DNA of 64,000 nt. Origin: an uncultured Clostridia bacterium (GTDB lineage Bacteria > Bacillota > Clostridia > Oscillospirales > Ruminococcaceae). The stretch covers positions 1 to 64,000 of the forward strand of contig CALWNQ010000014.1 in assembly GCA_944382875.1 (NCBI GenBank), read 5' to 3'. Position numbers and translations under genes: made by a program. A model generated the notes under the pieces. The model was not told where the DNA came from, did not search any database, and saw only the letters and a list, made by a program, of their open reading frames with translations. Of the stretch, positions 1-64,000 are shown piece after piece (position 1 is the stretch's first letter; the number at the start of each line of letters is the position of its first letter).

Positions 1-782
1 AAGACAAGGGAAAGGATGTAGAAAATATTGCTGAGAGAATTCATTGCCATCAAAAAGTTATTCGAAAATGGAACAGCAAAACCCAGATTCAAAAGGAGAT
101 CGCTGTACATTAGGATAACATTTGGAATGTACAAAAGTATAGAAAAAACAGCAAAAAGAATGCCAGGCAACCACATTTTCCGATAGAAAAAGTAATAAGC
201 ATTCAAGAAAAATGCTGCCCAGTTCCAGCCAGCGTTTTTGCCGCGGGTGGCCATCTCTTTGAATTTTGGAAGAAAGTAATGCGTATTCTGTCCCACATAA
301 AGCGCGAGATCTTTTACCGGGATGCCATCGATTTCCTCATCAGGGCTCAGTCCGCCAAACGGCGTGGTGTAGGGGTTATAAGCCATCTGGTGGAATGGCT
401 GCTGCTGTCCATTGTTCCACTGTCCGTTATTCCACTGGTTTTGTGAATTGCTGTTTGGTTCTGAACTATCCGGCTGTTCACGGTTGAGCGGTGTACCGCA
501 TACTTCGCAGAAAAGCCTGTCTGGGGAGTTTAGAGTACCGCAGCGGCTGCACCGCATGGCAGCGCGTCCGTCATAGCGGGTTTCTTCTTCCTCGTGCGGC
601 GTTTTCTGCGGCGGATGCCAACTCTCACCCTTCTGATGCAGGTCGTCAAACATGCACTTGCCCAGTTCCTGGATACATGCGCGATGATAGGGAGCTCCGC
701 ATTCCGGGCAGATGAGGATCTGGTCGGTTTCCTGAAATTCCTTGCCGCAGTGCGGGCAGGCGACGCCTTGATATTTAAACAT
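1..782 (-). CDS. Zinc-ribbon/RING-like membrane protein, DUF2628-type (C-terminus cut by window edge)
   Basis: The reading frame is open from an ATG at 782 to the left edge, so the protein is partial. A GGAGGG ribosome site lies 6 bases before the ATG. Residues about 9-33 hold a CPHC...CPEC...H...C pattern like a RING/zinc finger, and a second pair (CSRC...CEVC) follows near residue 80. A Gln/Asn-rich linker leads to a region ending in hydrophobic segments (WAAFFLNAYYFFYRKMW and after), typical of DUF2628-type membrane proteins. The function is unknown; such proteins are widespread in Clostridia. The family call comes from motif layout only. Confidence 0.75.
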   Translation of the reverse strand, partial: MFKYQGVACPHCGKEFQETDQILICPECGAPYHRACIQELGKCMFDDLHQKGESWHPPQKTPHEEEETRYDGRAAMRCSRCGTLNSPDRLFCEVCGTPLNREQPDSSEPNSNSQNQWNNGQWNNGQQQPFHQMAYNPYTTPFGGLSPDEEIDGIPVKDLALYVGQNTHYFLPKFKEMATRGKNAGWNWAAFFLNAYYFFYRKMWLPGILFAVFSILLYIPNVILMYSDLLLNLGFAVPFSNNFLMAMNSLSNIFYILSLV

Positions 783-841
783 AGCAACCCTCCGTAATCT
801 GCAGAATGATGATTGAAACAATCGAATTTCATATCTTTCAT

Positions 842-870
842 ATTATAGCATATCTGTCAAATTTTATCAA
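842..870 (-). promoter_or_regulatory. Predicted sigma-A promoter of the zinc-ribbon membrane protein
   Basis: On the minus strand TTGATA (870-865), a 17-base spacer and a perfect TATAAT (847-842) lie about 60 bases before the start codon. It is back to back with the prfB promoter. Confidence 0.7.
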
Positions 871-877
871 ACAAATC

Positions 878-906
878 TTTACAGAAATCTAAATATCGAT
901 TATAAT
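878..906 (+). promoter_or_regulatory. Predicted sigma-A promoter of prfB
   Basis: TTTACA (878-883), a 17-base spacer and TATAAT (901-906), 48 bases before the prfB start codon. Confidence 0.75.
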
Positions 907-954
907 AAAAGAGTATACGCGAAAATAATGTGAAATCATATATGGAGGGAATTT

Positions 955-2073
955 ATGCTTCAAATTGAAGAACAAAAACAGGCACTTCGTGCTGTAGAAC
1001 CGGATTTGAAAGATTTGGGTTCTGCTTTGGGAATTGAGAATGTAAAAAAGGAAATTGCGGAGCTGGAAGCACAGGCGGCGGATCCCAATTTCTGGAACGA
1101 CATGGAAAATTCGCAAAAAGTGCTGAAAAAAACTGGAGCTTTAAAAGCAACTCTTTCTGCATATCAGCAACTGGTGTCACTGTTTGAAGATACCCAGACA
1201 ATGCTCGAAATGGCTGAAGAAGATAACGATGAGTCCATGTTGCCTGAAATTGAGAATATGCTCAAGGAACTGAATACTAAAATTGAGGAACAGCGGCTTG
1301 CAACCCTTCTTTCTGGCGAGTATGACTCTAAGAATGCCATCCTCACTTTCCACGCCGGTGCCGGTGGAACCGAGGCGCAGGACTGGGTGGAGATGCTTTA
1401 TCGGATGTACTGTCGCTGGGGAGAACGCCACGAGTTCAAGGTTTCGGTTCTGGACTATCTGGAGGGAGAAGAAGCAGGTATCAAGAGCGCTTCGATTATG
1501 ATTGAAGGCTTTAACGCTTACGGTTACCTGAAATCGGAAGCTGGTGTCCACCGTTTGGTCCGGGTTTCCCCGTTTGACGCTTCCGGGCGGCGGCATACCT
1601 CTTTTGCGTCGGTTGAAGTTATGCCCGAAATTGACGATACGATCGAGGTCGAGATTCGTCCAGAGGATATTCAGGTGGATACCTACCGTTCCAGCGGTGC
1701 AGGCGGTCAGAAGGTCAACAAAACTGACTCTGCTGTCCGGATTACCCACCTGCCGACCGGGATTGTGGTATCCTGCCAGGTGGAGCGCAGCCAGTACCAA
1801 AATAAGGATGTGGCGATGCGGATGCTGAAATCCAAACTGATCCAGATCAAAGAGCGTGAGCATCTCGAAAAAATTGAGGATATCCGCGGTGACCAGAAAG
1901 AAATTGCATGGGGCGCACAGATCCGTTCCTATGTTTTTATGCCATACACACTTGTAAAAGATCATCGCACAGGCTATGAAATGGGTAATGTCAATGCGGT
2001 AATGGACGGCGATCTCGACGGCTTTATCAATGCTTATCTGAAAGCGTTGGCGCACGGAGAACTGGGCAAATAA
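955..2073 (+). CDS. prfB: Peptide chain release factor 2
   Basis: Releases finished proteins from the ribosome at UGA and UAA codons. The protein has 372 residues, the normal RF2 length. The codon-recognition tripeptide SPF (in VRVSPFDASGRR) marks RF2 rather than RF1. The catalytic GGQ loop is present as SGAGGQKVN; family knowledge places its Gln as N5-methylated by PrmC. The start is supported by GGAGG at 944-948. The frame is continuous from the ATG: the in-frame UGA and programmed +1 frameshift that many bacteria use to autoregulate prfB are absent, so control must differ. A nucleotidyltransferase gene follows 22 bases downstream and is probably co-transcribed. Confidence 0.97.
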   Translation: MLQIEEQKQALRAVEPDLKDLGSALGIENVKKEIAELEAQAADPNFWNDMENSQKVLKKTGALKATLSAYQQLVSLFEDTQTMLEMAEEDNDESMLPEIENMLKELNTKIEEQRLATLLSGEYDSKNAILTFHAGAGGTEAQDWVEMLYRMYCRWGERHEFKVSVLDYLEGEEAGIKSASIMIEGFNAYGYLKSEAGVHRLVRVSPFDASGRRHTSFASVEVMPEIDDTIEVEIRPEDIQVDTYRSSGAGGQKVNKTDSAVRITHLPTGIVVSCQVERSQYQNKDVAMRMLKSKLIQIKEREHLEKIEDIRGDQKEIAWGAQIRSYVFMPYTLVKDHRTGYEMGNVNAVMDGDLDGFINAYLKALAHGELGK

Positions 2074-2095
2074 TTTTTGCAGGAAGGGGATGCTC

Positions 2096-2962
2096 ATGCA
2101 GCAACGATCAGAAGCTGAAATGATGGCATTAATCCTTGGCTACGCCGAAAAAGAGGAACGGGTGAGGGCAGTTTGGATGAATGGATCTCGTGCGAATCCT
2201 GATGCGCCCAAAGACCGTTGGCAGGATTTTGACATCGTATATGCGGTGACCGATATGGCGTCTTTTGTGGAGGACAGCAACTGGCTCGACCGGTTCGGGG
2301 AGCGAATTATTATGCAGACAAGTAAGGAGCAGCTTGACCGGTATGACGAAAATGGTGCGTTTTTATATAACGACTGGTATATCGCCATGATGCAGTTTAC
2401 AGACGGGAACCGTATTGACCTGAGCCTGGTGCCGGTTCAAAACGCCGCAAGTAAAGTCATGTCGGACAAAATGTGCAAAGTGCTCTTGGATAAAGATGGG
2501 ATTCTGCCGCCAGTCCCGGCTGCTACCGATGCGGATTACCGGGTAAAACCGCCGTCAGCCTTGGAGTTTTACTGCTGTGTCAATGAAGTTCGTTGGGTTT
2601 CTCCGTATGTAGTCAAAGGACTCTGGCGGCGCGAAATACCGTATGCGCAGGAAATGTTGTCGGTTGTCCGGGAACAGGTGATGCGGATGGTCGGCTGGCA
2701 GATTGTAGCAGAGCGTGGAGAAACGGTTAATATCGGTAAATGCGGCAAATATTTGAATCGATTTCTTGCTCCAAAGGATTGGCAGAAATTTCTTTCCGGA
2801 TACGCATCGGCCAATATCGGTCAGATGTTTGATGCACTGGTCGCCCTGTACGATTTATTCGCGCAATCTTCCGGAATCGTGGCGGATGCATACAATTTTC
2901 CGCTTGACCGGACAGAGGAACAGAATGTGCGGGAATATCTTTTTCGGGAAGAGAAATTGTAA
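2096..2962 (+). CDS. Aminoglycoside 6-adenylyltransferase family protein (ANT(6)/AadE-like)
   Basis: The family transfers AMP from ATP to the 6-hydroxyl of streptomycin. The 288-residue protein has the family nucleotidyltransferase signature near its start (NGSRAN, then DFDIVY), followed by a GNRIDLSLVP segment and a helical C-terminal half with CCNEVRWVSPYVVKGLWR, which closely resembles the Enterococcus/Staphylococcus ANT(6) layout. An ATG at 2090 is also possible, but the AGGAAGGGG ribosome site touches it and fits 2096 better. Neighbours are housekeeping genes and base usage looks like theirs, so it is probably a resident chromosomal gene, not a recently acquired cassette. Whether it confers resistance cannot be told from sequence. 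Confidence 0.85.
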   Translation: MQQRSEAEMMALILGYAEKEERVRAVWMNGSRANPDAPKDRWQDFDIVYAVTDMASFVEDSNWLDRFGERIIMQTSKEQLDRYDENGAFLYNDWYIAMMQFTDGNRIDLSLVPVQNAASKVMSDKMCKVLLDKDGILPPVPAATDADYRVKPPSALEFYCCVNEVRWVSPYVVKGLWRREIPYAQEMLSVVREQVMRMVGWQIVAERGETVNIGKCGKYLNRFLAPKDWQKFLSGYASANIGQMFDALVALYDLFAQSSGIVADAYNFPLDRTEEQNVREYLFREEKL

Positions 2963-2977
2963 AATTTTGTCCGCTGC

Positions 2978-3006
2978 TTGCCTTTTTTATGAAAATTAGC
3001 TATAAT
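2978..3006 (+). promoter_or_regulatory. Predicted sigma-A promoter of the cyclophilin cluster
   Basis: TTGCCT (2978-2983), a 17-base spacer and TATAAT (3001-3006). It lies just after the adenylyltransferase stop codon and 33 bases before the first cyclophilin start. Confidence 0.75.
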
Positions 3007-3039
3007 AGGAAGCATTGATACACGAAAGGTGTGATAGGA

Positions 3040-3927
3040 ATGATAAGATTTTTAAAAAAAGCCGTAGTGTTTGCGGCGGCATGCCTGCTTGCTGCCGGGA
3101 TGCTGACCGGCTGCGGTAATGGAATCGATCCCAGTACAATTGAGTATATCCAGTTTGAACAGCCGGAAGAAGGACAGGATATCGCTATTTTTGATACTTC
3201 AATGGGAGAAATTACCGTTCTGCTTTATACGGATGAAGTCCCTACCATTGTTGAGAACTTTAAAGACCTTGTAGAAGAAGGTTTCTACAATAACCAGGTG
3301 GTGTTCCATGTGCAGCCAGGTGTCGGCGTTGTTGCGGCGGGGAGCAGTACTCCGGATGGCAACGGTGGGGATTCCAACACTGGAAAACCGATTAAAGCTA
3401 CCTATTCCAACAATCTCTGGCCGTTTTCAGGCTCTGTTTCGATGATCTGTTATGAAGCCGGAATGCTTTGGAATAAAAGTAATTATTGTGATTCCCGGTT
3501 CTTTTTCCTGGGAGATTCCAAGGTGAGCGAGGAAACTCTGGCCGAAATGGATGAATATAACTTTCCTGCTATGATGAAAAACTGCTTTGCGGAATATGGC
3601 GGAGTACCGCAGTTTGGCCGGAACCATACTGTTTTTGGAAAAATTATTGACGGGATGGAAGTTGTCAATGCGATTCTGGAGTTGGATCTCCGGAATGAAC
3701 CGGTTGACATCACCAATCCGGAAGCTTCCGGAACGCCGGAACAATTAAATAACAACCGTCCGGTAGAGGATGTTGTCATCAATTCTGTTACCCTTTCTAC
3801 ATTCCATGCAGCTGACTACGATGAATTGGATAATACTCCTACCGAGGAAGAGCTTGGCGATCTGCTTTACCGCAGTGCGGAAGAGGAAGCAGCCAAAGAA
3901 GCAGCGCTCAATAGTGCTGCGGAATAA
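3040..3927 (+). CDS. Cyclophilin-like lipoprotein with degenerate active site
   Basis: This 295-residue protein begins with a lipoprotein signal peptide (KK, hydrophobic core, lipobox LTGC with Cys at about residue 24), so it should be anchored outside the membrane. The body follows the cyclophilin fold (GEITVLLYTDEVPTIVENF ... HTVFGKIIDGMEVVNAI). However, the motif FHRxxxxFMxQGGD found in its two neighbours is replaced by FHVQPGVGVVAAGSST, losing the catalytic Arg and the QGGD, and GSQFFI is replaced by DSRFFF. It probably lacks or has lost normal prolyl isomerase activity and may act as a binding protein. ATG 3040 is preferred over GTG 3031 because AAAGGTG then sits at a normal distance. 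Confidence 0.82.
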   Translation: MIRFLKKAVVFAAACLLAAGMLTGCGNGIDPSTIEYIQFEQPEEGQDIAIFDTSMGEITVLLYTDEVPTIVENFKDLVEEGFYNNQVVFHVQPGVGVVAAGSSTPDGNGGDSNTGKPIKATYSNNLWPFSGSVSMICYEAGMLWNKSNYCDSRFFFLGDSKVSEETLAEMDEYNFPAMMKNCFAEYGGVPQFGRNHTVFGKIIDGMEVVNAILELDLRNEPVDITNPEASGTPEQLNNNRPVEDVVINSVTLSTFHAADYDELDNTPTEEELGDLLYRSAEEEAAKEAALNSAAE

Positions 3928-3945
3928 GAGAAAGGAATTGTTTAT

Positions 3946-4554
3946 ATGAGTGAGTTTTTGAATTTTGAACCGGTCAAAGCCGGCGATACGATTGCGGTAA
4001 TTTCTACCAACAAAGGGGATATCCGGGTAAAGCTTCTTCCCCAGGCTGCACCCAAAGCGGTGGAAAACTTTGTTACTCATGCGAAAAACGGCTATTATAA
4101 TGGTATTATTTTCCATCGGGTGATCCGCGACTTTATGATTCAGGGCGGTGACCCCACCGGTACTGGTATGGGAGGAGAAAGTATCTGGGGCAAGCCGTTT
4201 GCGGATGAATTTTCCGATCGTGCCCGGAATTTCCGCGGTGCGCTTTCGATGGCGAATGCGGGCCCCGGCACCAATGGCAGCCAGTTCTTTATTGTACAAG
4301 CCGGACCTGAGACGATGGATGAGCGGATGTTCCCCATGCTGAAACGGCAGGGAAAAGATTTTCCGGAGGAGGCTGTTTCCGCTTATATGGAAAATGGCGG
4401 CACTCCCTGGCTGGACGGCGCTCACACTGTTTTTGGGCAGGTTATTGAGGGGATGGAAACAGTAGACGGCATTGCTTCAGCCAAAGTAGACCGCAGTTCC
4501 CGCCCATATGAAGAGATTTCCATCACAGGGATTGAGATTATTACAGCAGAATAA
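3946..4554 (+). CDS. Peptidyl-prolyl cis-trans isomerase, cyclophilin type (cytoplasmic)
   Basis: Catalyses cis-trans isomerisation of peptide bonds before proline. The 202-residue protein has no signal peptide and contains the full cyclophilin active site: [34 protein letters not shown] and [14 protein letters not shown]. Compared with short bacterial cyclophilins it has an insert between the FFI strand and the HTVFG strand. It follows the degenerate lipoprotein paralogue by 18 bases with an AGAAAGGA ribosome site and is probably co-transcribed with it. Confidence 0.95.
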
Positions 4555-4563
4555 TTTGGACAA

Positions 4564-4592
4564 CCCGGGAAGGCATTCTGCTTTCCCGGATT
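4564..4592 (+). terminator. Hairpin between cyclophilins 2 and 3, possible weak terminator
   Basis: CCGGGAA and TTCCCGG form a 7-base-pair stem around a roughly 13-base loop. Only a short T-rich tail follows, so it may attenuate rather than stop transcription into the third cyclophilin gene. Confidence 0.5.
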
Positions 4593-4616
4593 GTTTCGCG
4601 TAAAGGAGAAGTTCGG

Positions 4617-5486
4617 ATGAAAATTTTTGTAAGAGCGGCGGCATTTGTCGCAGCATTGACAATGACGGCAGCAACGCTGGCAGGATGCGGGGAACGGGAA
4701 GCTTGTATCCAGTTTTCCGAAAACAGCGATGGCACTCTGACGGCGGCGTCTTTTGACAGCAGCCTTCCGGTTGCGGTGATCGAGGTGGAGAATTTTGGCA
4801 CGATTCGGGCTGTGTTGTTTGAGGAACAAGCTCCGAAAGCTGTGGAGAATTTCATCACCCATGCGGAGGAAGGCTACTATGATGGACTCACATTCCATCG
4901 GATTATAGACGACTTTATGATCCAGGGCGGCGATCCTGTTGGTGACGGTACCGGCGGCGAAAGCATCTGGGGCGAACCTTTCGAAGATGAGCTGAGCGAC
5001 AGCCTGCGGCACTTTAATGGGGCGCTTTCGATGGCGAATTCCGGTAAGAACAGCAATGGCAGCCAGTTCTTTATTGTGCAGCAGTCGGACGGCGAGGGAT
5101 TGACCGACCAGTACTTTGACATGATCGAGGAAGAAAACAAAAAATCTGTTTCCGATAAGGTAAAGGAAGCAATGGATTACTACACTTCGCTCGGTGCTAC
5201 CGAGGAGGATCTGGAGCAGATTGAACCGCTTTTGAAAAAGCAGTACGAAAACGCTAACAAAGGGGAAACCAACTTTCCCGAAGAGGTCCGAGAATATTAC
5301 CGCCAGGTGGGTGGAACACCGCATCTGGACAAAATGCACACCGTTTTCGGACAGGTGATCGAGGGCATGGATGTGGTTGACGCCATCGCAGCAGTGGAAA
5401 AAACGGACGAACAGCAGGGAATTCCCGCGGAACCGGTTGTGATCAGTAAAATTACAATCGAAAAAACGGAAGATGCTGCAAATTAG
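4617..5486 (+). CDS. Peptidyl-prolyl cis-trans isomerase lipoprotein, cyclophilin type
   Basis: Predicted extracytoplasmic folding catalyst of 289 residues. The N-terminus is a lipoprotein signal with lipobox LAGC (Cys about residue 23). The catalytic motifs are intact: [49 protein letters not shown] charged, probably helical insert of about 80 residues (after [12 protein letters not shown] up to GGTPHLDKM) separates the FFI and HTVFG strands and may form a substrate-holding arm. It is the third cyclophilin in a row. An AAAGGAG site precedes the ATG. Confidence 0.94.
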
Positions 5487-5636
5487 TTGTGAACACTTTG
5501 CATAACGCGATATATTATCTTGCATTTATCGAAGATATATTAAATAGAGTAGATGAATATCATATAAAAATGCAAATGATTCAAAATTAATATGCAAAAA
5601 AAATTGAATTCCGTCAAAAAGTTCACAAATTGGCTA

Positions 5637-5665
5637 TTGATTTTTTGCGGAAAAGGCCGTATTAT
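5637..5665 (+). promoter_or_regulatory. Predicted sigma-A promoter of pckG
   Basis: TTGATT (5637-5642), a 17-base spacer and TATTAT (5660-5665), 63 bases before the pckG ATG. Confidence 0.6.
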
Positions 5666-5728
5666 GGTAAATGTAGAAAGTTGCGAAACTTGTTTCTCGA
5701 TTTTCAGAAAACGAAAGGGGAAAGAACA

Positions 5729-7522
5729 ATGCTTACTAACAACAAAAATGTTCTGGCCTGGGTTGATGAAATGGTAGCTCTCTGCAAACCCGCGAAAGTG
5801 GTTTGGCTGGATGGCTCCGAAGAACAGCTGCAGGCTTTGCGTGAAGAGGCCGTTTCCACTGGCGAAATGATGTGGCTCAACCAGGAGAAACTTCCCGGCT
5901 GTATGTACCACAGAACTGCGGTCAACGATGTTGCCCGTGTTGAGGACAGAACTTTCATCTGCTCCACCAAAAAAGAGGATGCAGGCCCCACTAATAACTG
6001 GAAATCTCCGCAGGAAATGCACGGCATTTTGACTCCCATGTACTACGGTGTCATGGAAGGCAAAACCATGTATGTCATTCCTTACTCCATGGGCCCTATC
6101 GGCTCCAAGATGTCCAAAGTTGGTGTTGAGGTAACTGACTCCATCTATGTTGTTCTGAACATGGATATTATGACCCGTATCGGCAAACGTGCTCTGGAAC
6201 AGCTGGGCGACGAGTCCAACGACTTCGTTCGTGGTCTCCATGCAAAAGCGGATCTGGACGACAAGAAACGTTATATCGTTCACTTCCCCGAAGAGAACTC
6301 CATCTGCTCCATCAACTCCGGCTACGGCGGAAACGTTCTGCTGGGCAAGAAATGCTTCGCGCTTCGTATCGCTTCCTACCAGGGCAAAAATGAAGGCTGG
6401 ATGGCTGAGCATATGCTCATTCTGGGCATCGAGAATCCGCAGGGCGAAACCAAATATGTCTGCGCAGCGTTCCCCTCTGCTTGCGGCAAAACCAACCTTG
6501 CTATGATGATTCCGCCCGAAGTATATGCAAAACAGGGCTATAAAGTTTGGACCGTCGGCGACGATATTGCTTGGCTGCGTCAGGGCGAAGATGGCCGTCT
6601 GTGGGCAATCAACCCCGAAAATGGCTTCTTTGGTGTTGCACCGGGAACCAATCTGAAATCCAATCCCAACGCACTGCACACCACCGAAAAAGGCACCATC
6701 TTTACCAATGTTGCGCTGAATAATGCGGATAATACCGTGTGGTGGGAAGGTCTCGACAAGAATCCTCCCGTTGATGCAACTGAATGGAAGGGTGCTAAAG
6801 TCAATGGCCCGGAATACGTTGCTGCAGGCAACAAACTGGCTCATCCGAATTCCCGGTTTACCGCTCCGGCGAAAAACTGCCCCTGCGTAAGCCCCGAGTT
6901 TGACAACCCGCAGGGCGTACCGATCTCCGCAATCATCTTTGGCGGCCGCCGTGCAAAAACTGCTCCGCTGGTTTACCAGTCCTTTGACTGGAAGCATGGT
7001 ACTTTTGTAGGTTCTATCATGGCTTCCGAAACCACCGCTGCTGCGGCTGGTGCGGTTGGCGTTGTCCGTCGTGACCCGATGGCGATGCTGCCTTTCTGCG
7101 GCTACAACATGGGTGACTACTGGCAGCACTGGCTGGATATGGGCGAGAAACTGGGCGACAAGGCTCCCAAGATCTTCCACGTCAACTGGTTCCGTACCGA
7201 TGACGAAGGCCACTTCATCTGGCCTGGCTTCGGCGATAACCTCCGCGTTTTGATGTGGATTCTGGCTCGCTGCGAAGGCAAGGCTGACGCGGTGGAAACC
7301 CCCATCGGCTATGAGCCCAAGCCCGAAGATATTAACATCGAAGGCCTCGACATTACAATCGATACCATCAAGGATCTGCTCAGCGTTGACAAAGCTTCCT
7401 GGCTGGAAGATATCGACCGCGAAGGCACCGGTATCGAAGCATTCTATGCGAAATTCGGCGATAAGCTGCCCGCAGAGATGCGCAAACAGCTGGATGCACT
7501 GAAAGCAAGACTGACAAAGTAA
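5729..7522 (+). CDS. pckG: Phosphoenolpyruvate carboxykinase (GTP)
   Basis: Interconverts oxaloacetate + GTP with phosphoenolpyruvate + GDP + CO2 in the cytoplasm. The 597-residue length and the P-loop-like motif FPSACGKTNLAMM (about residues 248-260) identify the GTP class; ATP-type enzymes are shorter and differ here. Other class features are the PYSMGP segment, GGNVLLGKKCFALR and FGGRRAKTAPLVYQ. ATG 5729 is chosen because AAAGGGG lies just before it, although the frame is open further upstream. Codon choice looks strongly biased, consistent with high expression. In anaerobes the enzyme often runs toward oxaloacetate for fermentation to succinate; which direction applies here is inference. 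Confidence 0.96.
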   Translation: MLTNNKNVLAWVDEMVALCKPAKVVWLDGSEEQLQALREEAVSTGEMMWLNQEKLPGCMYHRTAVNDVARVEDRTFICSTKKEDAGPTNNWKSPQEMHGILTPMYYGVMEGKTMYVIPYSMGPIGSKMSKVGVEVTDSIYVVLNMDIMTRIGKRALEQLGDESNDFVRGLHAKADLDDKKRYIVHFPEENSICSINSGYGGNVLLGKKCFALRIASYQGKNEGWMAEHMLILGIENPQGETKYVCAAFPSACGKTNLAMMIPPEVYAKQGYKVWTVGDDIAWLRQGEDGRLWAINPENGFFGVAPGTNLKSNPNALHTTEKGTIFTNVALNNADNTVWWEGLDKNPPVDATEWKGAKVNGPEYVAAGNKLAHPNSRFTAPAKNCPCVSPEFDNPQGVPISAIIFGGRRAKTAPLVYQSFDWKHGTFVGSIMASETTAAAAGAVGVVRRDPMAMLPFCGYNMGDYWQHWLDMGEKLGDKAPKIFHVNWFRTDDEGHFIWPGFGDNLRVLMWILARCEGKADAVETPIGYEPKPEDINIEGLDITIDTIKDLLSVDKASWLEDIDREGTGIEAFYAKFGDKLPAEMRKQLDALKARLTK

Positions 7523-7537
7523 TAATCCAGTTTGATG

Positions 7538-7572
7538 AAAACGGCATGGTCAAAACGGCCATGCCGTTTTTT
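7538..7572 (+). terminator. Rho-independent terminator of pckG
   Basis: AAAACGGCATGG pairs with CCATGCCGTTTT (12 base pairs) around a 9-base loop and runs into TTTTTT. Confidence 0.93.
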
Positions 7573-7692
7573 ACGGCACTGGTTTTGCGGCCGTTTTTTC
7601 GAAAAATCGCAGGATAGTTTACATTTTATACACGACTTTGGGCGAAAAATGGGCTAAAATAATATCGTACACAAAATGAGGAGCGTTTGCGT

Positions 7693-8577
7693 ATGTTTGG
7701 CTACATCAAACCGTTCAAACCGGAAATGAAAGTCAAGGAATTTGACACTTACCAAGCCTTTTACTGTGGCCTTTGTCATCAGCTTGGCGAAATGTTCGGT
7801 CCCTTTGCCAAGCTGACGCTGAGTTATGACTTTACTTTTCTTGCTATGGTCAGTGTCGGATTGCGACAGGAATTCGCCGGTTTCTGTAAAGCAAGATGTA
7901 TGGCAAATCCTCTGAAGAAAAAGGTGTGCGCCGCTCCGTGTGAGGATCTCTCTTTTACGGCGGGATGCGCTATGATCCTATTTTATTACAAGCTGAAAGA
8001 TAATCTTCAGGACTCCGGTTTTTGGAAAAAGCTACTTTATTATCCCCTTTTGCCGCTAGCGGCTTCTGCACGAAAAAAGGCAAAAGTCCGTTTTCCAGAG
8101 GTGGACGAGATCTTTTCCAAGATGATAACAGATCAGTTTGCACTGGAAAAACAAGAGAATGTTAGTTTAGACCGTGCAGCGGATCCGACAGCGGTTGCAA
8201 TGGGACAGATGCTCACTTTACTTTCACAGGATGAAACGCAAAAACGGATTTTGAGCCGATTCGGTTATCTGGTAGGGCGCTGGGTGTATTTAATGGATGC
8301 TTTGGATGACCTTTCGGATGATGCGAAGACCGGGAATTTCAATCCATTTCTGATCCGGCTGGGAGATATCTCGTTGGATGAGGAACAACTTGCCGAGATT
8401 CGGAAATATGGGCGCGGTGTGCTGAATGTTACAGTAGCGGAACTTGGTTCTACCTATGAATTGCTGGAATTACAGCGTTACAAAATGATTCTGGATAATA
8501 TCATTTATCTTGGATTGCCGCACGTGGCATCAGAGGTATTATCGGGTTCAAGCAAAGCAAAAAGGGAAAAATTATAA
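7693..8577 (+). CDS. DUF5685 family protein
   Basis: A 294-residue protein with no known biochemical role. It opens with MFGYIKPFKPEMKVKEFDTY followed by FYCGLCHQLGEMFG and LTLSYDFTFLAM, the hallmark of the DUF5685 family, and has cysteine pairs in the first 100 residues (CGLC, FCKARCMANP, KVCAAPCE) that could bind a metal. The centre is hydrophobic and helical (CAMILFYYKLKDN), and MDALDDLSDDAKTGNFNP suggests an acidic, metal- or prenyl-synthase-like helix, though this resemblance is only visual. AGGAG at 7678-7682 supports the ATG at 7693. A J-domain gene follows 75 bases later. Confidence 0.82.
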   Translation: MFGYIKPFKPEMKVKEFDTYQAFYCGLCHQLGEMFGPFAKLTLSYDFTFLAMVSVGLRQEFAGFCKARCMANPLKKKVCAAPCEDLSFTAGCAMILFYYKLKDNLQDSGFWKKLLYYPLLPLAASARKKAKVRFPEVDEIFSKMITDQFALEKQENVSLDRAADPTAVAMGQMLTLLSQDETQKRILSRFGYLVGRWVYLMDALDDLSDDAKTGNFNPFLIRLGDISLDEEQLAEIRKYGRGVLNVTVAELGSTYELLELQRYKMILDNIIYLGLPHVASEVLSGSSKAKREKL

Positions 8578-8652
8578 AATCGGTTTGTTTTCTGCGGCGA
8601 AGACAAAGTGGATTGGAAATTTAGATGTGCCGCAATATGAATGGAGGCAGCA

Positions 8653-9315
8653 ATGGCAGTCACAGATCCTTATAAAGTTCTTGGAGTATCCCCAAATGCA
8701 ACCGAAGAAGAGGTGAAATCTGCATACCGGCAGCTGGTAAAAAAGTATCATCCGGATAATTATGCGGACAGCCCTCTGGCGGATCTTGCCAACGAAAAAA
8801 TGCAGGAGATAAACGAAGCATATGATATGGTAATCAACCGGCTTCGTTCCGGCAATTCGTATCAACAGAACACAGGAGCGTCTTCATCCGGATACGGCGG
8901 CCAGCAAACCAGTGGGTATGCAGGCGGAACTTCTCACTTAGGAGATATCCGACGCCTGATTCAGCAGAATCGTCTTGTGGAAGCAGAGGAACTTCTTGAC
9001 GGGATTCCGGTCCGTAATCGGGATGGGGAATGGTATTTCTTAAAAGGAAGCATCTTTTTCCAGCGCGGATGGATGGAAGACGCGATGAATCATTTTTCCA
9101 CCGCGTGTCGTTTAAGCCCGAATAATCCGGAATATCGTGCTGCTATGAACCGGATGATGTGGCAGCAGCAGGGGAATATGGGCTCTCCAAACGGTGCATA
9201 CCGTACCGGCGGTAATGTGAACGGAATGGATACGGCCTGCAACTGCTGCGGCAATCTGTTGTGTGCAGACTGCTGCTGTGAGTGCATGGGCGGCGATCTG
9301 ATTCCCTGCTGCTAA
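8653..9315 (+). CDS. J-domain protein with cysteine-rich tail
   Basis: The 220-residue protein has an N-terminal J domain (DPYKVLGVSPNATEEEV, HPD motif at residues 33-35), a Gly/Ser/Tyr-rich linker, a TPR-like helical segment (VEAEELLDGIP, WMEDAMNHFSTACRLSPNN), and a tail holding ten cysteines in its last 27 residues (CCGNLLCADCCCEC ... PCC). J domains stimulate DnaK ATPase; the tail replaces the usual DnaJ zinc and substrate domains, so this is a class III J protein with its own client or location. GGAGG at 8643-8647 decides the ATG at 8653. It probably forms a unit with the DUF5685 gene upstream and the membrane protein downstream. Confidence 0.88.
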   Translation: MAVTDPYKVLGVSPNATEEEVKSAYRQLVKKYHPDNYADSPLADLANEKMQEINEAYDMVINRLRSGNSYQQNTGASSSGYGGQQTSGYAGGTSHLGDIRRLIQQNRLVEAEELLDGIPVRNRDGEWYFLKGSIFFQRGWMEDAMNHFSTACRLSPNNPEYRAAMNRMMWQQQGNMGSPNGAYRTGGNVNGMDTACNCCGNLLCADCCCECMGGDLIPCC

Positions 9316-9333
9316 CGATAAGGGGGCACCGTT

Positions 9334-9873
9334 GTGAAAAAGACCAACCAGATTGCGCTGGGTGGAATGATGGGTGCGCTGAGCGTTGTTTGCATGTTGT
9401 TGACAGGGCTGATACCAATGGCGGATTTCGCTTTGCCGGCAATTGCAGGTGTCTTTTTGATTCCAGTTGTCATTGACGCAGGATACAAGGCAGCCTGGAC
9501 GGCTTTTGGCGCTGTTTCCATCCTCTCTGCCATGATTGCACCGAATAAGGAGTGCGCGCTCTATTATATTGCGTTGTTCGGCTTTTATCCGATTGTGAAA
9601 TCTTTGATTGAGCGCCGCAAAGGGAGGATTTTGCCGTGGATATACAAGCTGATCCTCTTTAATATCTGTGCTGCTGCGATTGTGCTGAGCGCCATGTTCA
9701 TCTTTTTGTTTCCATCTTACACGGAGATGATGGAGGATGCTTGGTGGGTATTTGCGGGCGGTTGGGTGTTGCTCAACGGCGTCTTTGTTGTTTATGATAT
9801 AGCGCTGACACGGCTTATTACAGGCTATTTGCGATGGTTCCGGCCGCGATACATTCTTAAAATATTCAAATAA
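9334..9873 (+). CDS. Small integral membrane protein, possibly ECF S-component-like
   Basis: A 179-residue protein with about five hydrophobic segments (IALGGMMGALSVVCMLLTGLIP, LPAIAGVFLIPVV, AAWTAFGAVSILSAMIAP, ILFNICAAAIVLSAMFIFLF, VFAGGWVLLNGVFVVY). The opening KKTNQIALGGMMGALSVVCM resembles S components of energy-coupling-factor vitamin transporters, but the substrate cannot be read. The start is a GTG with AGGGGG ten bases before it. It lies 18 bases after the J-domain gene and ends in a terminator, so the three-gene unit closes here. Confidence 0.75.
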   Translation: MKKTNQIALGGMMGALSVVCMLLTGLIPMADFALPAIAGVFLIPVVIDAGYKAAWTAFGAVSILSAMIAPNKECALYYIALFGFYPIVKSLIERRKGRILPWIYKLILFNICAAAIVLSAMFIFLFPSYTEMMEDAWWVFAGGWVLLNGVFVVYDIALTRLITGYLRWFRPRYILKIFK

Positions 9874-9876
9874 AAA

Positions 9877-9909
9877 CAGCCCGGCTGCGTGAGCGGTACG
9901 GGCTTTTTG
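9877..9909 (+). terminator. Rho-independent terminator after the J-domain unit
   Basis: AGCCCG and CGGGCT pair around a short GC-containing loop, with TTTTT following. Confidence 0.85.
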
Positions 9910-9928
9910 TAAAGAAAGAAGGAATATC

Positions 9929-10453
9929 ATGGACGCACCGCAGAGAAGGGAAACAATCCTTTCCATATTAAAAAGAGGGCGGGAACCGGTGAGTGCTTCC
10001 TCCATTGCGGCCGAAGTTGGAGTAAGCCGTCAGATTGTCGTGGGGGATATTGCGTTATTACGGGCATCCGGCACCGAGATACAGGCGACACCGCGCGGAT
10101 ACCTGCTTCAAAGCAGGGAGGAAGAAGGGGAAGGCCGGCTTTTGTATACGATTGCCTGCCGCCACACCGAAGCGGAGCTTGCGGAGGAGCTCTACACCGT
10201 GGTGGATAACGGCGCTGGGCTACTGGATGTGACGGTGGAGCATCCGGTTTACGGCCAGATCTGCGGAAAGCTCCACATCTTTTCGCGTTACGACGCCGAT
10301 CAGTTCATGGAAAAGCTGCGCCAAAACAACGCCGCAATTCTCTGTAATCTGACCGGGAATATCCATCTGCATACTCTTGCCTGCCGTTCGGAAGAAGAAT
10401 ACCGGCGGGTTTTGGCGGAATTGGATAAAAAAGGTTTTCTACTGAAACGATAA
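9929..10453 (+). CDS. niaR: Niacin-responsive transcriptional repressor NiaR
   Basis: Represses NAD-synthesis and niacin-uptake genes when nicotinic acid is plentiful. The 174-residue protein has an N-terminal winged helix (about 8-55: SASSIAAEVGVSRQIVVGDI) and a C-terminal 3H domain. The metal-binding set of the 3H domain is visible as His79, Glu87, His146 and His148 (CRHTEAELAEEL and GNIHLHTL). Its target niaX lies directly downstream behind a palindromic operator. An AGAAAGAAGG ribosome site precedes the ATG. Confidence 0.93.
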   Translation: MDAPQRRETILSILKRGREPVSASSIAAEVGVSRQIVVGDIALLRASGTEIQATPRGYLLQSREEEGEGRLLYTIACRHTEAELAEELYTVVDNGAGLLDVTVEHPVYGQICGKLHIFSRYDADQFMEKLRQNNAAILCNLTGNIHLHTLACRSEEEYRRVLAELDKKGFLLKR

Positions 10454-10469
10454 ATTGACCGCTCCTCTA

Positions 10470-10498
10470 TTGACTTTTTGCGGGAAATCCAGTACACT
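10470..10498 (+). promoter_or_regulatory. Predicted sigma-A promoter of niaX
   Basis: TTGACT (10470-10475), a 17-base spacer and TACACT (10493-10498). The NiaR operator begins four bases downstream, so bound repressor would cover the transcription start. Confidence 0.85.
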
Positions 10499-10501
10499 GT
10501 T

Positions 10502-10523
10502 AACAGGTGTCAAGACACATGTT
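10502..10523 (+). promoter_or_regulatory. NiaR operator upstream of niaX
   Basis: A 22-base inverted repeat: AACAGGTGTC, two central bases AA, then GACACATGTT, with a single mismatched pair. It overlaps the predicted start of transcription. Its position between niaR and niaX makes it the expected NiaR site. I infer the assignment from position and symmetry; no binding evidence is available here. Confidence 0.88.
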
Positions 10524-10546
10524 ATGACTGTATTGGAGGACCGATT

Positions 10547-11116
10547 ATGAATCAGAAAAATCAGAAACTGCAGCTTTTGGTGATTGCCGCGCTGCTCTGT
10601 GCCATCGGCATTATCATTCCAATTATTTCGCCCATCAAAATCACACTGGATCCGATGAGCTTTACCCTTGCAAGCCATGTGGCTGTCATGATTGCCATGT
10701 TTGTTTCACCGCCAGTTGCAATAGCGGTTGAATTTGGCACAACTGTGGGATTTTTGCTCGCTGGATTTCCACCGGTTGTCTGGTTGCGGGCGTTGGTGCA
10801 GATCTTTTTTGTAGTGCTGGGCGCCTACTGGCTCCAGAAAAAGCCGGGAACCCTCAACAGCTTTGCCGGAATGAGCATTTTTGTGCTGGTGACCGGACTG
10901 GTTCACGGAGTTGCCGAAGCGCTGGTTTCCACCTGGTTCTATTTCGGCGGCAGCATCGACCAGAGCAAAGGCTTCTTCAATACGATTGTTCTTCTGGTCG
11001 GAGTCGGCACGCTGGCGCACCACATTGTGGACTTTGCCATTTCCTACATTATCTGGCGCCCGGTGAGCCATGTGATTCGAATTCCTACGAGTGTCCATTT
11101 CAAAAAGAACGCATAA
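10547..11116 (+). CDS. niaX: Niacin ECF transporter S component NiaX
   Basis: Substrate-binding membrane subunit for niacin uptake, expected to work with a shared ECF energising module (EcfA, EcfA', EcfT) encoded elsewhere. The 189-residue protein has about six hydrophobic helices, beginning QLLVIAALLCAIGIIIPII and including FVSPPVAIAVEFGTTVGFLLAGFPP and LVHGVAEALVS, as in the NiaX family. The nearby niaR gene and operator support a niacin substrate. GGAGG at 10535-10539 fixes the ATG at 10547. Confidence 0.9.
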   Translation: MNQKNQKLQLLVIAALLCAIGIIIPIISPIKITLDPMSFTLASHVAVMIAMFVSPPVAIAVEFGTTVGFLLAGFPPVVWLRALVQIFFVVLGAYWLQKKPGTLNSFAGMSIFVLVTGLVHGVAEALVSTWFYFGGSIDQSKGFFNTIVLLVGVGTLAHHIVDFAISYIIWRPVSHVIRIPTSVHFKKNA

Positions 11117-11150
11117 CAAAAGCCGCTGTCCATCGGGCAGCGGCTTTGTT
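11117..11150 (+). terminator. Terminator between niaX and clpB, likely used from both sides
   Basis: AAAGCCGCTG and CAGCGGCTTT form a 10-base-pair stem around a 9-base loop in the 36 bases between two convergent genes. A-rich sequence on one side and T-rich on the other allow use in both directions. Confidence 0.88.
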
Positions 11151-11152
11151 GT

Positions 11153-13774
11153 TTATTCTGCGGAACCTTTCAGCTGGTCGGTGACAATCAGCTTTTCGCC
11201 GTCGTAATCGACAACCAGGATGGAGTTGGGGCGAACCTCGTCGGCGATTATCATCCGGCCAATCAGCGTTTCCACCTTTCTCTGGAGAAAACGTTTGAGC
11301 GGACGTGCACCGTAGATCGGGTCGTAGCCCTCGTCAATGATATAATTCTTGGCAGCATCTGTCAGAACAACGTCTAGCTGTTTGTCTTCCAGGCGTTTGC
11401 GCAGGTCGTTCATCAGCAGGTCGACGATGTGGAAGATGTTGTCGCGGGTGAGCGGTTTGTAGAAGACGATCTCATCCAAACGGTTTAAGAACTCCGGACG
11501 GAAGGAACGTTTCAGCAACTCATTGACCTGATTCCGGGCTTCTTCGGTAATGTTGCCATCCGCATCAATCCCGTCAAGCAGGAACTGGGAGCCCAGGTTG
11601 CTGGTCAGAATGATGATGGTGTTCTTAAAGTCGATCGTCCGTCCTTGCGAGTCGGTGATACGGCCGTCGTCCAGCACCTGCAGCAGGATGTTGAACACAT
11701 CGGGATGGGCCTTTTCCACCTCGTCAAAGAGGAGGACCGAATACGGTTTGCGGCGGACGGCTTCGGTGAGCTGGCCGCCCTCTTCATATCCGACATATCC
11801 GGGAGGCGCTCCAATCAGACGGGATACCGAGAATTTCTCCATGTATTCGCTCATGTCGATGCGGACCATGTTTTTCTCGTCGTCAAACAGCGTTTCGGCC
11901 AGCGCTTTGGCCAGCTCGGTCTTGCCAACACCGGTGGGGCCCAAGAACAGGAACGAGCCGATCGGACGATTGGGGTTCGCGATGCCGGCACGGGAGCGGA
12001 TGATGGCTTCCGATACCTTTTCCACAGCTTCATCCTGGCCGATAACCCGTTTGTGGAGCACTTCGTCCAGATGGAGCAGTTTTTCGCGTTCGCCCTCCAT
12101 CAGACGGGAAACCGGAATACCGGTCCAGCGCTCGATGATGCGGGCGATTTCCTCATCGGTGACCTTGTCGCGGAGCAGGGAGCTGTGCTTTTTGCTTTCC
12201 TCAGCCAGCGCTTCTTCATCTGCCAGCTGTTTCTGCAAAGCGGGGAGGCGGCCGTATTTCAGCTCGGCGGCTTTGTTCAGGTCGTACTCACGCTGCGCTT
12301 TTTCGATGTCGGCGTTGACCTTTTCGATCTCTTCGCGGAGCTTCTGGACCTTGCCGATGGCGTCCTTCTCACTCTCCCATTTTGCTTTCATCTGTTTAAA
12401 GGTGTCGCGTTCGTCGGCCAGTTCTTTCTGGATTTCGGCGAGATGCTCTTTAGAAAGCTGGTCGCTTTCCTTTTTCAGAGCAGCTTCCTCAATTTCCAGC
12501 TGAATGATCTTGCGGGAGATGTCATCCAGTTCGGTGGGCATCGAGTCGATCTCGGTGCGAATCATGGCGCAAGCCTCGTCGACAAGGTCAATGGCCTTGT
12601 CTGGCAGAAAACGGTCGGAAATATAGCGGTTGGAAAGGGTAGCAGCGGCAATCAGGGCGTTGTCGGTAATCTTGACACCGTGGAAAACTTCGTACCGCTC
12701 TTTCAGACCGCGGAGGATGGTGATGGTGTCCTCGACAGTCGGCTCATCAACCATAACTGGCTGGAACCGGCGTTCGAGTGCGGCGTCCTTTTCAATATAC
12801 TGACGGTACTCGTTGAGTGTTGTCGCGCCGATGCAGTGGAGCTCGCCGCGTGCCAGCAGCGGTTTCAAAAGGTTGCCTGCGTCCATCGAGCCTTCGGTCT
12901 TGCCGGCGCCCACGATGGTGTGCAGCTCGTCGATAAAGAGCAGGATGCGACCTTCGCTCTTTTTAACCTCAGCCAGTACCGCTTTGAGACGTTCCTCAAA
13001 CTCGCCGCGGAATTTGGCGCCTGCAATCAGTGCGCCCATATCCAGCGAGAAGATGGTGCGGTCTTTTAGGGAGTCCGGTACATCGCCGCGGACAATCCGC
13101 TGTGCCAGCCCTTCGGCGATGGCGGTTTTGCCGACGCCGGGTTCACCGATCAGACAGGGGTTGTTCTTGGTTTTCCGGGACAGAATTCGAATTACGTTAC
13201 GAATTTCGCTGTCACGGCCAATGACAGGGTCCAGTTTGTTTTGACGGGCTGCTTCCACCAGGTCCTGACCGTATTTTTTCAGCGCGTCATAGGTCGATTC
13301 AGGGGTGTCAGAGGTAACACGGGTGTTGCCGCGAACGCTTTGCAGCACTTTCAGGAAAGTGTCTTTGTTCAGATTAAAGGCCTTGAGTGCCCGTGCGGTC
13401 TCGCCGGTTGCGTTGTCCAAGATGCTTAAAAAGAGGTGTTCGACCGAAATGTAGTCGTCCTGCATTTTTTCTGCAAGCTTTTCTGCAGCGGTCAGGATTT
13501 TGTCCGCTTCCTGTGAAACATAGATCTTGTCGGGTTCACGGCCTGGACCGGTTACTTTCGGCAATTTTTCGATCACCGAGCGAATGGATTGGCTGAGAGC
13601 CGCGGCTTCAATATTCATTTTAGATAAAAGCTGTGGAATCAAGCCGTCCTGCTGCTGAAGCAGTGCGTAGGTGAGGTGGGGGGTATCCACCTGCATGTTT
13701 TGATATTCAATCGCCAGATTTTGCGCTTCTTTTATAGCCTCCAGCGATTTCTGTGTGCATTTTTGTGCATCCAT
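11153..13774 (-). CDS. clpB: ATP-dependent disaggregase ClpB
   Basis: Hsp100 chaperone that, with DnaK, pulls proteins out of aggregates in the cytoplasm. The 873 residues hold an N domain, two AAA+ modules with Walker A motifs GEPGVGKTA and GPTGVGKTE, Walker B sequences ([22 protein letters not shown]) and, between them, the long coiled-coil middle domain that separates ClpB from ClpC. The pore-loop and C-terminal [14 protein letters not shown] segments are present. The start at 13774 follows GGGAGGG. A perfect CIRCE element and a sigma-A promoter sit upstream, so HrcA should control it. Confidence 0.97.
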
Positions 13775-13816
13775 ATCAATCCCTCCCAATATGTGGTCTG
13801 GATGGTTTTACTTGAA

Positions 13817-13843
13817 TTAGCACTCTATATCCTTGAGTGCTAA
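13817..13843 (-). promoter_or_regulatory. CIRCE element (HrcA operator) upstream of clpB
   Basis: TTAGCACTC, nine bases, GAGTGCTAA: an exact match to the CIRCE consensus bound by the heat-shock repressor HrcA. It lies directly downstream of the predicted clpB -10 box and 43 bases before the start codon. Confidence 0.97.
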
Positions 13844-13847
13844 TATC

Positions 13848-13876
13848 AATTTATCACAATTAGAATTGCTTGTCAA
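13848..13876 (-). promoter_or_regulatory. Predicted sigma-A promoter of clpB
   Basis: On the minus strand a perfect TTGACA (13876-13871), a 17-base spacer and TAAATT (13853-13848). CIRCE overlaps the start of transcription. Confidence 0.85.
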
Positions 13877-13921
13877 TAGGCAAATGTAAACAAAAAGTTA
13901 AATATAATTTAAACTTTTGAA

Positions 13922-13963
13922 AACAAAAAAGGAAGCACCCTGCAAAATACAGTGTGCTTCCTT
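13922..13963 (-). terminator. Rho-independent terminator of the AraC-family gene
   Basis: On the minus strand GGAAGCAC pairs with GTGCTTCC around a 15-base loop and is followed by TTTTTTG. It lies about 150 bases after the AraC-family stop codon and before the clpB promoter; the stretch between shows nothing else. Confidence 0.85.
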
Positions 13964-14116
13964 CTGCTGCCGCAAAACGTACCAGTGGCAGCCTTTTGCC
14001 CAAAAACAGGAATCCGTGCCGTTTTCCGGTCTTTCGAAATCCGTAAAAGAGGGATATGTTTGCTACAATAATCAAGTGCCGAAAAGAAGTCAAAACGATG
14101 CACAAATAATTGTAAA

Positions 14117-14917
14117 TTATTTGTGAACGGCGCTGGGATCCATTTGAAACTGAGCAGCATATTGGCTGGGATAACAGCCGGTTTTCCGGTAAAACTGGGA
14201 AGAAAAATGGTTTAGGTCAGAATAGCCAAGTATCTGCGCAATCTGGGTGACAGTATAGTCGGAGAAGAGGAGCAAATGACGGGCGCGGGCAATCCGAGCT
14301 GCAATTAAATAGGCATGCGGCGTAGTGCCCGTTTCTTTTCGGAATAAACGTAGAAATTGATTGGGTGAATAACCACTTTCAAAGGAGAGAAGTTCCAACG
14401 GGAAATCACGTTGCGGCTCGGCATCCATTGCACGGCAAATCTCCGCAATCACACTGTGGGAAGGGGATGGTTCTGGCTGGGGGGAAAGGATCTGGTAAAA
14501 AATGGGAGCAAGCCACATTTCTATTTCAGTCTGAGAATTCAGTGGGCGAACTGCTTGTTCAAAAAGCTCCATATTGGCTCGGAAAAGAGCGGGATGACCT
14601 CGACGAGGCACTTTCCCGCTTTGGAGCATGTTTTGCAATTCCAGAGATCGGTCGCAATGGAAATAAACGGTGAACATGGATGCCGGCTTTTGTGGATTGT
14701 GGGAACAACGGTGATTTTGTGCCAGATCAAACAAAAAGGTATCCCCTTCTGTTAGCGTATATTCCTCCTTTTCTACCCGGATTGTTACACTGTTTTGAAA
14801 CATATACCACAAATGAAAGCCTGTCCAGCCGTTTGAGTCCGAAATCCAGCTCCATCCGGGATCCAGATTGTCTTTGACCGTAAAGATTGGTTCGATTTGA
14901 AATCCACAAACATTCAT
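14117..14917 (-). CDS. AraC-family transcriptional regulator
   Basis: A 266-residue regulator with an N-terminal cupin-like sensing part (SVTIRVEKEEYTLTEGDTFLFD, then HRCSHNPQKPASMFTVYFHC) and a C-terminal AraC double helix-turn-helix (about 165-260: LELLSFESGYSPNQFLRLFRKETGTTP and TVTQIAQILGYSDLNHFSSQFYRKTGCYPSQY). It is divergent from a GH31 glycosidase gene, 99 bases away, so it most likely activates that gene in response to a sugar. The ligand is not readable. Confidence 0.9.
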   Translation of the reverse strand: MNVCGFQIEPIFTVKDNLDPGWSWISDSNGWTGFHLWYMFQNSVTIRVEKEEYTLTEGDTFLFDLAQNHRCSHNPQKPASMFTVYFHCDRSLELQNMLQSGKVPRRGHPALFRANMELFEQAVRPLNSQTEIEMWLAPIFYQILSPQPEPSPSHSVIAEICRAMDAEPQRDFPLELLSFESGYSPNQFLRLFRKETGTTPHAYLIAARIARARHLLLFSDYTVTQIAQILGYSDLNHFSSQFYRKTGCYPSQYAAQFQMDPSAVHK

Positions 14918-14965
14918 GGTGATATTTTACCAGATCATGATGAAAAAATCAATATACAAAATGCC

Positions 14966-14984
14966 TTTATTTTTGTAAAATAAA
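14966..14984. promoter_or_regulatory. AT-rich inverted repeat in the AraC/GH31 divergent region
   Basis: TTTATTTT and AAAATAAA are perfect inverted copies around TGT. It is the only clear symmetry in the 99-base divergent region and could be an operator, but such AT-rich repeats can arise by chance. Confidence 0.35.
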
Positions 14985-15016
14985 AGAAAAATCCATAAAA
15001 TAGAGGAGGAGTTTTC

Positions 15017-17167
15017 ATGAATTCTCAGCATTCTGTCAAGCAGATTGCCGTAAATATCTGGCGGGTAGACCGTTGGAACGGTGAAAAGGGAAATCGGGAA
15101 AGTTTGTTTATTACCGAGCCTGCGGGAGAGTTTTTTCCCGATGCGGCGTATTCCTGTACCATTTCACCGGAAGGCTTCTGCCGTTTTTCATTGGATGGCA
15201 AAGAAGTTCTCTCGGAGATTTCTTCGCCCTTTACCCAGAGCTTTGCAATCGGGGAAAAGGACGGCATTTACGGTCTCGGCATTCACCAGCATCAGCCGCT
15301 CAACCGGCGCGGGATGGTCTGCCAAATGCTTCAGATCAACGGCAATGTCACCGCTGTACCGTTTTTCACCTCAACCGGCGGCTATGCAGTGCTGATTGAC
15401 AGCTGCGCCTATATGAGCATCGGTATCGATAAACCCTGCACGACAGAATGTCTCGACGAGTATGAAACGGATGAAACGGATCCCAATCGGATTCATATTT
15501 ATGCCGACGACGCCGATATCTTTACTTATTATGTAATTCTGGGCAGAACCATGGACGAGCAGATCGCCGGCTATCGTCTGCTGACCGGCAAGAGCCCGAT
15601 GTTCGCCCGCTGGACCTACGGCTTTTTTCAAAGCCGGGAACACTACAAAACACAGGAAGAGCTGCTCTCGATCGCCCACGAGTTTCGCAGCCGCCATATT
15701 CCGCTCGACTGCATCGTCCAGGACTGGAACTACTGGGGAGATCTGGGCTGGAACGCGCTGGAATGGGATGAAAAGAAGTATCCCGATCCCAAGGGGATGA
15801 TCGACGAGCTGCACGGGATGAATCTGAAGCTGATGATTTCGGTCTGGCCGAGCTTTGGGCCGCAGACAGCGGTCTGCGCCGAGCTGGAGCAGGCAGGCGG
15901 CATCCTGGAAAAACCGGAGCGGCAGGGGGAAAACTGGGGCCGCGTTCACGACCCGCTCAATCCCGCCGCGGCGGACATTATCTGGAAATATATGGACAAA
16001 AACCTCTTCAGCAACGGGGTGGATGCCTGGTGGCTCGATTCGACCGAGCCTGCCTTTGAAAGCGACAATTCCCGCAACCTGCTCCAGTGCACTCCCTGTG
16101 CGAAAGGCAGCAACCGCCGCTACCTCAACTGCCTGGCGCTCAACAGCTCTCGCAACGTCTACCGGCATCAGCGTGCCAAGACGGACAGCAAGCGGGTGTA
16201 TATCCTCACCCGGAGCGGCTATGCCGGGCAGCAGGCGTGCGGAGCTTCTACCTGGACCGGCGACATCAAGGCGACCTGGCCTGTTTTTAAGGAACAGCTT
16301 TCCTCTCTGCTCAGCTTCAGCGCTTCCGGTATTCCGTATTCTACCACCGACATCGGCGCCTTTTTTGTGGAGATCCCGGAGGGCAGTGCCAACCCCGAAT
16401 ATCGGGAGCTGTATACCCGCTGGTTCTGGTTTGGCGCCTTTTCGCCCATCTTCCGTTCCCACGGCACCTCGACGCCGCGCGAAATGTGGTTCTTCGGCGA
16501 ACCCGGTACCGCATATTTTGACGCCCAGATGGCGGCAAGCCGGCTGCGTTATGCGCTGATGCCCTACATTTATGCGTCGGCGTTCCGGGTCTACCGGGAT
16601 GATGCAACCATGATGCGTCCGCTTGTGATGGATTTCCCGACGGATGAGAAGGTCCGGGACATCTCGGACAGCTACCTTTTTGGCGACAGCCTGCTGGTCC
16701 ACATCATCACCGATCCGGGGATTCAGGAGGCGGAAGTGTACCTGCCTGCCGGCGCAGATTGGGTGGATTTCTGGGACGGCAAGCGCTATGCCGGCGGCCA
16801 GACCGTCACCGTGGCAGCGCCGCTTGACCGGATACCGCTTTTTGCCAGAGCTGGAAGCATGGTGCTGACAACCGAGCCTGCGGAATGTACGGCCCGCCAG
16901 CCGGAAACCACCGTTCAGCTTCGGATTTTCACCGGTGCGGACTGCAAGACCATTTACTATAAAGATGACGGAGATAATTATAGCTACGAAAGCGGCAATT
17001 ACGCCTGTGTTCCCTTTGCCTGGGAAGAGGCATCCCGTACGCTGATCATCGGCGCTCCGGAGGGCAAGACCGGTTTCGCGCTTCCGGAACGGGTGGAGAT
17101 TTACCTCGACAATCAGTACAGCCGGACGGTGGAATACCGCGGCGAGAATGTTTCCGTTTCGCTGTAA
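15017..17167 (+). CDS. Glycoside hydrolase family 31 (alpha-glucosidase/alpha-xylosidase)
   Basis: A retaining alpha-glycosidase of 716 residues with no signal peptide, so probably cytoplasmic. A beta-sandwich N-domain (about 1-195) is followed by the (beta/alpha)8 barrel starting at FARWTYGFFQSREHY. The catalytic nucleophile is Asp341 in DAWWLDSTEP and the acid/base is Asp416 in TWTGDI. HGTSTPREMW and the late LPAGADWVDFWDGKRY are GH31 landmarks. Sequence alone does not separate alpha-glucosidase from alpha-xylosidase; the WLDSTEP form is shared with xylosidase-type members. AGGAGGAG precedes the ATG. A UroD-fold gene follows 12 bases later in the same operon. Confidence 0.93.
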   Translation: MNSQHSVKQIAVNIWRVDRWNGEKGNRESLFITEPAGEFFPDAAYSCTISPEGFCRFSLDGKEVLSEISSPFTQSFAIGEKDGIYGLGIHQHQPLNRRGMVCQMLQINGNVTAVPFFTSTGGYAVLIDSCAYMSIGIDKPCTTECLDEYETDETDPNRIHIYADDADIFTYYVILGRTMDEQIAGYRLLTGKSPMFARWTYGFFQSREHYKTQEELLSIAHEFRSRHIPLDCIVQDWNYWGDLGWNALEWDEKKYPDPKGMIDELHGMNLKLMISVWPSFGPQTAVCAELEQAGGILEKPERQGENWGRVHDPLNPAAADIIWKYMDKNLFSNGVDAWWLDSTEPAFESDNSRNLLQCTPCAKGSNRRYLNCLALNSSRNVYRHQRAKTDSKRVYILTRSGYAGQQACGASTWTGDIKATWPVFKEQLSSLLSFSASGIPYSTTDIGAFFVEIPEGSANPEYRELYTRWFWFGAFSPIFRSHGTSTPREMWFFGEPGTAYFDAQMAASRLRYALMPYIYASAFRVYRDDATMMRPLVMDFPTDEKVRDISDSYLFGDSLLVHIITDPGIQEAEVYLPAGADWVDFWDGKRYAGGQTVTVAAPLDRIPLFARAGSMVLTTEPAECTARQPETTVQLRIFTGADCKTIYYKDDGDNYSYESGNYACVPFAWEEASRTLIIGAPEGKTGFALPERVEIYLDNQYSRTVEYRGENVSVSL

Positions 17168-17179
17168 GGGGGGAGCCTT

Positions 17180-18259
17180 TTGGAAATGACACCCAAATGT
17201 CGCCTGTTGGCAGCGATCCGCGGAGAGGAAACCGACCGGATTCCGTTTTCTCCGTTTTTGGCTTACTATTTTGATTTTCTGTCGCCGGAGGTCCGCGCTC
17301 GCGGAGAGCTCCGGTATCTGCAGGAGATGGGGGCGGACCCGCTGCTTCGCGGCGGTGTCTGCGCTTACCGCACCCGGATGAATCGCTGCACCTTCTCCCA
17401 GAAAACAGAGGGCAAAAAGCGGCAGGAGATCATCTCCACACCGGCCGGCGACCTCTGTTCAGAATATACTTATGTGGAGAATGCCAACACCTGGTTCCTG
17501 ACTCGGCATCCTGTGGTGGGAAAGGAGCAGATTCCGGCTGCCATCGCGTATTATGAGGACCTTTTGGTGGAGGAAAATATCCGCGAAGCGAACGAAGTGG
17601 TACAGGCACTGGGGGAGGAGGGCCTGCAGCTGGCCATCCTGGGCACCCATATGAAGTCGGCCTACCAGTATCTGCTGGAAAATTTGGTCGGTACAGAAAA
17701 CCTCATCTATCTGACTATGGATGAACCGGAGCTTGTGGAAGAGCTTTTGGCGGTCATGACGGCGAAAAATCTGGAAACCGTGCGGATTACGGCGGAAAGC
17801 GACGCGGCGGCCTGCATCAGCTGGGAGGACAGCTCGACCACCAACCTGAGCCCCGCTCTCTACCGGCGCTATATTTCCCCAGAAATTTCTGCCTGGTGCC
17901 GCCTGTTGAAAGAAGCTGGGAAGCCCTATGTGCAGCACGCCTGCGGCCATGTGCGGGACCTGCTGGTCCCGATGGCGGAACAGGGTGTTGCTGCGGTAGA
18001 GTCTATTTCGCCCGCACCGACCGGCAATGTGACAATCGAAAAGGCGTTTTCGTTGCTGCCGGATGATGTTGCGCTGATCGGCGGCATTGAGCCGACCCAG
18101 ATTCTGAACGATTCGCCGGAAGCGCTTGAAGCATATGCGGAAGAATTGATCCGTCTGCGAAGAAAACACGGGTTTGTTTTGGCAAACAGCGACAGCTGTC
18201 CGCCTGGTGTGGCATATGAAAAGTTTACACGGCTGGCAGAACTTGTAAAGAATTTGTAA
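17180..18259 (+). CDS. UroD-fold protein with methyltransferase-type zinc motif
   Basis: A 359-residue member of the uroporphyrinogen decarboxylase superfamily (opening KCRLLAAIRGEETDRIPFSPF; later LIGGIEPTQIL). It is probably not a haem-synthesis decarboxylase. It carries His253-x-Cys255 (QHACGHV) and Cys340 (NSDSCPPGV), the H-x-C-xn-C zinc set of the corrinoid-linked methyltransferases MtaA/MtbA/CmuA, which activates a thiol such as coenzyme M, homocysteine or another acceptor. No corrinoid protein is nearby. The start is a TTG six bases after GGGGGGA; an ATG at 17186 is the alternative. It sits in one operon with GH31, so the substrate may be a sugar or glycoside; this is inference. Confidence 0.8.
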   Translation: MEMTPKCRLLAAIRGEETDRIPFSPFLAYYFDFLSPEVRARGELRYLQEMGADPLLRGGVCAYRTRMNRCTFSQKTEGKKRQEIISTPAGDLCSEYTYVENANTWFLTRHPVVGKEQIPAAIAYYEDLLVEENIREANEVVQALGEEGLQLAILGTHMKSAYQYLLENLVGTENLIYLTMDEPELVEELLAVMTAKNLETVRITAESDAAACISWEDSSTTNLSPALYRRYISPEISAWCRLLKEAGKPYVQHACGHVRDLLVPMAEQGVAAVESISPAPTGNVTIEKAFSLLPDDVALIGGIEPTQILNDSPEALEAYAEELIRLRRKHGFVLANSDSCPPGVAYEKFTRLAELVKNL

Positions 18260-18268
18260 AGAATAATT

Positions 18269-18315
18269 GGAAAAGCGGAACGCCGTGTTGGAAAACATCG
18301 GGTTCCGCTTTTTCA
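18269..18315 (+). terminator. Terminator of the GH31/UroD-fold operon
   Basis: AAAAGCGGAAC pairs with GTTCCGCTTTT around a loop of about 22 bases, followed by T-rich sequence. Confidence 0.82.
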
Positions 18316-18522
18316 ATGTTTTTTATTAAATTGTGAATAGCTTCATTGTTCATTTGGTATTATCCACAGGAATTGACGCCCTTTCCTTGCTGCTTTTATT
18401 GTGATTTTGAATAAAAAGCCAGGTTGTTTTGAAGAAATTCGTCAAATTGTACAGAATATTATCTGGCGTTTCTTGCAAAATATATGTTTACAAAGATCGC
18501 AATTTATGTAATAATAAAAGCA

Positions 18523-18537
18523 CAAAAACGTTTTCGG
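18523..18537. promoter_or_regulatory. LacI-type operator O1 (ABC operon)
   Basis: The core AAAACGTTTT (18525-18534) is perfectly palindromic and lies in CAAAAACGTTTTCGGAA, shared with O2. It follows the predicted -10 box directly, a position suited to repression. Confidence 0.8.
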
Positions 18538-18673
18538 AACAAAATGCAATTTATTCAAGTTGATTAGAATTTGTCAATTGGATAGATTGCTGCATGATGT
18601 AAAGATATTTCGTTAATAAAACTCAAAGGTAGGGGAAAAGAGTGATATTGGCGAATTTAATTTTGCGAATGTG

Positions 18674-18689
18674 CAAAAACGTTTTCGGA
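18674..18689. promoter_or_regulatory. LacI-type operator O2 (ABC operon)
   Basis: Core AAAACGTTTT (18676-18685) in CAAAAACGTTTTCGGAA, identical to O1 over 17 bases. It lies 151 bases after O1, so a tetrameric LacI-type repressor could loop the DNA. Confidence 0.8.
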
Positions 18690-18749
18690 AACAACTGCAG
18701 GATGACGGCGGCATAAAAACAGTCATCTTTTGAAAAAAGGGGGAGCATT

Positions 18750-19703
18750 ATGAAAAATGCGGCTGGCGTTAAGAGTAATCTGGCGCAAAAGCATCCGTTT
18801 CTTTTTGAAATGAAGCGGAACTGGTTGTATTACACTATGATCCTGCCGGCAATGGCGGTACTGTTCTTGTTTTCATACCTGCCGATGCCTGGCTTGGTGA
18901 TTGCTTTTATGGATTTTAACTTTGTGGACAAGTTCCACAGCCCATTTGTTGGACTGCAAAACTTCAAATTTTATTTTACCAGCAACTATGCGGTTCGTAC
19001 TACTTTCAACACATTGTTTATTAACCTGAATTACCTTGTCTGGACAACCTTGATTGCGGTGTTGTTCTCCATTATTTTGAACGAGCTGCGCGGCCGTGTC
19101 TTTAAAAAGGTTTACCAGAATGCAATGTTCCTGCCCTATTTCTTTTCTTCGGTTGTAATCGGTAAATTGGTCACCGATATTATCTTTTCGGATTCCTACG
19201 GTGTAGCAAATCAGATTTTGAATGTTTTGGGATTTGATTCAGTTGCATTTTCTCATACGGCGGCACCATGGCCGTGGATCATTATCGGGACACATGTATG
19301 GCAGGTTGCCGGTTATCAATCGATTGTTTACCTGGCTTCCATCACCGGTGTGGATGAGCAGCTCTATGAGGCGGCGTCTCTGGACGGTGCAACGAGATGG
19401 CAGCGAATCTGGTATATCACGCTTCCAATGCTGTTGCCGACCATTTTTGTAATGACATTGTTCAGCATCGGTGGTATGCTTCGCGGTGACTTTGCAAATA
19501 TCTATGCGATTATCGGCGACAACGGTTTACTTTACTCCACAACCGATGTTATCGATACCTATGTATTCCGTGCCATTAAGACAGCGGCCGACTTTGGACC
19601 GACTGCTGCAGTTGGCCTTTACCAGTCGGTAGTTGGCTTTATCCTTGTATGCGGCTCTAATGCACTGGTAAAACTCTATGATAAAGATTATGCGCTGTTT
19701 TAA
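18750..19703 (+). CDS. Carbohydrate ABC importer permease, LplB/YteP type
   Basis: A 317-residue inner-membrane permease with six helices and the EAA-loop region YEAASLDGATRWQRIWYITLPML (about 205-228), which docks on the ATPase. The N-terminus LFEMKRNWLYYTMILPAMAVLFLFSYLPMPGLVIAFMDFN is typical of the LplB/YteP branch of CUT1 oligosaccharide importers. It is the first gene of a three-gene importer with a second permease and a binding lipoprotein but no ATPase; such systems usually borrow a shared MsmX-type ATPase encoded elsewhere. Confidence 0.94.
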   Translation: MKNAAGVKSNLAQKHPFLFEMKRNWLYYTMILPAMAVLFLFSYLPMPGLVIAFMDFNFVDKFHSPFVGLQNFKFYFTSNYAVRTTFNTLFINLNYLVWTTLIAVLFSIILNELRGRVFKKVYQNAMFLPYFFSSVVIGKLVTDIIFSDSYGVANQILNVLGFDSVAFSHTAAPWPWIIIGTHVWQVAGYQSIVYLASITGVDEQLYEAASLDGATRWQRIWYITLPMLLPTIFVMTLFSIGGMLRGDFANIYAIIGDNGLLYSTTDVIDTYVFRAIKTAADFGPTAAVGLYQSVVGFILVCGSNALVKLYDKDYALF

Positions 19704-19723
19704 TCGGAAGAGGTGAGGTTATA

Positions 19724-20593
19724 ATGGAAAAAAGAACAACATCCGAAAAGATCGGCGACTTTTTCATGCATGTAATTCTGCTGGTTTATTCTATCATCTG
19801 TATTTATCCGTTTGTACTGACCTTTTTCGTTTCTCTGACGAGTGAAAGTTCGCTGATTAAATATGGATATCAGTTAATCCCGCATGAATTCTCGCTGGCA
19901 GCTTACCGCACAATTTTTAAAGATGCTGCGATTTACCGTTCCTATGGCGTAACCATTGCGGTTACTGCAATTGGTACAGTATTGTCCCTCTTAATCTGCG
20001 GACTAGCAGGTTATGCGCTTTCTTTACAGCGAGTCAAATACCGCAACGCGATTGCAATGTATTTCTACATTCCGACAGTATTTAGCGCAGGTTTGCTTCC
20101 GTGGTATTTGGTTTGTACAGATTTCCTTCATTTGAAGGATTCGTTCTGGGCTTTGGTTCTGCCTATGCTGGTTTCGACTTTCAATGTATTCCTTCTTCGA
20201 AACAGCTTTAAAACAATTCCTGCTTCCTTGGTGGAATCGGCGGAAATTGATGGCTGCGGACCGTACCGTACATTTTTCCAGATTATTGTGCCGCTGTCAA
20301 CTCCTGTTATTGCTACTGTTACCCTGTTTATCGGTTTGAGTTACTGGAACGACTGGACAAACGCACTGTGGTTTATCAACAACGAAAACCTGTATCCTCT
20401 GCAGTACATGCTGTACCGGATTCAGTCCAGATTACAGCTTGCATTGCAAACTGGTCAGTTCGGCAGCGATCTTCCCACCCAGACCTATCAGATTGCAACT
20501 TTGTTTGTGACCATCGGCCCGATTATCCTGCTGTATCCGTTTATCCAGCGCTACTTTGTAAAGGGTATTATGGTCGGTGCCGTAAAAGGCTGA
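19724..20593 (+). CDS. Carbohydrate ABC importer permease, YtcP type
   Basis: Second permease of the importer, 289 residues and six helices, MalG-like. The EAA loop VESAEIDGCGPYRTFFQIIVPLSTPV lies at about residues 164-189. It starts 21 bases after the first permease with an AGAGGTGAGG ribosome site. The two form the heterodimeric channel. The downstream intergenic stem-loop may uncouple its mRNA level from that of the binding-protein gene. Confidence 0.94.
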   Translation: MEKRTTSEKIGDFFMHVILLVYSIICIYPFVLTFFVSLTSESSLIKYGYQLIPHEFSLAAYRTIFKDAAIYRSYGVTIAVTAIGTVLSLLICGLAGYALSLQRVKYRNAIAMYFYIPTVFSAGLLPWYLVCTDFLHLKDSFWALVLPMLVSTFNVFLLRNSFKTIPASLVESAEIDGCGPYRTFFQIIVPLSTPVIATVTLFIGLSYWNDWTNALWFINNENLYPLQYMLYRIQSRLQLALQTGQFGSDLPTQTYQIATLFVTIGPIILLYPFIQRYFVKGIMVGAVKG

Positions 20594-20594
20594 T

Positions 20595-20640
20595 TTTATT
20601 TCCAAGGTTGTTATTTATCCGTTTTCACGGATGAAATAAA
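20595..20640 (+). promoter_or_regulatory. Intercistronic stem-loop before the binding-protein gene
   Basis: An outer stem TTTATTTC/GAAATAAA encloses an inner hairpin ATCCG/CGGAT. It has no T-tail, so it is more likely a processing or mRNA-stabilising structure than a terminator. Such structures often let the binding-protein mRNA accumulate above the permease mRNA. Confidence 0.5.
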
Positions 20641-20674
20641 TGTAAGTATTAAATTGAAAAGGAGAAATAGTACG

Positions 20675-22186
20675 ATGAAAAGAACTATTACCTGTATGTT
20701 AGCTTTCCTGTGTGCAATGGCTTGCTTCACCAGCTGTGGTGATAGCGGAAATTCCAGCACCACCACTTCTGACGGGACTTCTACTTCTGCGGATAATTCT
20801 CAGGCAACCAACACCAGCGACCTTACTTTGCAGGTTCTGCTGACTGGTTCCAAATCTGCTGCTGATGATTCTGTCGTAGCTGCAGTCAACGAAAAACTGG
20901 CTGCCGACGGCTACAACTTCTCGATTGCGACCACCTACATTGACGATTATTGGTCCAAACTGGCCCTGGATATCGCAGGCGGCGTTGTGTATGATGTTGC
21001 CTGGGCGCATTCCACCACTCTTTCTGATCTCGTTGCGAAGAAAGTTTACCAGCCCATTACCGAGTATCTGGACGAATATGCTCCTGACATTGTCGCAAAT
21101 ACCCCTGACTATATCATCGATGGCGGTACTGTAAAAGGCGAAGTATATGCTCTGCCCAGAAATATCCCGATGAGCTACTTCAACTGGGTTTATATCATCC
21201 GTGGTGACCTCCGTGAGAAATACGGCATTGACAAAATTACCACTCTGGATCAGTTTGAAGAATACCTGGCTGCTGTGCACGAAAATGAACCTGATATGTA
21301 CACAATCCTGAACAGCAACCTGTTCCCGATTTACCCGGTATATGCTAACTACTTCTTCCCGCTTGGCGATGGCGGTAACTGCCCGGTTTATATCGATCCT
21401 GCCGACGAAACCTACACTGTAAAATCTTTCTTTGATTCTGATGCATTCAAAGCGGTCTGCGAGAAGAAGAAAGAATGGTATGACCTCGGCTATCAGCCCA
21501 GCGACGAATCTCGTGTTGAAAATGCGAACCAGGGCTTCTGCTATGGCGCTGTTGCTGCAACTGAAGCAAACCTGTTCACTCCTTCCGAGAGCATCGATGC
21601 GCTGAAAGCAAATCTGCCGGATGCTACTATGGAACTGGTTCTTTTGGAACCCGAAACCCGTTACCTGAACTCTGCTGGTGACAACATGCTGGCTGTTCCT
21701 TCTACCTCTAAGAACCCTGCTGAAGCTGTTTCTTTCATCAACTGGATCAAGAAGGATCAGGCAAACTACGACCTCATTTCCTTCGGTGTGGAAGGTGAGA
21801 ACTATGTCCTGACCGATGGCGCTGTTGATACCACTGGTATTCCGGAAGACAAGGTTTACTCCACAAACTCCTGGATGTGGAACGACCTGTCGATTGCCCG
21901 CTTCTCCTCGAATTATCCCACTGAGGATATCGAGATGCTGAAGACTTGGGACGATGAATCCACCGTTACTCCTTTTGTCGGCTTTACTCTGGATACCAGC
22001 AGCATTAAGACTCAGGTCAGCCAGGTGAACGCTGTAAAAGACGAATACTTCACCAACCTTGCAAAAGGTATTACCAATTATGATGATGTCATTGATGAGT
22101 TCATGGATCAGCTCTATGCTGCCGGCCTGCAGGACATCATTGATGAAACTCAGAAGCAGGTTAATGACTGGATTGCATCCAAATAA
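20675..22186 (+). CDS. Extracellular sugar-binding lipoprotein of the ABC importer
   Basis: A 503-residue solute-binding protein with a lipoprotein signal (TITCMLAFLCAMACFTSC; lipid-bearing Cys about residue 21), then a Ser/Thr-rich linker to reach beyond the wall. The mature part has the family-1 binding-protein fold (LQVLLTGSKSAADDSVVAAVNEKL ... DVAWAHSTTLSDLVAKKVYQPITEYLDEY), closest in style to LplA/YtcQ oligosaccharide receptors. AAAGGAG precedes ATG 20675. The ligand is unknown but should be the substrate of the phosphorylases and glycosidases downstream. Confidence 0.93.
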   Translation: MKRTITCMLAFLCAMACFTSCGDSGNSSTTTSDGTSTSADNSQATNTSDLTLQVLLTGSKSAADDSVVAAVNEKLAADGYNFSIATTYIDDYWSKLALDIAGGVVYDVAWAHSTTLSDLVAKKVYQPITEYLDEYAPDIVANTPDYIIDGGTVKGEVYALPRNIPMSYFNWVYIIRGDLREKYGIDKITTLDQFEEYLAAVHENEPDMYTILNSNLFPIYPVYANYFFPLGDGGNCPVYIDPADETYTVKSFFDSDAFKAVCEKKKEWYDLGYQPSDESRVENANQGFCYGAVAATEANLFTPSESIDALKANLPDATMELVLLEPETRYLNSAGDNMLAVPSTSKNPAEAVSFINWIKKDQANYDLISFGVEGENYVLTDGAVDTTGIPEDKVYSTNSWMWNDLSIARFSSNYPTEDIEMLKTWDDESTVTPFVGFTLDTSSIKTQVSQVNAVKDEYFTNLAKGITNYDDVIDEFMDQLYAAGLQDIIDETQKQVNDWIASK

Positions 22187-22203
22187 GCATTATAAAAAGT
22201 GAC

Positions 22204-22241
22204 AAAAAAGAGGGAGGGCGGAGGCGTTCTCCCTCTTTTAA
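22204..22241 (+). terminator. Terminator of the ABC importer operon
   Basis: AAAAGAGGGAG pairs with CTCCCTCTTTT around a 12-base loop, followed by an A-run on the same strand. Confidence 0.88.
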
Positions 22242-22269
22242 AAAAAAATTATTTCTAATACATTTTTTC

Positions 22270-22298
22270 TTTACTATCCCTTCTTTCTGTGATATGAT
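22270..22298 (+). promoter_or_regulatory. Predicted promoter of the LacI-family regulator
   Basis: TTTACT (22270-22275), a 17-base spacer and TATGAT (22293-22298), 29 bases before the start codon. No AAAACGTTTT operator lies here, so autorepression is not evident. Confidence 0.65.
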
Positions 22299-22327
22299 TA
22301 GAATGAGGAAAAGTGGGAGGGATGTGG

Positions 22328-23353
22328 ATGGCTGTTACGATTAAGGACGTTGCGCGGGATGCCGGCGTCACAATCGGAACCGTTTCCCGTGCAATTAATG
22401 GCTATAAGGACATCAGTCCAATTACGAAGGAGCGAGTATTTGCTTCTATTGAGAAGTTGGGGTATACGCCCAATCTAATGGGGCGTAGCCTTTCTTCCAA
22501 AAACAGTACAAATATGGGCTTTATTGTTTCCGGACTTTTGGATAGCAGTACAAAGGATACTATCTTGTATATGACATTACAAGGCGTATATCAATTTGCG
22601 GCTGAAAAAGGGCAGGAACTGTCTGTTTATCCGGTAGATACCCGGCAGCAGCATCGGAAAGCCTATACCAAATTTTGCTGGGAACGCAATCTTTCGGGTG
22701 TGATCTTGAGCGGACTTACACTGAAAGATCCGTATCTCAAAGAGCTTGTGGAGTCTGAGATTCCCTGTGTTTTGATCGATATCCAGGCTACAGGCCATAA
22801 AACAGGCAGTGTGTCGGTAGATAACATTGCGGCTTGTTGTGAGCTGATCGAAACATTGTATGAATGTGGACATCGGGATTTCCTGATTTTTTCCGGCGCG
22901 AAAAATGCGGCGGTTACAATCGAGCGTTTGGCCGGTATGGAACAGGGAATGCGCAGCAAAGGAATCCATTTGAGACGGGAACAGGTTCTGTATTGTGATT
23001 TTCAAGAAGAAAAGGCTTATGCAGCAGCACTTTCCTATCTGAAGGCAAACGGAAAAAAGGCAGCACGTTCTTTTGTCTGTATGAGTGACATTATGGCATT
23101 TGGTGTTATTCGTGCGATAAAGGACTGCGGGTATCAGGTTCCTGAGGATTTTTCTGTCTCCGGTTTTGACGATAATCCCATTGCTGCTTACATTCAGCCG
23201 CCGCTCACCACAGTCCGGCAGGATTTTGTACAGTTCGGATATCAGGCGGCACAACTATTAAAAGATATTATTGACGGCAAAACAAAGGCGCACCATTTGT
23301 ATCTGCCCCATACAGTTATATTACGGGACAGTACCAAAATTTTCACAGAATAG
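22328..23353 (+). CDS. LacI-family transcriptional regulator of the sugar island
   Basis: The 341-residue protein has an N-terminal LacI helix-turn-helix (TIKDVARDAGVTIGTVSRAINGYKDI, about 3-28, with a hinge near residue 50) and a periplasmic-binding-protein-like effector domain ending DFSVSGFDDNPIAAYIQPPLTTVRQD. It sits between the ABC operon and the glycosidase operon, and AAAACGTTTT sites precede both, so it is the obvious regulator of both; that link is inferred from position and site symmetry. GGGAGGG at 22315-22321 fixes the start at 22328. Confidence 0.92.
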   Translation: MAVTIKDVARDAGVTIGTVSRAINGYKDISPITKERVFASIEKLGYTPNLMGRSLSSKNSTNMGFIVSGLLDSSTKDTILYMTLQGVYQFAAEKGQELSVYPVDTRQQHRKAYTKFCWERNLSGVILSGLTLKDPYLKELVESEIPCVLIDIQATGHKTGSVSVDNIAACCELIETLYECGHRDFLIFSGAKNAAVTIERLAGMEQGMRSKGIHLRREQVLYCDFQEEKAYAAALSYLKANGKKAARSFVCMSDIMAFGVIRAIKDCGYQVPEDFSVSGFDDNPIAAYIQPPLTTVRQDFVQFGYQAAQLLKDIIDGKTKAHHLYLPHTVILRDSTKIFTE

Positions 23354-23391
23354 AGCTCATCCTAACGGATGGGTATTTTTTAAGAAAGATG

Positions 23392-23407
23392 CAAAAACGT
23401 TTTTGAT
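23392..23407. promoter_or_regulatory. LacI-type operator O3 (glycosidase/phosphorylase operon)
   Basis: GCAAAAACGTTTTTG contains the same AAAACGTTTT core (23394-23403) as O1 and O2 and lies 28 bases before the glycosidase start codon. Confidence 0.75.
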
Positions 23408-23430
23408 AAAGCCGCGGGGGGATGAATCCT

Positions 23431-25659
23431 ATGCAATCGATGAAAAAGAATGATGGACTTTCGATACAGGGTGGATCGAATGAACACGGTGTAACCGGTT
23501 CCATGACGGTTACTGCGGGAGAAAAATGCAAAATTATTGGCTGGCAGGACGGTGGGTTCCGGAATTTCGGTCACCATCTTCGCAATGAAATGGGCGGTGT
23601 ATGGGCTTATCCTGTAAAAATTGCGGATGGATTCTGGCTGCGGGTAAACGGAGCTGTTGCGGAAGTAACAGAGTACGAAACAATGCCGAATGCCACTGTT
23701 TTCCGCGGAAAAGCCGGTGATGTGCAGGTTTCGCGCTTCCAGTTCTGCCCAGATCATTACCGCGGTGCGATTGTGGAGTATACTCTTTGCGTTCAGCATG
23801 ACACCATCGCGGAGCTTTTGTTCATCGTCCGGTTTGATATTCAGCCCACCTGGTTTTCGGCGGAATCCGGCATCGGAAATGCTGCCGATTATGGATGGTA
23901 TGAAAACGGTTTCGTTCTGGCCAAAGACCGGGAACACGAGTGGTATGCCGGCTTCTGCGGCGATATGCCGTTTGCGCGCGAGCAGGTTCAGCTGACCGAA
24001 GCGCATCTTTCTCCGGAAGAAATGATTGGCAGCGGTGTCACCGGAGCGGTTCATACCACATTGGCTCTCCGCGCCGGCAAGCCGGAAACGCTGCGTTTTT
24101 ATCTTGCTGCTTCGGAGGAAAGTGCGGAAGAGCTTTGTGAAACGCTTGCTTCCATGCGGGAAGAACGGGTTGATCTTTGGGAGCGGAAAACCGCGCGTAC
24201 CCATTGGATTCAGCATCACAGCGAGCTGAAAACAAGCTCCCCCGATTTTGACCAGGTATTCGAGTGGATCAAATACAATGCCGACTGGCTCGTTTCGGAC
24301 GGTGGAAACTATGGCCGCGGGCTGACAGCCGGGCTTCCGGAATACCCCTGGTGGTTTGGCTGCGACAATGCCTACTCCACCCAGGGACTGAACGCAATCG
24401 GCGACTTTGAAACCAGCCGCGACACCTTGAAACTGCTCTGTGAGTACAGCGAACAGGTAAACGGAAATGGCCGAATTGTCCACGAAATCACCAATAACGG
24501 CCAGTGCCCCAACCCCGGCAACAGCCAGGAAACCGGACACTACATCACAGCAGTTTACCACTATTGGCGTTGGACCGGCGATACCGGATTTGTAGCGGAG
24601 GTTTTCCCCTATTGTGAAAAGGGAATGCGCTGGCTCCTCACTGAGATGGATCCGGACGGCGACCTACTGCCTTCCGGTTACGGAATCATCGAGATCCGCG
24701 GGCTGAACGCGGAACTGATTGATACAGCGGTTTATACCTGTCAGGCACTCTTCTGCATGGCGGAAATGGCGGAAGCACTGGGCTGCGATGGCAGCGAGTA
24801 CCGTCAGACCGGAGAAAAGCTTAAAGAAGTCATCAACAACCGCCTCTGGATGGAAGAAGAAAAGCTGTTTGCCGATGCGGTCGGAAAACCGGCCGAGGTG
24901 CTGAACAGCATCGACATCCTGACACAGGATCACGACAATCTTTCGGCGGAATACCGGGAATATCTGGAAAAGCTGCGTGAAAAGCTGCGCTCCATGCCGC
25001 AGAACGAGGATGCACCGGTTTTGGTCAACAAAAACTGGGTCATCTGCACCCCGATGGAAGCCGGTATTGCCGATCGGGAAAAGGCGGAAACCGCGCTTGC
25101 TGCAATGCGGACGCCGGAGTTTATCGGGGAGTACGGCGTTTATCTGGCCGGCTTCATGCACCAGCACACTATGACCATCTCCACCGGTGCGCAGGCGGTT
25201 GCGGAAGGCCGTTACGGTTTCTGCACCGAATCGCTCGCGCTTTTGGAACGGATGGCTAAAACCTATTCGATGGTGCTGCCCGGCTCGATCAGCGAAATGT
25301 CCCCCAATTACGGCTGCTTTGTTCAGGCTTGGACGCTTTATGCCGCAGCAGTACCGGTCGTGGAATGCTTTGCCGGCTTCCGTCCCGCAATCCAGAAAGG
25401 GGAACTGGTACTGGCACCCTGTGTTCCGGATCAATGGAACGAGATGGAACTTCTGGGCGTGCGTGTCGGCGACGGTTTGGTGGATTTCCGTTTCCATCGG
25501 GAGTCCGGACGGGAAGTCTACCGGATTTCTTCCAACGGCAGTTTCTCCATCCGGTTTGCGCCCTGCCATTCCGGCAGTAAAATTCTGGTCAATGGCTGCG
25601 AAGCGGATGGTGAGATCCGTTTTGCACGCGGCGAAAATGTAGTAGAAGTTATTCTTTAA
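23431..25659 (+). CDS. (alpha/alpha)6-barrel glycosidase, glycogen-debranching-like
   Basis: A 742-residue protein without signal peptide. An N-terminal beta-rich domain (about 1-240) is followed by a six-hairpin helical barrel marked by GLPEYPWWFGCDNAYSTQGLNAIGDFETSRDTL, the equivalent of the GYPWFxxRD region in glycogen-debranching and GH63/GH15-like enzymes, and by ALLERMAKTYSMVLPGSISEM and a C-terminal cap. Acidic residues in the FGCDN and SISEM regions are candidate catalysts. I cannot assign a CAZy family with certainty. The GGGGGG ribosome site fits ATG 23431 better than 23422. It heads the operon and follows operator O3, so it probably releases sugars from an alpha-linked oligosaccharide. 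Confidence 0.8.
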   Translation: MQSMKKNDGLSIQGGSNEHGVTGSMTVTAGEKCKIIGWQDGGFRNFGHHLRNEMGGVWAYPVKIADGFWLRVNGAVAEVTEYETMPNATVFRGKAGDVQVSRFQFCPDHYRGAIVEYTLCVQHDTIAELLFIVRFDIQPTWFSAESGIGNAADYGWYENGFVLAKDREHEWYAGFCGDMPFAREQVQLTEAHLSPEEMIGSGVTGAVHTTLALRAGKPETLRFYLAASEESAEELCETLASMREERVDLWERKTARTHWIQHHSELKTSSPDFDQVFEWIKYNADWLVSDGGNYGRGLTAGLPEYPWWFGCDNAYSTQGLNAIGDFETSRDTLKLLCEYSEQVNGNGRIVHEITNNGQCPNPGNSQETGHYITAVYHYWRWTGDTGFVAEVFPYCEKGMRWLLTEMDPDGDLLPSGYGIIEIRGLNAELIDTAVYTCQALFCMAEMAEALGCDGSEYRQTGEKLKEVINNRLWMEEEKLFADAVGKPAEVLNSIDILTQDHDNLSAEYREYLEKLREKLRSMPQNEDAPVLVNKNWVICTPMEAGIADREKAETALAAMRTPEFIGEYGVYLAGFMHQHTMTISTGAQAVAEGRYGFCTESLALLERMAKTYSMVLPGSISEMSPNYGCFVQAWTLYAAAVPVVECFAGFRPAIQKGELVLAPCVPDQWNEMELLGVRVGDGLVDFRFHRESGREVYRISSNGSFSIRFAPCHSGSKILVNGCEADGEIRFARGENVVEVIL

Positions 25660-25690
25660 GAGATTCATATAACAGAAAGGACGTATCATC

Positions 25691-28024
25691 ATGCTGTATA
25701 ACCTGGGAACAGGCGAAAACAAGAACTGGATTGTGGCGGAAGAAACCTTCCAGCCCGACCATCTCGGAAAATGCGAGTCCATTATGTGCCTTGGAAACGG
25801 CTATATGGGAATCCGTGCCGCAACCGAAGAGCAGTACCTCGGCTGCACCCGCGATACTTTTGTAGCTGGTACTTTCAATAAATTCGGGGACGAAGTAACC
25901 GAGCTCCCCAACGTTCCGGATGTCATCGCTATGCCGATCCGCATCAACGGCGAGCTGCTCGATCTCTCCAAAGGCAAAACCACCGAATACCTCCGCACTC
26001 TGAACTTGAAAACCGGTTTGCTGGAGCGTTCCTTTGTCTGGGAAACCAGCACTGGCGCTGTTGTGCGGTTTGATATTAAGCGCATTGTATCGCTCAAAAA
26101 CCTGCATCTGATTGCGCAGGAAATCCGGATGACCCCCCTTAACCAGGCAGTGGATCTCCATCTGGAATCCGGCATCAACGGCCAGGTCAGCAACAGCGGC
26201 TCCCAGCATTTTGTCGAGGGAGAGAAACGTTTCTACGACAAAAAGTATCAGCAGAGCGTGATGAAAACCTCCGAATCCGGCATTGACTTTGTTGTCAACA
26301 CCACCCACACCTTCTGCCTGGATGGGGAAGAATACGAACCCAAGAGCCTGATCTGCATCGACCGCCGTCTGATTTTTGTCAAATACGATGGCCATGTGGA
26401 AGCCGGCAAAACACTGGTGATTTCCAAATGTTCCAACATCTATACCTCCCGTGACCGCGATATGGAGGGCAAAACGCTTGAGGAACTGCGCGAAGCTTCG
26501 CTCGAACAGCTGAAACTGGATGCAGCCAAGAGCTTTGATTTCCATGCAGAGGAATCTGCCGCTGAGTGGAAACGGAAAATCTGGGATCACAAGGACATTC
26601 CGATTCAGAGCAAGAACGATTTTGACCAGCTCGCCCTCCGTTTTGCCATCTATCACCTCACCGTGATGACGCCTGTTCACGACAACCGGATGAACATCGG
26701 CGCCAAAGGCATGTCCGGTGAAGGCTACAAAGGCCACACTTTCTGGGACACCGAAATTTTCATGCTGCCGCATTACATTCTGGCGGATCCCAAAGGCGCG
26801 CGTTCGCTGATTGAATACCGCTACAACTGCATCGGCGGCGCTCGCCGCAAAGCAGCCGAAAACGGCTACGAAGGCGCCATGTATCCGTGGGAAAGCGCCT
26901 GGACCGAAGATGGCGAGGTAACTCCTCTCTGGGGTGCTGCCGACATCGTGACCGGCAAGGCAACCAAAATCTGGACCGGTATCATTGAGCAGCACATCAC
27001 CAGCGATGTTGCATACGGCGTTTACTACTACTACACCGTAACCGGCGATCAGGAATTTATGGACAACTGCGGTTATGAAATTATCCTCGACACCGCAAAA
27101 TTCTGGCAGTCCCGCCTGGAATACAACAAGGAAAAGGACCGCTACGAAATCACCGATGTCATCGGGCCGGACGAATACAAAGAGCATGTCAGCAACAACG
27201 CCTATACCAACTACATGGCGCACTGGAATATCCAGCTCGCCATGTCCTATGCAAAATATCTCCGGGAAAACAAGCCCGAAATCTATGACCGTATCAACAA
27301 GGTGATCGACATCGACGGTACTATGCCCAAATGGGAAGAAAAGGTGGATAAGATGTACCTGCCGCTCCCCAATGAAAACAAGATCGTGCCGCAGGATGAC
27401 ACCTACCTGACACTGCCCGAAATCGACCTCTCCAAATATAAGGCGAGCGATGTGGTCGGCACTATTTATCACGACTACAACATGAGCCAGATCAACAAGA
27501 TCCAGGTTTCCAAACAGGCAGACGTGCTGGTTCTCTTCTACATCATGGAAGCGCTGTTCTCCGCAGATGTCAAGAAAGAAAACTTCTATTACTATGAGCG
27601 TCACTGCCTGCATGACTCCTCCCTCAGCCTTTCCACCCACTCCATCCTGGCCAGCGACCTGCACGAGAAGGAAAAAGCGTACGAGCTGTTTGAGCGTGCC
27701 TGCCGCATCGACCTTGGCCCGGTGATGACCACCAGCGACGCCGGCATCCATGCTGCTTCGTTCGGCGGTATCTGGCAGTGCGTGGTCAACGGCTTTGCAG
27801 GCGTCCGCGTTGTGGACGGCAAGCTCCGCATCCAGCCCAATCTGCCCGATGCGTGGGATTCCATGACCGCCCGCATCTGCTGGCAGGGACAGGAACTGGA
27901 AATCACCGTGACCAAAGATACCCTGACCGTCTGCAACAAGACCGGCGAAAAGGAAATTTCCTTCCTCTGCGGCGGCAAGACCTATACCACTGCTGGCTGC
28001 ATTACTGTGAATAACAAGGAGTGA
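25691..28024 (+). CDS. GH65 glycoside phosphorylase (kojibiose/nigerose phosphorylase-like)
   Basis: Inverting phosphorylase that cuts an alpha-glucosidic disaccharide with phosphate, giving beta-glucose 1-phosphate. The 777-residue protein shows the GH65 layout: beta-sandwich N-domain (GNGYMGIRAATEEQ near residue 37), linker helices, and an (alpha/alpha)6 barrel with KGMSGEGYKGHTFWDTEIFM and the catalytic acid Glu495 in IGPDEYKEHVSNNAYTN. The adjacent beta-phosphoglucomutase gene supports phosphorolysis over hydrolysis. Specificity among kojibiose, nigerose, trehalose and maltose cannot be settled by eye; the DEYKEHVSNNAYTN loop is like kojibiose/nigerose enzymes. Confidence 0.93.
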   Translation: MLYNLGTGENKNWIVAEETFQPDHLGKCESIMCLGNGYMGIRAATEEQYLGCTRDTFVAGTFNKFGDEVTELPNVPDVIAMPIRINGELLDLSKGKTTEYLRTLNLKTGLLERSFVWETSTGAVVRFDIKRIVSLKNLHLIAQEIRMTPLNQAVDLHLESGINGQVSNSGSQHFVEGEKRFYDKKYQQSVMKTSESGIDFVVNTTHTFCLDGEEYEPKSLICIDRRLIFVKYDGHVEAGKTLVISKCSNIYTSRDRDMEGKTLEELREASLEQLKLDAAKSFDFHAEESAAEWKRKIWDHKDIPIQSKNDFDQLALRFAIYHLTVMTPVHDNRMNIGAKGMSGEGYKGHTFWDTEIFMLPHYILADPKGARSLIEYRYNCIGGARRKAAENGYEGAMYPWESAWTEDGEVTPLWGAADIVTGKATKIWTGIIEQHITSDVAYGVYYYYTVTGDQEFMDNCGYEIILDTAKFWQSRLEYNKEKDRYEITDVIGPDEYKEHVSNNAYTNYMAHWNIQLAMSYAKYLRENKPEIYDRINKVIDIDGTMPKWEEKVDKMYLPLPNENKIVPQDDTYLTLPEIDLSKYKASDVVGTIYHDYNMSQINKIQVSKQADVLVLFYIMEALFSADVKKENFYYYERHCLHDSSLSLSTHSILASDLHEKEKAYELFERACRIDLGPVMTTSDAGIHAASFGGIWQCVVNGFAGVRVVDGKLRIQPNLPDAWDSMTARICWQGQELEITVTKDTLTVCNKTGEKEISFLCGGKTYTTAGCITVNNKE

Positions 28025-28029
28025 ATCAA

Positions 28030-28695
28030 ATGAGCTGCAAAGCGTTTATTTTTGACCTGGATGGTGTTCTCACCGATACCGCGCGGTATCATTATCTCGC
28101 ATGGAAACAGCTGGCGGATCAGTTCGGCTTCCATTTTGACGAAAAGGACAACGAGCGTCTGAAAGGCGTCAGCCGGATCCGTTCGTTTGAAATCATCCTG
28201 GAAATTAATGGGGCGGAAAACCGCTTTACCGAAGAGGAAAAGGAAAAATGGGCAAACGAAAAGAACCAGAAATATGTGGAACTCATCCGCGCCATCACGC
28301 CGGATGATGTTCTGCCGGGCGTGCAGGCGTTCCTCGACGACGCCAAATCCCGCGGCATCAAGCTGGCAGTCGCATCCGCCAGCCGCAACGCGCCGCAGGT
28401 TCTGGAATCTCTGAAAATTGCGGATAAATTCGACTACATCGCGGACGCTGGCAAGGTTTCCAAAACCAAACCGGACCCCGAGGTCTTCCTGGTCTGCCGG
28501 GACGCCCTGGGGCTGAAATCCGAGGAGTGCATCGGTTTTGAGGATGCACAAGCCGGGATTGAGGCAATCCATGCAGCCGGAATGTACGCGGTGGGCATCA
28601 ACGTGGATGTCACTTCCGAGGAGCCGGATCTCCATCTGAAATCCACAGCGGAATTGAATGTTGACCGGGTACTTGCCGCGGCAGGACAGGCATAA
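28030..28695 (+). CDS. pgmB: Beta-phosphoglucomutase
   Basis: Converts beta-glucose 1-phosphate, the product of GH65 phosphorylases, to glucose 6-phosphate. The 221-residue HAD-superfamily protein has the nucleophile and acid/base pair Asp9 and Asp11 in FDLDGVLTDT, the cap-domain segment KGVSRIRSFEIIL, motif 2 in VASASRNA and the Mg-binding GFEDAQAGIEA. AAGGAG overlapping the GH65 stop codon supports ATG 28030. The close coupling suggests translation in step with the phosphorylase. Confidence 0.96.
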   Translation: MSCKAFIFDLDGVLTDTARYHYLAWKQLADQFGFHFDEKDNERLKGVSRIRSFEIILEINGAENRFTEEEKEKWANEKNQKYVELIRAITPDDVLPGVQAFLDDAKSRGIKLAVASASRNAPQVLESLKIADKFDYIADAGKVSKTKPDPEVFLVCRDALGLKSEECIGFEDAQAGIEAIHAAGMYAVGINVDVTSEEPDLHLKSTAELNVDRVLAAAGQA

Positions 28696-28701
28696 ATAAG
28701 C

Positions 28702-28731
28702 CGGGCGGGGATGATCTCCGCCCGTTTTTTT
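28702..28731 (+). terminator. Terminator or attenuator inside the island, after pgmB
   Basis: CGGGCGG pairs with CCGCCCG around a 9-base loop and is followed by seven T. It lies within 50 bases of the next start codon in the same direction and no clear promoter is visible between, so partial read-through is likely. Confidence 0.82.
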
Positions 28732-28748
28732 GTGAGGAGGTTTGCATT

Positions 28749-30578
28749 ATGGTACAGTATCGCCTGATACAGAATGGCTGTGCTGCCGAAGGAGAGTTCC
28801 GGGACGGGCAGTGCGGCAGTCTGATGCTTGCTGCGTCCGAACTGGCGGGAGAACAGGCCGGACGGCTTTCCCTGAAAGCCATCAACAGCGGAACGGAGCC
28901 GGTTGTTCTTTCGGATCTGCGGATCGGAATCCGCTGGGAAACGGATGGAACGCTCTTGGGGTATACATCCGGCTGGGGCAGCGAGTGGACGCCGTTTTCC
29001 CATGATCTGAGAGAGAATGTCCGTTACGGAACCGAAGCCGGACGGTGCAGCAACGGCTGCATGCCGTGGGCAGGACTTTGTTCGGACGGCGGCTGCATGG
29101 CGCTGGCGCTCGGCTGGTCCGGAAACTGGGAGTGCTGCTGGGAAGCCGGACGCCGGATCCTGTGGCTCGGCATCACCGGATTGGAAACGGAGCTGAAACC
29201 CGGCGAGAGCTTGGAAGCTGCGGCGGTCTGCTACGGAAAGGACCGGGATATGGAGGAAGCCTGCCTGCGTCTGCGGCGGTTCTTCCGGGAGAAACTGAGC
29301 AATATCGACGAAGTATTCCCCGATCAGCTGCCCGTCGTGTGGAATTCCTGGTGGGCGTATGAGGACAAGCTGGTGGACGAACAGACCGTTCTGGCGGACA
29401 TTCGCGAAGGCAGCAAGCTGGGCGTCACCCATTCGATGCTGGATGCCGGATGGTTTGGTACCGAGGATCAGGGAGATTCCTGGTTTGAAAAGCGCGGCGA
29501 CTGGTACACTGTGAACACCAGGCGTTTTCCGTCCGGACTGGAAGTGCTTTCCAAACAAATCGCAGAAACCGGCGTGATTCCGGGTATCTGGTGTGAAATC
29601 GAGGCGCTGGGAAAAGACGCAGTCCTGCTGAAAGAGCGTCCGGATCTGGCGGCTTTTGCGGATGGGGAACCGGCTGGCCACCTCTGCTTTGCCAATCCCG
29701 AAACACGGGAATGGGCTTTGCAGGTGTTTGACTGGCTGATTTGTGAGAAAGGGTATCGCTGGATCAAGATCGACTTCAACCTGGATCCCAAGAGCTGTGA
29801 GAATACGGCGCACGGCCACGGCGCAAAAGACGGCCTTGCCGCACATTATCATGCGTTTTACCGTTTTTTGGATGAAGTTCGCCGCCGTCACCCCGGTGTT
29901 GTGCTGGAAAACTGCGCTTCCGGCGGTCAGCGGCTGGATATTGAGGTTGCGTCCCACATGCATGTCTGCTTCCTGAGCGACAAGGACCACACCGAATTCC
30001 ATCTGCAAACCTTCTGGGGTGTGCTCAACTGGCTGCATCAGAGCAGCTGCTTCCACTTCGCCTGGTCGCAGGTGTTCGGGGAATACAATCTGGGCATCTT
30101 TGATCCGATGACCGAAGAAACGCCGGACAGCTCGATTGACTGCATGTTCCGCGCCGCGATGATGGGTGTTCCGGGGATTTCACTCCGGCTAGCCAAATTG
30201 CCCGCACGCTGTCGGGAGCGGATCGGAGAAAATCTGTCGCTGTATCATCAGATCAGCGTTCCGTTTGTCAAAAACGGCGACATTCGCCGCCTGAACGGAC
30301 AGCCGCTGGAAAATGGAAAAGGGGAGCGTTTCCCAGTTTTCCAGCTTTCGGCTAAAGATGACCGGCATGTCCTCTTCTGCTTCCGGCTGACCGGCGCGGA
30401 GGAAGAGGCAGTGGTAAAACCGCGGGCACTGAGCTCGGAAAGAATGTATGCGGTGCGGTATCAGGATGGGGGGACTTTCCTCCATATGACCGGAGCGGAA
30501 TTGATGGAAAACGGGCTGACAATCCGGAATCTGCCGGAATTTGCTTCCGAGCTGATCTGGATTACGCCCGAAAAATAA
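28749..30578 (+). CDS. Glycoside hydrolase family 36 (alpha-galactosidase-type)
   Basis: A retaining alpha-galactosidase-type enzyme of 609 residues, without signal peptide and shorter than the 720-740 residues usual in group I GH36. A beta-sandwich N-domain is followed by a barrel with VVWNSWWAYEDKLVDEQ, the nucleophile Asp342 in WIKIDFNLDP, LENCASGGQRLDIE and the acid/base Asp411 in CFLSDKDHTE. The GASGGQ-region and DKDHTE differ from the classic CSSGGGRFD and SDNTDAI forms, so the true substrate may be another alpha-linked sugar. GAGG lies nine bases before the ATG. Confidence 0.88.
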   Translation: MVQYRLIQNGCAAEGEFRDGQCGSLMLAASELAGEQAGRLSLKAINSGTEPVVLSDLRIGIRWETDGTLLGYTSGWGSEWTPFSHDLRENVRYGTEAGRCSNGCMPWAGLCSDGGCMALALGWSGNWECCWEAGRRILWLGITGLETELKPGESLEAAAVCYGKDRDMEEACLRLRRFFREKLSNIDEVFPDQLPVVWNSWWAYEDKLVDEQTVLADIREGSKLGVTHSMLDAGWFGTEDQGDSWFEKRGDWYTVNTRRFPSGLEVLSKQIAETGVIPGIWCEIEALGKDAVLLKERPDLAAFADGEPAGHLCFANPETREWALQVFDWLICEKGYRWIKIDFNLDPKSCENTAHGHGAKDGLAAHYHAFYRFLDEVRRRHPGVVLENCASGGQRLDIEVASHMHVCFLSDKDHTEFHLQTFWGVLNWLHQSSCFHFAWSQVFGEYNLGIFDPMTEETPDSSIDCMFRAAMMGVPGISLRLAKLPARCRERIGENLSLYHQISVPFVKNGDIRRLNGQPLENGKGERFPVFQLSAKDDRHVLFCFRLTGAEEEAVVKPRALSSERMYAVRYQDGGTFLHMTGAELMENGLTIRNLPEFASELIWITPEK

Positions 30579-30591
30579 AGGAGTGTGGAAA

Positions 30592-32847
30592 ATGGAACAG
30601 AATCTTGGATGGGAACTGCGGGAAGACAGCTTTTCCCCGGCAGAATATCAGAAAAATGAAACCCTGTTTTCCCAGGGAAACGGCTATATCGGCTTCCGTG
30701 GAAATTTTGAAGAGGGATATTCCAAAAACAGTGTCACCGGCAGCTATTTGAACGGCTTTTTTGAATTTACCGACATTCAGTATGGTGAAATTGCGTTTGC
30801 ATATCCGGAACACGGCCAGACAATGCTCAATGTCGCCAACGCCAAGGTGATGCGGATTTGGGTGGACGGCGAAATGTTCTCGCTGGAAAGCGGGGAAGTG
30901 CTCCGTTATGAGCGGGTATTTTCGTTCCGGACCGGCGTTTTGAGCCGCAAAGTGGAATGGCGTGCTCCCAACGGAAAAGAGCTGGAAATTTCGCTGGAAC
31001 GTTTTGTCAGCCAGGTACGGAAAAATATTGCGGTCATCCGGTGCAGTGTCAAGGCGTTGAACTTCTCCGGAGAAATCGGAGTGGAATCTGTTATCGACGG
31101 CAATGTCACCAACCTGACCTGTGAGGAAGATTCCCGCGTTGGTTCGGCGCTGCACGGCCGTGTTCTGGATGCGGAAGCGGTGACCAGCACCGATAATCTC
31201 CTTTCAATGGTCCAGAAAACCCGCAAGAGCGGACTGGCGCTCTGCTGTGCCGCGGTTCACAAGGCGGACGGCGCGGAAGCGGCGGAACATGCGGTGCAGC
31301 AGCTCAATTGTGCGCTTCGCTTTGCGTTCTCTCTGAAAGAAGGGGAAACGGCACGCGTGGAGAAATACATCGCCTATCAGGACAGCCGGTATGCGGAAGA
31401 TTATGCCGGACAGGCGGTCTCTCTGGCGGAAGAAGCTGCCGCTGCGGGATTTGACACCCTGCTTTCTGAGCAGGAGAAATTCCTCGCCGACTTCTGGCAG
31501 GACACCGACATTGAAATCGACGGCGATCCGTCTCTGCAGCAGGGAATCCGCTTTAACATTTTCCACCTGCTTCAGTCCACCGGCCACGACGGCAAGACCA
31601 GCATTGCAGCCAAAGGTCTGACCGGCGAAGGATACGAGGGCCATTATTTCTGGGACTGCGAAACCTATGTCTTCCCGGTGTTCCTCTGCACACGGCCGGA
31701 GATTGCAAAACAGCTGCTGACCTACCGCCATTCCATCCTGGACAAGGCGCGTGAGCGTGCGCGTGAGATGGGCCATCCCAAAGGGGCGCTCTTCCCCTGG
31801 CGTTCGATCAACGGCGCCGAATGTTCGCCCAACTATCCTTCCGGAACAGCCCAGTACCACATCAACGCCGACATCGCCTATGCGGTCAAGAGCTATTGGG
31901 AAGCAACCGGCGACCGGGAGTTTATGGAACAGTACGGACTGGAGATCCTGGTGGAAACAGCGCGGCTCTGGTACGACCTTGGCTTCTTCTGTGCGCATAA
32001 GGGCGGCAAATTCTGCCTGAACTTTGTCACCGGTCCGGACGAATACACCGCTGTCGTCAACAATAACTGCTACACCAATCTGATGGCTAAGAACAATATG
32101 CTGTTTGCGGCAAAAATGGCCCGGATGCTGGGCGGCTGGGAACGGTTCGGCCTTTCCGAAGAGGAGATTGCCGGCTGGGAAAAAGCCGGTGCCGAGATGT
32201 ACCTCCCTTATGACGAAAAGACTGGCCTTTATCAGCAGTGTGACGGCTTCTTTGATCTGGAGAAGTGGGATTTTGCGAATACCCCCAAAGAGAACTACCC
32301 GCTGCTGCTCCATTATCATCCGCTTGTTATCTACCGGCATCAGGTCTGCAAACAGGGCGACCTGGTTCAGGCGATGTACATGCTGCCTGACGAGTTCCGT
32401 CCCGAAGACAAAAAGCCCAACTACGACTATTACGAAGCCATTACCACCCACGATTCTTCTCTGTCCAACTCAGTCTTTGGAATCATGGCTTCTGAACTGG
32501 GCGATCCCGAAAAGGCTTACCGCTACTTCATTTCGACCGCGCGGATGGACATCGACGACGGCAAGGGCAACACCAAGGACGGCGTCCACACCGCCAATAT
32601 GGGCGGCACCTGGATGGGCGTGATTAACGGCTTTGCCGGAATGCGCGTGCGGCCCGACTGCCTTTCCTTCAAGCCTGCGCTGCCTGCACAGTGGGGCGGC
32701 TGCCGGTTCCAGGTGACCTATCACGGCAGCAAGATTCGGGTAGAGATGTCCGCAGACCACACCCGGTATACATTGGTCAGCGGCAATCCAGCATCGCTTT
32801 GCCACAACGGAGAAGCGTTTACACTGGAAGGAACCCGGGAATTTTAA
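30592..32847 (+). CDS. Second GH65 glycoside phosphorylase
   Basis: A 751-residue paralogue of the GH65 enzyme upstream, only distantly similar to it. It shows GNGYIGFRGNFEEGY near residue 28, the barrel segment AAKGLTGEGYEGHYFWDCETYV, the catalytic acid Glu484 in VTGPDEYTAVVNNNCYTN and the phosphate-site region YEAITTHDSSLSNSVFGIMA. The DEYTAVVNNNCYTN form resembles trehalose/maltose-type GH65 enzymes more than its neighbour does, suggesting a different disaccharide. AAGGAG eight bases before decides ATG 30592. It ends the operon; its beta-glucose 1-phosphate would also go to PgmB. Confidence 0.93.
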   Translation: MEQNLGWELREDSFSPAEYQKNETLFSQGNGYIGFRGNFEEGYSKNSVTGSYLNGFFEFTDIQYGEIAFAYPEHGQTMLNVANAKVMRIWVDGEMFSLESGEVLRYERVFSFRTGVLSRKVEWRAPNGKELEISLERFVSQVRKNIAVIRCSVKALNFSGEIGVESVIDGNVTNLTCEEDSRVGSALHGRVLDAEAVTSTDNLLSMVQKTRKSGLALCCAAVHKADGAEAAEHAVQQLNCALRFAFSLKEGETARVEKYIAYQDSRYAEDYAGQAVSLAEEAAAAGFDTLLSEQEKFLADFWQDTDIEIDGDPSLQQGIRFNIFHLLQSTGHDGKTSIAAKGLTGEGYEGHYFWDCETYVFPVFLCTRPEIAKQLLTYRHSILDKARERAREMGHPKGALFPWRSINGAECSPNYPSGTAQYHINADIAYAVKSYWEATGDREFMEQYGLEILVETARLWYDLGFFCAHKGGKFCLNFVTGPDEYTAVVNNNCYTNLMAKNNMLFAAKMARMLGGWERFGLSEEEIAGWEKAGAEMYLPYDEKTGLYQQCDGFFDLEKWDFANTPKENYPLLLHYHPLVIYRHQVCKQGDLVQAMYMLPDEFRPEDKKPNYDYYEAITTHDSSLSNSVFGIMASELGDPEKAYRYFISTARMDIDDGKGNTKDGVHTANMGGTWMGVINGFAGMRVRPDCLSFKPALPAQWGGCRFQVTYHGSKIRVEMSADHTRYTLVSGNPASLCHNGEAFTLEGTREF

Positions 32848-32876
32848 CGAAATTTTCATTTTTTTACTGAAAATGC

Positions 32877-32904
32877 TTGACAAATCCTCAATTTCTGCTA
32901 TAAT
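32877..32904 (+). promoter_or_regulatory. Strong predicted sigma-A promoter of the symporter gene
   Basis: Perfect TTGACA (32877-32882) and perfect TATAAT (32899-32904), with a 16-base spacer. Confidence 0.88.
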
Positions 32905-32922
32905 AAGCTCAAACAGTTTAGC

Positions 32923-32948
32923 GCTTTAAAGCTAACCTGCTTTAAAGC
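32923..32948. repeat. Twin palindrome GCTTTAAAGC between promoter and symporter gene
   Basis: Two identical 10-base palindromes (32923-32932 and 32939-32948) with a 6-base spacer, so 16 bases from centre to centre, starting about 18 bases after the -10 box. Two copies of a perfect palindrome in the leader suggest an operator for a repressor; a hairpin between the copies is also possible. No matching regulator is evident in the window. Confidence 0.7.
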
Positions 32949-32970
32949 AGACGAGAAAAGAGGAGTAACA

Positions 32971-34515
32971 ATGATAGTCAAGCTGATTCTGCTGGTTGTA
33001 TTTTTTGCAACTATGGTGGTGGTGGGAATCTCCGCCCGCAAACACGCGCTGAGTGTGTCCGGCTTTGTGCTGGGTGGTCGTTCGGTTGGCCCGTGGCTTA
33101 CCGCTTTTGCATACGGCACATCCTATTTTTCGGCGGTTGTGTTTGTGGGATATGCCGGTCAGTTTGGCTGGAAATACGGGATTGCCTCCACCTGGATCGG
33201 AATCGGAAACGCAATTTTGGGCAGTCTGCTCGCCTGGGTGGTGCTGGGGAGAAGGACGCGGATTATGAGCCAGCATCTTTCTTCCTCCACCATGCCGGAG
33301 TTTTTCGGTGCCCGCTTTGATAGCAAAGCATTAAAAATCACCGCGTCGGTCATTGTGTTTGTCTTCCTGATTCCCTACACTGCTTCGATTTACAACGGCC
33401 TTTCCCGCCTATTTGAGATGGCGTTCAACGTACCGTATGCAGTCTGCGTGATCGGAATGGCAATTTTCACCGGTATCTATGTTATTTTAGGCGGCTACAT
33501 GGCAACTGCGATCAACGATTTTATTCAGGGCATTATCATGCTGATTGGCATTGTGGCAGTCATTGCAGCGGTTCTGAGCGGGCAAGGCGGTTTTCTGGAA
33601 GCGGTCGGCAAGTTGGCGGAAATTCCCAGCGATGTACCTGCTACTGCTGGTCAGCCGGGCGCCTTTGCCTCTTTCTTCGGACCCGATCCCCTCAATTTGC
33701 TCGGTGTTGTCATTCTGACTTCGCTGGGAACCTGGGGCCTGCCGCAGATGATCCAGAAATTCTACGCCATTCGCAACGAAAAGGCCATTCGGACCGGTAC
33801 TGTCATTTCCACCCTCTTTGCGGTGGTTGTGGCGGGCGGCAGCTACTTCCTCGGCGGTTTCGGCCGGCTGTTTGATGATCCCGCAGTTTACAACACAAAC
33901 GGCGCCGTGGTTTACGACAGCATTATTCCGTTTATGCTTTCCAAACTTCCGGATATCCTGATCGGGATTGTTGTTGTTCTGATCCTTTCTGCTTCGATGT
34001 CTACCCTTTCCTCGCTGGTGTTGACTTCGAGCTCCACCCTGACACTTGACCTGCTCAAAGACAATGTTTTTAAAAACATGAAAGAGGAGAAGCAGGTTCT
34101 CTGGATGCGTGTTCTGATTGTATTCTTTATTGTGATATCTGTATTGCTGGCACTCGATCCGCCTGCTTTCATTGCCCAACTGATGGGCATTTCCTGGGGG
34201 GCACTGGCTGGCGCGTTCCTTGCTCCCTTCCTATATGGCATTTACTGGAAAGGTGTTACCAAAGCGTCAGTCTGGGCTTGCTTTATCTGTGGAGTAGGAT
34301 TGACTGTCTCTAACATGTTCCTGCATTTTATTGAATCCCCAATTAACGCCGGTGCTGCGGCGATGGTGCTGGGGCTGATTGTTGTGCCGGTGGTGAGCCT
34401 GATCTCGCCCCGGATGCCCAAAGCACGGCTTGCGGAGATCTTCTCCTGCTATCAGGAAGAAACGGTCCTTCATAAAAAATTGGTGGTTGGCAGCGACCAG
34501 GATAATCAGGAATAA
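32971..34515 (+). CDS. Sodium:solute symporter (SSS family)
   Basis: A 514-residue membrane protein with about 13 helices and the SSS signature region (GGYMATAINDFIQGIIMLIG and LTSLGTWGLPQMIQKFYAI). The opening FVLGGRSVGPWLTAFAYGTSYFSAV matches the first discontinuous helix of the LeuT fold. The family takes up sugars, amino acids or carboxylates with Na+. It has its own strong promoter and operator-like repeat and a terminator behind it, so it may not belong to the LacI regulon despite lying next to the phosphorylases. The substrate is unknown. Confidence 0.92.
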   Translation: MIVKLILLVVFFATMVVVGISARKHALSVSGFVLGGRSVGPWLTAFAYGTSYFSAVVFVGYAGQFGWKYGIASTWIGIGNAILGSLLAWVVLGRRTRIMSQHLSSSTMPEFFGARFDSKALKITASVIVFVFLIPYTASIYNGLSRLFEMAFNVPYAVCVIGMAIFTGIYVILGGYMATAINDFIQGIIMLIGIVAVIAAVLSGQGGFLEAVGKLAEIPSDVPATAGQPGAFASFFGPDPLNLLGVVILTSLGTWGLPQMIQKFYAIRNEKAIRTGTVISTLFAVVVAGGSYFLGGFGRLFDDPAVYNTNGAVVYDSIIPFMLSKLPDILIGIVVVLILSASMSTLSSLVLTSSSTLTLDLLKDNVFKNMKEEKQVLWMRVLIVFFIVISVLLALDPPAFIAQLMGISWGALAGAFLAPFLYGIYWKGVTKASVWACFICGVGLTVSNMFLHFIESPINAGAAAMVLGLIVVPVVSLISPRMPKARLAEIFSCYQEETVLHKKLVVGSDQDNQE

Positions 34516-34518
34516 TAT

Positions 34519-34548
34519 TCAACAGGCGGTTTATCCGCCTGTTTTTCT
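34519..34548 (+). terminator. Terminator of the symporter gene
   Basis: AACAGGCGG pairs with CCGCCTGTT around a 5-base loop, followed by TTTTCTTT. Confidence 0.92.
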
Positions 34549-34608
34549 TTATATTTGTAGTGTTTTGTGCTATAATAAAGAAAAGTGGGTGGAAAGGCGG
34601 GATTTTTT

Positions 34609-35574
34609 ATGGGATTTGTAAAGAAAACGGATACCTTTCTCAGCAAAGATGGGAAAAATCAGGTGGCATGTTACTTTTTCGAGCCGGAAAGCAGACCATT
34701 TACCGGAATCGTGCAGATATCGCACGGAATGTGCGAATATATCGAACGTTACGAAGACCTGATCAGGTATTTGTGTGAGAATGGCTTTGCCGTCTGCGGC
34801 AACGACCACCTTGGCCATGGCCATTCGGCGAAAACCAGTGAGGAGCTTGGCTTTTTTGCAGAGAAAGGCGGCGACGAGCTTCTCCATGAGGATCTTTATC
34901 AAATGACAAAGCTTGCCAAATCGCGGTATCCGGGCATTCCGTTGATTTTATACGGGCACAGTATGGGCTCCTTGATTGCACGGCGCTATATCACCTTGTA
35001 TGGCGAGGAGCTGGCAGGTGTAATCCTGAGCGGGACATCGGGTTCTCAGCCTGCGGCCGGATTTGGTGTCTTTCTGGCGAATCTGATAGGGAAAGTGCGC
35101 GGTTCTCATCATCGCAGCAAGCTCATCGACCGTCTTTCGATTGGAAATTTCAACAGCCGGTTCCGTCCCGAAAAAGGGGACAGTTTGTGGCTTTCGCGGG
35201 ATCAGGCACAGGTGGAGCGCTACAATCGGAATCCACTCACCAATTACCGTTTTACGGCATATGGCTTCCGGGATATGTTCCGGTTGGTGCAGAAAGTTTC
35301 GGGGAAAAAATGGGCAGAGCAGGTGCCCAAAGCACTGCCGATCCTGCTGATTTCTGGTGCGGAGGATCCGGTGGGCAACTTTGGGAAAGGTGTCCGGGAG
35401 GTAGAAAAATTGCTGCGGGAAGCAGGAGTTTCCGACCTGACCTGCAATTTGATTCCGGAGGATCGCCACGAGATTCTATTTGAATTGGATCGGGATGAGG
35501 TTTTTCGCTATCTTCTTGATTGGTGCAGCCGGATCTGCAAAAATTGGACAGAACAGAATAATTGTTTTTCATAG
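34609..35574 (+). CDS. Alpha/beta hydrolase, monoglyceride lipase-like (Hydrolase_4)
   Basis: A 321-residue serine hydrolase without signal peptide. The oxyanion region SHGMCEYIERYEDL, the nucleophile elbow LYGHSMGSLIARRY, the acid in GAEDPVGNFGKGV and the catalytic His in EDRHEILFEL form a full triad in the order of lysophospholipase/monoacylglycerol lipases. The lid region (about 150-210) is short. It has its own -10 box TATAAT at 34571-34576 with a weak TTTATA -35. It stands alone between a terminator and glyA. The natural ester is unknown. Confidence 0.9.
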   Translation: MGFVKKTDTFLSKDGKNQVACYFFEPESRPFTGIVQISHGMCEYIERYEDLIRYLCENGFAVCGNDHLGHGHSAKTSEELGFFAEKGGDELLHEDLYQMTKLAKSRYPGIPLILYGHSMGSLIARRYITLYGEELAGVILSGTSGSQPAAGFGVFLANLIGKVRGSHHRSKLIDRLSIGNFNSRFRPEKGDSLWLSRDQAQVERYNRNPLTNYRFTAYGFRDMFRLVQKVSGKKWAEQVPKALPILLISGAEDPVGNFGKGVREVEKLLREAGVSDLTCNLIPEDRHEILFELDRDEVFRYLLDWCSRICKNWTEQNNCFS

Positions 35575-35654
35575 AAATACATGTATTTTTCAACTGTGTA
35601 CAATGTAACCAAAAAAGCGAGCGATTCTTTTTCGAATATCGTGGCGTAAACTAC

Positions 35655-35683
35655 TTGCATAATCGATAAAAATTCAGTATACT
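35655..35683 (+). promoter_or_regulatory. Predicted sigma-A promoter of glyA
   Basis: TTGCAT (35655-35660), a 17-base spacer and TATACT (35678-35683), 44 bases before the start codon. The leader is too short for a glycine or folate riboswitch, and none is seen. Confidence 0.7.
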
Positions 35684-35727
35684 GTTAAATATGATTGTTT
35701 TGATACTGTGAAAGGCAGGGATTTCCC

Positions 35728-36978
35728 ATGTACAAGGATTTGATGGATACCATTGGTTTTGTTTCGGCTGCTGACCCCGAAGTTGGTGAAGCAATGGCTC
35801 TTGAGCTCAAACGCCAGCGCCGCAATATCGAGCTGATTGCCAGTGAAAATATCGTTTCCCCCGCAGTGATGGCTGCAATGGGTTCGGTTCTCACCAATAA
35901 ATACGCAGAAGGCTATCCCGGCAAACGTTATTACGGCGGCTGCCAGGATGTGGACATTGTGGAAGAGATCGCCCGCAGACGTGCCTGCGCTCTGTTTGGT
36001 GCGGAGCATGCCAATGTGCAGCCGCATTCCGGCGCACAGGCAAACCTGGCGGTTTATTTTGCCCTCCTCAAGCCGGGCGATACCGTTCTCGGCATGAACC
36101 TGGCACACGGCGGCCACCTCACCCACGGTTCTCCCGTCAACCTGTCGGGCAGCTATTACAACTTTGTTCCCTACGGTATCAATGACGAGGGATTCATTGA
36201 ATACGATAAGCTCATGAAGCAGGCGATGGAAGTAAAGCCCAAACTGATCGTAGCGGGCGCTTCCGCGTATCCCCGTGCGATTGATTTTGCAAAGCTGCGG
36301 GAAATTGCCGATGCCTGCGGCGCTTACCTGATGGTCGATATGGCGCACATTGCCGGCCTTGTTGCGGGCGGCCAGCATCAGAACCCGGTTCCGTATGCCG
36401 ATGTCGTTACCACCACCACGCACAAGACGCTCCGCGGCCCCAGAGGCGGTATGATCCTCTGCAAGGAGGAACTGGCCAAGGCAATCGACAAAGCCATCTT
36501 CCCGGGCACACAGGGCGGCCCTCTGATGCACATCATCGCTGCAAAGGCTGTCTGCTTCGGAGAGGCGCTCAAACCGGAATTCAAAGACTATGCCAAACGG
36601 ATTGTGGACAACGCACAGGCGCTGGCAGCTGGGCTTGTCAAACGCGGCTTCCAGCTGGTTTCCGGCGGCACCGACAACCATTTGATGCTCGTCGATCTGC
36701 GCAGCTTCAACCTCACCGGTAAAGATTTTGAGAAAAAGCTGGACGAGGTGTATATCACCGTCAACAAGAACGCCATCCCCAATGATCCGCAGAGCCCCTT
36801 TATCACCAGCGGCATCCGGGTAGGCACACCGGCTGTCACCACCCGCGGTTTTGATACTGCTGATATGGATGTCATTGCCGAGTGTATGTACCTCACTGCA
36901 ACAGATTTTGAAGGAACTCAGGATAAAGTACGCGGCATGGTGGAAGCGCTCTGCGCCAAGCATCCGCTCTACGAATAA
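35728..36978 (+). CDS. glyA: Serine hydroxymethyltransferase
   Basis: PLP enzyme that turns serine and tetrahydrofolate into glycine and methylene-tetrahydrofolate, the main one-carbon source. Its 416 residues match the usual bacterial length. [33 protein letters not shown] and the PLP lysine motif [14 protein letters not shown] are all present. GAAAGGCAGGG lies before the ATG. It appears to be a single-gene unit between its own promoter and terminator, with no folate or glycine genes next to it. Confidence 0.98.
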
Positions 36979-36980
36979 AA

Positions 36981-37020
36981 CAAAAGCCCGGCAGGTCGGA
37001 AACGATCTGCCGGGTTTTCG
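36981..37020 (+). terminator. Terminator of glyA, possibly shared with the convergent AraC-family gene
   Basis: CCCGGCAG pairs with CTGCCGGG around a loop of about 12 bases; A- and T-rich flanks allow use from both sides. It ends against the stop codon of the gene opposite. Confidence 0.86.
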
Positions 37021-37929
37021 TTATTTGTTGGGAGCAATGGGAAGCCAAAGTTCGATGTAACGGGAGTGGTTGACTGAATTGTTACCGGCTTGAAAATACC
37101 AATGGTAGACCGATATTTCCGGAGCATTTGCCAGAATGTAAGAAGATGATGGCAGCCATTCACTCACAGCCCTGCGGCGCAGTTCTTCAAACAGCATGGT
37201 CGGGTATTGCGTGTGTTCCGTTTCGCAGATCAAATAACATCCTGCTGGTACAGAGATTTTTTCAAAGCAGGCTGCTGCCTCTTCGCCGATTTCCTGTGCC
37301 AGATGATCCGCTGCCCATTCATTTAGCTGCGAAGCAATGTAAAAGTCATAGCCATCGTCACCAAAATTTTGCATAATGTTATAAGAGGTGTTGCAATCGT
37401 GGGATAGTCCTTTCAGCAGGTATTGGTTCATTCGGGTGGAAGTATAAAAATCTGATTCCTGCTGCATTCGTTCATCAGGCGTTCCTGAAAACCTCCTTTT
37501 GTATCCCGTAAAAATCAATTCTGGTTTGTCTTCAATTCGATATTTCATGATATTCCCGCCTTCCAAAGAAATTTTTAAGACAAGAGGGGAAAAGGATTTT
37601 AGATTGCTGCCGTTGCTGCGTGCCTGTGACGGCAGAATCCCATGGAATTTCTGGAATGCTTTTGCAAAGCTGTCCGGGCTTTCATACCCATATTTCAAAG
37701 CGGCGTCAATCACCTTGATTTTGCCTTCCGCAAGCTCCATGCCGGCCAGTGTAAGCCTGCGGCTGCGGATGTATTCGCCCAGTGTGAATCCGCAAAGGAT
37801 GCTGAACACCCGTTGGAAATGATAGCTCGAAGAAAAGCTTTGCGCTGCCACCTCTTCATACGAAATCGACTCTGTCAGATGCGATTCGATATAGATGATG
37901 GCGTTTTGTATTCCGGTAATCCAATCCAT
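37021..37929 (-). CDS. AraC-family regulator with C-terminal effector-binding (GyrI-like) domain
   Basis: A 302-residue protein with the DNA-binding domain first, as in Rob/SoxS: two helix-turn-helix units at about 20-105 (SISYEEVAAQSFSSSYHFQRVFSILCGF, KVIDAALKYGYESPDSFAKAFQKFHGI). The C-terminal half (MKYRIEDKPELIFTGYKRRF ... WLPIAPNK) is the BmrR/GyrI-like small-molecule domain. Such proteins commonly sense hydrophobic compounds and control efflux or detoxification genes. No target is adjacent: glyA is convergent and a terminator stands upstream. Confidence 0.88.
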   Translation of the reverse strand: MDWITGIQNAIIYIESHLTESISYEEVAAQSFSSSYHFQRVFSILCGFTLGEYIRSRRLTLAGMELAEGKIKVIDAALKYGYESPDSFAKAFQKFHGILPSQARSNGSNLKSFSPLVLKISLEGGNIMKYRIEDKPELIFTGYKRRFSGTPDERMQQESDFYTSTRMNQYLLKGLSHDCNTSYNIMQNFGDDGYDFYIASQLNEWAADHLAQEIGEEAAACFEKISVPAGCYLICETEHTQYPTMLFEELRRRAVSEWLPSSSYILANAPEISVYHWYFQAGNNSVNHSRYIELWLPIAPNK

Positions 37930-38043
37930 TTCATCCTCTCCTGTCTGCTTTCATTCTACCAGATTGGAACAATGTCTGCCCGACATTTTGTGCGGAGTTA
38001 TTCTGTCTTTATTTTATCATGTTTCCTGCAAGATGGCCAGACA

Positions 38044-38077
38044 AAAAAAGCCGTCCGGCAATTTGCCGGACGGCTTG
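38044..38077 (-). terminator. Terminator of the 46-residue cysteine-rich gene
   Basis: On the minus strand CCGTCCGGC pairs with GCCGGACGG around a 5-base loop, followed by CTTTTTTTG. Confidence 0.93.
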
Positions 38078-38089
38078 AAAAAGGGTGGG

Positions 38090-38230
38090 TTAGCAGCAGC
38101 CGCAGTTGTTGTTGCAGTCGTTGCAGCCACAGTTGTTGCCGCAGCCATTGCTGCCGCATCCGCCGCAGCAGATGAGGAGAAGGATGATGATGAGGATCCA
38201 GCTGCAGTTATTGTTACCAAAACAGTTCAT
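38090..38230 (-). CDS. Small cysteine/asparagine/glycine-rich membrane peptide (46 residues)
   Basis: A short minus-strand gene with GGAGG nine bases before its ATG and a strong terminator 13 bases after its stop, which makes it a real gene despite its size. The peptide has a short head (MNCFGNNNCS), one hydrophobic helix (WILIIILLLI, residues 11-20), and a tail of alternating Cys, Gly and Asn; 12 of 46 residues are Cys. It resembles the 'chorion class high-cysteine' small proteins annotated in Ruminococcaceae. The tail may bind metal or cross-link at the surface; this is speculation. The opposite-strand frame over this stretch is an Ala-rich artefact. Confidence 0.8.
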   Translation of the reverse strand: MNCFGNNNCSWILIIILLLICCGGCGSNGCGNNCGCNDCNNNCGCC

Positions 38231-38305
38231 AGAAGAGAACCTCCTTTGATTGATGTATCCTATACTATGTAGAGGCTCTCAAAAGTGTTACACGAAATTT
38301 TATAC

Positions 38306-38338
38306 GACAAAAGGGACGGCCTTTTCAGGCCGTCCCTA
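38306..38338 (-). terminator. Terminator of the fatty acid synthesis operon
   Basis: On the minus strand GGGACGGCC pairs with GGCCGTCCC around a 6-base loop, followed by TTTTGT, 15 bases after the acpP stop codon. Confidence 0.94.
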
Positions 38339-38353
38339 CAATGAAGGAAGAGC

Positions 38354-38581
38354 TTATGCATTTTCTTCAATGTATTTCACGATGTCGCCGACGGTTTTCA
38401 TGTTCTTTACCTGATCGTCGGGAATTTCCACGTCAAACTCGTCTTCCAGAGACATCACGAGGTCAACAACGTCCAGAGAATCTGCGCCGAGGTCGTCAAT
38501 GATAGACGCCTCCATGCTGACTTTTTCTTCTTCAACATCCAGCTGTTCTACCAGAATGTCGCGGACTTTCTCAAATACCAT
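38354..38581 (-). CDS. acpP: Acyl carrier protein
   Basis: Carries growing acyl chains on a phosphopantetheine arm attached to the Ser of [18 protein letters not shown] (about residue 36). At 75 residues, strongly acidic and helical, it is standard. The ribosome site GGAGGAAAATCTC is strong, matching the high demand for ACP. It is the last gene of the minus-strand fab/acc operon, after accA, unlike many Clostridia where acpP sits near fabH or fabK. Confidence 0.98.
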
Positions 38582-38630
38582 GAGATTTTCCTCCTTCTAA
38601 AAATTATCTTTTTATTATAACGCAAAGCGG

Positions 38631-39464
38631 TTATAACCGTTCTGTGTCGGATGAATTAGTAATTTCTTCAAATTCTCCGATTTTTCTGAATTTATTATAC
38701 CGTGCTTCCAGCAAATTTGCAACACTTTTTTGCGTAATTATGCGCAAACTTTCCAAAATTGTATCGGCGATATTTTCGGCTGTGAGCTCCGGGTTGGTGT
38801 GAGCACCGCCCTGAGATTCCGGGATAATACCATCGCAAATGCCAAAGGAAACAAGATCCTCCGCAGTAATGTGCAGCCGCTCCGCCGCGTCCTTTTCCCG
38901 GGTGGCGTCTTTCCAGAGGATACTGGCGCAGCCGCGCGGAGAGATGACGCTGTATACGGCGTTCTGAAGCATAAACAGGGCGTCGCAGACACCGAGTGCC
39001 AATGCGCCGCCGGATCCGCCTTCGCCCAGTACAACCGAAATGACCGGTGTTTTCAGCCGGCTAAATTCCAACAGATTGCGGGCAATTGCTTCGCCCTGGC
39101 CGCGTTCCTCGGCAGCTACGCCGCAGAATGCGCCGGGAGTGTCAATAAAGCAGATGACCGGCCGGTGGAATTTCTCCGCCTGTTTTGCTAGTCGAAGAGC
39201 TTTGCGGTATCCTTCCGGATGGGGGCAGGCAAAGTTGGTGCGCTTGTTTTCCTCCAGGTCGCGCCCTTTTACCTGGCCGATTACAGTAACCGGAATACCG
39301 CTGATCTTGCCAATACCGCCAATAATCGCAGGATCGTCACCGAAACAGCGGTCGCCGTGCATTTCATAAAACTCGTCAAAAATCATCGGGATATAATCGT
39401 TGATGGTGGGACGGTTTTTGTGGCGGATGAGCTCGATCCGCTCCCATGCGGTCAGTTCATTCAT
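38631..39464 (-). CDS. accA: Acetyl-CoA carboxylase carboxyltransferase, alpha subunit
   Basis: With AccD it moves the carboxyl group from biotin-AccB to acetyl-CoA, making malonyl-CoA. The 277-residue protein has the crotonase-like core (GDRCFGDDPAIIGGIGKISG, PVICFIDTPGAFCGVAAEERGQGEAIARNL, GEGGSGGALALGVCD). Bacterial AccA is often about 315 residues; this shorter form lacks part of the N-terminal helices, as in many Clostridia. The start overlaps the accD stop by 8 bases, so the two subunits are translationally coupled. Confidence 0.97.
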   Translation of the reverse strand: MNELTAWERIELIRHKNRPTINDYIPMIFDEFYEMHGDRCFGDDPAIIGGIGKISGIPVTVIGQVKGRDLEENKRTNFACPHPEGYRKALRLAKQAEKFHRPVICFIDTPGAFCGVAAEERGQGEAIARNLLEFSRLKTPVISVVLGEGGSGGALALGVCDALFMLQNAVYSVISPRGCASILWKDATREKDAAERLHITAEDLVSFGICDGIIPESQGGAHTNPELTAENIADTILESLRIITQKSVANLLEARYNKFRKIGEFEEITNSSDTERL

Positions 39465-40335
39465 GGTTTGGTCCCTCCGTTGCGCTGAGATGAAGCTTCA
39501 AAAGCTTGGAAATGGTGCGCCGCATATTGACACGGCTGACAATCATATCGACAAATCCGTGTTCCAGCAGGAATTCAGCCGATTGGAAATCGTCGGGAAG
39601 TCGCTGCTTGATGGTATCCTCAATAACGCGCCGTCCGGCAAATCCGATCAGCACTTTGGGTTCCGCGATGATAATGTCGCCCAGAGAGGCAAACGAAGCA
39701 GTGACACCGCCGGTTGTGGGATCGGTCAGAACGGTGATATAGAGCAGTCCTGCATCCGAATGCCGGGCAATCGCAGCCGAGGTTTTGGCCATTTGCATCA
39801 GGGAGAGGATCCCCTCCTGCATTCTTGCACCGCCTGAAGCGGTAAAGAGTACGACCGGCAGACGTTTTTCGGTGGCGCGTTCAAAAGCACGGGCAATTTT
39901 TTCGCCCACTACCGAACCCATCGAAGCCATCATAAAATGGGAATCCATGACACCGATGACACATTTGCGGGTGCGGATGGTGCATTCCCCGGTTAAAATG
40001 GCATCGCGCAAGCCGGTTGCCTTTTGAGCAGCTTCTACCTTTTCCGGATACCCCTCAAAATTCAATGGATCTTTGGAAACCAGGTCGGCGTCATATTCAA
40101 CAAAACTATCCTTATCTACGGTGATTTCCAGTCGCTCTCTTGCCGAGATACGGGCGTGATAATTACAGGCGGAGCACACCTTCATGGCGGATTTAAACTC
40201 GTCCATAAACATGACATTCTGACAGCGGGGGCATTTAAAAAGCAGGTCGTTCGGGATATTGGAGCGAACGTGGTTGCTGCCTTTATTGTCATAATCAAGC
40301 CGTGACTTGACTACCTTAAATAAATCTTCCAGCAT
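39457..40335 (-). CDS. accD: Acetyl-CoA carboxylase carboxyltransferase, beta subunit
   Basis: The 292-residue partner of AccA. Its N-terminal zinc ribbon shows CPRC ... CSAC (about residues 34-56), followed by the crotonase core (GEKIARAFERATEKRLPVVLFTASGGARMQEGILSLMQMAKT; GGVTASFASLGDIIIAEP). GAGGAAC lies before the ATG at 40335. It sits 46 bases after accC and overlaps accA. Confidence 0.97.
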   Translation of the reverse strand: MLEDLFKVVKSRLDYDNKGSNHVRSNIPNDLLFKCPRCQNVMFMDEFKSAMKVCSACNYHARISARERLEITVDKDSFVEYDADLVSKDPLNFEGYPEKVEAAQKATGLRDAILTGECTIRTRKCVIGVMDSHFMMASMGSVVGEKIARAFERATEKRLPVVLFTASGGARMQEGILSLMQMAKTSAAIARHSDAGLLYITVLTDPTTGGVTASFASLGDIIIAEPKVLIGFAGRRVIEDTIKQRLPDDFQSAEFLLEHGFVDMIVSRVNMRRTISKLLKLHLSATEGPNHE

Positions 40336-40381
40336 AAGAGTTCCTCAGGCCTTTCCAAAAAGAGTGGGGACGCCGAAGCGG

Positions 40382-41737
40382 TCAGGGCTTTTGCGGGAAC
40401 AGATCCTTCCGCCGGTTCAGGAAGCCGATATCGTAGCGGGCGGCTTCCACATCGTCGTCTTTTATCAAGTTTAACTGAAAATCGATATTGGTGTCAACCC
40501 CTTCGACCAAAAATTCTGCCAGTGCCCACTTCATTTTCATCAGTGCTTCTTCTCGTGTGGGGGCGTAGGCAATCAGTTTGGCAATCATGCTGTCATAGTA
40601 TGGGGAGATTTCACATCCTTGGTACATCGCGGAATCAATGCGGATTCCGGGACCTCCGGGCATGTGCAGGCTGACAATTTTACCGGGACAGGGACGGAAA
40701 TCCAGCGCCGGATTTTCGGCGTTGACCCGGCATTCGATGGCATGCCCAGTCATATGGATGTCGTTCTGGCGGATGTTCAGCGGTTCCCCCGCAGCGATCC
40801 GCAGCTGGGATTTGACCAGGTCGATGCTGGTTACCAGCTCGGTGATAGGATGTTCCACCTGAATCCGGGTATTCATCTCCATAAAGTAGAAATTTTCCCC
40901 CGAAAGCAGAAATTCAATCGTCCCGACATTGCGGTATCCGCAGGCAGCAGCCGCTTTTTTGGCGGCTTCGCCCATTTTCTCCCGCAGGGCGGGGGAGAGC
41001 ACCGGACAGGGACACTCCTCGATCATTTTCTGGTTGCGCCGCTGCAGAGAGCAGTCGCGCTCCCCCAAATGAATGATGTTGCCGTAGTTGTCCGCCATAA
41101 TCTGGATTTCGACATGACGGGGATCTACAATAAATTTTTCCAGATAGATGCCATCGTTGCCAAAAAAGCTTTTGGCCTCCTGTTTTGCGGTGAGGATGGC
41201 GTTTTCCAGCTGAGATTCATTGTCAACCTTGCGGATGCCACGTCCGCCGCCGCCTGCAGAGGCTTTTACCATCACCGGATAACCGATTTCTGTTGCAATT
41301 CGCTTGGCTTCTTCTAACGAGGAAATCTCGCCGTCCGAGCCAGGCACGACCGGCACGCCGGCAGCCTTCATCGTGGCTTTCGCTTCCGCTTTGTCGCCCA
41401 TCCGGTCCATAGCCGAGGGAGGCGGTCCGATAAAAGTGATGCCACACTTTTCGCACATCCGGGCAAAATTGGCGTTTTCCGATAAAAAGCCAAATCCGGG
41501 ATGGATGGCTTCCGCTCCGGTCAGTTCACAAGCCGCCAGGATGGATTTGATGTTTAAATAGCTTTCCGAGGTTTTTGCCGGTCCGATGCAAATTGCCTCG
41601 TCGGCAATCTGTGCATGGAGGGCGGAACGATCGGCTTCCGAGAAAACCGCGACCGTTGCAATGCCGAGTTCCCGGCAGGCACGGATAATCCGGACGGCAA
41701 TCTCCCCCCGGTTTGCAATCAATACTTTCCGAAACAT
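40382..41737 (-). CDS. accC: Biotin carboxylase subunit of acetyl-CoA carboxylase
   Basis: Carboxylates the biotin of AccB using ATP and bicarbonate. The 451 residues show the biotin carboxylase fold with VLIANRGEIAVRIIRACRELGI, the Gly-rich ATP loop KASAGGGGRGIRKV (about residues 159-172), FLSGENFYFMEMNTRIQVEHPITE and the catalytic Arg in this last motif. It begins five bases after the fabZ stop codon, whose end overlaps the ribosome site GGGGGA. Confidence 0.98.
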   Translation of the reverse strand: MFRKVLIANRGEIAVRIIRACRELGIATVAVFSEADRSALHAQIADEAICIGPAKTSESYLNIKSILAACELTGAEAIHPGFGFLSENANFARMCEKCGITFIGPPPSAMDRMGDKAEAKATMKAAGVPVVPGSDGEISSLEEAKRIATEIGYPVMVKASAGGGGRGIRKVDNESQLENAILTAKQEAKSFFGNDGIYLEKFIVDPRHVEIQIMADNYGNIIHLGERDCSLQRRNQKMIEECPCPVLSPALREKMGEAAKKAAAACGYRNVGTIEFLLSGENFYFMEMNTRIQVEHPITELVTSIDLVKSQLRIAAGEPLNIRQNDIHMTGHAIECRVNAENPALDFRPCPGKIVSLHMPGGPGIRIDSAMYQGCEISPYYDSMIAKLIAYAPTREEALMKMKWALAEFLVEGVDTNIDFQLNLIKDDDVEAARYDIGFLNRRKDLFPQKP

Positions 41738-41742
41738 CTGCT

Positions 41743-42174
41743 TTAATCCCCCAGAACCGAGGAAAATTCGGCAGTTGCAATTTTTTTGCCGTCCACAGTG
41801 GCAGTACCTTTGCAGAAGCTGATTCCGTGAGCGGTCTTGATAACCTCCACTTCCAGCGTCAGGGTATCACCAGGACCGGCTTTGCCACGAAAACGGGCTT
41901 TGTCGATTCCCGCAAAGAAAGCGATCTTCCCTTTGTTTTCGGGCAGGCAGAGGGCACAGACAGCGCCGGTCTGGGCGAGCATCTCGATGGTCAGAACGCC
42001 CGGCTGGACCGGTTCCTGGGGAAAATGCCCCTTGAACCAGAATTCATCGGGTTTCAGATATTTTTTCGCCACAGCGCGGACGCCGGGTTCCAGTTCGATG
42101 ACCTCGTCGATCAGCAGAAAGGGGTCACGGTGCGGGATAATTTCCTTGATTTGTTCCTGATTCAGCACAGACAT
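41743..42174 (-). CDS. fabZ: 3-hydroxyacyl-ACP dehydratase FabZ
   Basis: Removes water from 3-hydroxyacyl-ACP in the elongation cycle. The 143-residue hot-dog protein has IPHRDPFLLIDEV and the catalytic His in GHFPQEPVQPGVLTIEMLAQ with the downstream Glu. It lies between accB and accC, 11 bases from accB. With FabK and no FabA/FabB pair or FabM in view, how unsaturated fatty acids are made cannot be told from this locus. Confidence 0.97.
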   Translation of the reverse strand: MSVLNQEQIKEIIPHRDPFLLIDEVIELEPGVRAVAKKYLKPDEFWFKGHFPQEPVQPGVLTIEMLAQTGAVCALCLPENKGKIAFFAGIDKARFRGKAGPGDTLTLEVEVIKTAHGISFCKGTATVDGKKIATAEFSSVLGD

Positions 42175-42185
42175 GATGGCCCTCC

Positions 42186-42629
42186 TTACTCAATGATGAG
42201 GATTGGCTGGCCGTATTCCACCGGCTGGCCGTCCTGCACCAGAATTTTCTTCACTTTACCGTCGTATTCGCTCTGGATTTCGTTCATGAGCTTCATCGAT
42301 TCAATGATAAAAAGGACATCGCCCTTTTTGACCGCTTTGCCTTCGGTGACGAAAGGAGGTTTGTCGGGGGAGGGAGATGCATAGAATGTGCCGACGATGG
42401 GGGATTTAACGGTGTTGCCCGCAGGCTCTTCTTTCTTGGCGGCAGGAGCAGCCTGGACAGGTGCAGCGGGGAGGGGCGTCGATTCTCCCTGGACAACGAT
42501 TTCCTTCTGCTCGGATTTGAGCGTAAGCTCGAACTCGCCGTCTTTTACCTTGACAGCCGTGAGACCGGTGTCAGCCATCTTGTCCATCAGTTCTTTGATT
42601 TCCGAAACGGTCAGTTTCAGTTCGGACAT
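42186..42629 (-). CDS. accB: Biotin carboxyl carrier protein of acetyl-CoA carboxylase
   Basis: Holds the biotin that shuttles carboxyl groups between AccC and AccA/AccD. The 147-residue protein has an N-terminal helix (SELKLTVSEIKELMDKM), an Ala/Pro linker (about 55-75) and the C-terminal lipoyl-like domain with the biotinylated Lys in IIESMKLMNEIQ; the usual EAMKM reads ESMKLM. The start at 42629 fits AAAGGAAG better than the GTG nine bases upstream. Confidence 0.96.
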   Translation of the reverse strand: MSELKLTVSEIKELMDKMADTGLTAVKVKDGEFELTLKSEQKEIVVQGESTPLPAAPVQAAPAAKKEEPAGNTVKSPIVGTFYASPSPDKPPFVTEGKAVKKGDVLFIIESMKLMNEIQSEYDGKVKKILVQDGQPVEYGQPILIIE

Positions 42630-42649
42630 GGGAAACACTTCCTTTCGGA

Positions 42650-43885
42650 TTAATCTTCGTATTTTTTCAGGCAGAGGGTGGCGTTATGGCCGCCGAATCC
42701 CAGCGAGTTGGAAAGCGCAACCTTGATATCCGCTTTGCGGGGGCCTTCCGGCACGCAGTCGAGGTCGCAGTCCTCGTCGGGGACTTTGTAGCCCAGAGTC
42801 TGGGGAATGACGCCATTTTCGAGTGCAAGTGCGGTGATAATAGCTTCTACTGCACCTGCAGCGCCCAGCATATGACCAGTCATAGATTTAGTGGAAGATA
42901 CGGGAGTTTTTGCTGCGTGATCGCCCAGCGCCTTTTTGACGGCATTGGTTTCATACCGCTCGTTGATCGGGGTGGAGGTACCATGTGCATTGATGTAGTC
43001 CACATCGGCAGCGGTAAATCCGCCTTCTTCGAAGGCTAGCTGCATGGCTTTGGCAGCCGCGTCTCCTTCCGGAGAGGGGCTGGTAATATGATAGGCGTCA
43101 CCGGTTGCGCCATATCCCACGATTTCCGCATAGATATGCGCGCCGCGCGCCTTGGCGTGTTCCAGCTCTTCCAGAATCAGGATGCCGGAGCCTTCACCCA
43201 TGACAAATCCGCAGCGTTCCTTGTCAAACGGAATAGAGGCGCGATCCGGGTCGGCGGAGGTGCAGAGGGCGCCCATGTTGTGGAACCCCGCCACGGCAAA
43301 TTTGGTGACAGAAGCCTCGGCGCCGCCGGTAACACAGGCATCCAAATACCCGTGTTTAATCTGGCGGAATGCTTCGCCCACCGCGTGGGAAGAGGTTGCA
43401 CAGGCGGTAACGGGAGCAAAATTTACGCCTTTGAAGCCGGTGCGGATCGAAATCATACCGGCAGCCATGTTACTAATGAGCATGGGAATAAAAAAGACAG
43501 AAACTCGCTTGCTGCCTTTTTGTTCAAATTTGGTGTGTTCTTCCTCAAAGGTCTGGATACCGCCAATGCCGCTGCCGACAATTACACCGACACGAAAGGG
43601 ATCCAAGTCTTTCAGATCGCTGCCGCAGTCGCGGAGCGCTTGGTCCGCAGCACAGAGGGCATACTGACAGTACAGGTCGGTGCGACGCTGTTCTTTTTTA
43701 TCTACAACGGAAGAAGGATCGAAATCCTTTACCATTGCGGCTAATTTTACTTCGATATCCGAAACATCAAAGCGATCGATTTCTGAAATGCCGTGTTTTC
43801 CGGCAAGAATGCTGTCCCACATGGTTTTGACATCATTGCCGATCGGGGTAATGGCACCCACCCCGGTAATTACTACTCGTTTCAT
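42650..43885 (-). CDS. fabF: 3-oxoacyl-ACP synthase II (FabF)
   Basis: Condenses malonyl-ACP with acyl-ACP during chain elongation. The 411-residue thiolase-fold enzyme has the Cys-His-His triad: Cys in VTACATSSHAVGEAF, His in NAHGTSTPINERYET and His in KSMTGHMLGAAGAVEAI. RVVITGVGAITPIGNDV is the usual N-terminus. It lies between fabG and accB in the operon, 18 bases after fabG. Confidence 0.98.
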   Translation of the reverse strand: MKRVVITGVGAITPIGNDVKTMWDSILAGKHGISEIDRFDVSDIEVKLAAMVKDFDPSSVVDKKEQRRTDLYCQYALCAADQALRDCGSDLKDLDPFRVGVIVGSGIGGIQTFEEEHTKFEQKGSKRVSVFFIPMLISNMAAGMISIRTGFKGVNFAPVTACATSSHAVGEAFRQIKHGYLDACVTGGAEASVTKFAVAGFHNMGALCTSADPDRASIPFDKERCGFVMGEGSGILILEELEHAKARGAHIYAEIVGYGATGDAYHITSPSPEGDAAAKAMQLAFEEGGFTAADVDYINAHGTSTPINERYETNAVKKALGDHAAKTPVSSTKSMTGHMLGAAGAVEAIITALALENGVIPQTLGYKVPDEDCDLDCVPEGPRKADIKVALSNSLGFGGHNATLCLKKYED

Positions 43886-43903
43886 GGATTCTGTTTCCTC
43901 CTG

Positions 43904-44647
43904 TTACATGGACATGCAGCCGGATACTTCCAGAACCTGGCCGGTAATATAGGAAGCGCGATCTGAAGCCAGGAATGCTACCGCGTTTGCGATATCTTCG
44001 GGCTGGCCGAAACGTTTCAGCGCAATCCGGTCGATAATCGCTTTTTTGTATGCTTCGTCGAGCACATCGGTCATGGGTGTCTGAACAAAGCCGGGTGCGA
44101 CAGCGTTGACGGTGATGTTACGGCTGCCAAGTTCTTTGGCGGCTGTTTTTGTCATACCGATGATACCGGCTTTTGCGGCAGCATAGTTCATCTGTCCGGC
44201 GTTACCGTAAATACCAGCGACCGATGAGATGTTAATGATATGGCCGCTTCTCTGCCGCATCATAACGCCGCTGACATGGCGCATCATATTAAACACAGAT
44301 TTGTAGTTTACATTCGTAACAGCGTCGAACTGTGCCTCGCTCATCCGGGCAAGTAGACCATCGCGAGTGATGCCGGCGTTGTTAACCAGAACATCAATCG
44401 ATCCAAAGCGTTCTTTTACCGCTTTGGTCATCGTTTCGCAGGCAGTAAAGTCCGAAACATCGCAGAGGAAACACTCTGCTTCCACGCCGAAAGCGCGGCA
44501 TGCTTCTGCGGTTTGTTTGCCGCCGTTTTCCAGTTCCTGTTCGCCGCGGCAGTTGATAGCGATATTATAACCTTCTGCTGCCAGTGTTTTGGCAATGCAG
44601 GCGCCGATCCCCTGGGAGGCGCCGGTAATCAGTGCGGTTTTTGCCAT
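43904..44647 (-). CDS. fabG: 3-oxoacyl-ACP reductase FabG
   Basis: NADPH-dependent reduction of 3-oxoacyl-ACP. The 247-residue short-chain dehydrogenase has the nucleotide loop GASQGIGACIAKTL, NNAGITRDGLLARM, the catalytic Ser in NISSVAGIYGNAGQ and Tyr-x3-Lys in NYAAAKAGIIG. GAAAGGAAG precedes the start. It lies in the order expected for a clostridial fab operon except that fabD is missing between fabK and fabG. Confidence 0.97.
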   Translation of the reverse strand: MAKTALITGASQGIGACIAKTLAAEGYNIAINCRGEQELENGGKQTAEACRAFGVEAECFLCDVSDFTACETMTKAVKERFGSIDVLVNNAGITRDGLLARMSEAQFDAVTNVNYKSVFNMMRHVSGVMMRQRSGHIINISSVAGIYGNAGQMNYAAAKAGIIGMTKTAAKELGSRNITVNAVAPGFVQTPMTDVLDEAYKKAIIDRIALKRFGQPEDIANAVAFLASDRASYITGQVLEVSGCMSM

Positions 44648-44676
44648 TCTGATCTTCCTTTCAGATAAAATAGAGT

Positions 44677-45624
44677 TTACAGGGAAAGGGAAGCTGCTTT
44701 GTTTCGGAGGAGCTCTTCCGCTTCAGTGAAAACATCAGTGATGATTTTGCTGCAGGGACGAATTTCATGTACCATACCTGCAATTTGTCCAGCCATAAAG
44801 CTGCCGTTTTCACGGTCGCCGTCTTTTGCTGCACGGCGGAGCGAACCGATGGTAAGTTCTTCAATTTCCTCAAAGGTAGCACCGGCACGTTCTCTCTCAA
44901 TGACTTTTTTGGTATATCGGTTTTTGATCTGCCGGACAGCTGCGCCGCCGCAGATTTGTCCCGTGACCGCTGAGTCGGTGTCCTTGGCGCCCAGAACAAG
45001 CTCTTTATAATTGGGATGGATCTGGCATTCTTCCGAAGCAAGGAAAACAGTACCCATCTGGATACCTTCCGCGCCAAGCATCATGGCAGCGGCAAGTCCG
45101 CGGCCATCTGCGATACCGCCTGCGGCCAGAACTGGGATGGATACTGCGTCGACGACCTGCGGTACCAGACACATGGTGGTTGTCTGCCCGATATGACCGC
45201 CTGATTCGCAGCCTTCGGCAATCACAGCATCGGCACCCGCGCGTTCCATACGCCGCGCCAACGCGACCGAAGCGACAACCGGAATTACCTTGATACCGGC
45301 AGCCTTCCAGCTTTCCATATACTGCCCGGGATTTCCGGCACCGGTGGTGACTACGGCAACACCCTCTTCCACCACAATTTTTGCCAGTTCCTCGGCATTC
45401 GGGCTCATCAGCATAATGTTGACGCCAAAAGGTTTATCGGTCAATTTTTTCGCTTTGCGGATTTCTTCGCGGATAACTTCGGCAGGTGCGGAGCCGCCTG
45501 CAATCAGGCCAACGCCGCCGGCATTGGAAACCGCTGCGGCAAGAGTGGATTCCGCTACCCAGGCCATACCGCCCTGCAGGACGGGGTACTCGACACCGAG
45601 AAGTTCCGTAATTCTGGTTTTCAT
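44677..45624 (-). CDS. fabK: Enoyl-ACP reductase II (FabK, FMN-dependent)
   Basis: Performs the last reduction of each elongation cycle using FMN and NAD(P)H; it is the triclosan-insensitive alternative to FabI. The 315-residue TIM-barrel protein matches the nitronate-monooxygenase/FabK family: VEYPVLQGGMAWVAESTLAAAVSNAGGVGLIAGG at the start, AEGCESGGHIG (about residues 136-146) and the FMN phosphate-binding LAAGGIADGRGLAAAMMLGAEGIQMGT. It sits between fabH and fabG. Confidence 0.97.
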   Translation of the reverse strand: MKTRITELLGVEYPVLQGGMAWVAESTLAAAVSNAGGVGLIAGGSAPAEVIREEIRKAKKLTDKPFGVNIMLMSPNAEELAKIVVEEGVAVVTTGAGNPGQYMESWKAAGIKVIPVVASVALARRMERAGADAVIAEGCESGGHIGQTTTMCLVPQVVDAVSIPVLAAGGIADGRGLAAAMMLGAEGIQMGTVFLASEECQIHPNYKELVLGAKDTDSAVTGQICGGAAVRQIKNRYTKKVIERERAGATFEEIEELTIGSLRRAAKDGDRENGSFMAGQIAGMVHEIRPCSKIITDVFTEAEELLRNKAASLSL

Positions 45625-45647
45625 CTTATTCTGATGTTCCTTTCTGT

Positions 45648-46631
45648 TTAATACTCAAAAACTGAACTGCCATATACCAATCCTGCGCCAAATCCGACCA
45701 AGCAAAGTGTTTGACCATGCTGGATTCTGCCGTCCCGGATTGCTTCATCCAGTGCAATGGGAATACACGCAGAAGAGGTATTGGCGCGTTCGGCAATGTT
45801 GCAGATGGTTTTTTCCATGGGAAATTCCATTGCGGCGTTTGCGGTCTGAATAATCCGGATATTTGCCTGATGAGGGATCAGCCAATCAAGCTGATCCAAT
45901 GTGATGCCGTATTTTTCACAGGCATTGCGGACAGCTTTGGGCATAGAAGTTACTGCAAATTTGTAAACTTTTCGTCCGTCCATATACAGCATTCCAGGCT
46001 TGATGTCGGCAAATCCGTCGCAAGAGGCCGTTGAGCGTGTTGTTACAAATGGCACCTGATTCTCCGGATGCCGTGCGAAAAGAGTATATGCTCCTGTTCC
46101 ATCTGAACCGAAATCAGCAGCATATGGCTTGTCCGAAGGCCCAAAAATAACGGCACCGGCGCCATCACCGAATAAAACGCAGGTAGAACGGTCAGTATAA
46201 TCAGTAATCTGGGAAAGTTTTTCGGAAGAGACGACCATAATCCGGCTCATGCCGTTTTTCAAGTAAAGCCGTGCAATATCGGTTCCGTAAACAAACCCGG
46301 CACAGGCAGCATTGACATCAAAAGCGAGGGCGTTGGATGCTCCTAACTTTCCCTGTATGATACAGGACAGAGACGGTGTGTAGTAGTCAGAAGTAACAGT
46401 AGTACAGATAATCATATCAAGATCTGTCGCTGTAATTCCAGCGTTTTCCAAAGCTCGTTCCGCTGCAAAAAGCGCCATTTCGAAATTGGCGCCGTCATGC
46501 AGATGACGGCGATTGATACCGGAGTGCTTGACAATCCATTCATCAGAGGTATCTACATATTGGGTGAATTCTTCGTTTTCTACAACCCGTTCCGGAATAA
46601 AAGAGCCGGTTCCCAGAATTTGAATTCCCAT
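45648..46631 (-). CDS. fabH: 3-oxoacyl-ACP synthase III (FabH)
   Basis: Starts fatty acid chains by joining acyl-CoA and malonyl-ACP. The 327-residue protein shows the Cys-His-Asn triad: Cys in DVNAACAGFVYG, His in WLIPHQANIRII and Asn in NIAERANTSSACIP. ATG 46631 is preferred because AGAAAGGAA lies six bases upstream. It is the first gene of the ten-gene minus-strand operon and sits directly downstream of a strong promoter and a small palindrome. Confidence 0.97.
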   Translation of the reverse strand: MGIQILGTGSFIPERVVENEEFTQYVDTSDEWIVKHSGINRRHLHDGANFEMALFAAERALENAGITATDLDMIICTTVTSDYYTPSLSCIIQGKLGASNALAFDVNAACAGFVYGTDIARLYLKNGMSRIMVVSSEKLSQITDYTDRSTCVLFGDGAGAVIFGPSDKPYAADFGSDGTGAYTLFARHPENQVPFVTTRSTASCDGFADIKPGMLYMDGRKVYKFAVTSMPKAVRNACEKYGITLDQLDWLIPHQANIRIIQTANAAMEFPMEKTICNIAERANTSSACIPIALDEAIRDGRIQHGQTLCLVGFGAGLVYGSSVFEY

Positions 46632-46658
46632 TTTCAATTCCTTTCTATATCAAAATGA

Positions 46659-46672
46659 AATCTGCACAGATT
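46659..46672. promoter_or_regulatory. Palindrome in the fabH leader, possible operator
   Basis: AATCTG CA CAGATT is a perfect inverted repeat between the predicted fab promoter and the fabH start codon. A related half-site, CAGATTTG, lies at 46698-46705 against the -10 box. It does not look like a FapR or FabT box as I know them. Confidence 0.45.
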
Positions 46673-46704
46673 CGCAAAAAGACTTGCAAAAAGGGCGCAG
46701 ATTT

Positions 46705-46733
46705 GTTATAGTGAAAGAAGAAGCTTCTGTCAA
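46705..46733 (-). promoter_or_regulatory. Predicted sigma-A promoter of the fab operon
   Basis: On the minus strand a perfect TTGACA (46733-46728), a 17-base spacer and TATAAC (46710-46705), 74 bases before the fabH start. Confidence 0.85.
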
Positions 46734-46917
46734 AAAGAAACTTCACGATCTTATATTTATTGTACTGATTTGTTACGCTTTTGTCAACAAGTATTCTGGC
46801 TGTTTGGCGCTTTCTGGCAAATGGAAGAGATATTTTCACAAAAAAGTAACAAAATATTCTGGTAATTCTGTCGAAAAACGGAGAGGTTTTTTCTGTTTTT
46901 CAGAAAGGAAATCATAC

Positions 46918-47841
46918 ATGAACGCATTGTTATTTGCTGGACAAGGCTCTCAAAAACCTGGGATGGGTGTGGAACTGGCCGCTCTTTCGGACGGTGCATC
47001 CAAAGTATTTGAAATTGCTTCTTCTGTGTTGGAATACGACCTTCTGGCTCTTTGCCGGGATGGCTCGGCCGAGGAATTGGCAGCGACCGAGGTGGCACAA
47101 CCGGCTATTATGGCAGTATCGCTGGCGGCATTTGCCGCCTTGACGGAAAAAGGCGTGCCGTTTGCAGCCGTTGCGGGACATTCGCTGGGTGAATATGCCG
47201 CGATGGTGGCGAGCGGGATGCTTTCAATGGAAGAGGGATTTGCCCTGATTCGGTACCGTGCGGCGGCAATGGGGAAATGTGCTGCCAATTCAAACGGCGC
47301 CATGGCGGCGATTATGGGTTCTGACGAAGAAACTGTGGCAAAAATTTGTGCCGAGACAGAAGGATATGTTGTGCCGGTTAACTATAATTCCACTGTGCAG
47401 ACTGTGATTGCAGGGGAAAAAGAGGCCGTTGCCGCCGCTTCCGCGAAATTTGCGGAGATGGGCAAACGGGCTATCCCGCTTGCAGTTGCGTCTGCGTTCC
47501 ATTCCAAGCTGATGCAGCCGGCTGCGGATGAGTTTTATGAACATGCCAAAGCGTTTTCTTTCCGGAAGCCGCAAGTGGATTTCTATTCCAACCTTTCTGG
47601 CGAAAAACTGGAGGATTTTTCGGATATTCCGTCTCGTCTCGCCAGCCATATTGTGTCGCCGGTGCTATTTACCAAAGAATTGGCAGCCATGGAAGCGGCG
47701 GGAATGGATACATTTATCGAATGCGGTCCCGGAAAGGTGCTGACTGGGTTGGTGAAAAAGACGCTCAAGGGTGCGAATGCCTGCAACGTTGAGGATGCCA
47801 AAACTCTGGAAAAGGCATTGGAGTCTGTTATGTCCAAATAA
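46918..47841 (+). CDS. fabD: Malonyl-CoA:ACP transacylase FabD
   Basis: Loads malonyl groups onto ACP. The 307-residue protein has FAGQGSQKPGMG, the nucleophile Ser89 in AGHSLGEYAAM, the Arg region FALIRYRAAAM and the catalytic His in ASAFHSKLM. CAGAAAGGAA precedes ATG 46918; the frame is open further upstream but without a ribosome site. The gene is divergent from the main fab operon instead of lying within it and is probably transcribed with manA 24 bases downstream. A weak TTTTCA/TATTCT pair at 46833-46860 may be its promoter. Confidence 0.96.
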   Translation: MNALLFAGQGSQKPGMGVELAALSDGASKVFEIASSVLEYDLLALCRDGSAEELAATEVAQPAIMAVSLAAFAALTEKGVPFAAVAGHSLGEYAAMVASGMLSMEEGFALIRYRAAAMGKCAANSNGAMAAIMGSDEETVAKICAETEGYVVPVNYNSTVQTVIAGEKEAVAAASAKFAEMGKRAIPLAVASAFHSKLMQPAADEFYEHAKAFSFRKPQVDFYSNLSGEKLEDFSDIPSRLASHIVSPVLFTKELAAMEAAGMDTFIECGPGKVLTGLVKKTLKGANACNVEDAKTLEKALESVMSK

Positions 47842-47865
47842 AAATTATATTAGGAGGTTTTTTCC

Positions 47866-48828
47866 ATGAAAGCGATGAAACTGAATCCTGCGTTTAAAGA
47901 TTATCTTTGGGGCGGCACCAAGCTGCGCGACGAGTTCGGCAAAAAGTGCGATTATGATAAGGTTGCCGAAAGCTGGGAGCTTTCCTGTCACAAAGATGGC
48001 AACTCGGTGATTGCCGATGGCGAATATGCCGGTATGACGCTGGCAGATTATATTCAAAAGGCCGGCAAAGCAGTGCTGGGAACTGACTGTGAAAAATTTG
48101 AGAATTTCCCGATTCTGATTAAGCTGATTGATGCGAAGGACAATCTTTCGGTGCAGGTTCACCCCGATAATGAATATGCCCAGCGGGTAGAGGGTGAATA
48201 CGGCAAGACCGAAATGTGGTATGTTGTGGATTGTGAGCCCGGCGCGTCGTTGCTTTATGGCTTTACCCATGAGATTTCCAAAGAAGAGTTTAAAGAGCGT
48301 ATTGAGAACAACACGCTGCTCGAAGTGACCAACCGGGTAGAGGTTCATCCAGGAGATATGTTCTTTATTGAAGCGAAAACGCTCCACGCGATTGGCAGCG
48401 GTATCCTGATTGCGGAGATCCAACAGAACTCCAATACCACCTATCGTGTGTACGATTATGGACGTGTGGGTGCCGACGGCAAAACCCGTCCGCTTCACAT
48501 TGAGAAAGCATTGGATGTCACCAGTCTGACACCTCCTTCCCATCCGGTTGGACCGCAGGGCAAAAAGGAAACCTTTGACGGCTATGTTTCCACTTTGCTT
48601 GCATCCTGTGAGTATTTTACTGTACATGAGATGGAGATTTCGGACAAGGCGGAGCTCTGTGCCGATGAGAAATCGTTCCATTCTATCTTGGTTTTGGATG
48701 GCAGCCTGACACTCCGGATGGATGGGGAAGATATGAAATTGGTCAAGGGTGACAGTGTCTTTATTCCGGCAAGTGCAGGATGCTATACATTGTCCGGCAA
48801 GGCAAAACTGGTTCACACAACTGTATAA
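47866..48828 (+). CDS. manA: Mannose-6-phosphate isomerase, class I
   Basis: Zinc enzyme that interconverts mannose 6-phosphate and fructose 6-phosphate. The 320-residue cupin protein begins KLNPAFKDYLWGGTKLRDEF, the family opening, and has the metal-binding QVHPDNEYA, KTEMWYVVD and HAIGSGILIAEIQQNSN stretches. AGGAGG stands close before the ATG. It shares a transcript with fabD by position, an unusual pairing, and ends at a clear terminator. Confidence 0.96.
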   Translation: MKAMKLNPAFKDYLWGGTKLRDEFGKKCDYDKVAESWELSCHKDGNSVIADGEYAGMTLADYIQKAGKAVLGTDCEKFENFPILIKLIDAKDNLSVQVHPDNEYAQRVEGEYGKTEMWYVVDCEPGASLLYGFTHEISKEEFKERIENNTLLEVTNRVEVHPGDMFFIEAKTLHAIGSGILIAEIQQNSNTTYRVYDYGRVGADGKTRPLHIEKALDVTSLTPPSHPVGPQGKKETFDGYVSTLLASCEYFTVHEMEISDKAELCADEKSFHSILVLDGSLTLRMDGEDMKLVKGDSVFIPASAGCYTLSGKAKLVHTTV

Positions 48829-48833
48829 AAACG

Positions 48834-48860
48834 AAAGGGACGGATTTCCGTCCCTTTTTT
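48834..48860 (+). terminator. Terminator of fabD-manA
   Basis: AAGGGACGG pairs with CCGTCCCTT around a 4-base loop, followed by TTTT. Because it ends just before the next ribosome site, some read-through into the MGMT-family gene is possible. Confidence 0.92.
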
Positions 48861-48875
48861 GCAGGAGCAGATAAA

Positions 48876-49166
48876 ATGTCGAAATTGTATCAGCGAATTT
48901 ATGAGATTGTACGGCAGATTCCGCCGGGAAAAGTTGCTACCTATGGTCAGATTGCATTGCTTGCTGGAAATCCGCGCCTTTCTCGGGTGGTTGGGTATGC
49001 GCTGCATATTGCTCCTGATGATGTTCCTTGTCACCGGGTTGTGAACCGCAAAGGGGAAACAGCAGTGACTTTCCTGCAGCAACAGAGCCTTCTTGAACAG
49101 GAAGGAATTTGCTTTACTGCTGACGGCAGAGTGGATCTGCGGCTGTATGGCTGGCATTTGCTGTGA
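48876..49166 (+). CDS. MGMT-family DNA repair protein, alkyltransferase-like layout
   Basis: A 96-residue protein consisting only of the DNA-binding domain of O6-alkylguanine transferases: IPPGKVATYGQIALLAGNPRLSRVVGYAL holds the recognition helix and Arg finger, and VPCHRVVNRKG the active-site motif. The C-terminal LLEQEGICFTADGRVDLRLYGW is typical of alkyltransferase-like (ATL) proteins, which flag O6-alkylguanine for excision repair and have Trp or Ala in place of the Cys. Here the Cys is kept, so it may still transfer alkyl groups. The start at 48876 follows AGGAG. Confidence 0.85.
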   Translation: MSKLYQRIYEIVRQIPPGKVATYGQIALLAGNPRLSRVVGYALHIAPDDVPCHRVVNRKGETAVTFLQQQSLLEQEGICFTADGRVDLRLYGWHLL

Positions 49167-49275
49167 TTTTTTAAGGCTTTTGTATGTAAAAATTGAATCG
49201 GAACGGCAGAGATTTCTTCCTCATACAATAGGGCAGCAGGATTCATCCTGTATTACCGATTAAGGGGGAGATTCA

Positions 49276-49716
49276 ATGTGTTGTCATTGCGGAAAATGCT
49301 TCTGTTGCGGCTGCCAGCATGAGCAGGAAGCGGTAGAACAAAATATCGGGTGCGGTTGTGAGAATACTGTGCAAACACAGGAAGAAACATGTCCAGACTC
49401 TGAAAATAAACAGCATGGTTGTGGATGTTGGAACTGTGGATCCAACTGCAGGCGTGATTATGATTACGCTTATGATGTTGCAACTTCTGATTCGGTTTCC
49501 TGTTCAGGCTGTATGTCTGGCTTAAATTCCAATTGCGATGATCCGGATGTCCCGGTTTACCATTGCGGCGGGGGATGTTCCCGAAGCAAGTGCCGGATTT
49601 GCTGCGATCAGAACGGTTGTTGCCGTGTTTATCCGTGCAGTTGGCGCAATTCTTACTGGCCAGAATTTGCACATCCGAGATGGCTTTGCTGCCGGGATTT
49701 GTACAACGTGAGATGA
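49276..49716 (+). CDS. Orphan cysteine-rich protein (27 Cys in 146 residues)
   Basis: I do not recognise this gene. A strong ribosome site (AAGGGGGAG) eight bases before the ATG and a terminator just after the stop show it is expressed. The protein opens MCCHCGKCFCCGC and continues with Cys pairs in C-x-C, C-x2-C and CC spacings across its full length (GCGCWNCGSNC, CSGC, CGGGCSRSKCRICC, NGCCRVYPC, WLCC). It has no signal peptide or hydrophobic helix. The spacing suggests metal binding or disulphide cross-linking, as in metallothionein-like or spore-coat proteins; neither is proven. A TACAAT at 49224-49229 may be its -10 box. Confidence 0.75.
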   Translation: MCCHCGKCFCCGCQHEQEAVEQNIGCGCENTVQTQEETCPDSENKQHGCGCWNCGSNCRRDYDYAYDVATSDSVSCSGCMSGLNSNCDDPDVPVYHCGGGCSRSKCRICCDQNGCCRVYPCSWRNSYWPEFAHPRWLCCRDLYNVR

Positions 49717-49717
49717 C

Positions 49718-49750
49718 AAAACACCCGTCCGTATTGGACGGGTGTTTTTC
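49718..49750 (+). terminator. Terminator of the cysteine-rich gene
   Basis: ACACCCGTCC pairs with GGACGGGTGT around a 5-base loop, followed by TTTTC. Confidence 0.93.
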
Positions 49751-49877
49751 AGTTGCTAATGAGAGTTTATGGCTGATTTATAAAATCACCTCTGATCACT
49801 TTTACTAGAGATATGTTGCTTTAAGTATACTTTTGACCGATATTTGCGGTGCTATGACCCATTTAATATATTCGCTT

Positions 49878-52253
49878 TCATTCATAATCCATTAATAAGT
49901 CAAGAACTAACAAGCACATTCCTGCCAAGGAAAACAAGAGAATCAGCCATACAACCCAAGCAAAGCTATATGGAGAGCCATCCACAGACATTCCCTGTGT
50001 CGCGCAAAGGGATACGGCGTGGAAAAGTGGAAAAAAGCTAAGCCATTCAATCCCATTTTCCATACCGGAGAGCGCCAATAAACTTGGCAGGCAGAAAATT
50101 GTTGCGGAAATAAAAGAGGTTGTCAAAGAATGTCCCATTTTCTGCCCAAGCCACAATGAAATAAGCCCCATTCCCATACATGCTGCGAAACGGCAGATGA
50201 AACAGAAAAGAAGAAGATCGCTCAGGGTAAAGCAGGACGGGATATTCTCAAAATCAGAGATACTCATGGTGGGGGCGAACATAGCCGGAAGCCCATAGTC
50301 CCGCAGAATTTGATACAAATGGGGAATGGAAGCTACCAGGGTGATGGCAACAGCCCCAATACCGCTTTGCAGCAGTTTCATTTGAACGGTTTTGCTGCGA
50401 CCCCTGGGTGTGCAGCGGAGGATCACCTCCATACCGCTTTTTCGTTCCATAGCGAATAGGCCGGAAAAGCAGAAAGCGCATAAAAGGCCGGCGTAGAGGG
50501 TATCATACAAAGCTGTATTTCCATTCAGACCGAACAACCGGCGATAACCGGTTTCATACACCAGCCAGGCTTTGGGATGCTCTTTCAAATAGAGATTGAT
50601 GTTATTTTGAATGATCCGGGTGTAAACCTCGTATTTTTGCTGCAACGGCGCGTATTCCGCCAGAGCATACTGGCTGAGCTTCCCGGCGGCAATTTTCCGC
50701 TGCGTTTCCAGCATCGGCGAAAACTCTTCTCCAAACCGAAAAATTTTGTTATAACTTTCCGACGTCCAGGGACCGGAAAGCAAATTCATATAATTGGCGT
50801 AATAAATTTCCTCGGCATCCCGATAATTTTCGGATGTTCCCGTTTGGCAGATGTTCCAAATGAAAAAACCAATCAGTAAAATTGCCGCGCCGTTCATCCA
50901 AAACAGCTTTTTCCCCTCTTCCTGAAATATGGTGACAGGATGTGTTTGATGAGGAATCGGAAAAATTTTTCCGCGTATAGGAGAATGGGAAAGTTTTGCT
51001 TTGGAAAACAGCAGACAAAAGGCAATCCCAAATGTAAGCCCGAAAAGAACAGCCGTAGTCCATTCTACAAAAGGAAGGGAAACCGGTCTGCCAAACCAAT
51101 CCAAATCCCGATAGATTCCCAACAACTCATTGGTTTGCAGCAAGCTGGCAAGGTTGGCGTATTTGATCACACTGAGCTTTCCGGTGGCGGGAATCATCCA
51201 TCGAATTCCGTACATGGCCAATGGAAGCGCTAATGCGCTGATCCAACCGGCTGCCATATTCCGGGCAGCCAGCATGGCAGCCATGACCCATAAACCCATT
51301 ACCAAGATGCCAGCCCATTTTGCCAACAAAAACAGCCCCAAATATTGTCCCACGGTGATTTTCATGGTGCATCGCATCAAAGCGGGAACACTTTGAATGC
51401 TGCGGGAAAGGGGTCCCAATCCAAAAGTAACGCCGCAATACGCCAAATTGACGCCATAAAGCAGCAGCAAAATGGCCAACAAGCTGATCCCAAAAGCCCC
51501 GAGCTTGGCAGCAGCGGTGAAAAGGCACCCTCTTGGTAATGTACGAATCAAACCCAAAAGCCCATGATCCCGTTCCTGCCGCACCAAAAGCATAGCCAAA
51601 AGCGCGGTGGCAGCCAGCAAAAACAAATCGGTAAAAGCGTAGGAAATGGCGGTGTACAGCCCTTTCTGAGGGGAATAATCAATTGGAATTTCTTGCAGAT
51701 TCTCATAAACCGCAGCTGTCCGCAGAATACTTTCCCGTTCAAAATCCGATTGTTCATTCTGGAAAATGGACAGTCCCGAAAGCCGCACCGCCTTTTCCTG
51801 CACCTCTTTCAAAAATCCGGAATAGTTGGCGACAACATCGTATTCCCCCGTTAATTTATGATATAAAATGTAATCGCCCGTCAAACTGCCAGTAGATAGA
51901 GAATAATCGTGTTCCAAATACCGCTGCTCATAGTTTTGAAACAACGCTTCATTTTGTTCCCGGTATCCCAGCCAGGCAGGATTTTCATTGGCGGATTCCC
52001 GAAAAAACTGCTCCATTTTCAAAAGTCCTTCCGCGTCGGCATAACGGGAATGCAGCAGTTCGCCCTTTTCTTCCATAGTTAGGGGGGATAGTTCCGCCGC
52101 CGCTCTGCGATAAGCGGAAGCGGTGGGCTGATTTGCGGCGGGACGGGTGCCGGTCCAAAGCAAAAAGAGATTGGCGAAGGCTAGGATGGCAAGCAGCAGC
52201 AAAAAGGTTCGGTTTCCCCAAATTTTCCGCATCTCGGCAAGAAACAACCTCAT
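49878..52253 (-). CDS. Large ABC exporter permease, internally duplicated (ABC-2 type fusion)
   Basis: A 791-residue membrane protein, about twice the length of a usual ABC-2 permease. Each half has one helix, a large outside loop of about 150-190 residues and about five helices. The repeat is visible: LLVRQERDHGLLGLIRTLPRG (about residue 222) matches FAMERKSGMEVILRCTPRG in the second half, and the openings MRKIWGNRTFLLLLAI and EEGKKLFWMNGAAILL match. The gene therefore looks like two permeases fused end to end, making a complete channel in one chain. Its ATG overlaps the stop of the ATPase gene (ATGA). The substrate is unknown; the nearby sensor kinase suggests export of or response to an envelope-active compound. 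Confidence 0.88.
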   Translation of the reverse strand: MRLFLAEMRKIWGNRTFLLLLAILAFANLFLLWTGTRPAANQPTASAYRRAAAELSPLTMEEKGELLHSRYADAEGLLKMEQFFRESANENPAWLGYREQNEALFQNYEQRYLEHDYSLSTGSLTGDYILYHKLTGEYDVVANYSGFLKEVQEKAVRLSGLSIFQNEQSDFERESILRTAAVYENLQEIPIDYSPQKGLYTAISYAFTDLFLLAATALLAMLLVRQERDHGLLGLIRTLPRGCLFTAAAKLGAFGISLLAILLLLYGVNLAYCGVTFGLGPLSRSIQSVPALMRCTMKITVGQYLGLFLLAKWAGILVMGLWVMAAMLAARNMAAGWISALALPLAMYGIRWMIPATGKLSVIKYANLASLLQTNELLGIYRDLDWFGRPVSLPFVEWTTAVLFGLTFGIAFCLLFSKAKLSHSPIRGKIFPIPHQTHPVTIFQEEGKKLFWMNGAAILLIGFFIWNICQTGTSENYRDAEEIYYANYMNLLSGPWTSESYNKIFRFGEEFSPMLETQRKIAAGKLSQYALAEYAPLQQKYEVYTRIIQNNINLYLKEHPKAWLVYETGYRRLFGLNGNTALYDTLYAGLLCAFCFSGLFAMERKSGMEVILRCTPRGRSKTVQMKLLQSGIGAVAITLVASIPHLYQILRDYGLPAMFAPTMSISDFENIPSCFTLSDLLLFCFICRFAACMGMGLISLWLGQKMGHSLTTSFISATIFCLPSLLALSGMENGIEWLSFFPLFHAVSLCATQGMSVDGSPYSFAWVVWLILLFSLAGMCLLVLDLLMDYE

Positions 52254-53004
52254 TTTCCATCCTCCTCGCCAAAAATATGCAGGTAGACCTCTTCCAATCC
52301 TTTTCCGGGCGCATACCGTTCAATCAGCGTTGGAACCGGGGCAATATCCACCACTTGGCCGGAACGAAGCAGGATCACCTGATTGGCGACGGTTTCCATA
52401 TCGGAAACTACATGGGTGGCAACTAGAATGATCCGCTCTTTCGCCATACCGGATAAAAGGTTCCGCAGACGGACTCGTTCCTTGGGGTCCAGTCCCGCAG
52501 TGGGTTCATCCAGAATCAGCAGCTTTGGATCCCCCAGCAGCGCGGACGCCACCAAAAGCGCTGCTTCATGCCGCCGGAATACGCAGTCAGCCGTTTGTCC
52601 AGTTCCGTTTCCAAATGGACCGCCGCGGCAACACGAGAAACCTCACCAGCGGTATTTTTGCGTGGAATTTCCTTTAAGGCCGCCAAATAAGCTAAAAATC
52701 TGCGCCCGGTGTAATTGGCGTAAAGACTTTGCTGCTGGGGCGCATACCCAAGAATGCGGCGAAACTGGATTCCTCGCGCCGGCCGGTGATTCCAAAGCAC
52801 CTGTCCCGCATCGGCGGCAACCCCGCTGGTAATGATTCCAATTAGGGTGGACTTTCCCGCGCCATTGGGTCCTAAAATTCCATAAAGTCCCGGCGTCAGC
52901 GTCATGGAAATCCCATTCAGCACTTTTTTTCGTCCTTTTCCCGGAGTCGAATATGTTTTTTCCAAATAATTTATGTCCAATTGTGGTAATGTTTTCTGTT
53001 CCAT
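52250..53004 (-). pseudogene. ABC transporter ATPase interrupted by a one-base frameshift
   Basis: The first part (53004 to about 52555) encodes the Walker A loop GPNGAGKST (about residue 47) and ends in the signature SGGMKQR. The second part, in another frame (about 52555 to 52250), continues VASALLGDPKLLILDEPTAGLD (Walker B and D loop) and THVVSD (switch His). The join falls at CGCTTTTGG on the minus strand (about 52552-52560). One extra T in the T4 run would restore SGGMKQRFLVASALL and a 251-residue BcrA/CcmA-type ATPase. The cause may be a real mutation, phase variation in the T-run, or a sequencing error; no standard slippery heptamer is seen. AGGAGGGC precedes the start. Confidence 0.88.
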
Positions 53005-53067
53005 TCCTATCGCCCTCCTGCTTTAACGGTAACATGGCGATATTTCCATTCTGTTTCCGAACAAAGC

Positions 53068-53096
53068 AAAACAGCGCCGGAAAGGCGCCGTTTTGC
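53068..53096 (-). terminator. Terminator between the lipoprotein and ABC genes
   Basis: On the minus strand AACGGCGCC and GGCGCTGTT pair (one wobble or mismatch) around a short loop and are followed by TTGC. It separates the two-component/lipoprotein operon from the ABC genes, which therefore may have their own promoter. Confidence 0.75.
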
Positions 53097-53105
53097 TAAA
53101 ACCGA

Positions 53106-54494
53106 TTACCAAAGGGATTGGAGATACTGTGTCTGGATTTCCCGATAATTTGGATTGCCCGCGAAGAAATCCACAAAGGAAATCAAGGCATACCGGTTGA
53201 TTACCGAACCGTTGGTCGTAGGCGTTCCATCGGACTGAATGTAAGTGACTTCTTCCATCTGGGTTTCAATTTCCACAAGGGGGCTGTCCGCACTTTGTCC
53301 CAATATGGCCACAGGTTTTTCTTTACCGTTGCTTTGGTAGCGCAGGGGGATTTCGGTAACGGATCCGTCCGATAAATCCACCGCATACCGGCGAAACTCC
53401 TCCCAAGGACCCTTGACCGTCAGCAAGGCATGGTTTTCCACAATGACTTCCAGCCGTTCAACGCCGGCGTTTCCCTCCGGATCGTTTTGCACATCCGTCA
53501 AAACATCACTGGGCCAGGAAACCGCAATCTCGCTGCTTTGTCCATTTCCGGAAGTCCAATGCAGCTGATCCGGCAGCTGATTCCATTGGGAATCGCACCA
53601 GTACAAAGCGCCGTCCTGCCACATTTGCAGCCGCCCCTCATTCCCCATGGGAGAAGTCCACGTTTCCAAATCCCGTTCCGCACCGGTATCCACATTTTGC
53701 AGATAAACCCGATGCGTGCCCACAAAGGACGACTGATATTGGACATAAAGCTGGTCAATTTCTTCCTGCGTCGCGCCCTCTGGAATTTCCGGTTCCTGTG
53801 TGTTTTCCGGCACCTCAAAATTGTATTCGTAACACACAATTTCTCGGCCATCCACTCCTAACACCTGATCCGCAAGGGGAAACACCTGTTCTGCGTCTCC
53901 GCCATCCAAAGGAACCCGGTACAGATCCATACGGTCGCCGCTTCCATCCGGCTGGGTGACAAAAACGGAAAAATATAAATTCTCATCATCCACGCAGCAC
54001 AATTCCCAAATATCTTCCCCGGAATCTGCCTGGAAAATTTTTCGCCGGTTGCTTCCACTGCTGTCCGCCAAATAGATGATAGCACCGCCATTCTCGCTGG
54101 ATAGCGGGTTTACGAGAAACGCAATGGTTTGATCGTCCACTATGGCGATGCTCGAAACCGTATAACCGTTTGCAATATACGCTGTACAGCTTTCACTGTC
54201 GTGATTGCAGGCAGGTTGGGCGCAAAGAGCCGTATCGCTGGCCGACGGATAATCGATGTAACGCAGGATGGTGTGATCCATCTGAAAGGCTGTTCCATAT
54301 CGGCCTGTGGTATTTCCAATTTTTAGGGAACGGAGCGCATTTCCGTCTGATTCCTGATTGGATGCAGATGCAGAAACGTCTGAAGCCTCTACGGAAACGC
54401 TGCTGGTTTCGTTGGGTTTTGCCGAACTGTTTTGGCACGCGGTGAAACTGGCGGCCAAAAGGATCGCAATAAAGAGAGCGGAAAATTTTTTCAT
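53106..54494 (-). CDS. Large surface lipoprotein, beta-propeller-like (DUF5050 style)
   Basis: A 462-residue protein with a lipoprotein signal (KKFSALFIAILLAASFTAC, lipid-bearing Cys about residue 20) and a Ser-rich linker. The body has repeated short beta segments of the type DDENLYFSVF, MDLYRVPLDGGDAEQVF, HRVYLQNVDTGAERDLE and GALYWCDSQWNQLP, resembling the beta-propeller lipoproteins found next to bacterial sensor kinases. CAQPACNHDSESCTAY (about residues 91-106) carries three Cys and a His. It follows the membrane-anchored protein by 60 bases and probably shares the two-component operon. It may sense or bind the transported compound; this is inferred from context. Confidence 0.82.
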   Translation of the reverse strand: MKKFSALFIAILLAASFTACQNSSAKPNETSSVSVEASDVSASASNQESDGNALRSLKIGNTTGRYGTAFQMDHTILRYIDYPSASDTALCAQPACNHDSESCTAYIANGYTVSSIAIVDDQTIAFLVNPLSSENGGAIIYLADSSGSNRRKIFQADSGEDIWELCCVDDENLYFSVFVTQPDGSGDRMDLYRVPLDGGDAEQVFPLADQVLGVDGREIVCYEYNFEVPENTQEPEIPEGATQEEIDQLYVQYQSSFVGTHRVYLQNVDTGAERDLETWTSPMGNEGRLQMWQDGALYWCDSQWNQLPDQLHWTSGNGQSSEIAVSWPSDVLTDVQNDPEGNAGVERLEVIVENHALLTVKGPWEEFRRYAVDLSDGSVTEIPLRYQSNGKEKPVAILGQSADSPLVEIETQMEEVTYIQSDGTPTTNGSVINRYALISFVDFFAGNPNYREIQTQYLQSLW

Positions 54495-54554
54495 TGGATG
54501 ATCCCTTCCTTTCTCATCCAGATTATCATCTGGTCATTTCCGAAATGTTTCCAT

Positions 54555-55289
54555 TCAGAAGAATTTTGAAAAAGAAGAAGCAAATTCCTCTGTGGATAGG
54601 GAAATGGCGCCAAAGGACAGGCGATCCTCCTGAAAGGTATAGTAAAGATAAATTTGTCCGCTTTTTGACCAACAAGCCGCACTTGCTCCCCCGGTCTCTG
54701 CGGTTTCCCAATCCGTCAGAACATCCAATCCAAGATAGGTGCGGTAAGCGTTTAGAAATATGTCCGCATCCTTGTCCATGAGCTGCACGGTGACGGAACA
54801 AGAGGTGACCAACCCTGTTTTTCGGTGCCACTGTACCGCGACGCTTTCCAGCTGCTTGTGGGTCGTGCCCGGATAAGCAAGATACGTCCCCCCTAGCAAT
54901 CCATCCTGTTCCTGAGAATAGGCGGCGGAAGAAGGCCGGAGGAAAATTTCCTCGATTTTTTGCAGGCATTCTTCCAGCAGTACCCCTGCATTTTGGAGAT
55001 CTTCCGCTTTGGCCGACAGGATCGCCGCTTGTTCCGCCGCATCTGCCGGTGTGTAAGGCGCGTCCATTTCCATGCCGGACAGATACCGCTTTCGATACAG
55101 CGCGTACAAAACGGGGATCTCCTGAGCCTGTTCGGAGGGAAGTTCCACGGAAACCGGCCGCGGGATGTCCGTTTCCAACAGCCTTGCATCGTGCCAGGAT
55201 GCGAATACCCATGGCAGCGCCATGGAAAACAGGCAGAGAATACTCAAAAAAAGCAACGTGATTTGCCGCAGGCGTTTTTTCCGTTTCAC
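54555..55289 (-). CDS. Membrane-anchored extracytoplasmic protein of the two-component operon
   Basis: A 244-residue protein of unknown function. It has one N-terminal helix (KRKKRLRQITLLFLSILCLFSMALPWVFA) and an outside domain of about 205 residues with a predicted helical first part (AEQAAILSAKAEDLQNAGVLLEECLQKIEEIF) and a beta-rich second part (GLVTSCSVTVQLMD, SKSGQIYLYYTFQEDRLSFGAISL). The GTG start overlaps the kinase stop (GTGA) behind GGAGG, so it is translationally coupled to the sensor kinase and likely works with it, perhaps as an accessory sensor. Confidence 0.8.
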   Translation of the reverse strand: MKRKKRLRQITLLFLSILCLFSMALPWVFASWHDARLLETDIPRPVSVELPSEQAQEIPVLYALYRKRYLSGMEMDAPYTPADAAEQAAILSAKAEDLQNAGVLLEECLQKIEEIFLRPSSAAYSQEQDGLLGGTYLAYPGTTHKQLESVAVQWHRKTGLVTSCSVTVQLMDKDADIFLNAYRTYLGLDVLTDWETAETGGASAACWSKSGQIYLYYTFQEDRLSFGAISLSTEEFASSFSKFF

Positions 55290-56692
55290 GATTTCGCCTC
55301 CTTCAGCGTGATCCATACTTTGGTGCCAATCCCCAAGCTGCTTTCGATCTGAAAGCTGCTGTGGTGAATCTGCGCGATCATGGAACAGATACTCAGTCCC
55401 AAGCCGTTGCCGCCATTTTCCCTTGTTCGGCTTTTTTCTACACGGTAAAAAGGCTCCGTAATTTTAGAAAGTTCTTCTTCCGGGATTCCTTTCCCATGGT
55501 CCTCCACACAAAGCCGGATTCCGTCCGATTGCCGGGTACAGGTAACGGTTACCATGCGATCCTTTGGTTCCGCCGCCGCTGCGTTTAAAATCAGATTCCG
55601 AATCCACGTCACCAACAGCGCCCTGTTCCCTTGAACCGAAATTTTTTCTTCGCACAACAGTTCGATCCGGAGGAAGTTTTCCGGCAGGCTGCGGCGAATA
55701 TCGCCGTATATGGCGGCAATCGAGGTTGGCTTTAACTGGCACTCTCCCTTTTCAAGCCCCAGCAGAAGCAACAATTCCTGACATAAAGTTTCCAACCGGG
55801 TAGATTCCCGATAAATGTAATCCGCGGCTTTCCGCCGCCTTTCCGCCGGCTGTTCTCCGCTGCGCAGCATATTGGAGTAACCTAAGATTGCGGTCATGGG
55901 GGTTTTCAATTCGTGGGTAAATGCCGCCACAAAGCGTTTTTGCCGGTTGGTTTCTTCCTGGAGCATTTGGAACTGTGTTTCAATCGCGTCCGCCATTTGG
56001 TTAAAGGTTTTTCCCAGCCGTTCCAGCTCATCTCCGGAGGAAATCTCCACCCGAACGCCGGTTTTTCCTTCCGACAAGGCGTCGCTGGCAGATTCCAGCT
56101 TTTTTAAGGACCTCGTCAAAATCCTGGAAATGCAAAGCGCCGCGGCGCCTGTCAGCACCAATGCGGTACCTTGTAAAATCAAATGCTGGCGAATTTGCCG
56201 GTCCCGTTCTTGGAACTGTTTGGATACATCATAGGCGTTTACCAGCCAGATTGGGCGGTCCAAGCCGCGCAGCGGCGTTGCAAGAAGGAGATAGTATTGT
56301 TCGCCAACGGCAATGTAACGCGCCTTTGTTTCGCCTGCGGAAATGGCTGCCTGTTGGTCGGAATAGGGAATGGTATGGGGCATATTGGAATACAAAACCG
56401 TCCCATTTTCTCCAAAAAGAGAAAAAGGCGAGGCAGAGTCAGCCATCACCACCTGCTCCTCCTCCGCGTAAAGTTCCGCAAGGGAATCCATGGTTTTTGT
56501 AGAGCTGTCCTCTGCTTCCCCGAATTTTGTTTCCAGTGTATACCGATCCCGCAATTGCTGCTGGCTGCTTTGCTGGATCATGTCCCTTTGCATCTGAGAA
56601 AAATTCTGCTGGATGGTCCAGGTTCCCCCAAAAGACAGCGCGGCGCATAATAAGGATAAAATTGCCAGTGTTAGTTTATACGCAAATTTCAC
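55286..56692 (-). CDS. Two-component sensor histidine kinase
   Basis: A 468-residue membrane kinase with TM1 (KLTLAILSLLCAALSFGGTW), an outside sensing domain of about 120 residues, TM2 (LILQGTALVLTGAAALCISRIL), HAMP, the phospho-acceptor His in FVAAFTHELKTPMTAILGYSN, and the ATP-binding N, G1, F and G2 boxes (LILNAAAAEP, VEDHGKGIPEEEL, ITEPFYRVEK, GGNGLGLSIC). The GTG at 56692 overlaps the response-regulator stop (GTGA) behind GGAGG, deciding the start over the longer open frame. Confidence 0.95.
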   Translation of the reverse strand: MKFAYKLTLAILSLLCAALSFGGTWTIQQNFSQMQRDMIQQSSQQQLRDRYTLETKFGEAEDSSTKTMDSLAELYAEEEQVVMADSASPFSLFGENGTVLYSNMPHTIPYSDQQAAISAGETKARYIAVGEQYYLLLATPLRGLDRPIWLVNAYDVSKQFQERDRQIRQHLILQGTALVLTGAAALCISRILTRSLKKLESASDALSEGKTGVRVEISSGDELERLGKTFNQMADAIETQFQMLQEETNRQKRFVAAFTHELKTPMTAILGYSNMLRSGEQPAERRRKAADYIYRESTRLETLCQELLLLLGLEKGECQLKPTSIAAIYGDIRRSLPENFLRIELLCEEKISVQGNRALLVTWIRNLILNAAAAEPKDRMVTVTCTRQSDGIRLCVEDHGKGIPEEELSKITEPFYRVEKSRTRENGGNGLGLSICSMIAQIHHSSFQIESSLGIGTKVWITLKEAKS

Positions 56693-57348
56693 CGTTCCGC
56701 CTCCAGAAGATACCCGATTTTTGGCACGGAGCGAAGCTGATGCTCCCATCCCAGTTTTTTTCGGAGTCGGGATATATGAATGTCCAATGTTCGAGTATTG
56801 GCTTCGCTGTCCAGTCCCCATACCCGCTCAAATAAAACGTCTCGATAGAGCACAATTCCCCGATTTAACACCAGTGCCATAAGCAGATCAAATTCCCGGG
56901 GAGTCAGGCTGACCGGTACACCCTTTTTGGAAACGGTTCGGGTGTCGGGGTTTATTTCCACATCCCAAAGCCGGATGGTGCGGCTTCTTCTGCCGGTGTG
57001 CCGCATCAAGCCATCCACTCGAGCCAGTAGTTCATCTGGGGCAAATGGCTTTACGATATAATCATACGCGCCCGCTCTTAGCCCTCGCACTCGATCTTCC
57101 ACAGAGGATTTTGCGGTGAGGAAGATGACAGGCGTCTCGGTTGGCCGGATATATTCCATAAGCGAAAACCCATCCACACCGGGCAGCATGACATCCAGAA
57201 GAATCAGATCAAATTTTTCTTTTTCAATGAAATCCGCTGCCTGTTCCCCATCAAACGCCTTTACACAGACATATCCAAAATCTTCCAATGTCATTTCAAT
57301 CAGGTCCGCAATGGCTCTTTCATCTTCTACAATTAATACCGGATACAC
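56689..57348 (-). CDS. OmpR/PhoB-family response regulator
   Basis: A 219-residue regulator with a receiver domain (acidic pair in VEDE, phospho-acceptor Asp52 in LILLDVMLPG, Thr in VIFLTAKS, Lys in DYIVKPF) and a C-terminal winged helix (VSLTPREFDLLMALVLNRGIVLYRDVLFERVWG, TRTLDIHISRLRKKLG). It is the first gene of a tightly coupled minus-strand operon with the kinase, an anchored protein and a lipoprotein. It most likely controls its own operon and the ABC genes after it. Confidence 0.96.
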   Translation of the reverse strand: MYPVLIVEDERAIADLIEMTLEDFGYVCVKAFDGEQAADFIEKEKFDLILLDVMLPGVDGFSLMEYIRPTETPVIFLTAKSSVEDRVRGLRAGAYDYIVKPFAPDELLARVDGLMRHTGRRSRTIRLWDVEINPDTRTVSKKGVPVSLTPREFDLLMALVLNRGIVLYRDVLFERVWGLDSEANTRTLDIHISRLRKKLGWEHQLRSVPKIGYLLEAER

Positions 57349-57451
57349 AATCTTCCCCCCTACAAAATCTCCTTGCTTATTATATCCGAAGAATGTTTCA
57401 GAACTGTTTCTGTTGCATCATGATGTCCTTTCGTTATCATAGCAGTATCAG

Positions 57452-57488
57452 AAAACAGCAGTTGAATTTATTTCAACTGCTGTTTTGA
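57452..57488 (-). terminator. Strong terminator of the sigma/DUF4367 operon
   Basis: AAACAGCAGTTGAA pairs with TTCAACTGCTGTTT around a 5-base loop, almost perfectly symmetric, with T-rich flanks on both strands. It begins right at the DUF4367 stop codon. Confidence 0.93.
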
Positions 57489-57491
57489 TCG

Positions 57492-58166
57492 TTATTCTTT
57501 TTTTACGCTTTCCGCAATCTGAATCAAGGTCTGTTCGGATAACGGGGCAGTAATACAAAATACCGAATCTCCTGTTTCAGACAGCCAAACCAAAGCGTTC
57601 GAGGTTTCCTCGTCGGATGCCTGGTAAAAATCAGCTGGAAGCTCATCCACGGATACTTTTTTTGCGGTTGTATCATCTGAAATCAGAAACAGGGCGGTCG
57701 CGTCCGTTCCCTCGGAACAAATAAAACTGATCATCTCGCCTTCTTTATTCTGATAAACATAGAAGGCACCTGCTTCCGAAATGCTTTCCTTAGCCTTTTC
57801 ATATCCTTCTGGCAGCCACGCCGGTTCGTAATGCATGGCATTTGCCTGCTTATCAGCTTCTCCCGCAAATCGGTAAACCACATAGGTTTCGTAACGCTCT
57901 TTCACCCAGGCAAAGAAAGCAGCTCGGGCCTCTGTGTCAACCGCTAACCATACGGAACCCACCAGTAGGATGGCTGTAACGAAACAAGCCGCTCGCCGGA
58001 GAAACTGATAGACAGCCCGATGACGTTCTTTTAGAAGCACACGTCTCATCTTACCCTCAAAATGCGGAGAAAAGTGATGGTCACATTCCTCTTTGGCTGG
58101 AAGAGAGTTCTGGATAACTTGGTCAGCCTCCGCAGCGGCTGTGCTGAGCATTGTATCTGTAATCAC
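57492..58166 (-). CDS. DUF4367 membrane protein, probable anti-sigma factor
   Basis: A 224-residue protein with a cytoplasmic head of about 55 residues, one helix (AACFVTAILLVGSVWLAV) and an outside DUF4367 domain (AWLPEGYEKAKESISEAGAFYVYQNKEGEMISFIC ... LIQIAESVKKE). Its ATG overlaps the stop of an ECF-type sigma gene (ATGA), the usual arrangement for a sigma factor and its membrane anti-sigma partner. The partner role is inferred from context; the head does not show a recognisable zinc anti-sigma motif. Confidence 0.85.
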   Translation of the reverse strand: MITDTMLSTAAAEADQVIQNSLPAKEECDHHFSPHFEGKMRRVLLKERHRAVYQFLRRAACFVTAILLVGSVWLAVDTEARAAFFAWVKERYETYVVYRFAGEADKQANAMHYEPAWLPEGYEKAKESISEAGAFYVYQNKEGEMISFICSEGTDATALFLISDDTTAKKVSVDELPADFYQASDEETSNALVWLSETGDSVFCITAPLSEQTLIQIAESVKKE

Positions 58167-58684
58167 GACTGTTCCTCCTTTTTATACAGGTCTTTCAACT
58201 TGTTTTTAGCCCGTTGATCGAGCTTCGACGCTGCGGAAAAGGAAATCCCCATTATCGCCGCAACTTCTTTCACACTGTATCCATAATGATACCGCAGCAA
58301 AATCATTTCACGATACCGTGCGGGAAGCTTTAAGATGCAGGCTGTCAAAGCGTTTTCTCCTTCATAAACAAAGGAGATACCCGGTACCTCGTCATCCATT
58401 TCAACCATTGGATGCTTGATGCGGCGACGGTACAGGTCGATCGCTTTATTTTCCGCAATCGTAACGACATACCCCTGTGTTTTTGGACACACAGGTTCAT
58501 CAATTTTTTGGATATTTTCCGCTATTTTGATAAACGCCTGATGAATTGCGTCTTCCGCGTCTTGCTCGTTATGTAAGATGGAATTGGCGACATGAAACAT
58601 TAAGCCGCGGTACTCCAGATAGATCTGTTCCAGTTTTGATTTTTCTTCCGGAGTTTCAATGATGGAAAGATAAAAGATCATCAC
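58163..58684 (-). CDS. RNA polymerase sigma factor, ECF type
   Basis: A 173-residue sigma-70 family protein with region 2 (YRGLMFHVANSILHNEQDAEDAIHQAFIKIAENIQKI, then GYVVTIAENKAIDLYRRR) and region 4 (LPARYREMILLRYHYGYSVKEVAAIMGISFSAASKLDQRAKNKLKDLYKK). Region 3 is missing, as in ECF sigmas. It overlaps the DUF4367 gene and should be held inactive by it until an envelope signal arrives. Confidence 0.93.
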   Translation of the reverse strand: MMIFYLSIIETPEEKSKLEQIYLEYRGLMFHVANSILHNEQDAEDAIHQAFIKIAENIQKIDEPVCPKTQGYVVTIAENKAIDLYRRRIKHPMVEMDDEVPGISFVYEGENALTACILKLPARYREMILLRYHYGYSVKEVAAIMGISFSAASKLDQRAKNKLKDLYKKEEQS

Positions 58685-58805
58685 AGAAACCTCCAGTTGT
58701 TTTTAGTATTATTATATCACATTCTGTAATTTGCAAACAAGTAGGCAAAAGGAATACGCTTTATTCTGCAACGATCATGCCTGCATTTTACGAGTTGTCG
58801 CTTAA

Positions 58806-59060
58806 CTAACGTTGGATTTCTTTTTTGCAGGAAGAGCAGTAGGTTTCATCAAAAAAGAGGAATTTGCCGCAATAAGGACATCGATTGACAAACAGTTTGT
58901 AAAAAACGCCCATAAATATCAAGATCATACAAACAAGTCCAACATAGATCCCCGCTTGAACTTCATAATTACCGGTTAACAGGGATAACCCTACAATTCC
59001 CCAATCAATAAAGAAAACAACAACTGCCACAATCCATATTCCCAAGAGTATTCTTCTCAT
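58806..59060 (-). CDS. Small membrane protein with zinc ribbon
   Basis: An 84-residue protein with two hydrophobic helices (ILLGIWIVAVVVFFIDWGIVGLSLL and AGIYVGLVCMILIFMGVFYKLFV) and a C-terminal zinc ribbon CPYC ... CSSC (about residues 61-79). AAAGGAGG before the ATG supports translation. No function is known; it has a promoter-sized gap on each side and appears to stand alone. Confidence 0.75.
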   Translation of the reverse strand: MRRILLGIWIVAVVVFFIDWGIVGLSLLTGNYEVQAGIYVGLVCMILIFMGVFYKLFVNRCPYCGKFLFFDETYCSSCKKEIQR

Positions 59061-59443
59061 TCGATTGCCTCCTTTAATGTTTATTAACGTTTTTATCCCG
59101 CAGAATTGGACACATGTTTAAAATTTTTTAATGCACACAGATGAAGAAAATCCTATTTAAATGCACATGTTCAATTGTTCATAAATGTCCAATCAATATT
59201 TAACTATAATAAAAGCACAGAGGAAATTGAATCCTTCTGTGCTTTTCCAAATAAACATGGTTTGTCACACGGTTAGAGTCCATAGTCTTCGCTCATCTCT
59301 TCTGTACCTTGATTGTAAAAGACTCGGTGTTGACGCCAATATTTTATCTTTATTCGATATTCCTACCGGTTTTTTAAACAATATTAATAATAAAGGCTCT
59401 TCAGGATGGATGCCGTTCTCATCCTTTACCTAATATAAAAGTT
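59061..59443. other. 383-base gap without a supported gene
   Basis: An AT-rich stretch. It contains a hairpin (listed separately) and short inverted sequences near 59101-59190 (TTGGACA ... TGTCCAA), with TATAAT at 59205-59210. An open frame at 59185-59433 on the plus strand lacks a ribosome site and runs through the hairpin, so I do not call it. Confidence 0.6.
59211..59246. terminator. Bidirectional hairpin downstream of spoVT
   Basis: AAAAGCACAGA pairs with TCTGTGCTTTT around a 14-base loop, with A/T runs built into the stem. It can end minus-strand transcripts from spoVT, about 200 bases after the stop codon. Confidence 0.75.
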
Positions 59444-59983
59444 TTAATCTTCCAGCTGCCGGCTTAAAAAGGCTGCTGCGGCTTGTGTAAGTTTGCATTG
59501 TAGGTCATTGGGATTAGAGTCTGGCGTTTGGGAAAGGAGCAGTACACTCCCTGTTACATCGCCGCCGGAAATTACTGGACAGCAGACCATTGCTTGGCGA
59601 TCTGTTCCTTCAATTGGTTTGATATGAGCCGAAGCAGCTTCTTCCCCGATACAGCGTCGGGATTCCATAGCCTCCTCCAAAACTGGTGTAATGCGCCGCT
59701 CCAACACTTCTTTTTTCGGGATGCCAGCGGCAGCAATAACATGGTCGCGGTCACAGATAATTGCCGGTGCTGCACACATCTTATGCAATACATCGGCATA
59801 TTGCCCGGCAAAACCGGACATTTCACCAATCGGCGAATATTTTTTAAAAATCACCTCTCCGTTGGTATTTGTGTATATTTCCAAAGGGTCACCTTCCCGG
59901 ATCCGCATGGTGCGGCGGATTTCTTTTGGAATGACGACACGGCCTAAATCATCAATTCTTCTCACAATGCCTGTGGCTTTCAT
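59444..59983 (-). CDS. spoVT: Stage V sporulation protein T
   Basis: Forespore transcription regulator that tunes sigma-G genes in spore formers. The 179-residue protein has the AbrB-type swapped-hairpin DNA-binding domain at the start (ATGIVRRIDDLGRVVIPKEIRRTMRI) and a C-terminal GAF domain (about 55-178: AAPAIICDRDHVIAAAGIPKKEV ... GSVLLLSQTP). Length and layout match SpoVT rather than AbrB. GGAGG lies seven bases before the ATG. Its presence shows the organism comes from a sporulating lineage. Confidence 0.96.
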   Translation of the reverse strand: MKATGIVRRIDDLGRVVIPKEIRRTMRIREGDPLEIYTNTNGEVIFKKYSPIGEMSGFAGQYADVLHKMCAAPAIICDRDHVIAAAGIPKKEVLERRITPVLEEAMESRRCIGEEAASAHIKPIEGTDRQAMVCCPVISGGDVTGSVLLLSQTPDSNPNDLQCKLTQAAAAFLSRQLED

Positions 59984-60227
59984 ATAGTTTCCTCCTGCAA
60001 ACAGATTCCATAAGCGGAAAATTTTGTATTTGTATTGTTTGCAGACCTTTTGAAATTATGCTTTAATAAGAATAGCTACTGATTTTTTCTATCAAAGTTT
60101 TTTGAACGATTTTGTGTGTATTTATCATTGGTAATCTGTAGGATTGAGATTTATTGTGACTGTTTGGGTTTTGGATTCGTTTATATAGGTGAAAGCTTTC
60201 AAAAGAATGTACAGGGAGGTGTGCCGG

Positions 60228-60806
60228 ATGTCAAAAGCTGTGTTTGCGGAACAGCAGCTTTACCAACTTTTATCGGATGATCCGGAGCGGGGAATTGATG
60301 CGCTGCAATCGCAATATGGCGGAATGATTTTTCGGATCATATCCCGGATTTTGCCGGAATATCCGGAGGATGCCGAGGAGGTGGCGGCGGATGTGCTGGT
60401 TGCGGCATGGCGGCAGGTTTCCAAGTTGTCGGAAGGGAACCGCCCGTTGGGGGCGTGGCTGACGGTGACAGCCCGTAACCGCGCTATCGACCGGCGGCGT
60501 TTACTCACCAGAAAACAGACGCTTCCCCTGAATGAAGAGGTGGATTTTCTGGTGGAAACCGGTTCTTCTGATGGCGAAGACCTAATTGCGGAGCTGGTAT
60601 CCGATATGAGTGAACCGGACCGGGAGATTTTTCTGCGGCGGTACTACCGGATGGAAACAGCACAGGAAATTGGGGCGGCAATGGGAATGCAGGCACATAC
60701 AGTCAATGTCCGTCTGGCAAGAGGTCGCCAGAAACTCAAAGCCGAATACCTGAAACAGATGAGAAAGGAGAATGGGCGTTATGCGCAGCAGCATGGAATA
60801 TCCTGA
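60228..60806 (+). CDS. RNA polymerase sigma factor, ECF type
   Basis: A 192-residue sigma-70 family protein with region 2 (YGGMIFRIISRILPEYPEDAEEVAADVLVAAWRQ, LGAWLTVTARNRAIDRRRLL) and region 4 (MSEPDREIFLRRYYRMETAQEIGAAMGMQAHTVNVRLARGRQKLK). GGGAGG at 60214-60219 decides ATG 60228 over an upstream GTG. The downstream DUF4179 gene overlaps it by 26 bases, giving a sigma/anti-sigma pair of a different type from the one at 57.5-58.7 kb. Confidence 0.93.
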   Translation: MSKAVFAEQQLYQLLSDDPERGIDALQSQYGGMIFRIISRILPEYPEDAEEVAADVLVAAWRQVSKLSEGNRPLGAWLTVTARNRAIDRRRLLTRKQTLPLNEEVDFLVETGSSDGEDLIAELVSDMSEPDREIFLRRYYRMETAQEIGAAMGMQAHTVNVRLARGRQKLKAEYLKQMRKENGRYAQQHGIS

Positions 60807-62424
60807 ACTGATGCAGGAATTGGAGAAGCTGGAACAGGAAGACTCCGGCATTGGCGAGCCGCTTTCTCCGGCTCAGAATGAGCGGATCTGCCGAATGGCT
60901 CTAAACAAAATGAACGGGAATTTTGCGGCAGTATCTGCAAAAACAGACAATCATGAGCAGACAAAAGGGGCGAAGAATATGGAAACAAAGAAAAAGACAG
61001 GGCGCACTCTGCGCCGGACAGCGCGTGTTGGTCTGATTGCGGCGGCACTTTTCTGTGCCAGTGCGGTAACAGTGTATGCGGTTGGGCCGGAACTTATCCA
61101 AATGCTCAGTGAGAAGATCGGATTTTTCCAGGATGCGCCTTCCAAGCAGGAGGTGGATAATCCTGTGGATGCGCCGCGGGGTAATTATACCGAAACTCAG
61201 CAGACGCTGGAAGCCTTTAACGCGCCGGTGGGACAAAGCGTCACGGACAACGGCGTTACTGTTACACTGGACAATATTTCGATGGATGTTTCCAGTATGG
61301 ACATTTTCCTGACGATTTCCGGGGAGGAGGCCATCCAGGCAGTCAAGGATATAGATGACTATGGTCCCCTGTGGAACAAGTTTTTTGGAACCGGTCCCAA
61401 TTTCTACTGGGCGAAAATCAACGGTAAAGAAATTGCCCAGTCGGATGTGGAGGACTGGTATCTGGATGATGATGGCAATCTGAAGCTCTGGCGGCACTAT
61501 ATTTTGACCGAAATGCCGGAAGGCGAGGAAATTACTGTCGAGCTGAATGAAACGGAGAGAGCTCTTGGAAAATCGGGTGAATGGTGCTTTACCGTAACAT
61601 TGGATGGTGCTTCGGTGCGGGCAGGCGGAAAGGTTGCGGAATCGGGCACCTATTCCATGCCGGAAACTGTCTACACGAATTTTGACGGATTTGGCTCTAC
61701 ACTGACCTTAAACAAGGATCTCGGACTGGAATACCTTGCTTTCGGGCCAAAAGGCGGCGTGATTGAGACCAATGTGACTGAGAAAAAAATGACCGACGCC
61801 AGTGGAAACGATGTCTATGCGTATGAGGGATTAGACGCCCAGATGCTCTATATTACCGACAATACCGGGAAAGAGCTCTATACGTCGCACTCCTCGGTGA
61901 ACGGCGGAGATGCTTTAAATCTGACGGCTCCGGATCCTTCGGCGACTTCTTTGACGCTGACACCCATGCGGTACTGCTTTGCAAATGAAGATGGCTCTAC
62001 TTCCGAAACCCGCACCATTACCACGGACGAACTCAAAAATGGCGCCAAGGTACCCACCAGTCAATACGGTGGATATACCGTAAAGGATTTTGCCATCCAA
62101 AACGGCGTCATCAGCTACGAACTGGTTCCCTATGGCTGGAACAGCATTAATGGTGAGATTCTGCGTCCGGATGACGAAGGAAAAATCAGCATGGTATCCG
62201 AAGAAGCTACCAATTTGCAGGACGGCGGAACCGCAACACTGCTTCACTCCGCGCTTCTGTCTTCGACCGTTGATCCGCAGACGGGCATCATCAGCGTACG
62301 CTATGATTATTACGCGGCAAGCGACGAAGAACTTGAGAGTATTACCGAATGGAAATACGAGTATTTTGACGTGGAGATGGATACCGAACACGCGATTACG
62401 GTAGAACTGGATGATGTAAAATGA
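60781..62424 (+). CDS. DUF4179 membrane protein, probable anti-sigma factor
   Basis: A 547-residue protein with a cytoplasmic head of about 75 residues (starting MRSSMEYPELMQELEKLEQED), one helix (ARVGLIAAALFCASAVTVYAV) and a DUF4179 domain from about residue 135 (FNAPVGQSVTDNGVTVTLDNISMDVSSMDIFL), followed by a long beta-rich outside part of about 350 residues. This is longer than most DUF4179 proteins. AAAGGAG ten bases before supports ATG 60781 rather than 60772. Overlap with the sigma gene suggests it holds that sigma factor at the membrane. Confidence 0.87.
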   Translation: MRSSMEYPELMQELEKLEQEDSGIGEPLSPAQNERICRMALNKMNGNFAAVSAKTDNHEQTKGAKNMETKKKTGRTLRRTARVGLIAAALFCASAVTVYAVGPELIQMLSEKIGFFQDAPSKQEVDNPVDAPRGNYTETQQTLEAFNAPVGQSVTDNGVTVTLDNISMDVSSMDIFLTISGEEAIQAVKDIDDYGPLWNKFFGTGPNFYWAKINGKEIAQSDVEDWYLDDDGNLKLWRHYILTEMPEGEEITVELNETERALGKSGEWCFTVTLDGASVRAGGKVAESGTYSMPETVYTNFDGFGSTLTLNKDLGLEYLAFGPKGGVIETNVTEKKMTDASGNDVYAYEGLDAQMLYITDNTGKELYTSHSSVNGGDALNLTAPDPSATSLTLTPMRYCFANEDGSTSETRTITTDELKNGAKVPTSQYGGYTVKDFAIQNGVISYELVPYGWNSINGEILRPDDEGKISMVSEEATNLQDGGTATLLHSALLSSTVDPQTGIISVRYDYYAASDEELESITEWKYEYFDVEMDTEHAITVELDDVK

Positions 62425-62440
62425 TCTTATAAAACAAATA

Positions 62441-62480
62441 ATCAAATAAAAGCCGTCCTTTTGGGCGGCTTTTATTTGAT
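62441..62480. terminator. Bidirectional terminator between DUF4179 and ABC genes
   Basis: ATCAAATAAAAGCCG(T)CC pairs with GG(G)CGGCTTTTATTTGAT: a long, nearly perfect stem with a small loop between two convergent units. Confidence 0.93.
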
Positions 62481-62535
62481 TGTGAAGATGTTGCAGAAAC
62501 AGTGGGGATATGTTCATATCACGATGATATGAGAG

Positions 62536-63159
62536 CTAAAGTTCTCTTTTTCGGTAGAACAAAATGGAAAGCCGCCAGGATAAAATATATAGTAGAATAG
62601 CGCCCCCGCAGATTAATCCCAACACGCCAGGCTGATTCATCAACAGTATTGTTTGAAATCCAAGTCCGGCCAGAATTGCTGCTATTGCACAAATAATCCC
62701 CATCATCAAATAAAAGGCAATCCGTCCTTTTTCCGCTCCGAATTTAAAGACGAAAGGAAGCAGGAGGGTTGGGCCGATCAGTCCTAAAACCAGAAGTGCC
62801 GCGCCTGTTGCGAACAACTCCGATAAGGAAAAATAACCATTTAGTTGCATCCGAACTGCGGCGGCTGCCATCGATACAAGCAGCGTACTACCTCCAAAAA
62901 TCAGTCCGATCAGGTATTTGACCGAAACCAGTTGAGCTTTGGAATAGGGGAGTGTTCCACTGTATAGCATCCATTTGTCCCGCTCATCGTAGGAAATCAG
63001 CGTCATGGGAATGATTCCCGCAATCATTGTGGGATAAATGATAAAAAAAATATTGTCCCCTCCAAAGAAAGAAATCGCTAAAAATATCGCTACAATGACT
63101 AAGAATGCCCGGCAGTATTTCGCCGCCATATAAAGATCCTTTAAAAGCAGCCCTTTCAT
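62536..63159 (-). CDS. ABC-2 family exporter permease
   Basis: A 207-residue membrane protein with six helices (AFLVIVAIFLAISFFGG, IIYPTMIAGIIPMTLIS, LIGLIFGGSTLLVSMAAAAV, LFATGAALLVLGLIGPTLLLPF, IAFYLMMGIICAIAAILAGLG, GLICGGAILLYILSWRLSILFY). SYDERDKWMLYSGTLPYSKAQLVSVKY is the conserved loop of small ABC-2 permeases in YtrB-type exporters. The ATG at 63159 is ten bases after AAAGGAG and close to the ATPase stop, so the two are coupled. Confidence 0.9.
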   Translation of the reverse strand: MKGLLLKDLYMAAKYCRAFLVIVAIFLAISFFGGDNIFFIIYPTMIAGIIPMTLISYDERDKWMLYSGTLPYSKAQLVSVKYLIGLIFGGSTLLVSMAAAAVRMQLNGYFSLSELFATGAALLVLGLIGPTLLLPFVFKFGAEKGRIAFYLMMGIICAIAAILAGLGFQTILLMNQPGVLGLICGGAILLYILSWRLSILFYRKREL

Positions 63160-63160
63160 A

Positions 63161-64000
63161 TTACGCACTCTCCTTTACCATAAAGATAAACAGTTCTTCT
63201 ATGCTGATAGGACTGACATTCATGCCACCCGGAATTTTGTCCCGCAGTACCAGTGCCTGTGCGCCATATGGAGAAATCTTTTTTCCTTTGATTGCGGTGG
63301 GATTCAATTCGGATAGCTGTTCTTTTGTACACTGCAGTAAGCCATATTGTTCCAGCAGCCGATCTTTTTCCTCGCAGAGCAGCAGTTTTCCCTTGTGCAA
63401 AAACGCGATATAATCGCAGATTTTTTCCAAATCGCTGACAATATGAGAGGAAATAAGCACAGAATGGCTTTCGTCTCTGGTAAACTCGCCGAACATTTCG
63501 ATCACTTCATCCCGCACGACCGGATCTAATCCCGAAGTCGCTTCGTCCAAAATCAGCAGCTTCGGGTGATGGGAAAGCGCTGCGGCAATTCCCAATTTCA
63601 TTTTCATTCCCCGGGAAAAGTCATGAAACGGTTTGTTGGAGGGTAAAGAGAGCTTTTTCAGATAATTTGTATATAAAACATCGTCCCATTTGGAAAAAGT
63701 GTGGCGCATAATGTTTCCCACCTGCTTTGCCGTCAGACATTCCGGAATTCCTACATCGTCCAGCACAACACCGATTTCCTGTTTGGAAAGTTTGAGATCC
63801 TTTTGATTATCTTGTCCAAAAATCGTAATGCTTCCGCTGTCTTTGCGGACCATATCGAGGATCAGTTTAATGGCAGTGCTTTTGCCTGCGCCGTTTTCTC
63901 CGATCAGCCCCATAATGCAGCCGCACGGCAGTGTGAGGTTGAGATGGTCCAGACAAAAATCTTGATATTGCTTGGTCAAATTCCGGATTTCCAACGCGTT
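63161..64000 (-). CDS. ABC transporter ATPase, YtrB-like (start lies beyond the right edge)
   Basis: At least 280 residues. Walker A GENGAGKST, signature FSRGMKMKLGIAAALSHHP, Walker B LLILDEATSGLDP and switch His in SSHIVSDLEKI are intact. A C-terminal extension of about 65 residues ends ISIEELFIFMVKESA. The frame stays open to the edge (N-A-L-E-I-R-N before the first visible residues), and a TTG at 63994 lacks a visible ribosome site, so the true start is probably just outside. Together with the permease it forms a small antibiotic- or envelope-stress-type exporter often run by a GntR regulator; none is visible here. Confidence 0.92.
   Translation of the reverse strand, partial: NALEIRNLTKQYQDFCLDHLNLTLPCGCIMGLIGENGAGKSTAIKLILDMVRKDSGSITIFGQDNQKDLKLSKQEIGVVLDDVGIPECLTAKQVGNIMRHTFSKWDDVLYTNYLKKLSLPSNKPFHDFSRGMKMKLGIAAALSHHPKLLILDEATSGLDPVVRDEVIEMFGEFTRDESHSVLISSHIVSDLEKICDYIAFLHKGKLLLCEEKDRLLEQYGLLQCTKEQLSELNPTAIKGKKISPYGAQALVLRDKIPGGMNVSPISIEELFIFMVKESA

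Follow-up and report, generated by a model that had tools for sequence, protein, structure and literature searches.

At positions 49276–49716 (+ strand, stop included) of the 64,000-nucleotide stretch analysed here (the window) lies a gene for a cysteine-rich protein that is a member of a real, unnamed, lineage-restricted family. The protein is likely, with a probability that we put at about 0.75, to be a structural component of the spore's coat or exosporium that is cross-linked by disulfides and produced under sigma-K in the late mother cell. Computation identified the family itself, its conserved segment, a sigma-K-type promoter, spoIIGA as a neighbour in many relatives and, in the own genome, sporulation genes. 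The tie to sporulation rests on the promoter, on the neighbouring spoIIGA and sigE genes and on the presence of other cysteine-rich genes in the same flank.

The initial annotation had described an open reading frame of 146 residues and 27 cysteines with its own ribosome site and terminator and no signal peptide. Coordinates, length and cysteine number are exact on checking the sequence, the Shine–Dalgarno sequence AAGGGGGAG (49262–49270, +) ends 5 nt before the ATG, and inspection by eye shows no hydrophobic signal peptide. Located 3′ of the stop is a terminator-like hairpin followed by a T run (49726–49744, +), but this site alone is weak evidence for a terminator, because three such sites were found between 48800 and 50000 with 1.2 expected. 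Cysteine makes up 18.5% of the protein (27/146; pI 5.2), and the maximum elsewhere in all six frames of the window is 14 per 146-codon open stretch. Directly upstream is a gene for a 96-residue MGMT-like protein (48876–49166, +; 48.4 bits with TIGR00589, methylated-DNA-protein methyltransferase, cut-off 46.4), and the downstream neighbour is a 791-residue open reading frame in the opposite orientation. Further along, an ABC transporter ATPase (52250–53004, −) is apparently split into two overlapping open reading frames in different frames, and is therefore either frameshifted or the product of a sequencing error. No known structured RNA was found in the window by Rfam at the gathering level.

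The protein is composed of two parts. Preceding the conserved segment is a variable cysteine-rich N-terminal part (residues 1–102; 49276–49581, +) with 19 of the cysteines; the C-terminal segment (residues 103–146; 49582–49713, +) carries the other 8 and contains CCDQNGCC and SYWPEFAHPRWLCCRDLY. Its match to the family profile (E-value of 9.6e-25) is expected by construction, as the window copy is itself part of the profile. Across the family this segment comprises about 40 residues with the consensus RxCCDxNGCCxxYPxxCRNxFWPxFxHPRWLCCxxLY; in a 42-row alignment five positions (R, W, P, F and P) do not vary, and six others (C, H, L, C, L and Y) are at least 90% conserved. The motif [FY]WPxF is present in all 58 members, WPxFxHP in 53 and CCD in 38. 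The part before the segment is 19–181 residues long and has 0–42 cysteines of variable spacing. The earlier description of cysteines along the whole chain applies to the window copy, but the family conserves the C-terminal segment only. Members have a median length of 112 residues and a median cysteine content of 16.8% (range 3.2–27.4%), with 2 to 50 cysteines each, the fewest being in L045 (2) and L089 (4).

Structure models of low confidence suggest a β-hairpin in the C-terminal segment and little order elsewhere. The full-length model of the window protein has a mean pLDDT of 52.7, with 10-residue block means of 67–81 only from about residue 91, and the C-terminal segment modelled alone (66.6) forms a β-hairpin and a short helix. 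Foldseek returned 34 matches, none with an E-value of 0.001 or better, and none of the 22 chains that were re-aligned reached a Z-score of 2.

The protein had been called an orphan, with a chance frame envisaged should no homologues exist anywhere. Homologues do exist: the family has 58 distinct members, made up of the window copy, 53 loci of the G-numbered genomes and four genome contigs, and nearly all come from gut bacteria of a single Oscillospiraceae-type family. Five loci (L002, L005, L008, L009 and L010) that duplicate contigs of those genomes were counted once, and start codons were set by script from Shine–Dalgarno strength, so a small number may be incorrect. Scanning genome contigs gave nine related loci, one of them from Candidatus Merdivicinus faecavium, and 17 of 100 relatives (own genome included) match at an E-value of 0.01, some weakly; weak matches of this search (in G083 and second ones in G036 and G051) were left out. 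With the C-terminal profile, 53 of 396 genomes of the bacterial family matched; two matches, in G391 and G520 (L098 and L099; E-values of 1.3e-4 and 4.6e-5), were removed as spurious on reading. Each of the remaining 51 genomes, which include the own one and each of the six congeners examined, has one match. Across the order, 7 of 295 sampled genomes match: the own genome, three others from its family and three (G068, G092 and G112) from a single other family; in a class-wide sample of 391 the own genome is the single match. As at most 17–24 candidates were scored per genome, members may be missed and these counts are lower bounds.

The pairs tested show purifying selection. Over the last 45 codons, the window gene and the same-genus copy L053 differ with pS of 0.76, which is saturated, and pN of 0.11, and the L116/L117 pair has a dN/dS of 0.20. 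A chance frame is rejected because homologues exist and purifying selection is visible. The statement that the protein fits no named family holds for Pfam, NCBIfam and PDB sequences: the window protein has no Pfam or NCBIfam match up to an E-value of 10, eight other members have no Pfam match up to an E-value of 1, and no relative of the window protein was found among PDB sequences. The Pfam and NCBIfam libraries include models of CotY/CotZ type. Plasmids gave no match at an E-value of 0.01, and of five stretches in viral contigs that fit a pattern none was confirmed as a viral member.

Upstream of the window gene lies CATACAATA (49222–49230, +), a −10 element of sigma-K/sigma-E type that follows the family promoter pattern, preceded by the AC of a sigma-K-type −35 element (49203–49204, +), placed by alignment on the −10. 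Of 57 members, 44 have the −10 pattern CATAnnAT(A/G) no more than 150 nt upstream of the start, compared with 14 of 586 control genes; when AC 15–18 nt before it is also required, the counts are 34 of 57 and 4 of 586 (Fisher P of 6e-44 and 8e-37, respectively, values that overstate independence because the members are related). Controls were mechanically predicted genes of the same loci; L052, with under 100 nt upstream, was left out. The strict −10 is missing in 13 of the 57.

The 40 sites with enough upstream sequence were aligned on the −10, without regard to the −35. Position −18 is C in 33 of them and position −19 is A in 26, the two forming AC in 24; position −17 is C or A in 37, and position −1 is G in 30. 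Passages of PMC3789822 on C. difficile give AC as the mark of sigma-K and ATA as that of sigma-E, and ATA is found near the −35 place in 1 of the 40 sites. For B. subtilis, PMC517825 describes sigma-K blocks of 5 and 10 nt separated by 14–16 nt; the family counterpart of this gap is 15.

Scanning the own genome for the promoter gave no enrichment (16 matches, compared with 14 in the reversed control); the exact scan pattern misses the promoter of the window gene itself, which has a G after AC. One of the matches lies just before a gene that we take, by eye, to resemble dpaA/spoVFA. Also within the window, at 38288–38073 (−), is a gene for a 46-residue protein with 12 cysteines, in which a hydrophobic stretch is followed by a Gly/Asn/Cys-rich tail. 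It has a sigma-K-type promoter (ACA-N16-CATAGTATA), a Shine–Dalgarno sequence and a terminator-like end, and its product has no Pfam or NCBIfam match; it resembles the proteins labelled ‘chorion class high-cysteine’ at NCBI.

Clustering of neighbouring genes places a SpoIIGA-like protein in 30 of the 58 loci, immediately upstream and divergent in 27, second upstream in 2 and downstream in 1. A sigma-factor cluster is present in 34 loci, a looser count because other sigma factors are drawn in too; both clusters occur in 28 and at least one in 36. Three SpoIIGA representatives match TIGR02854 below the cut-off (E-values of 1e-44 to 1e-47) and one matches PF03419 above it (E-value of 1.5e-60), and one SigE representative matches TIGR02835 above the cut-off. 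Neither the window copy nor any of its six congeners has spoIIGA as a neighbour, and 22 of the 58 loci are without a spoIIGA/sigE neighbourhood.

Viewed from spoIIGA, the upstream flank was examined at 50 loci, the 30 best and 20 more, 18 of the latter from genomes without a detected member. Clear members occupy six flanks (L153, L154, L157, L158, L160 and L161) and a diverged member with FWPEFALPR another (L176). Three flanks hold cysteine-rich proteins that lack the motif, with 69 residues and 14 cysteines (L144, genome G360), 142 residues and 34 cysteines (L147, G403) and 83 residues and 12 cysteines (L171, G016), and the L159 flank (G007) encodes a 116-residue protein with a cysteine-rich tail. 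The promoter AC-CATAnnAT(A/G) is present at L144, L171, L176 and L159 and absent at L147. None of these five proteins has a Pfam match, and NCBIfam gave one weak match far below the cut-off. In the other 39 flanks a simple search, which can miss short genes, found no such gene, only other open reading frames or none.

At the 5′ end of the predicted mRNA is a predicted hairpin (49236–49251, +) of six pairs, one of them G–T, with the loop TTCA (fold −9.2, z of −1.58). With folding begun 13 nt past the start of CATA, the leaders of 43 members have a mean z of −1.58, with 19 below −2, compared with a mean of −0.21 and 27 of 300 below −2 for control leaders. A perfect Watson–Crick stem of at least five pairs that starts within the first five bases is present in 21 of 44 members, and missing in 23, against 38 of 586 control leaders; in 200 shuffles the mean number of members with such a stem was 1.67 and the largest 6. 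Among controls with CATAnnATR upstream, 1 of 14 has the stem, five of these 14 leaders being too short for a fair comparison. Close relatives (L116/L117 and L039/L040) share stems, and between genera the stem sequence differs while its position is kept, so that a reading of the inverted repeat as an operator is unlikely. The flank genes L144 and L171 also fold 5′ hairpins; L176 hardly does. Passages of PMC7509114 list 5′ stem-loops among mRNA-protecting features, with the Bacillus subtilis aprE leader as one case, whose 5′ stem-loop is a determinant of mRNA stability. The family hairpin differs in being predicted, at a predicted start site; by analogy it may protect the family mRNA.

The own genome encodes SpoIVA, and SpoIIGA with an adjoining SigE-like gene. 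It also has a SigK-like factor, which scores 289.8 bits with TIGR02846 (cut-off 298.65), the B. subtilis control also falling below the cut-off. SpoIVA is present in 340 of the 396 family genomes and in 45 of the 51 segment-bearing ones, and the six without it all fall short of 90% completeness. In genomes of at least 90% completeness and no more than 5% contamination, it is found in 37 of 37 with the segment and in 224 of 246 others, a co-occurrence that fits a link to sporulation but hardly discriminates. With no copy detected in at least 345 of the 396 genomes and SpoIVA present in 340, the gene is not needed for sporulation as such.

Three roles had been offered at the outset: spore coat, metal storage and redox. 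Promoter and gene neighbourhood favour the spore role, whereas the other two are weakened because the cysteines number from 2 to 50 and their spacing is unconserved outside the C-terminal segment. A metallothionein-like protein of sporulation, storing or buffering metal in the mother cell or spore, would suit the 27 cysteines in C-x-C, C-x2-C and CC arrangements and would fit the sporulation timing equally well. It is nevertheless improbable, as the N-terminal parts lack the fixed spacing of metallothioneins, the protein matches no Pfam or NCBIfam family, and conservation is highest at W, P, F, R and P, with few cysteines among the best-conserved positions. Little likelihood attaches either to a mother-cell assembly or regulatory factor driven by sigma-E: spoIIGA and sigE, the frequent neighbours, belong to the sigma-E switch, yet the −35 has AC and not ATA (of 40 sites, 33 have C at −18 and 1 has ATA near that place), and length and composition vary as in structural filler. 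That promoter and neighbours mislead altogether, the protein being a redox or unrelated vegetative one, is very improbable. The 13 members without the promoter and the 22 loci, the window copy included, without the spoIIGA/sigE neighbourhood would suit this explanation, but it leaves aside the promoter's excess over controls and its presence in the window copy and other members away from spoIIGA.

For the favoured reading, that of a sigma-K-made structural protein of the spore's outer layers, we infer actual dependence on sigma-K, location on the spore, docking and disulfide cross-linking. Sigma-K would direct transcription of the gene in the late mother cell. Docking, onto another copy of the protein or onto an assembly partner, would be the task of the conserved C-terminal segment; the variable cysteine-rich N terminus would be tied by disulfides to neighbouring chains, hardening the layer. 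More tentatively, and with some doubt, the spoIIGA–sigE flank may be a hot spot of single-copy, sigma-K-driven, cysteine-rich spore-shell genes that replace one another, their mRNAs sharing a 5′ hairpin, kept in position and pairing though not in sequence, that would stabilize late mother-cell transcripts, and FWPxFxHPRWLCC may be a new docking module.

Spores are thought to carry many anaerobic gut bacteria between hosts. Among open-licence PMC papers, judged partly by title, we found none on cysteine-rich spore-layer proteins of these gut bacteria. Passages of PMC7333573 propose that diverse, unrelated cysteine-rich proteins armour spores across spore formers. The present family is an independent candidate for this proposal, and its recognizable motif, promoter and genomic address make the proposal testable in these gut bacteria; the 5′ hairpin, with its conserved position, adds a further claim, on late sporulation mRNAs, that can be tested separately.

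In the same passages of PMC7333573, the unrelated cysteine-rich proteins CsxA, ExsY and CotY form disulfide-linked arrays in spore layers. The family would work like CsxA, CdeC and CotY/ExsY, the likeness proposed being one of mode of working. CsxA of Clostridium sporogenes and the C. botulinum group I, as described there, is a cysteine-rich protein (25 cysteines) of the outer spore layer with disulfide-linked self-assembly; its two-dimensional crystal is proven, whereas assembly of the present family is a proposal. In the Bacillus cereus group CotY and ExsY, like coat proteins of the CotZ type, are also cysteine-rich and assemble a spore layer (passages of PMC7333573 and PMC7677010); the window protein has no Pfam or NCBIfam match. 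CdeC and CdeM of Clostridioides difficile are cysteine-rich exosporium proteins of a clostridial spore former, with 9% and 8.7% cysteine (passages of PMC7677010) compared with 18.5% in the window protein.
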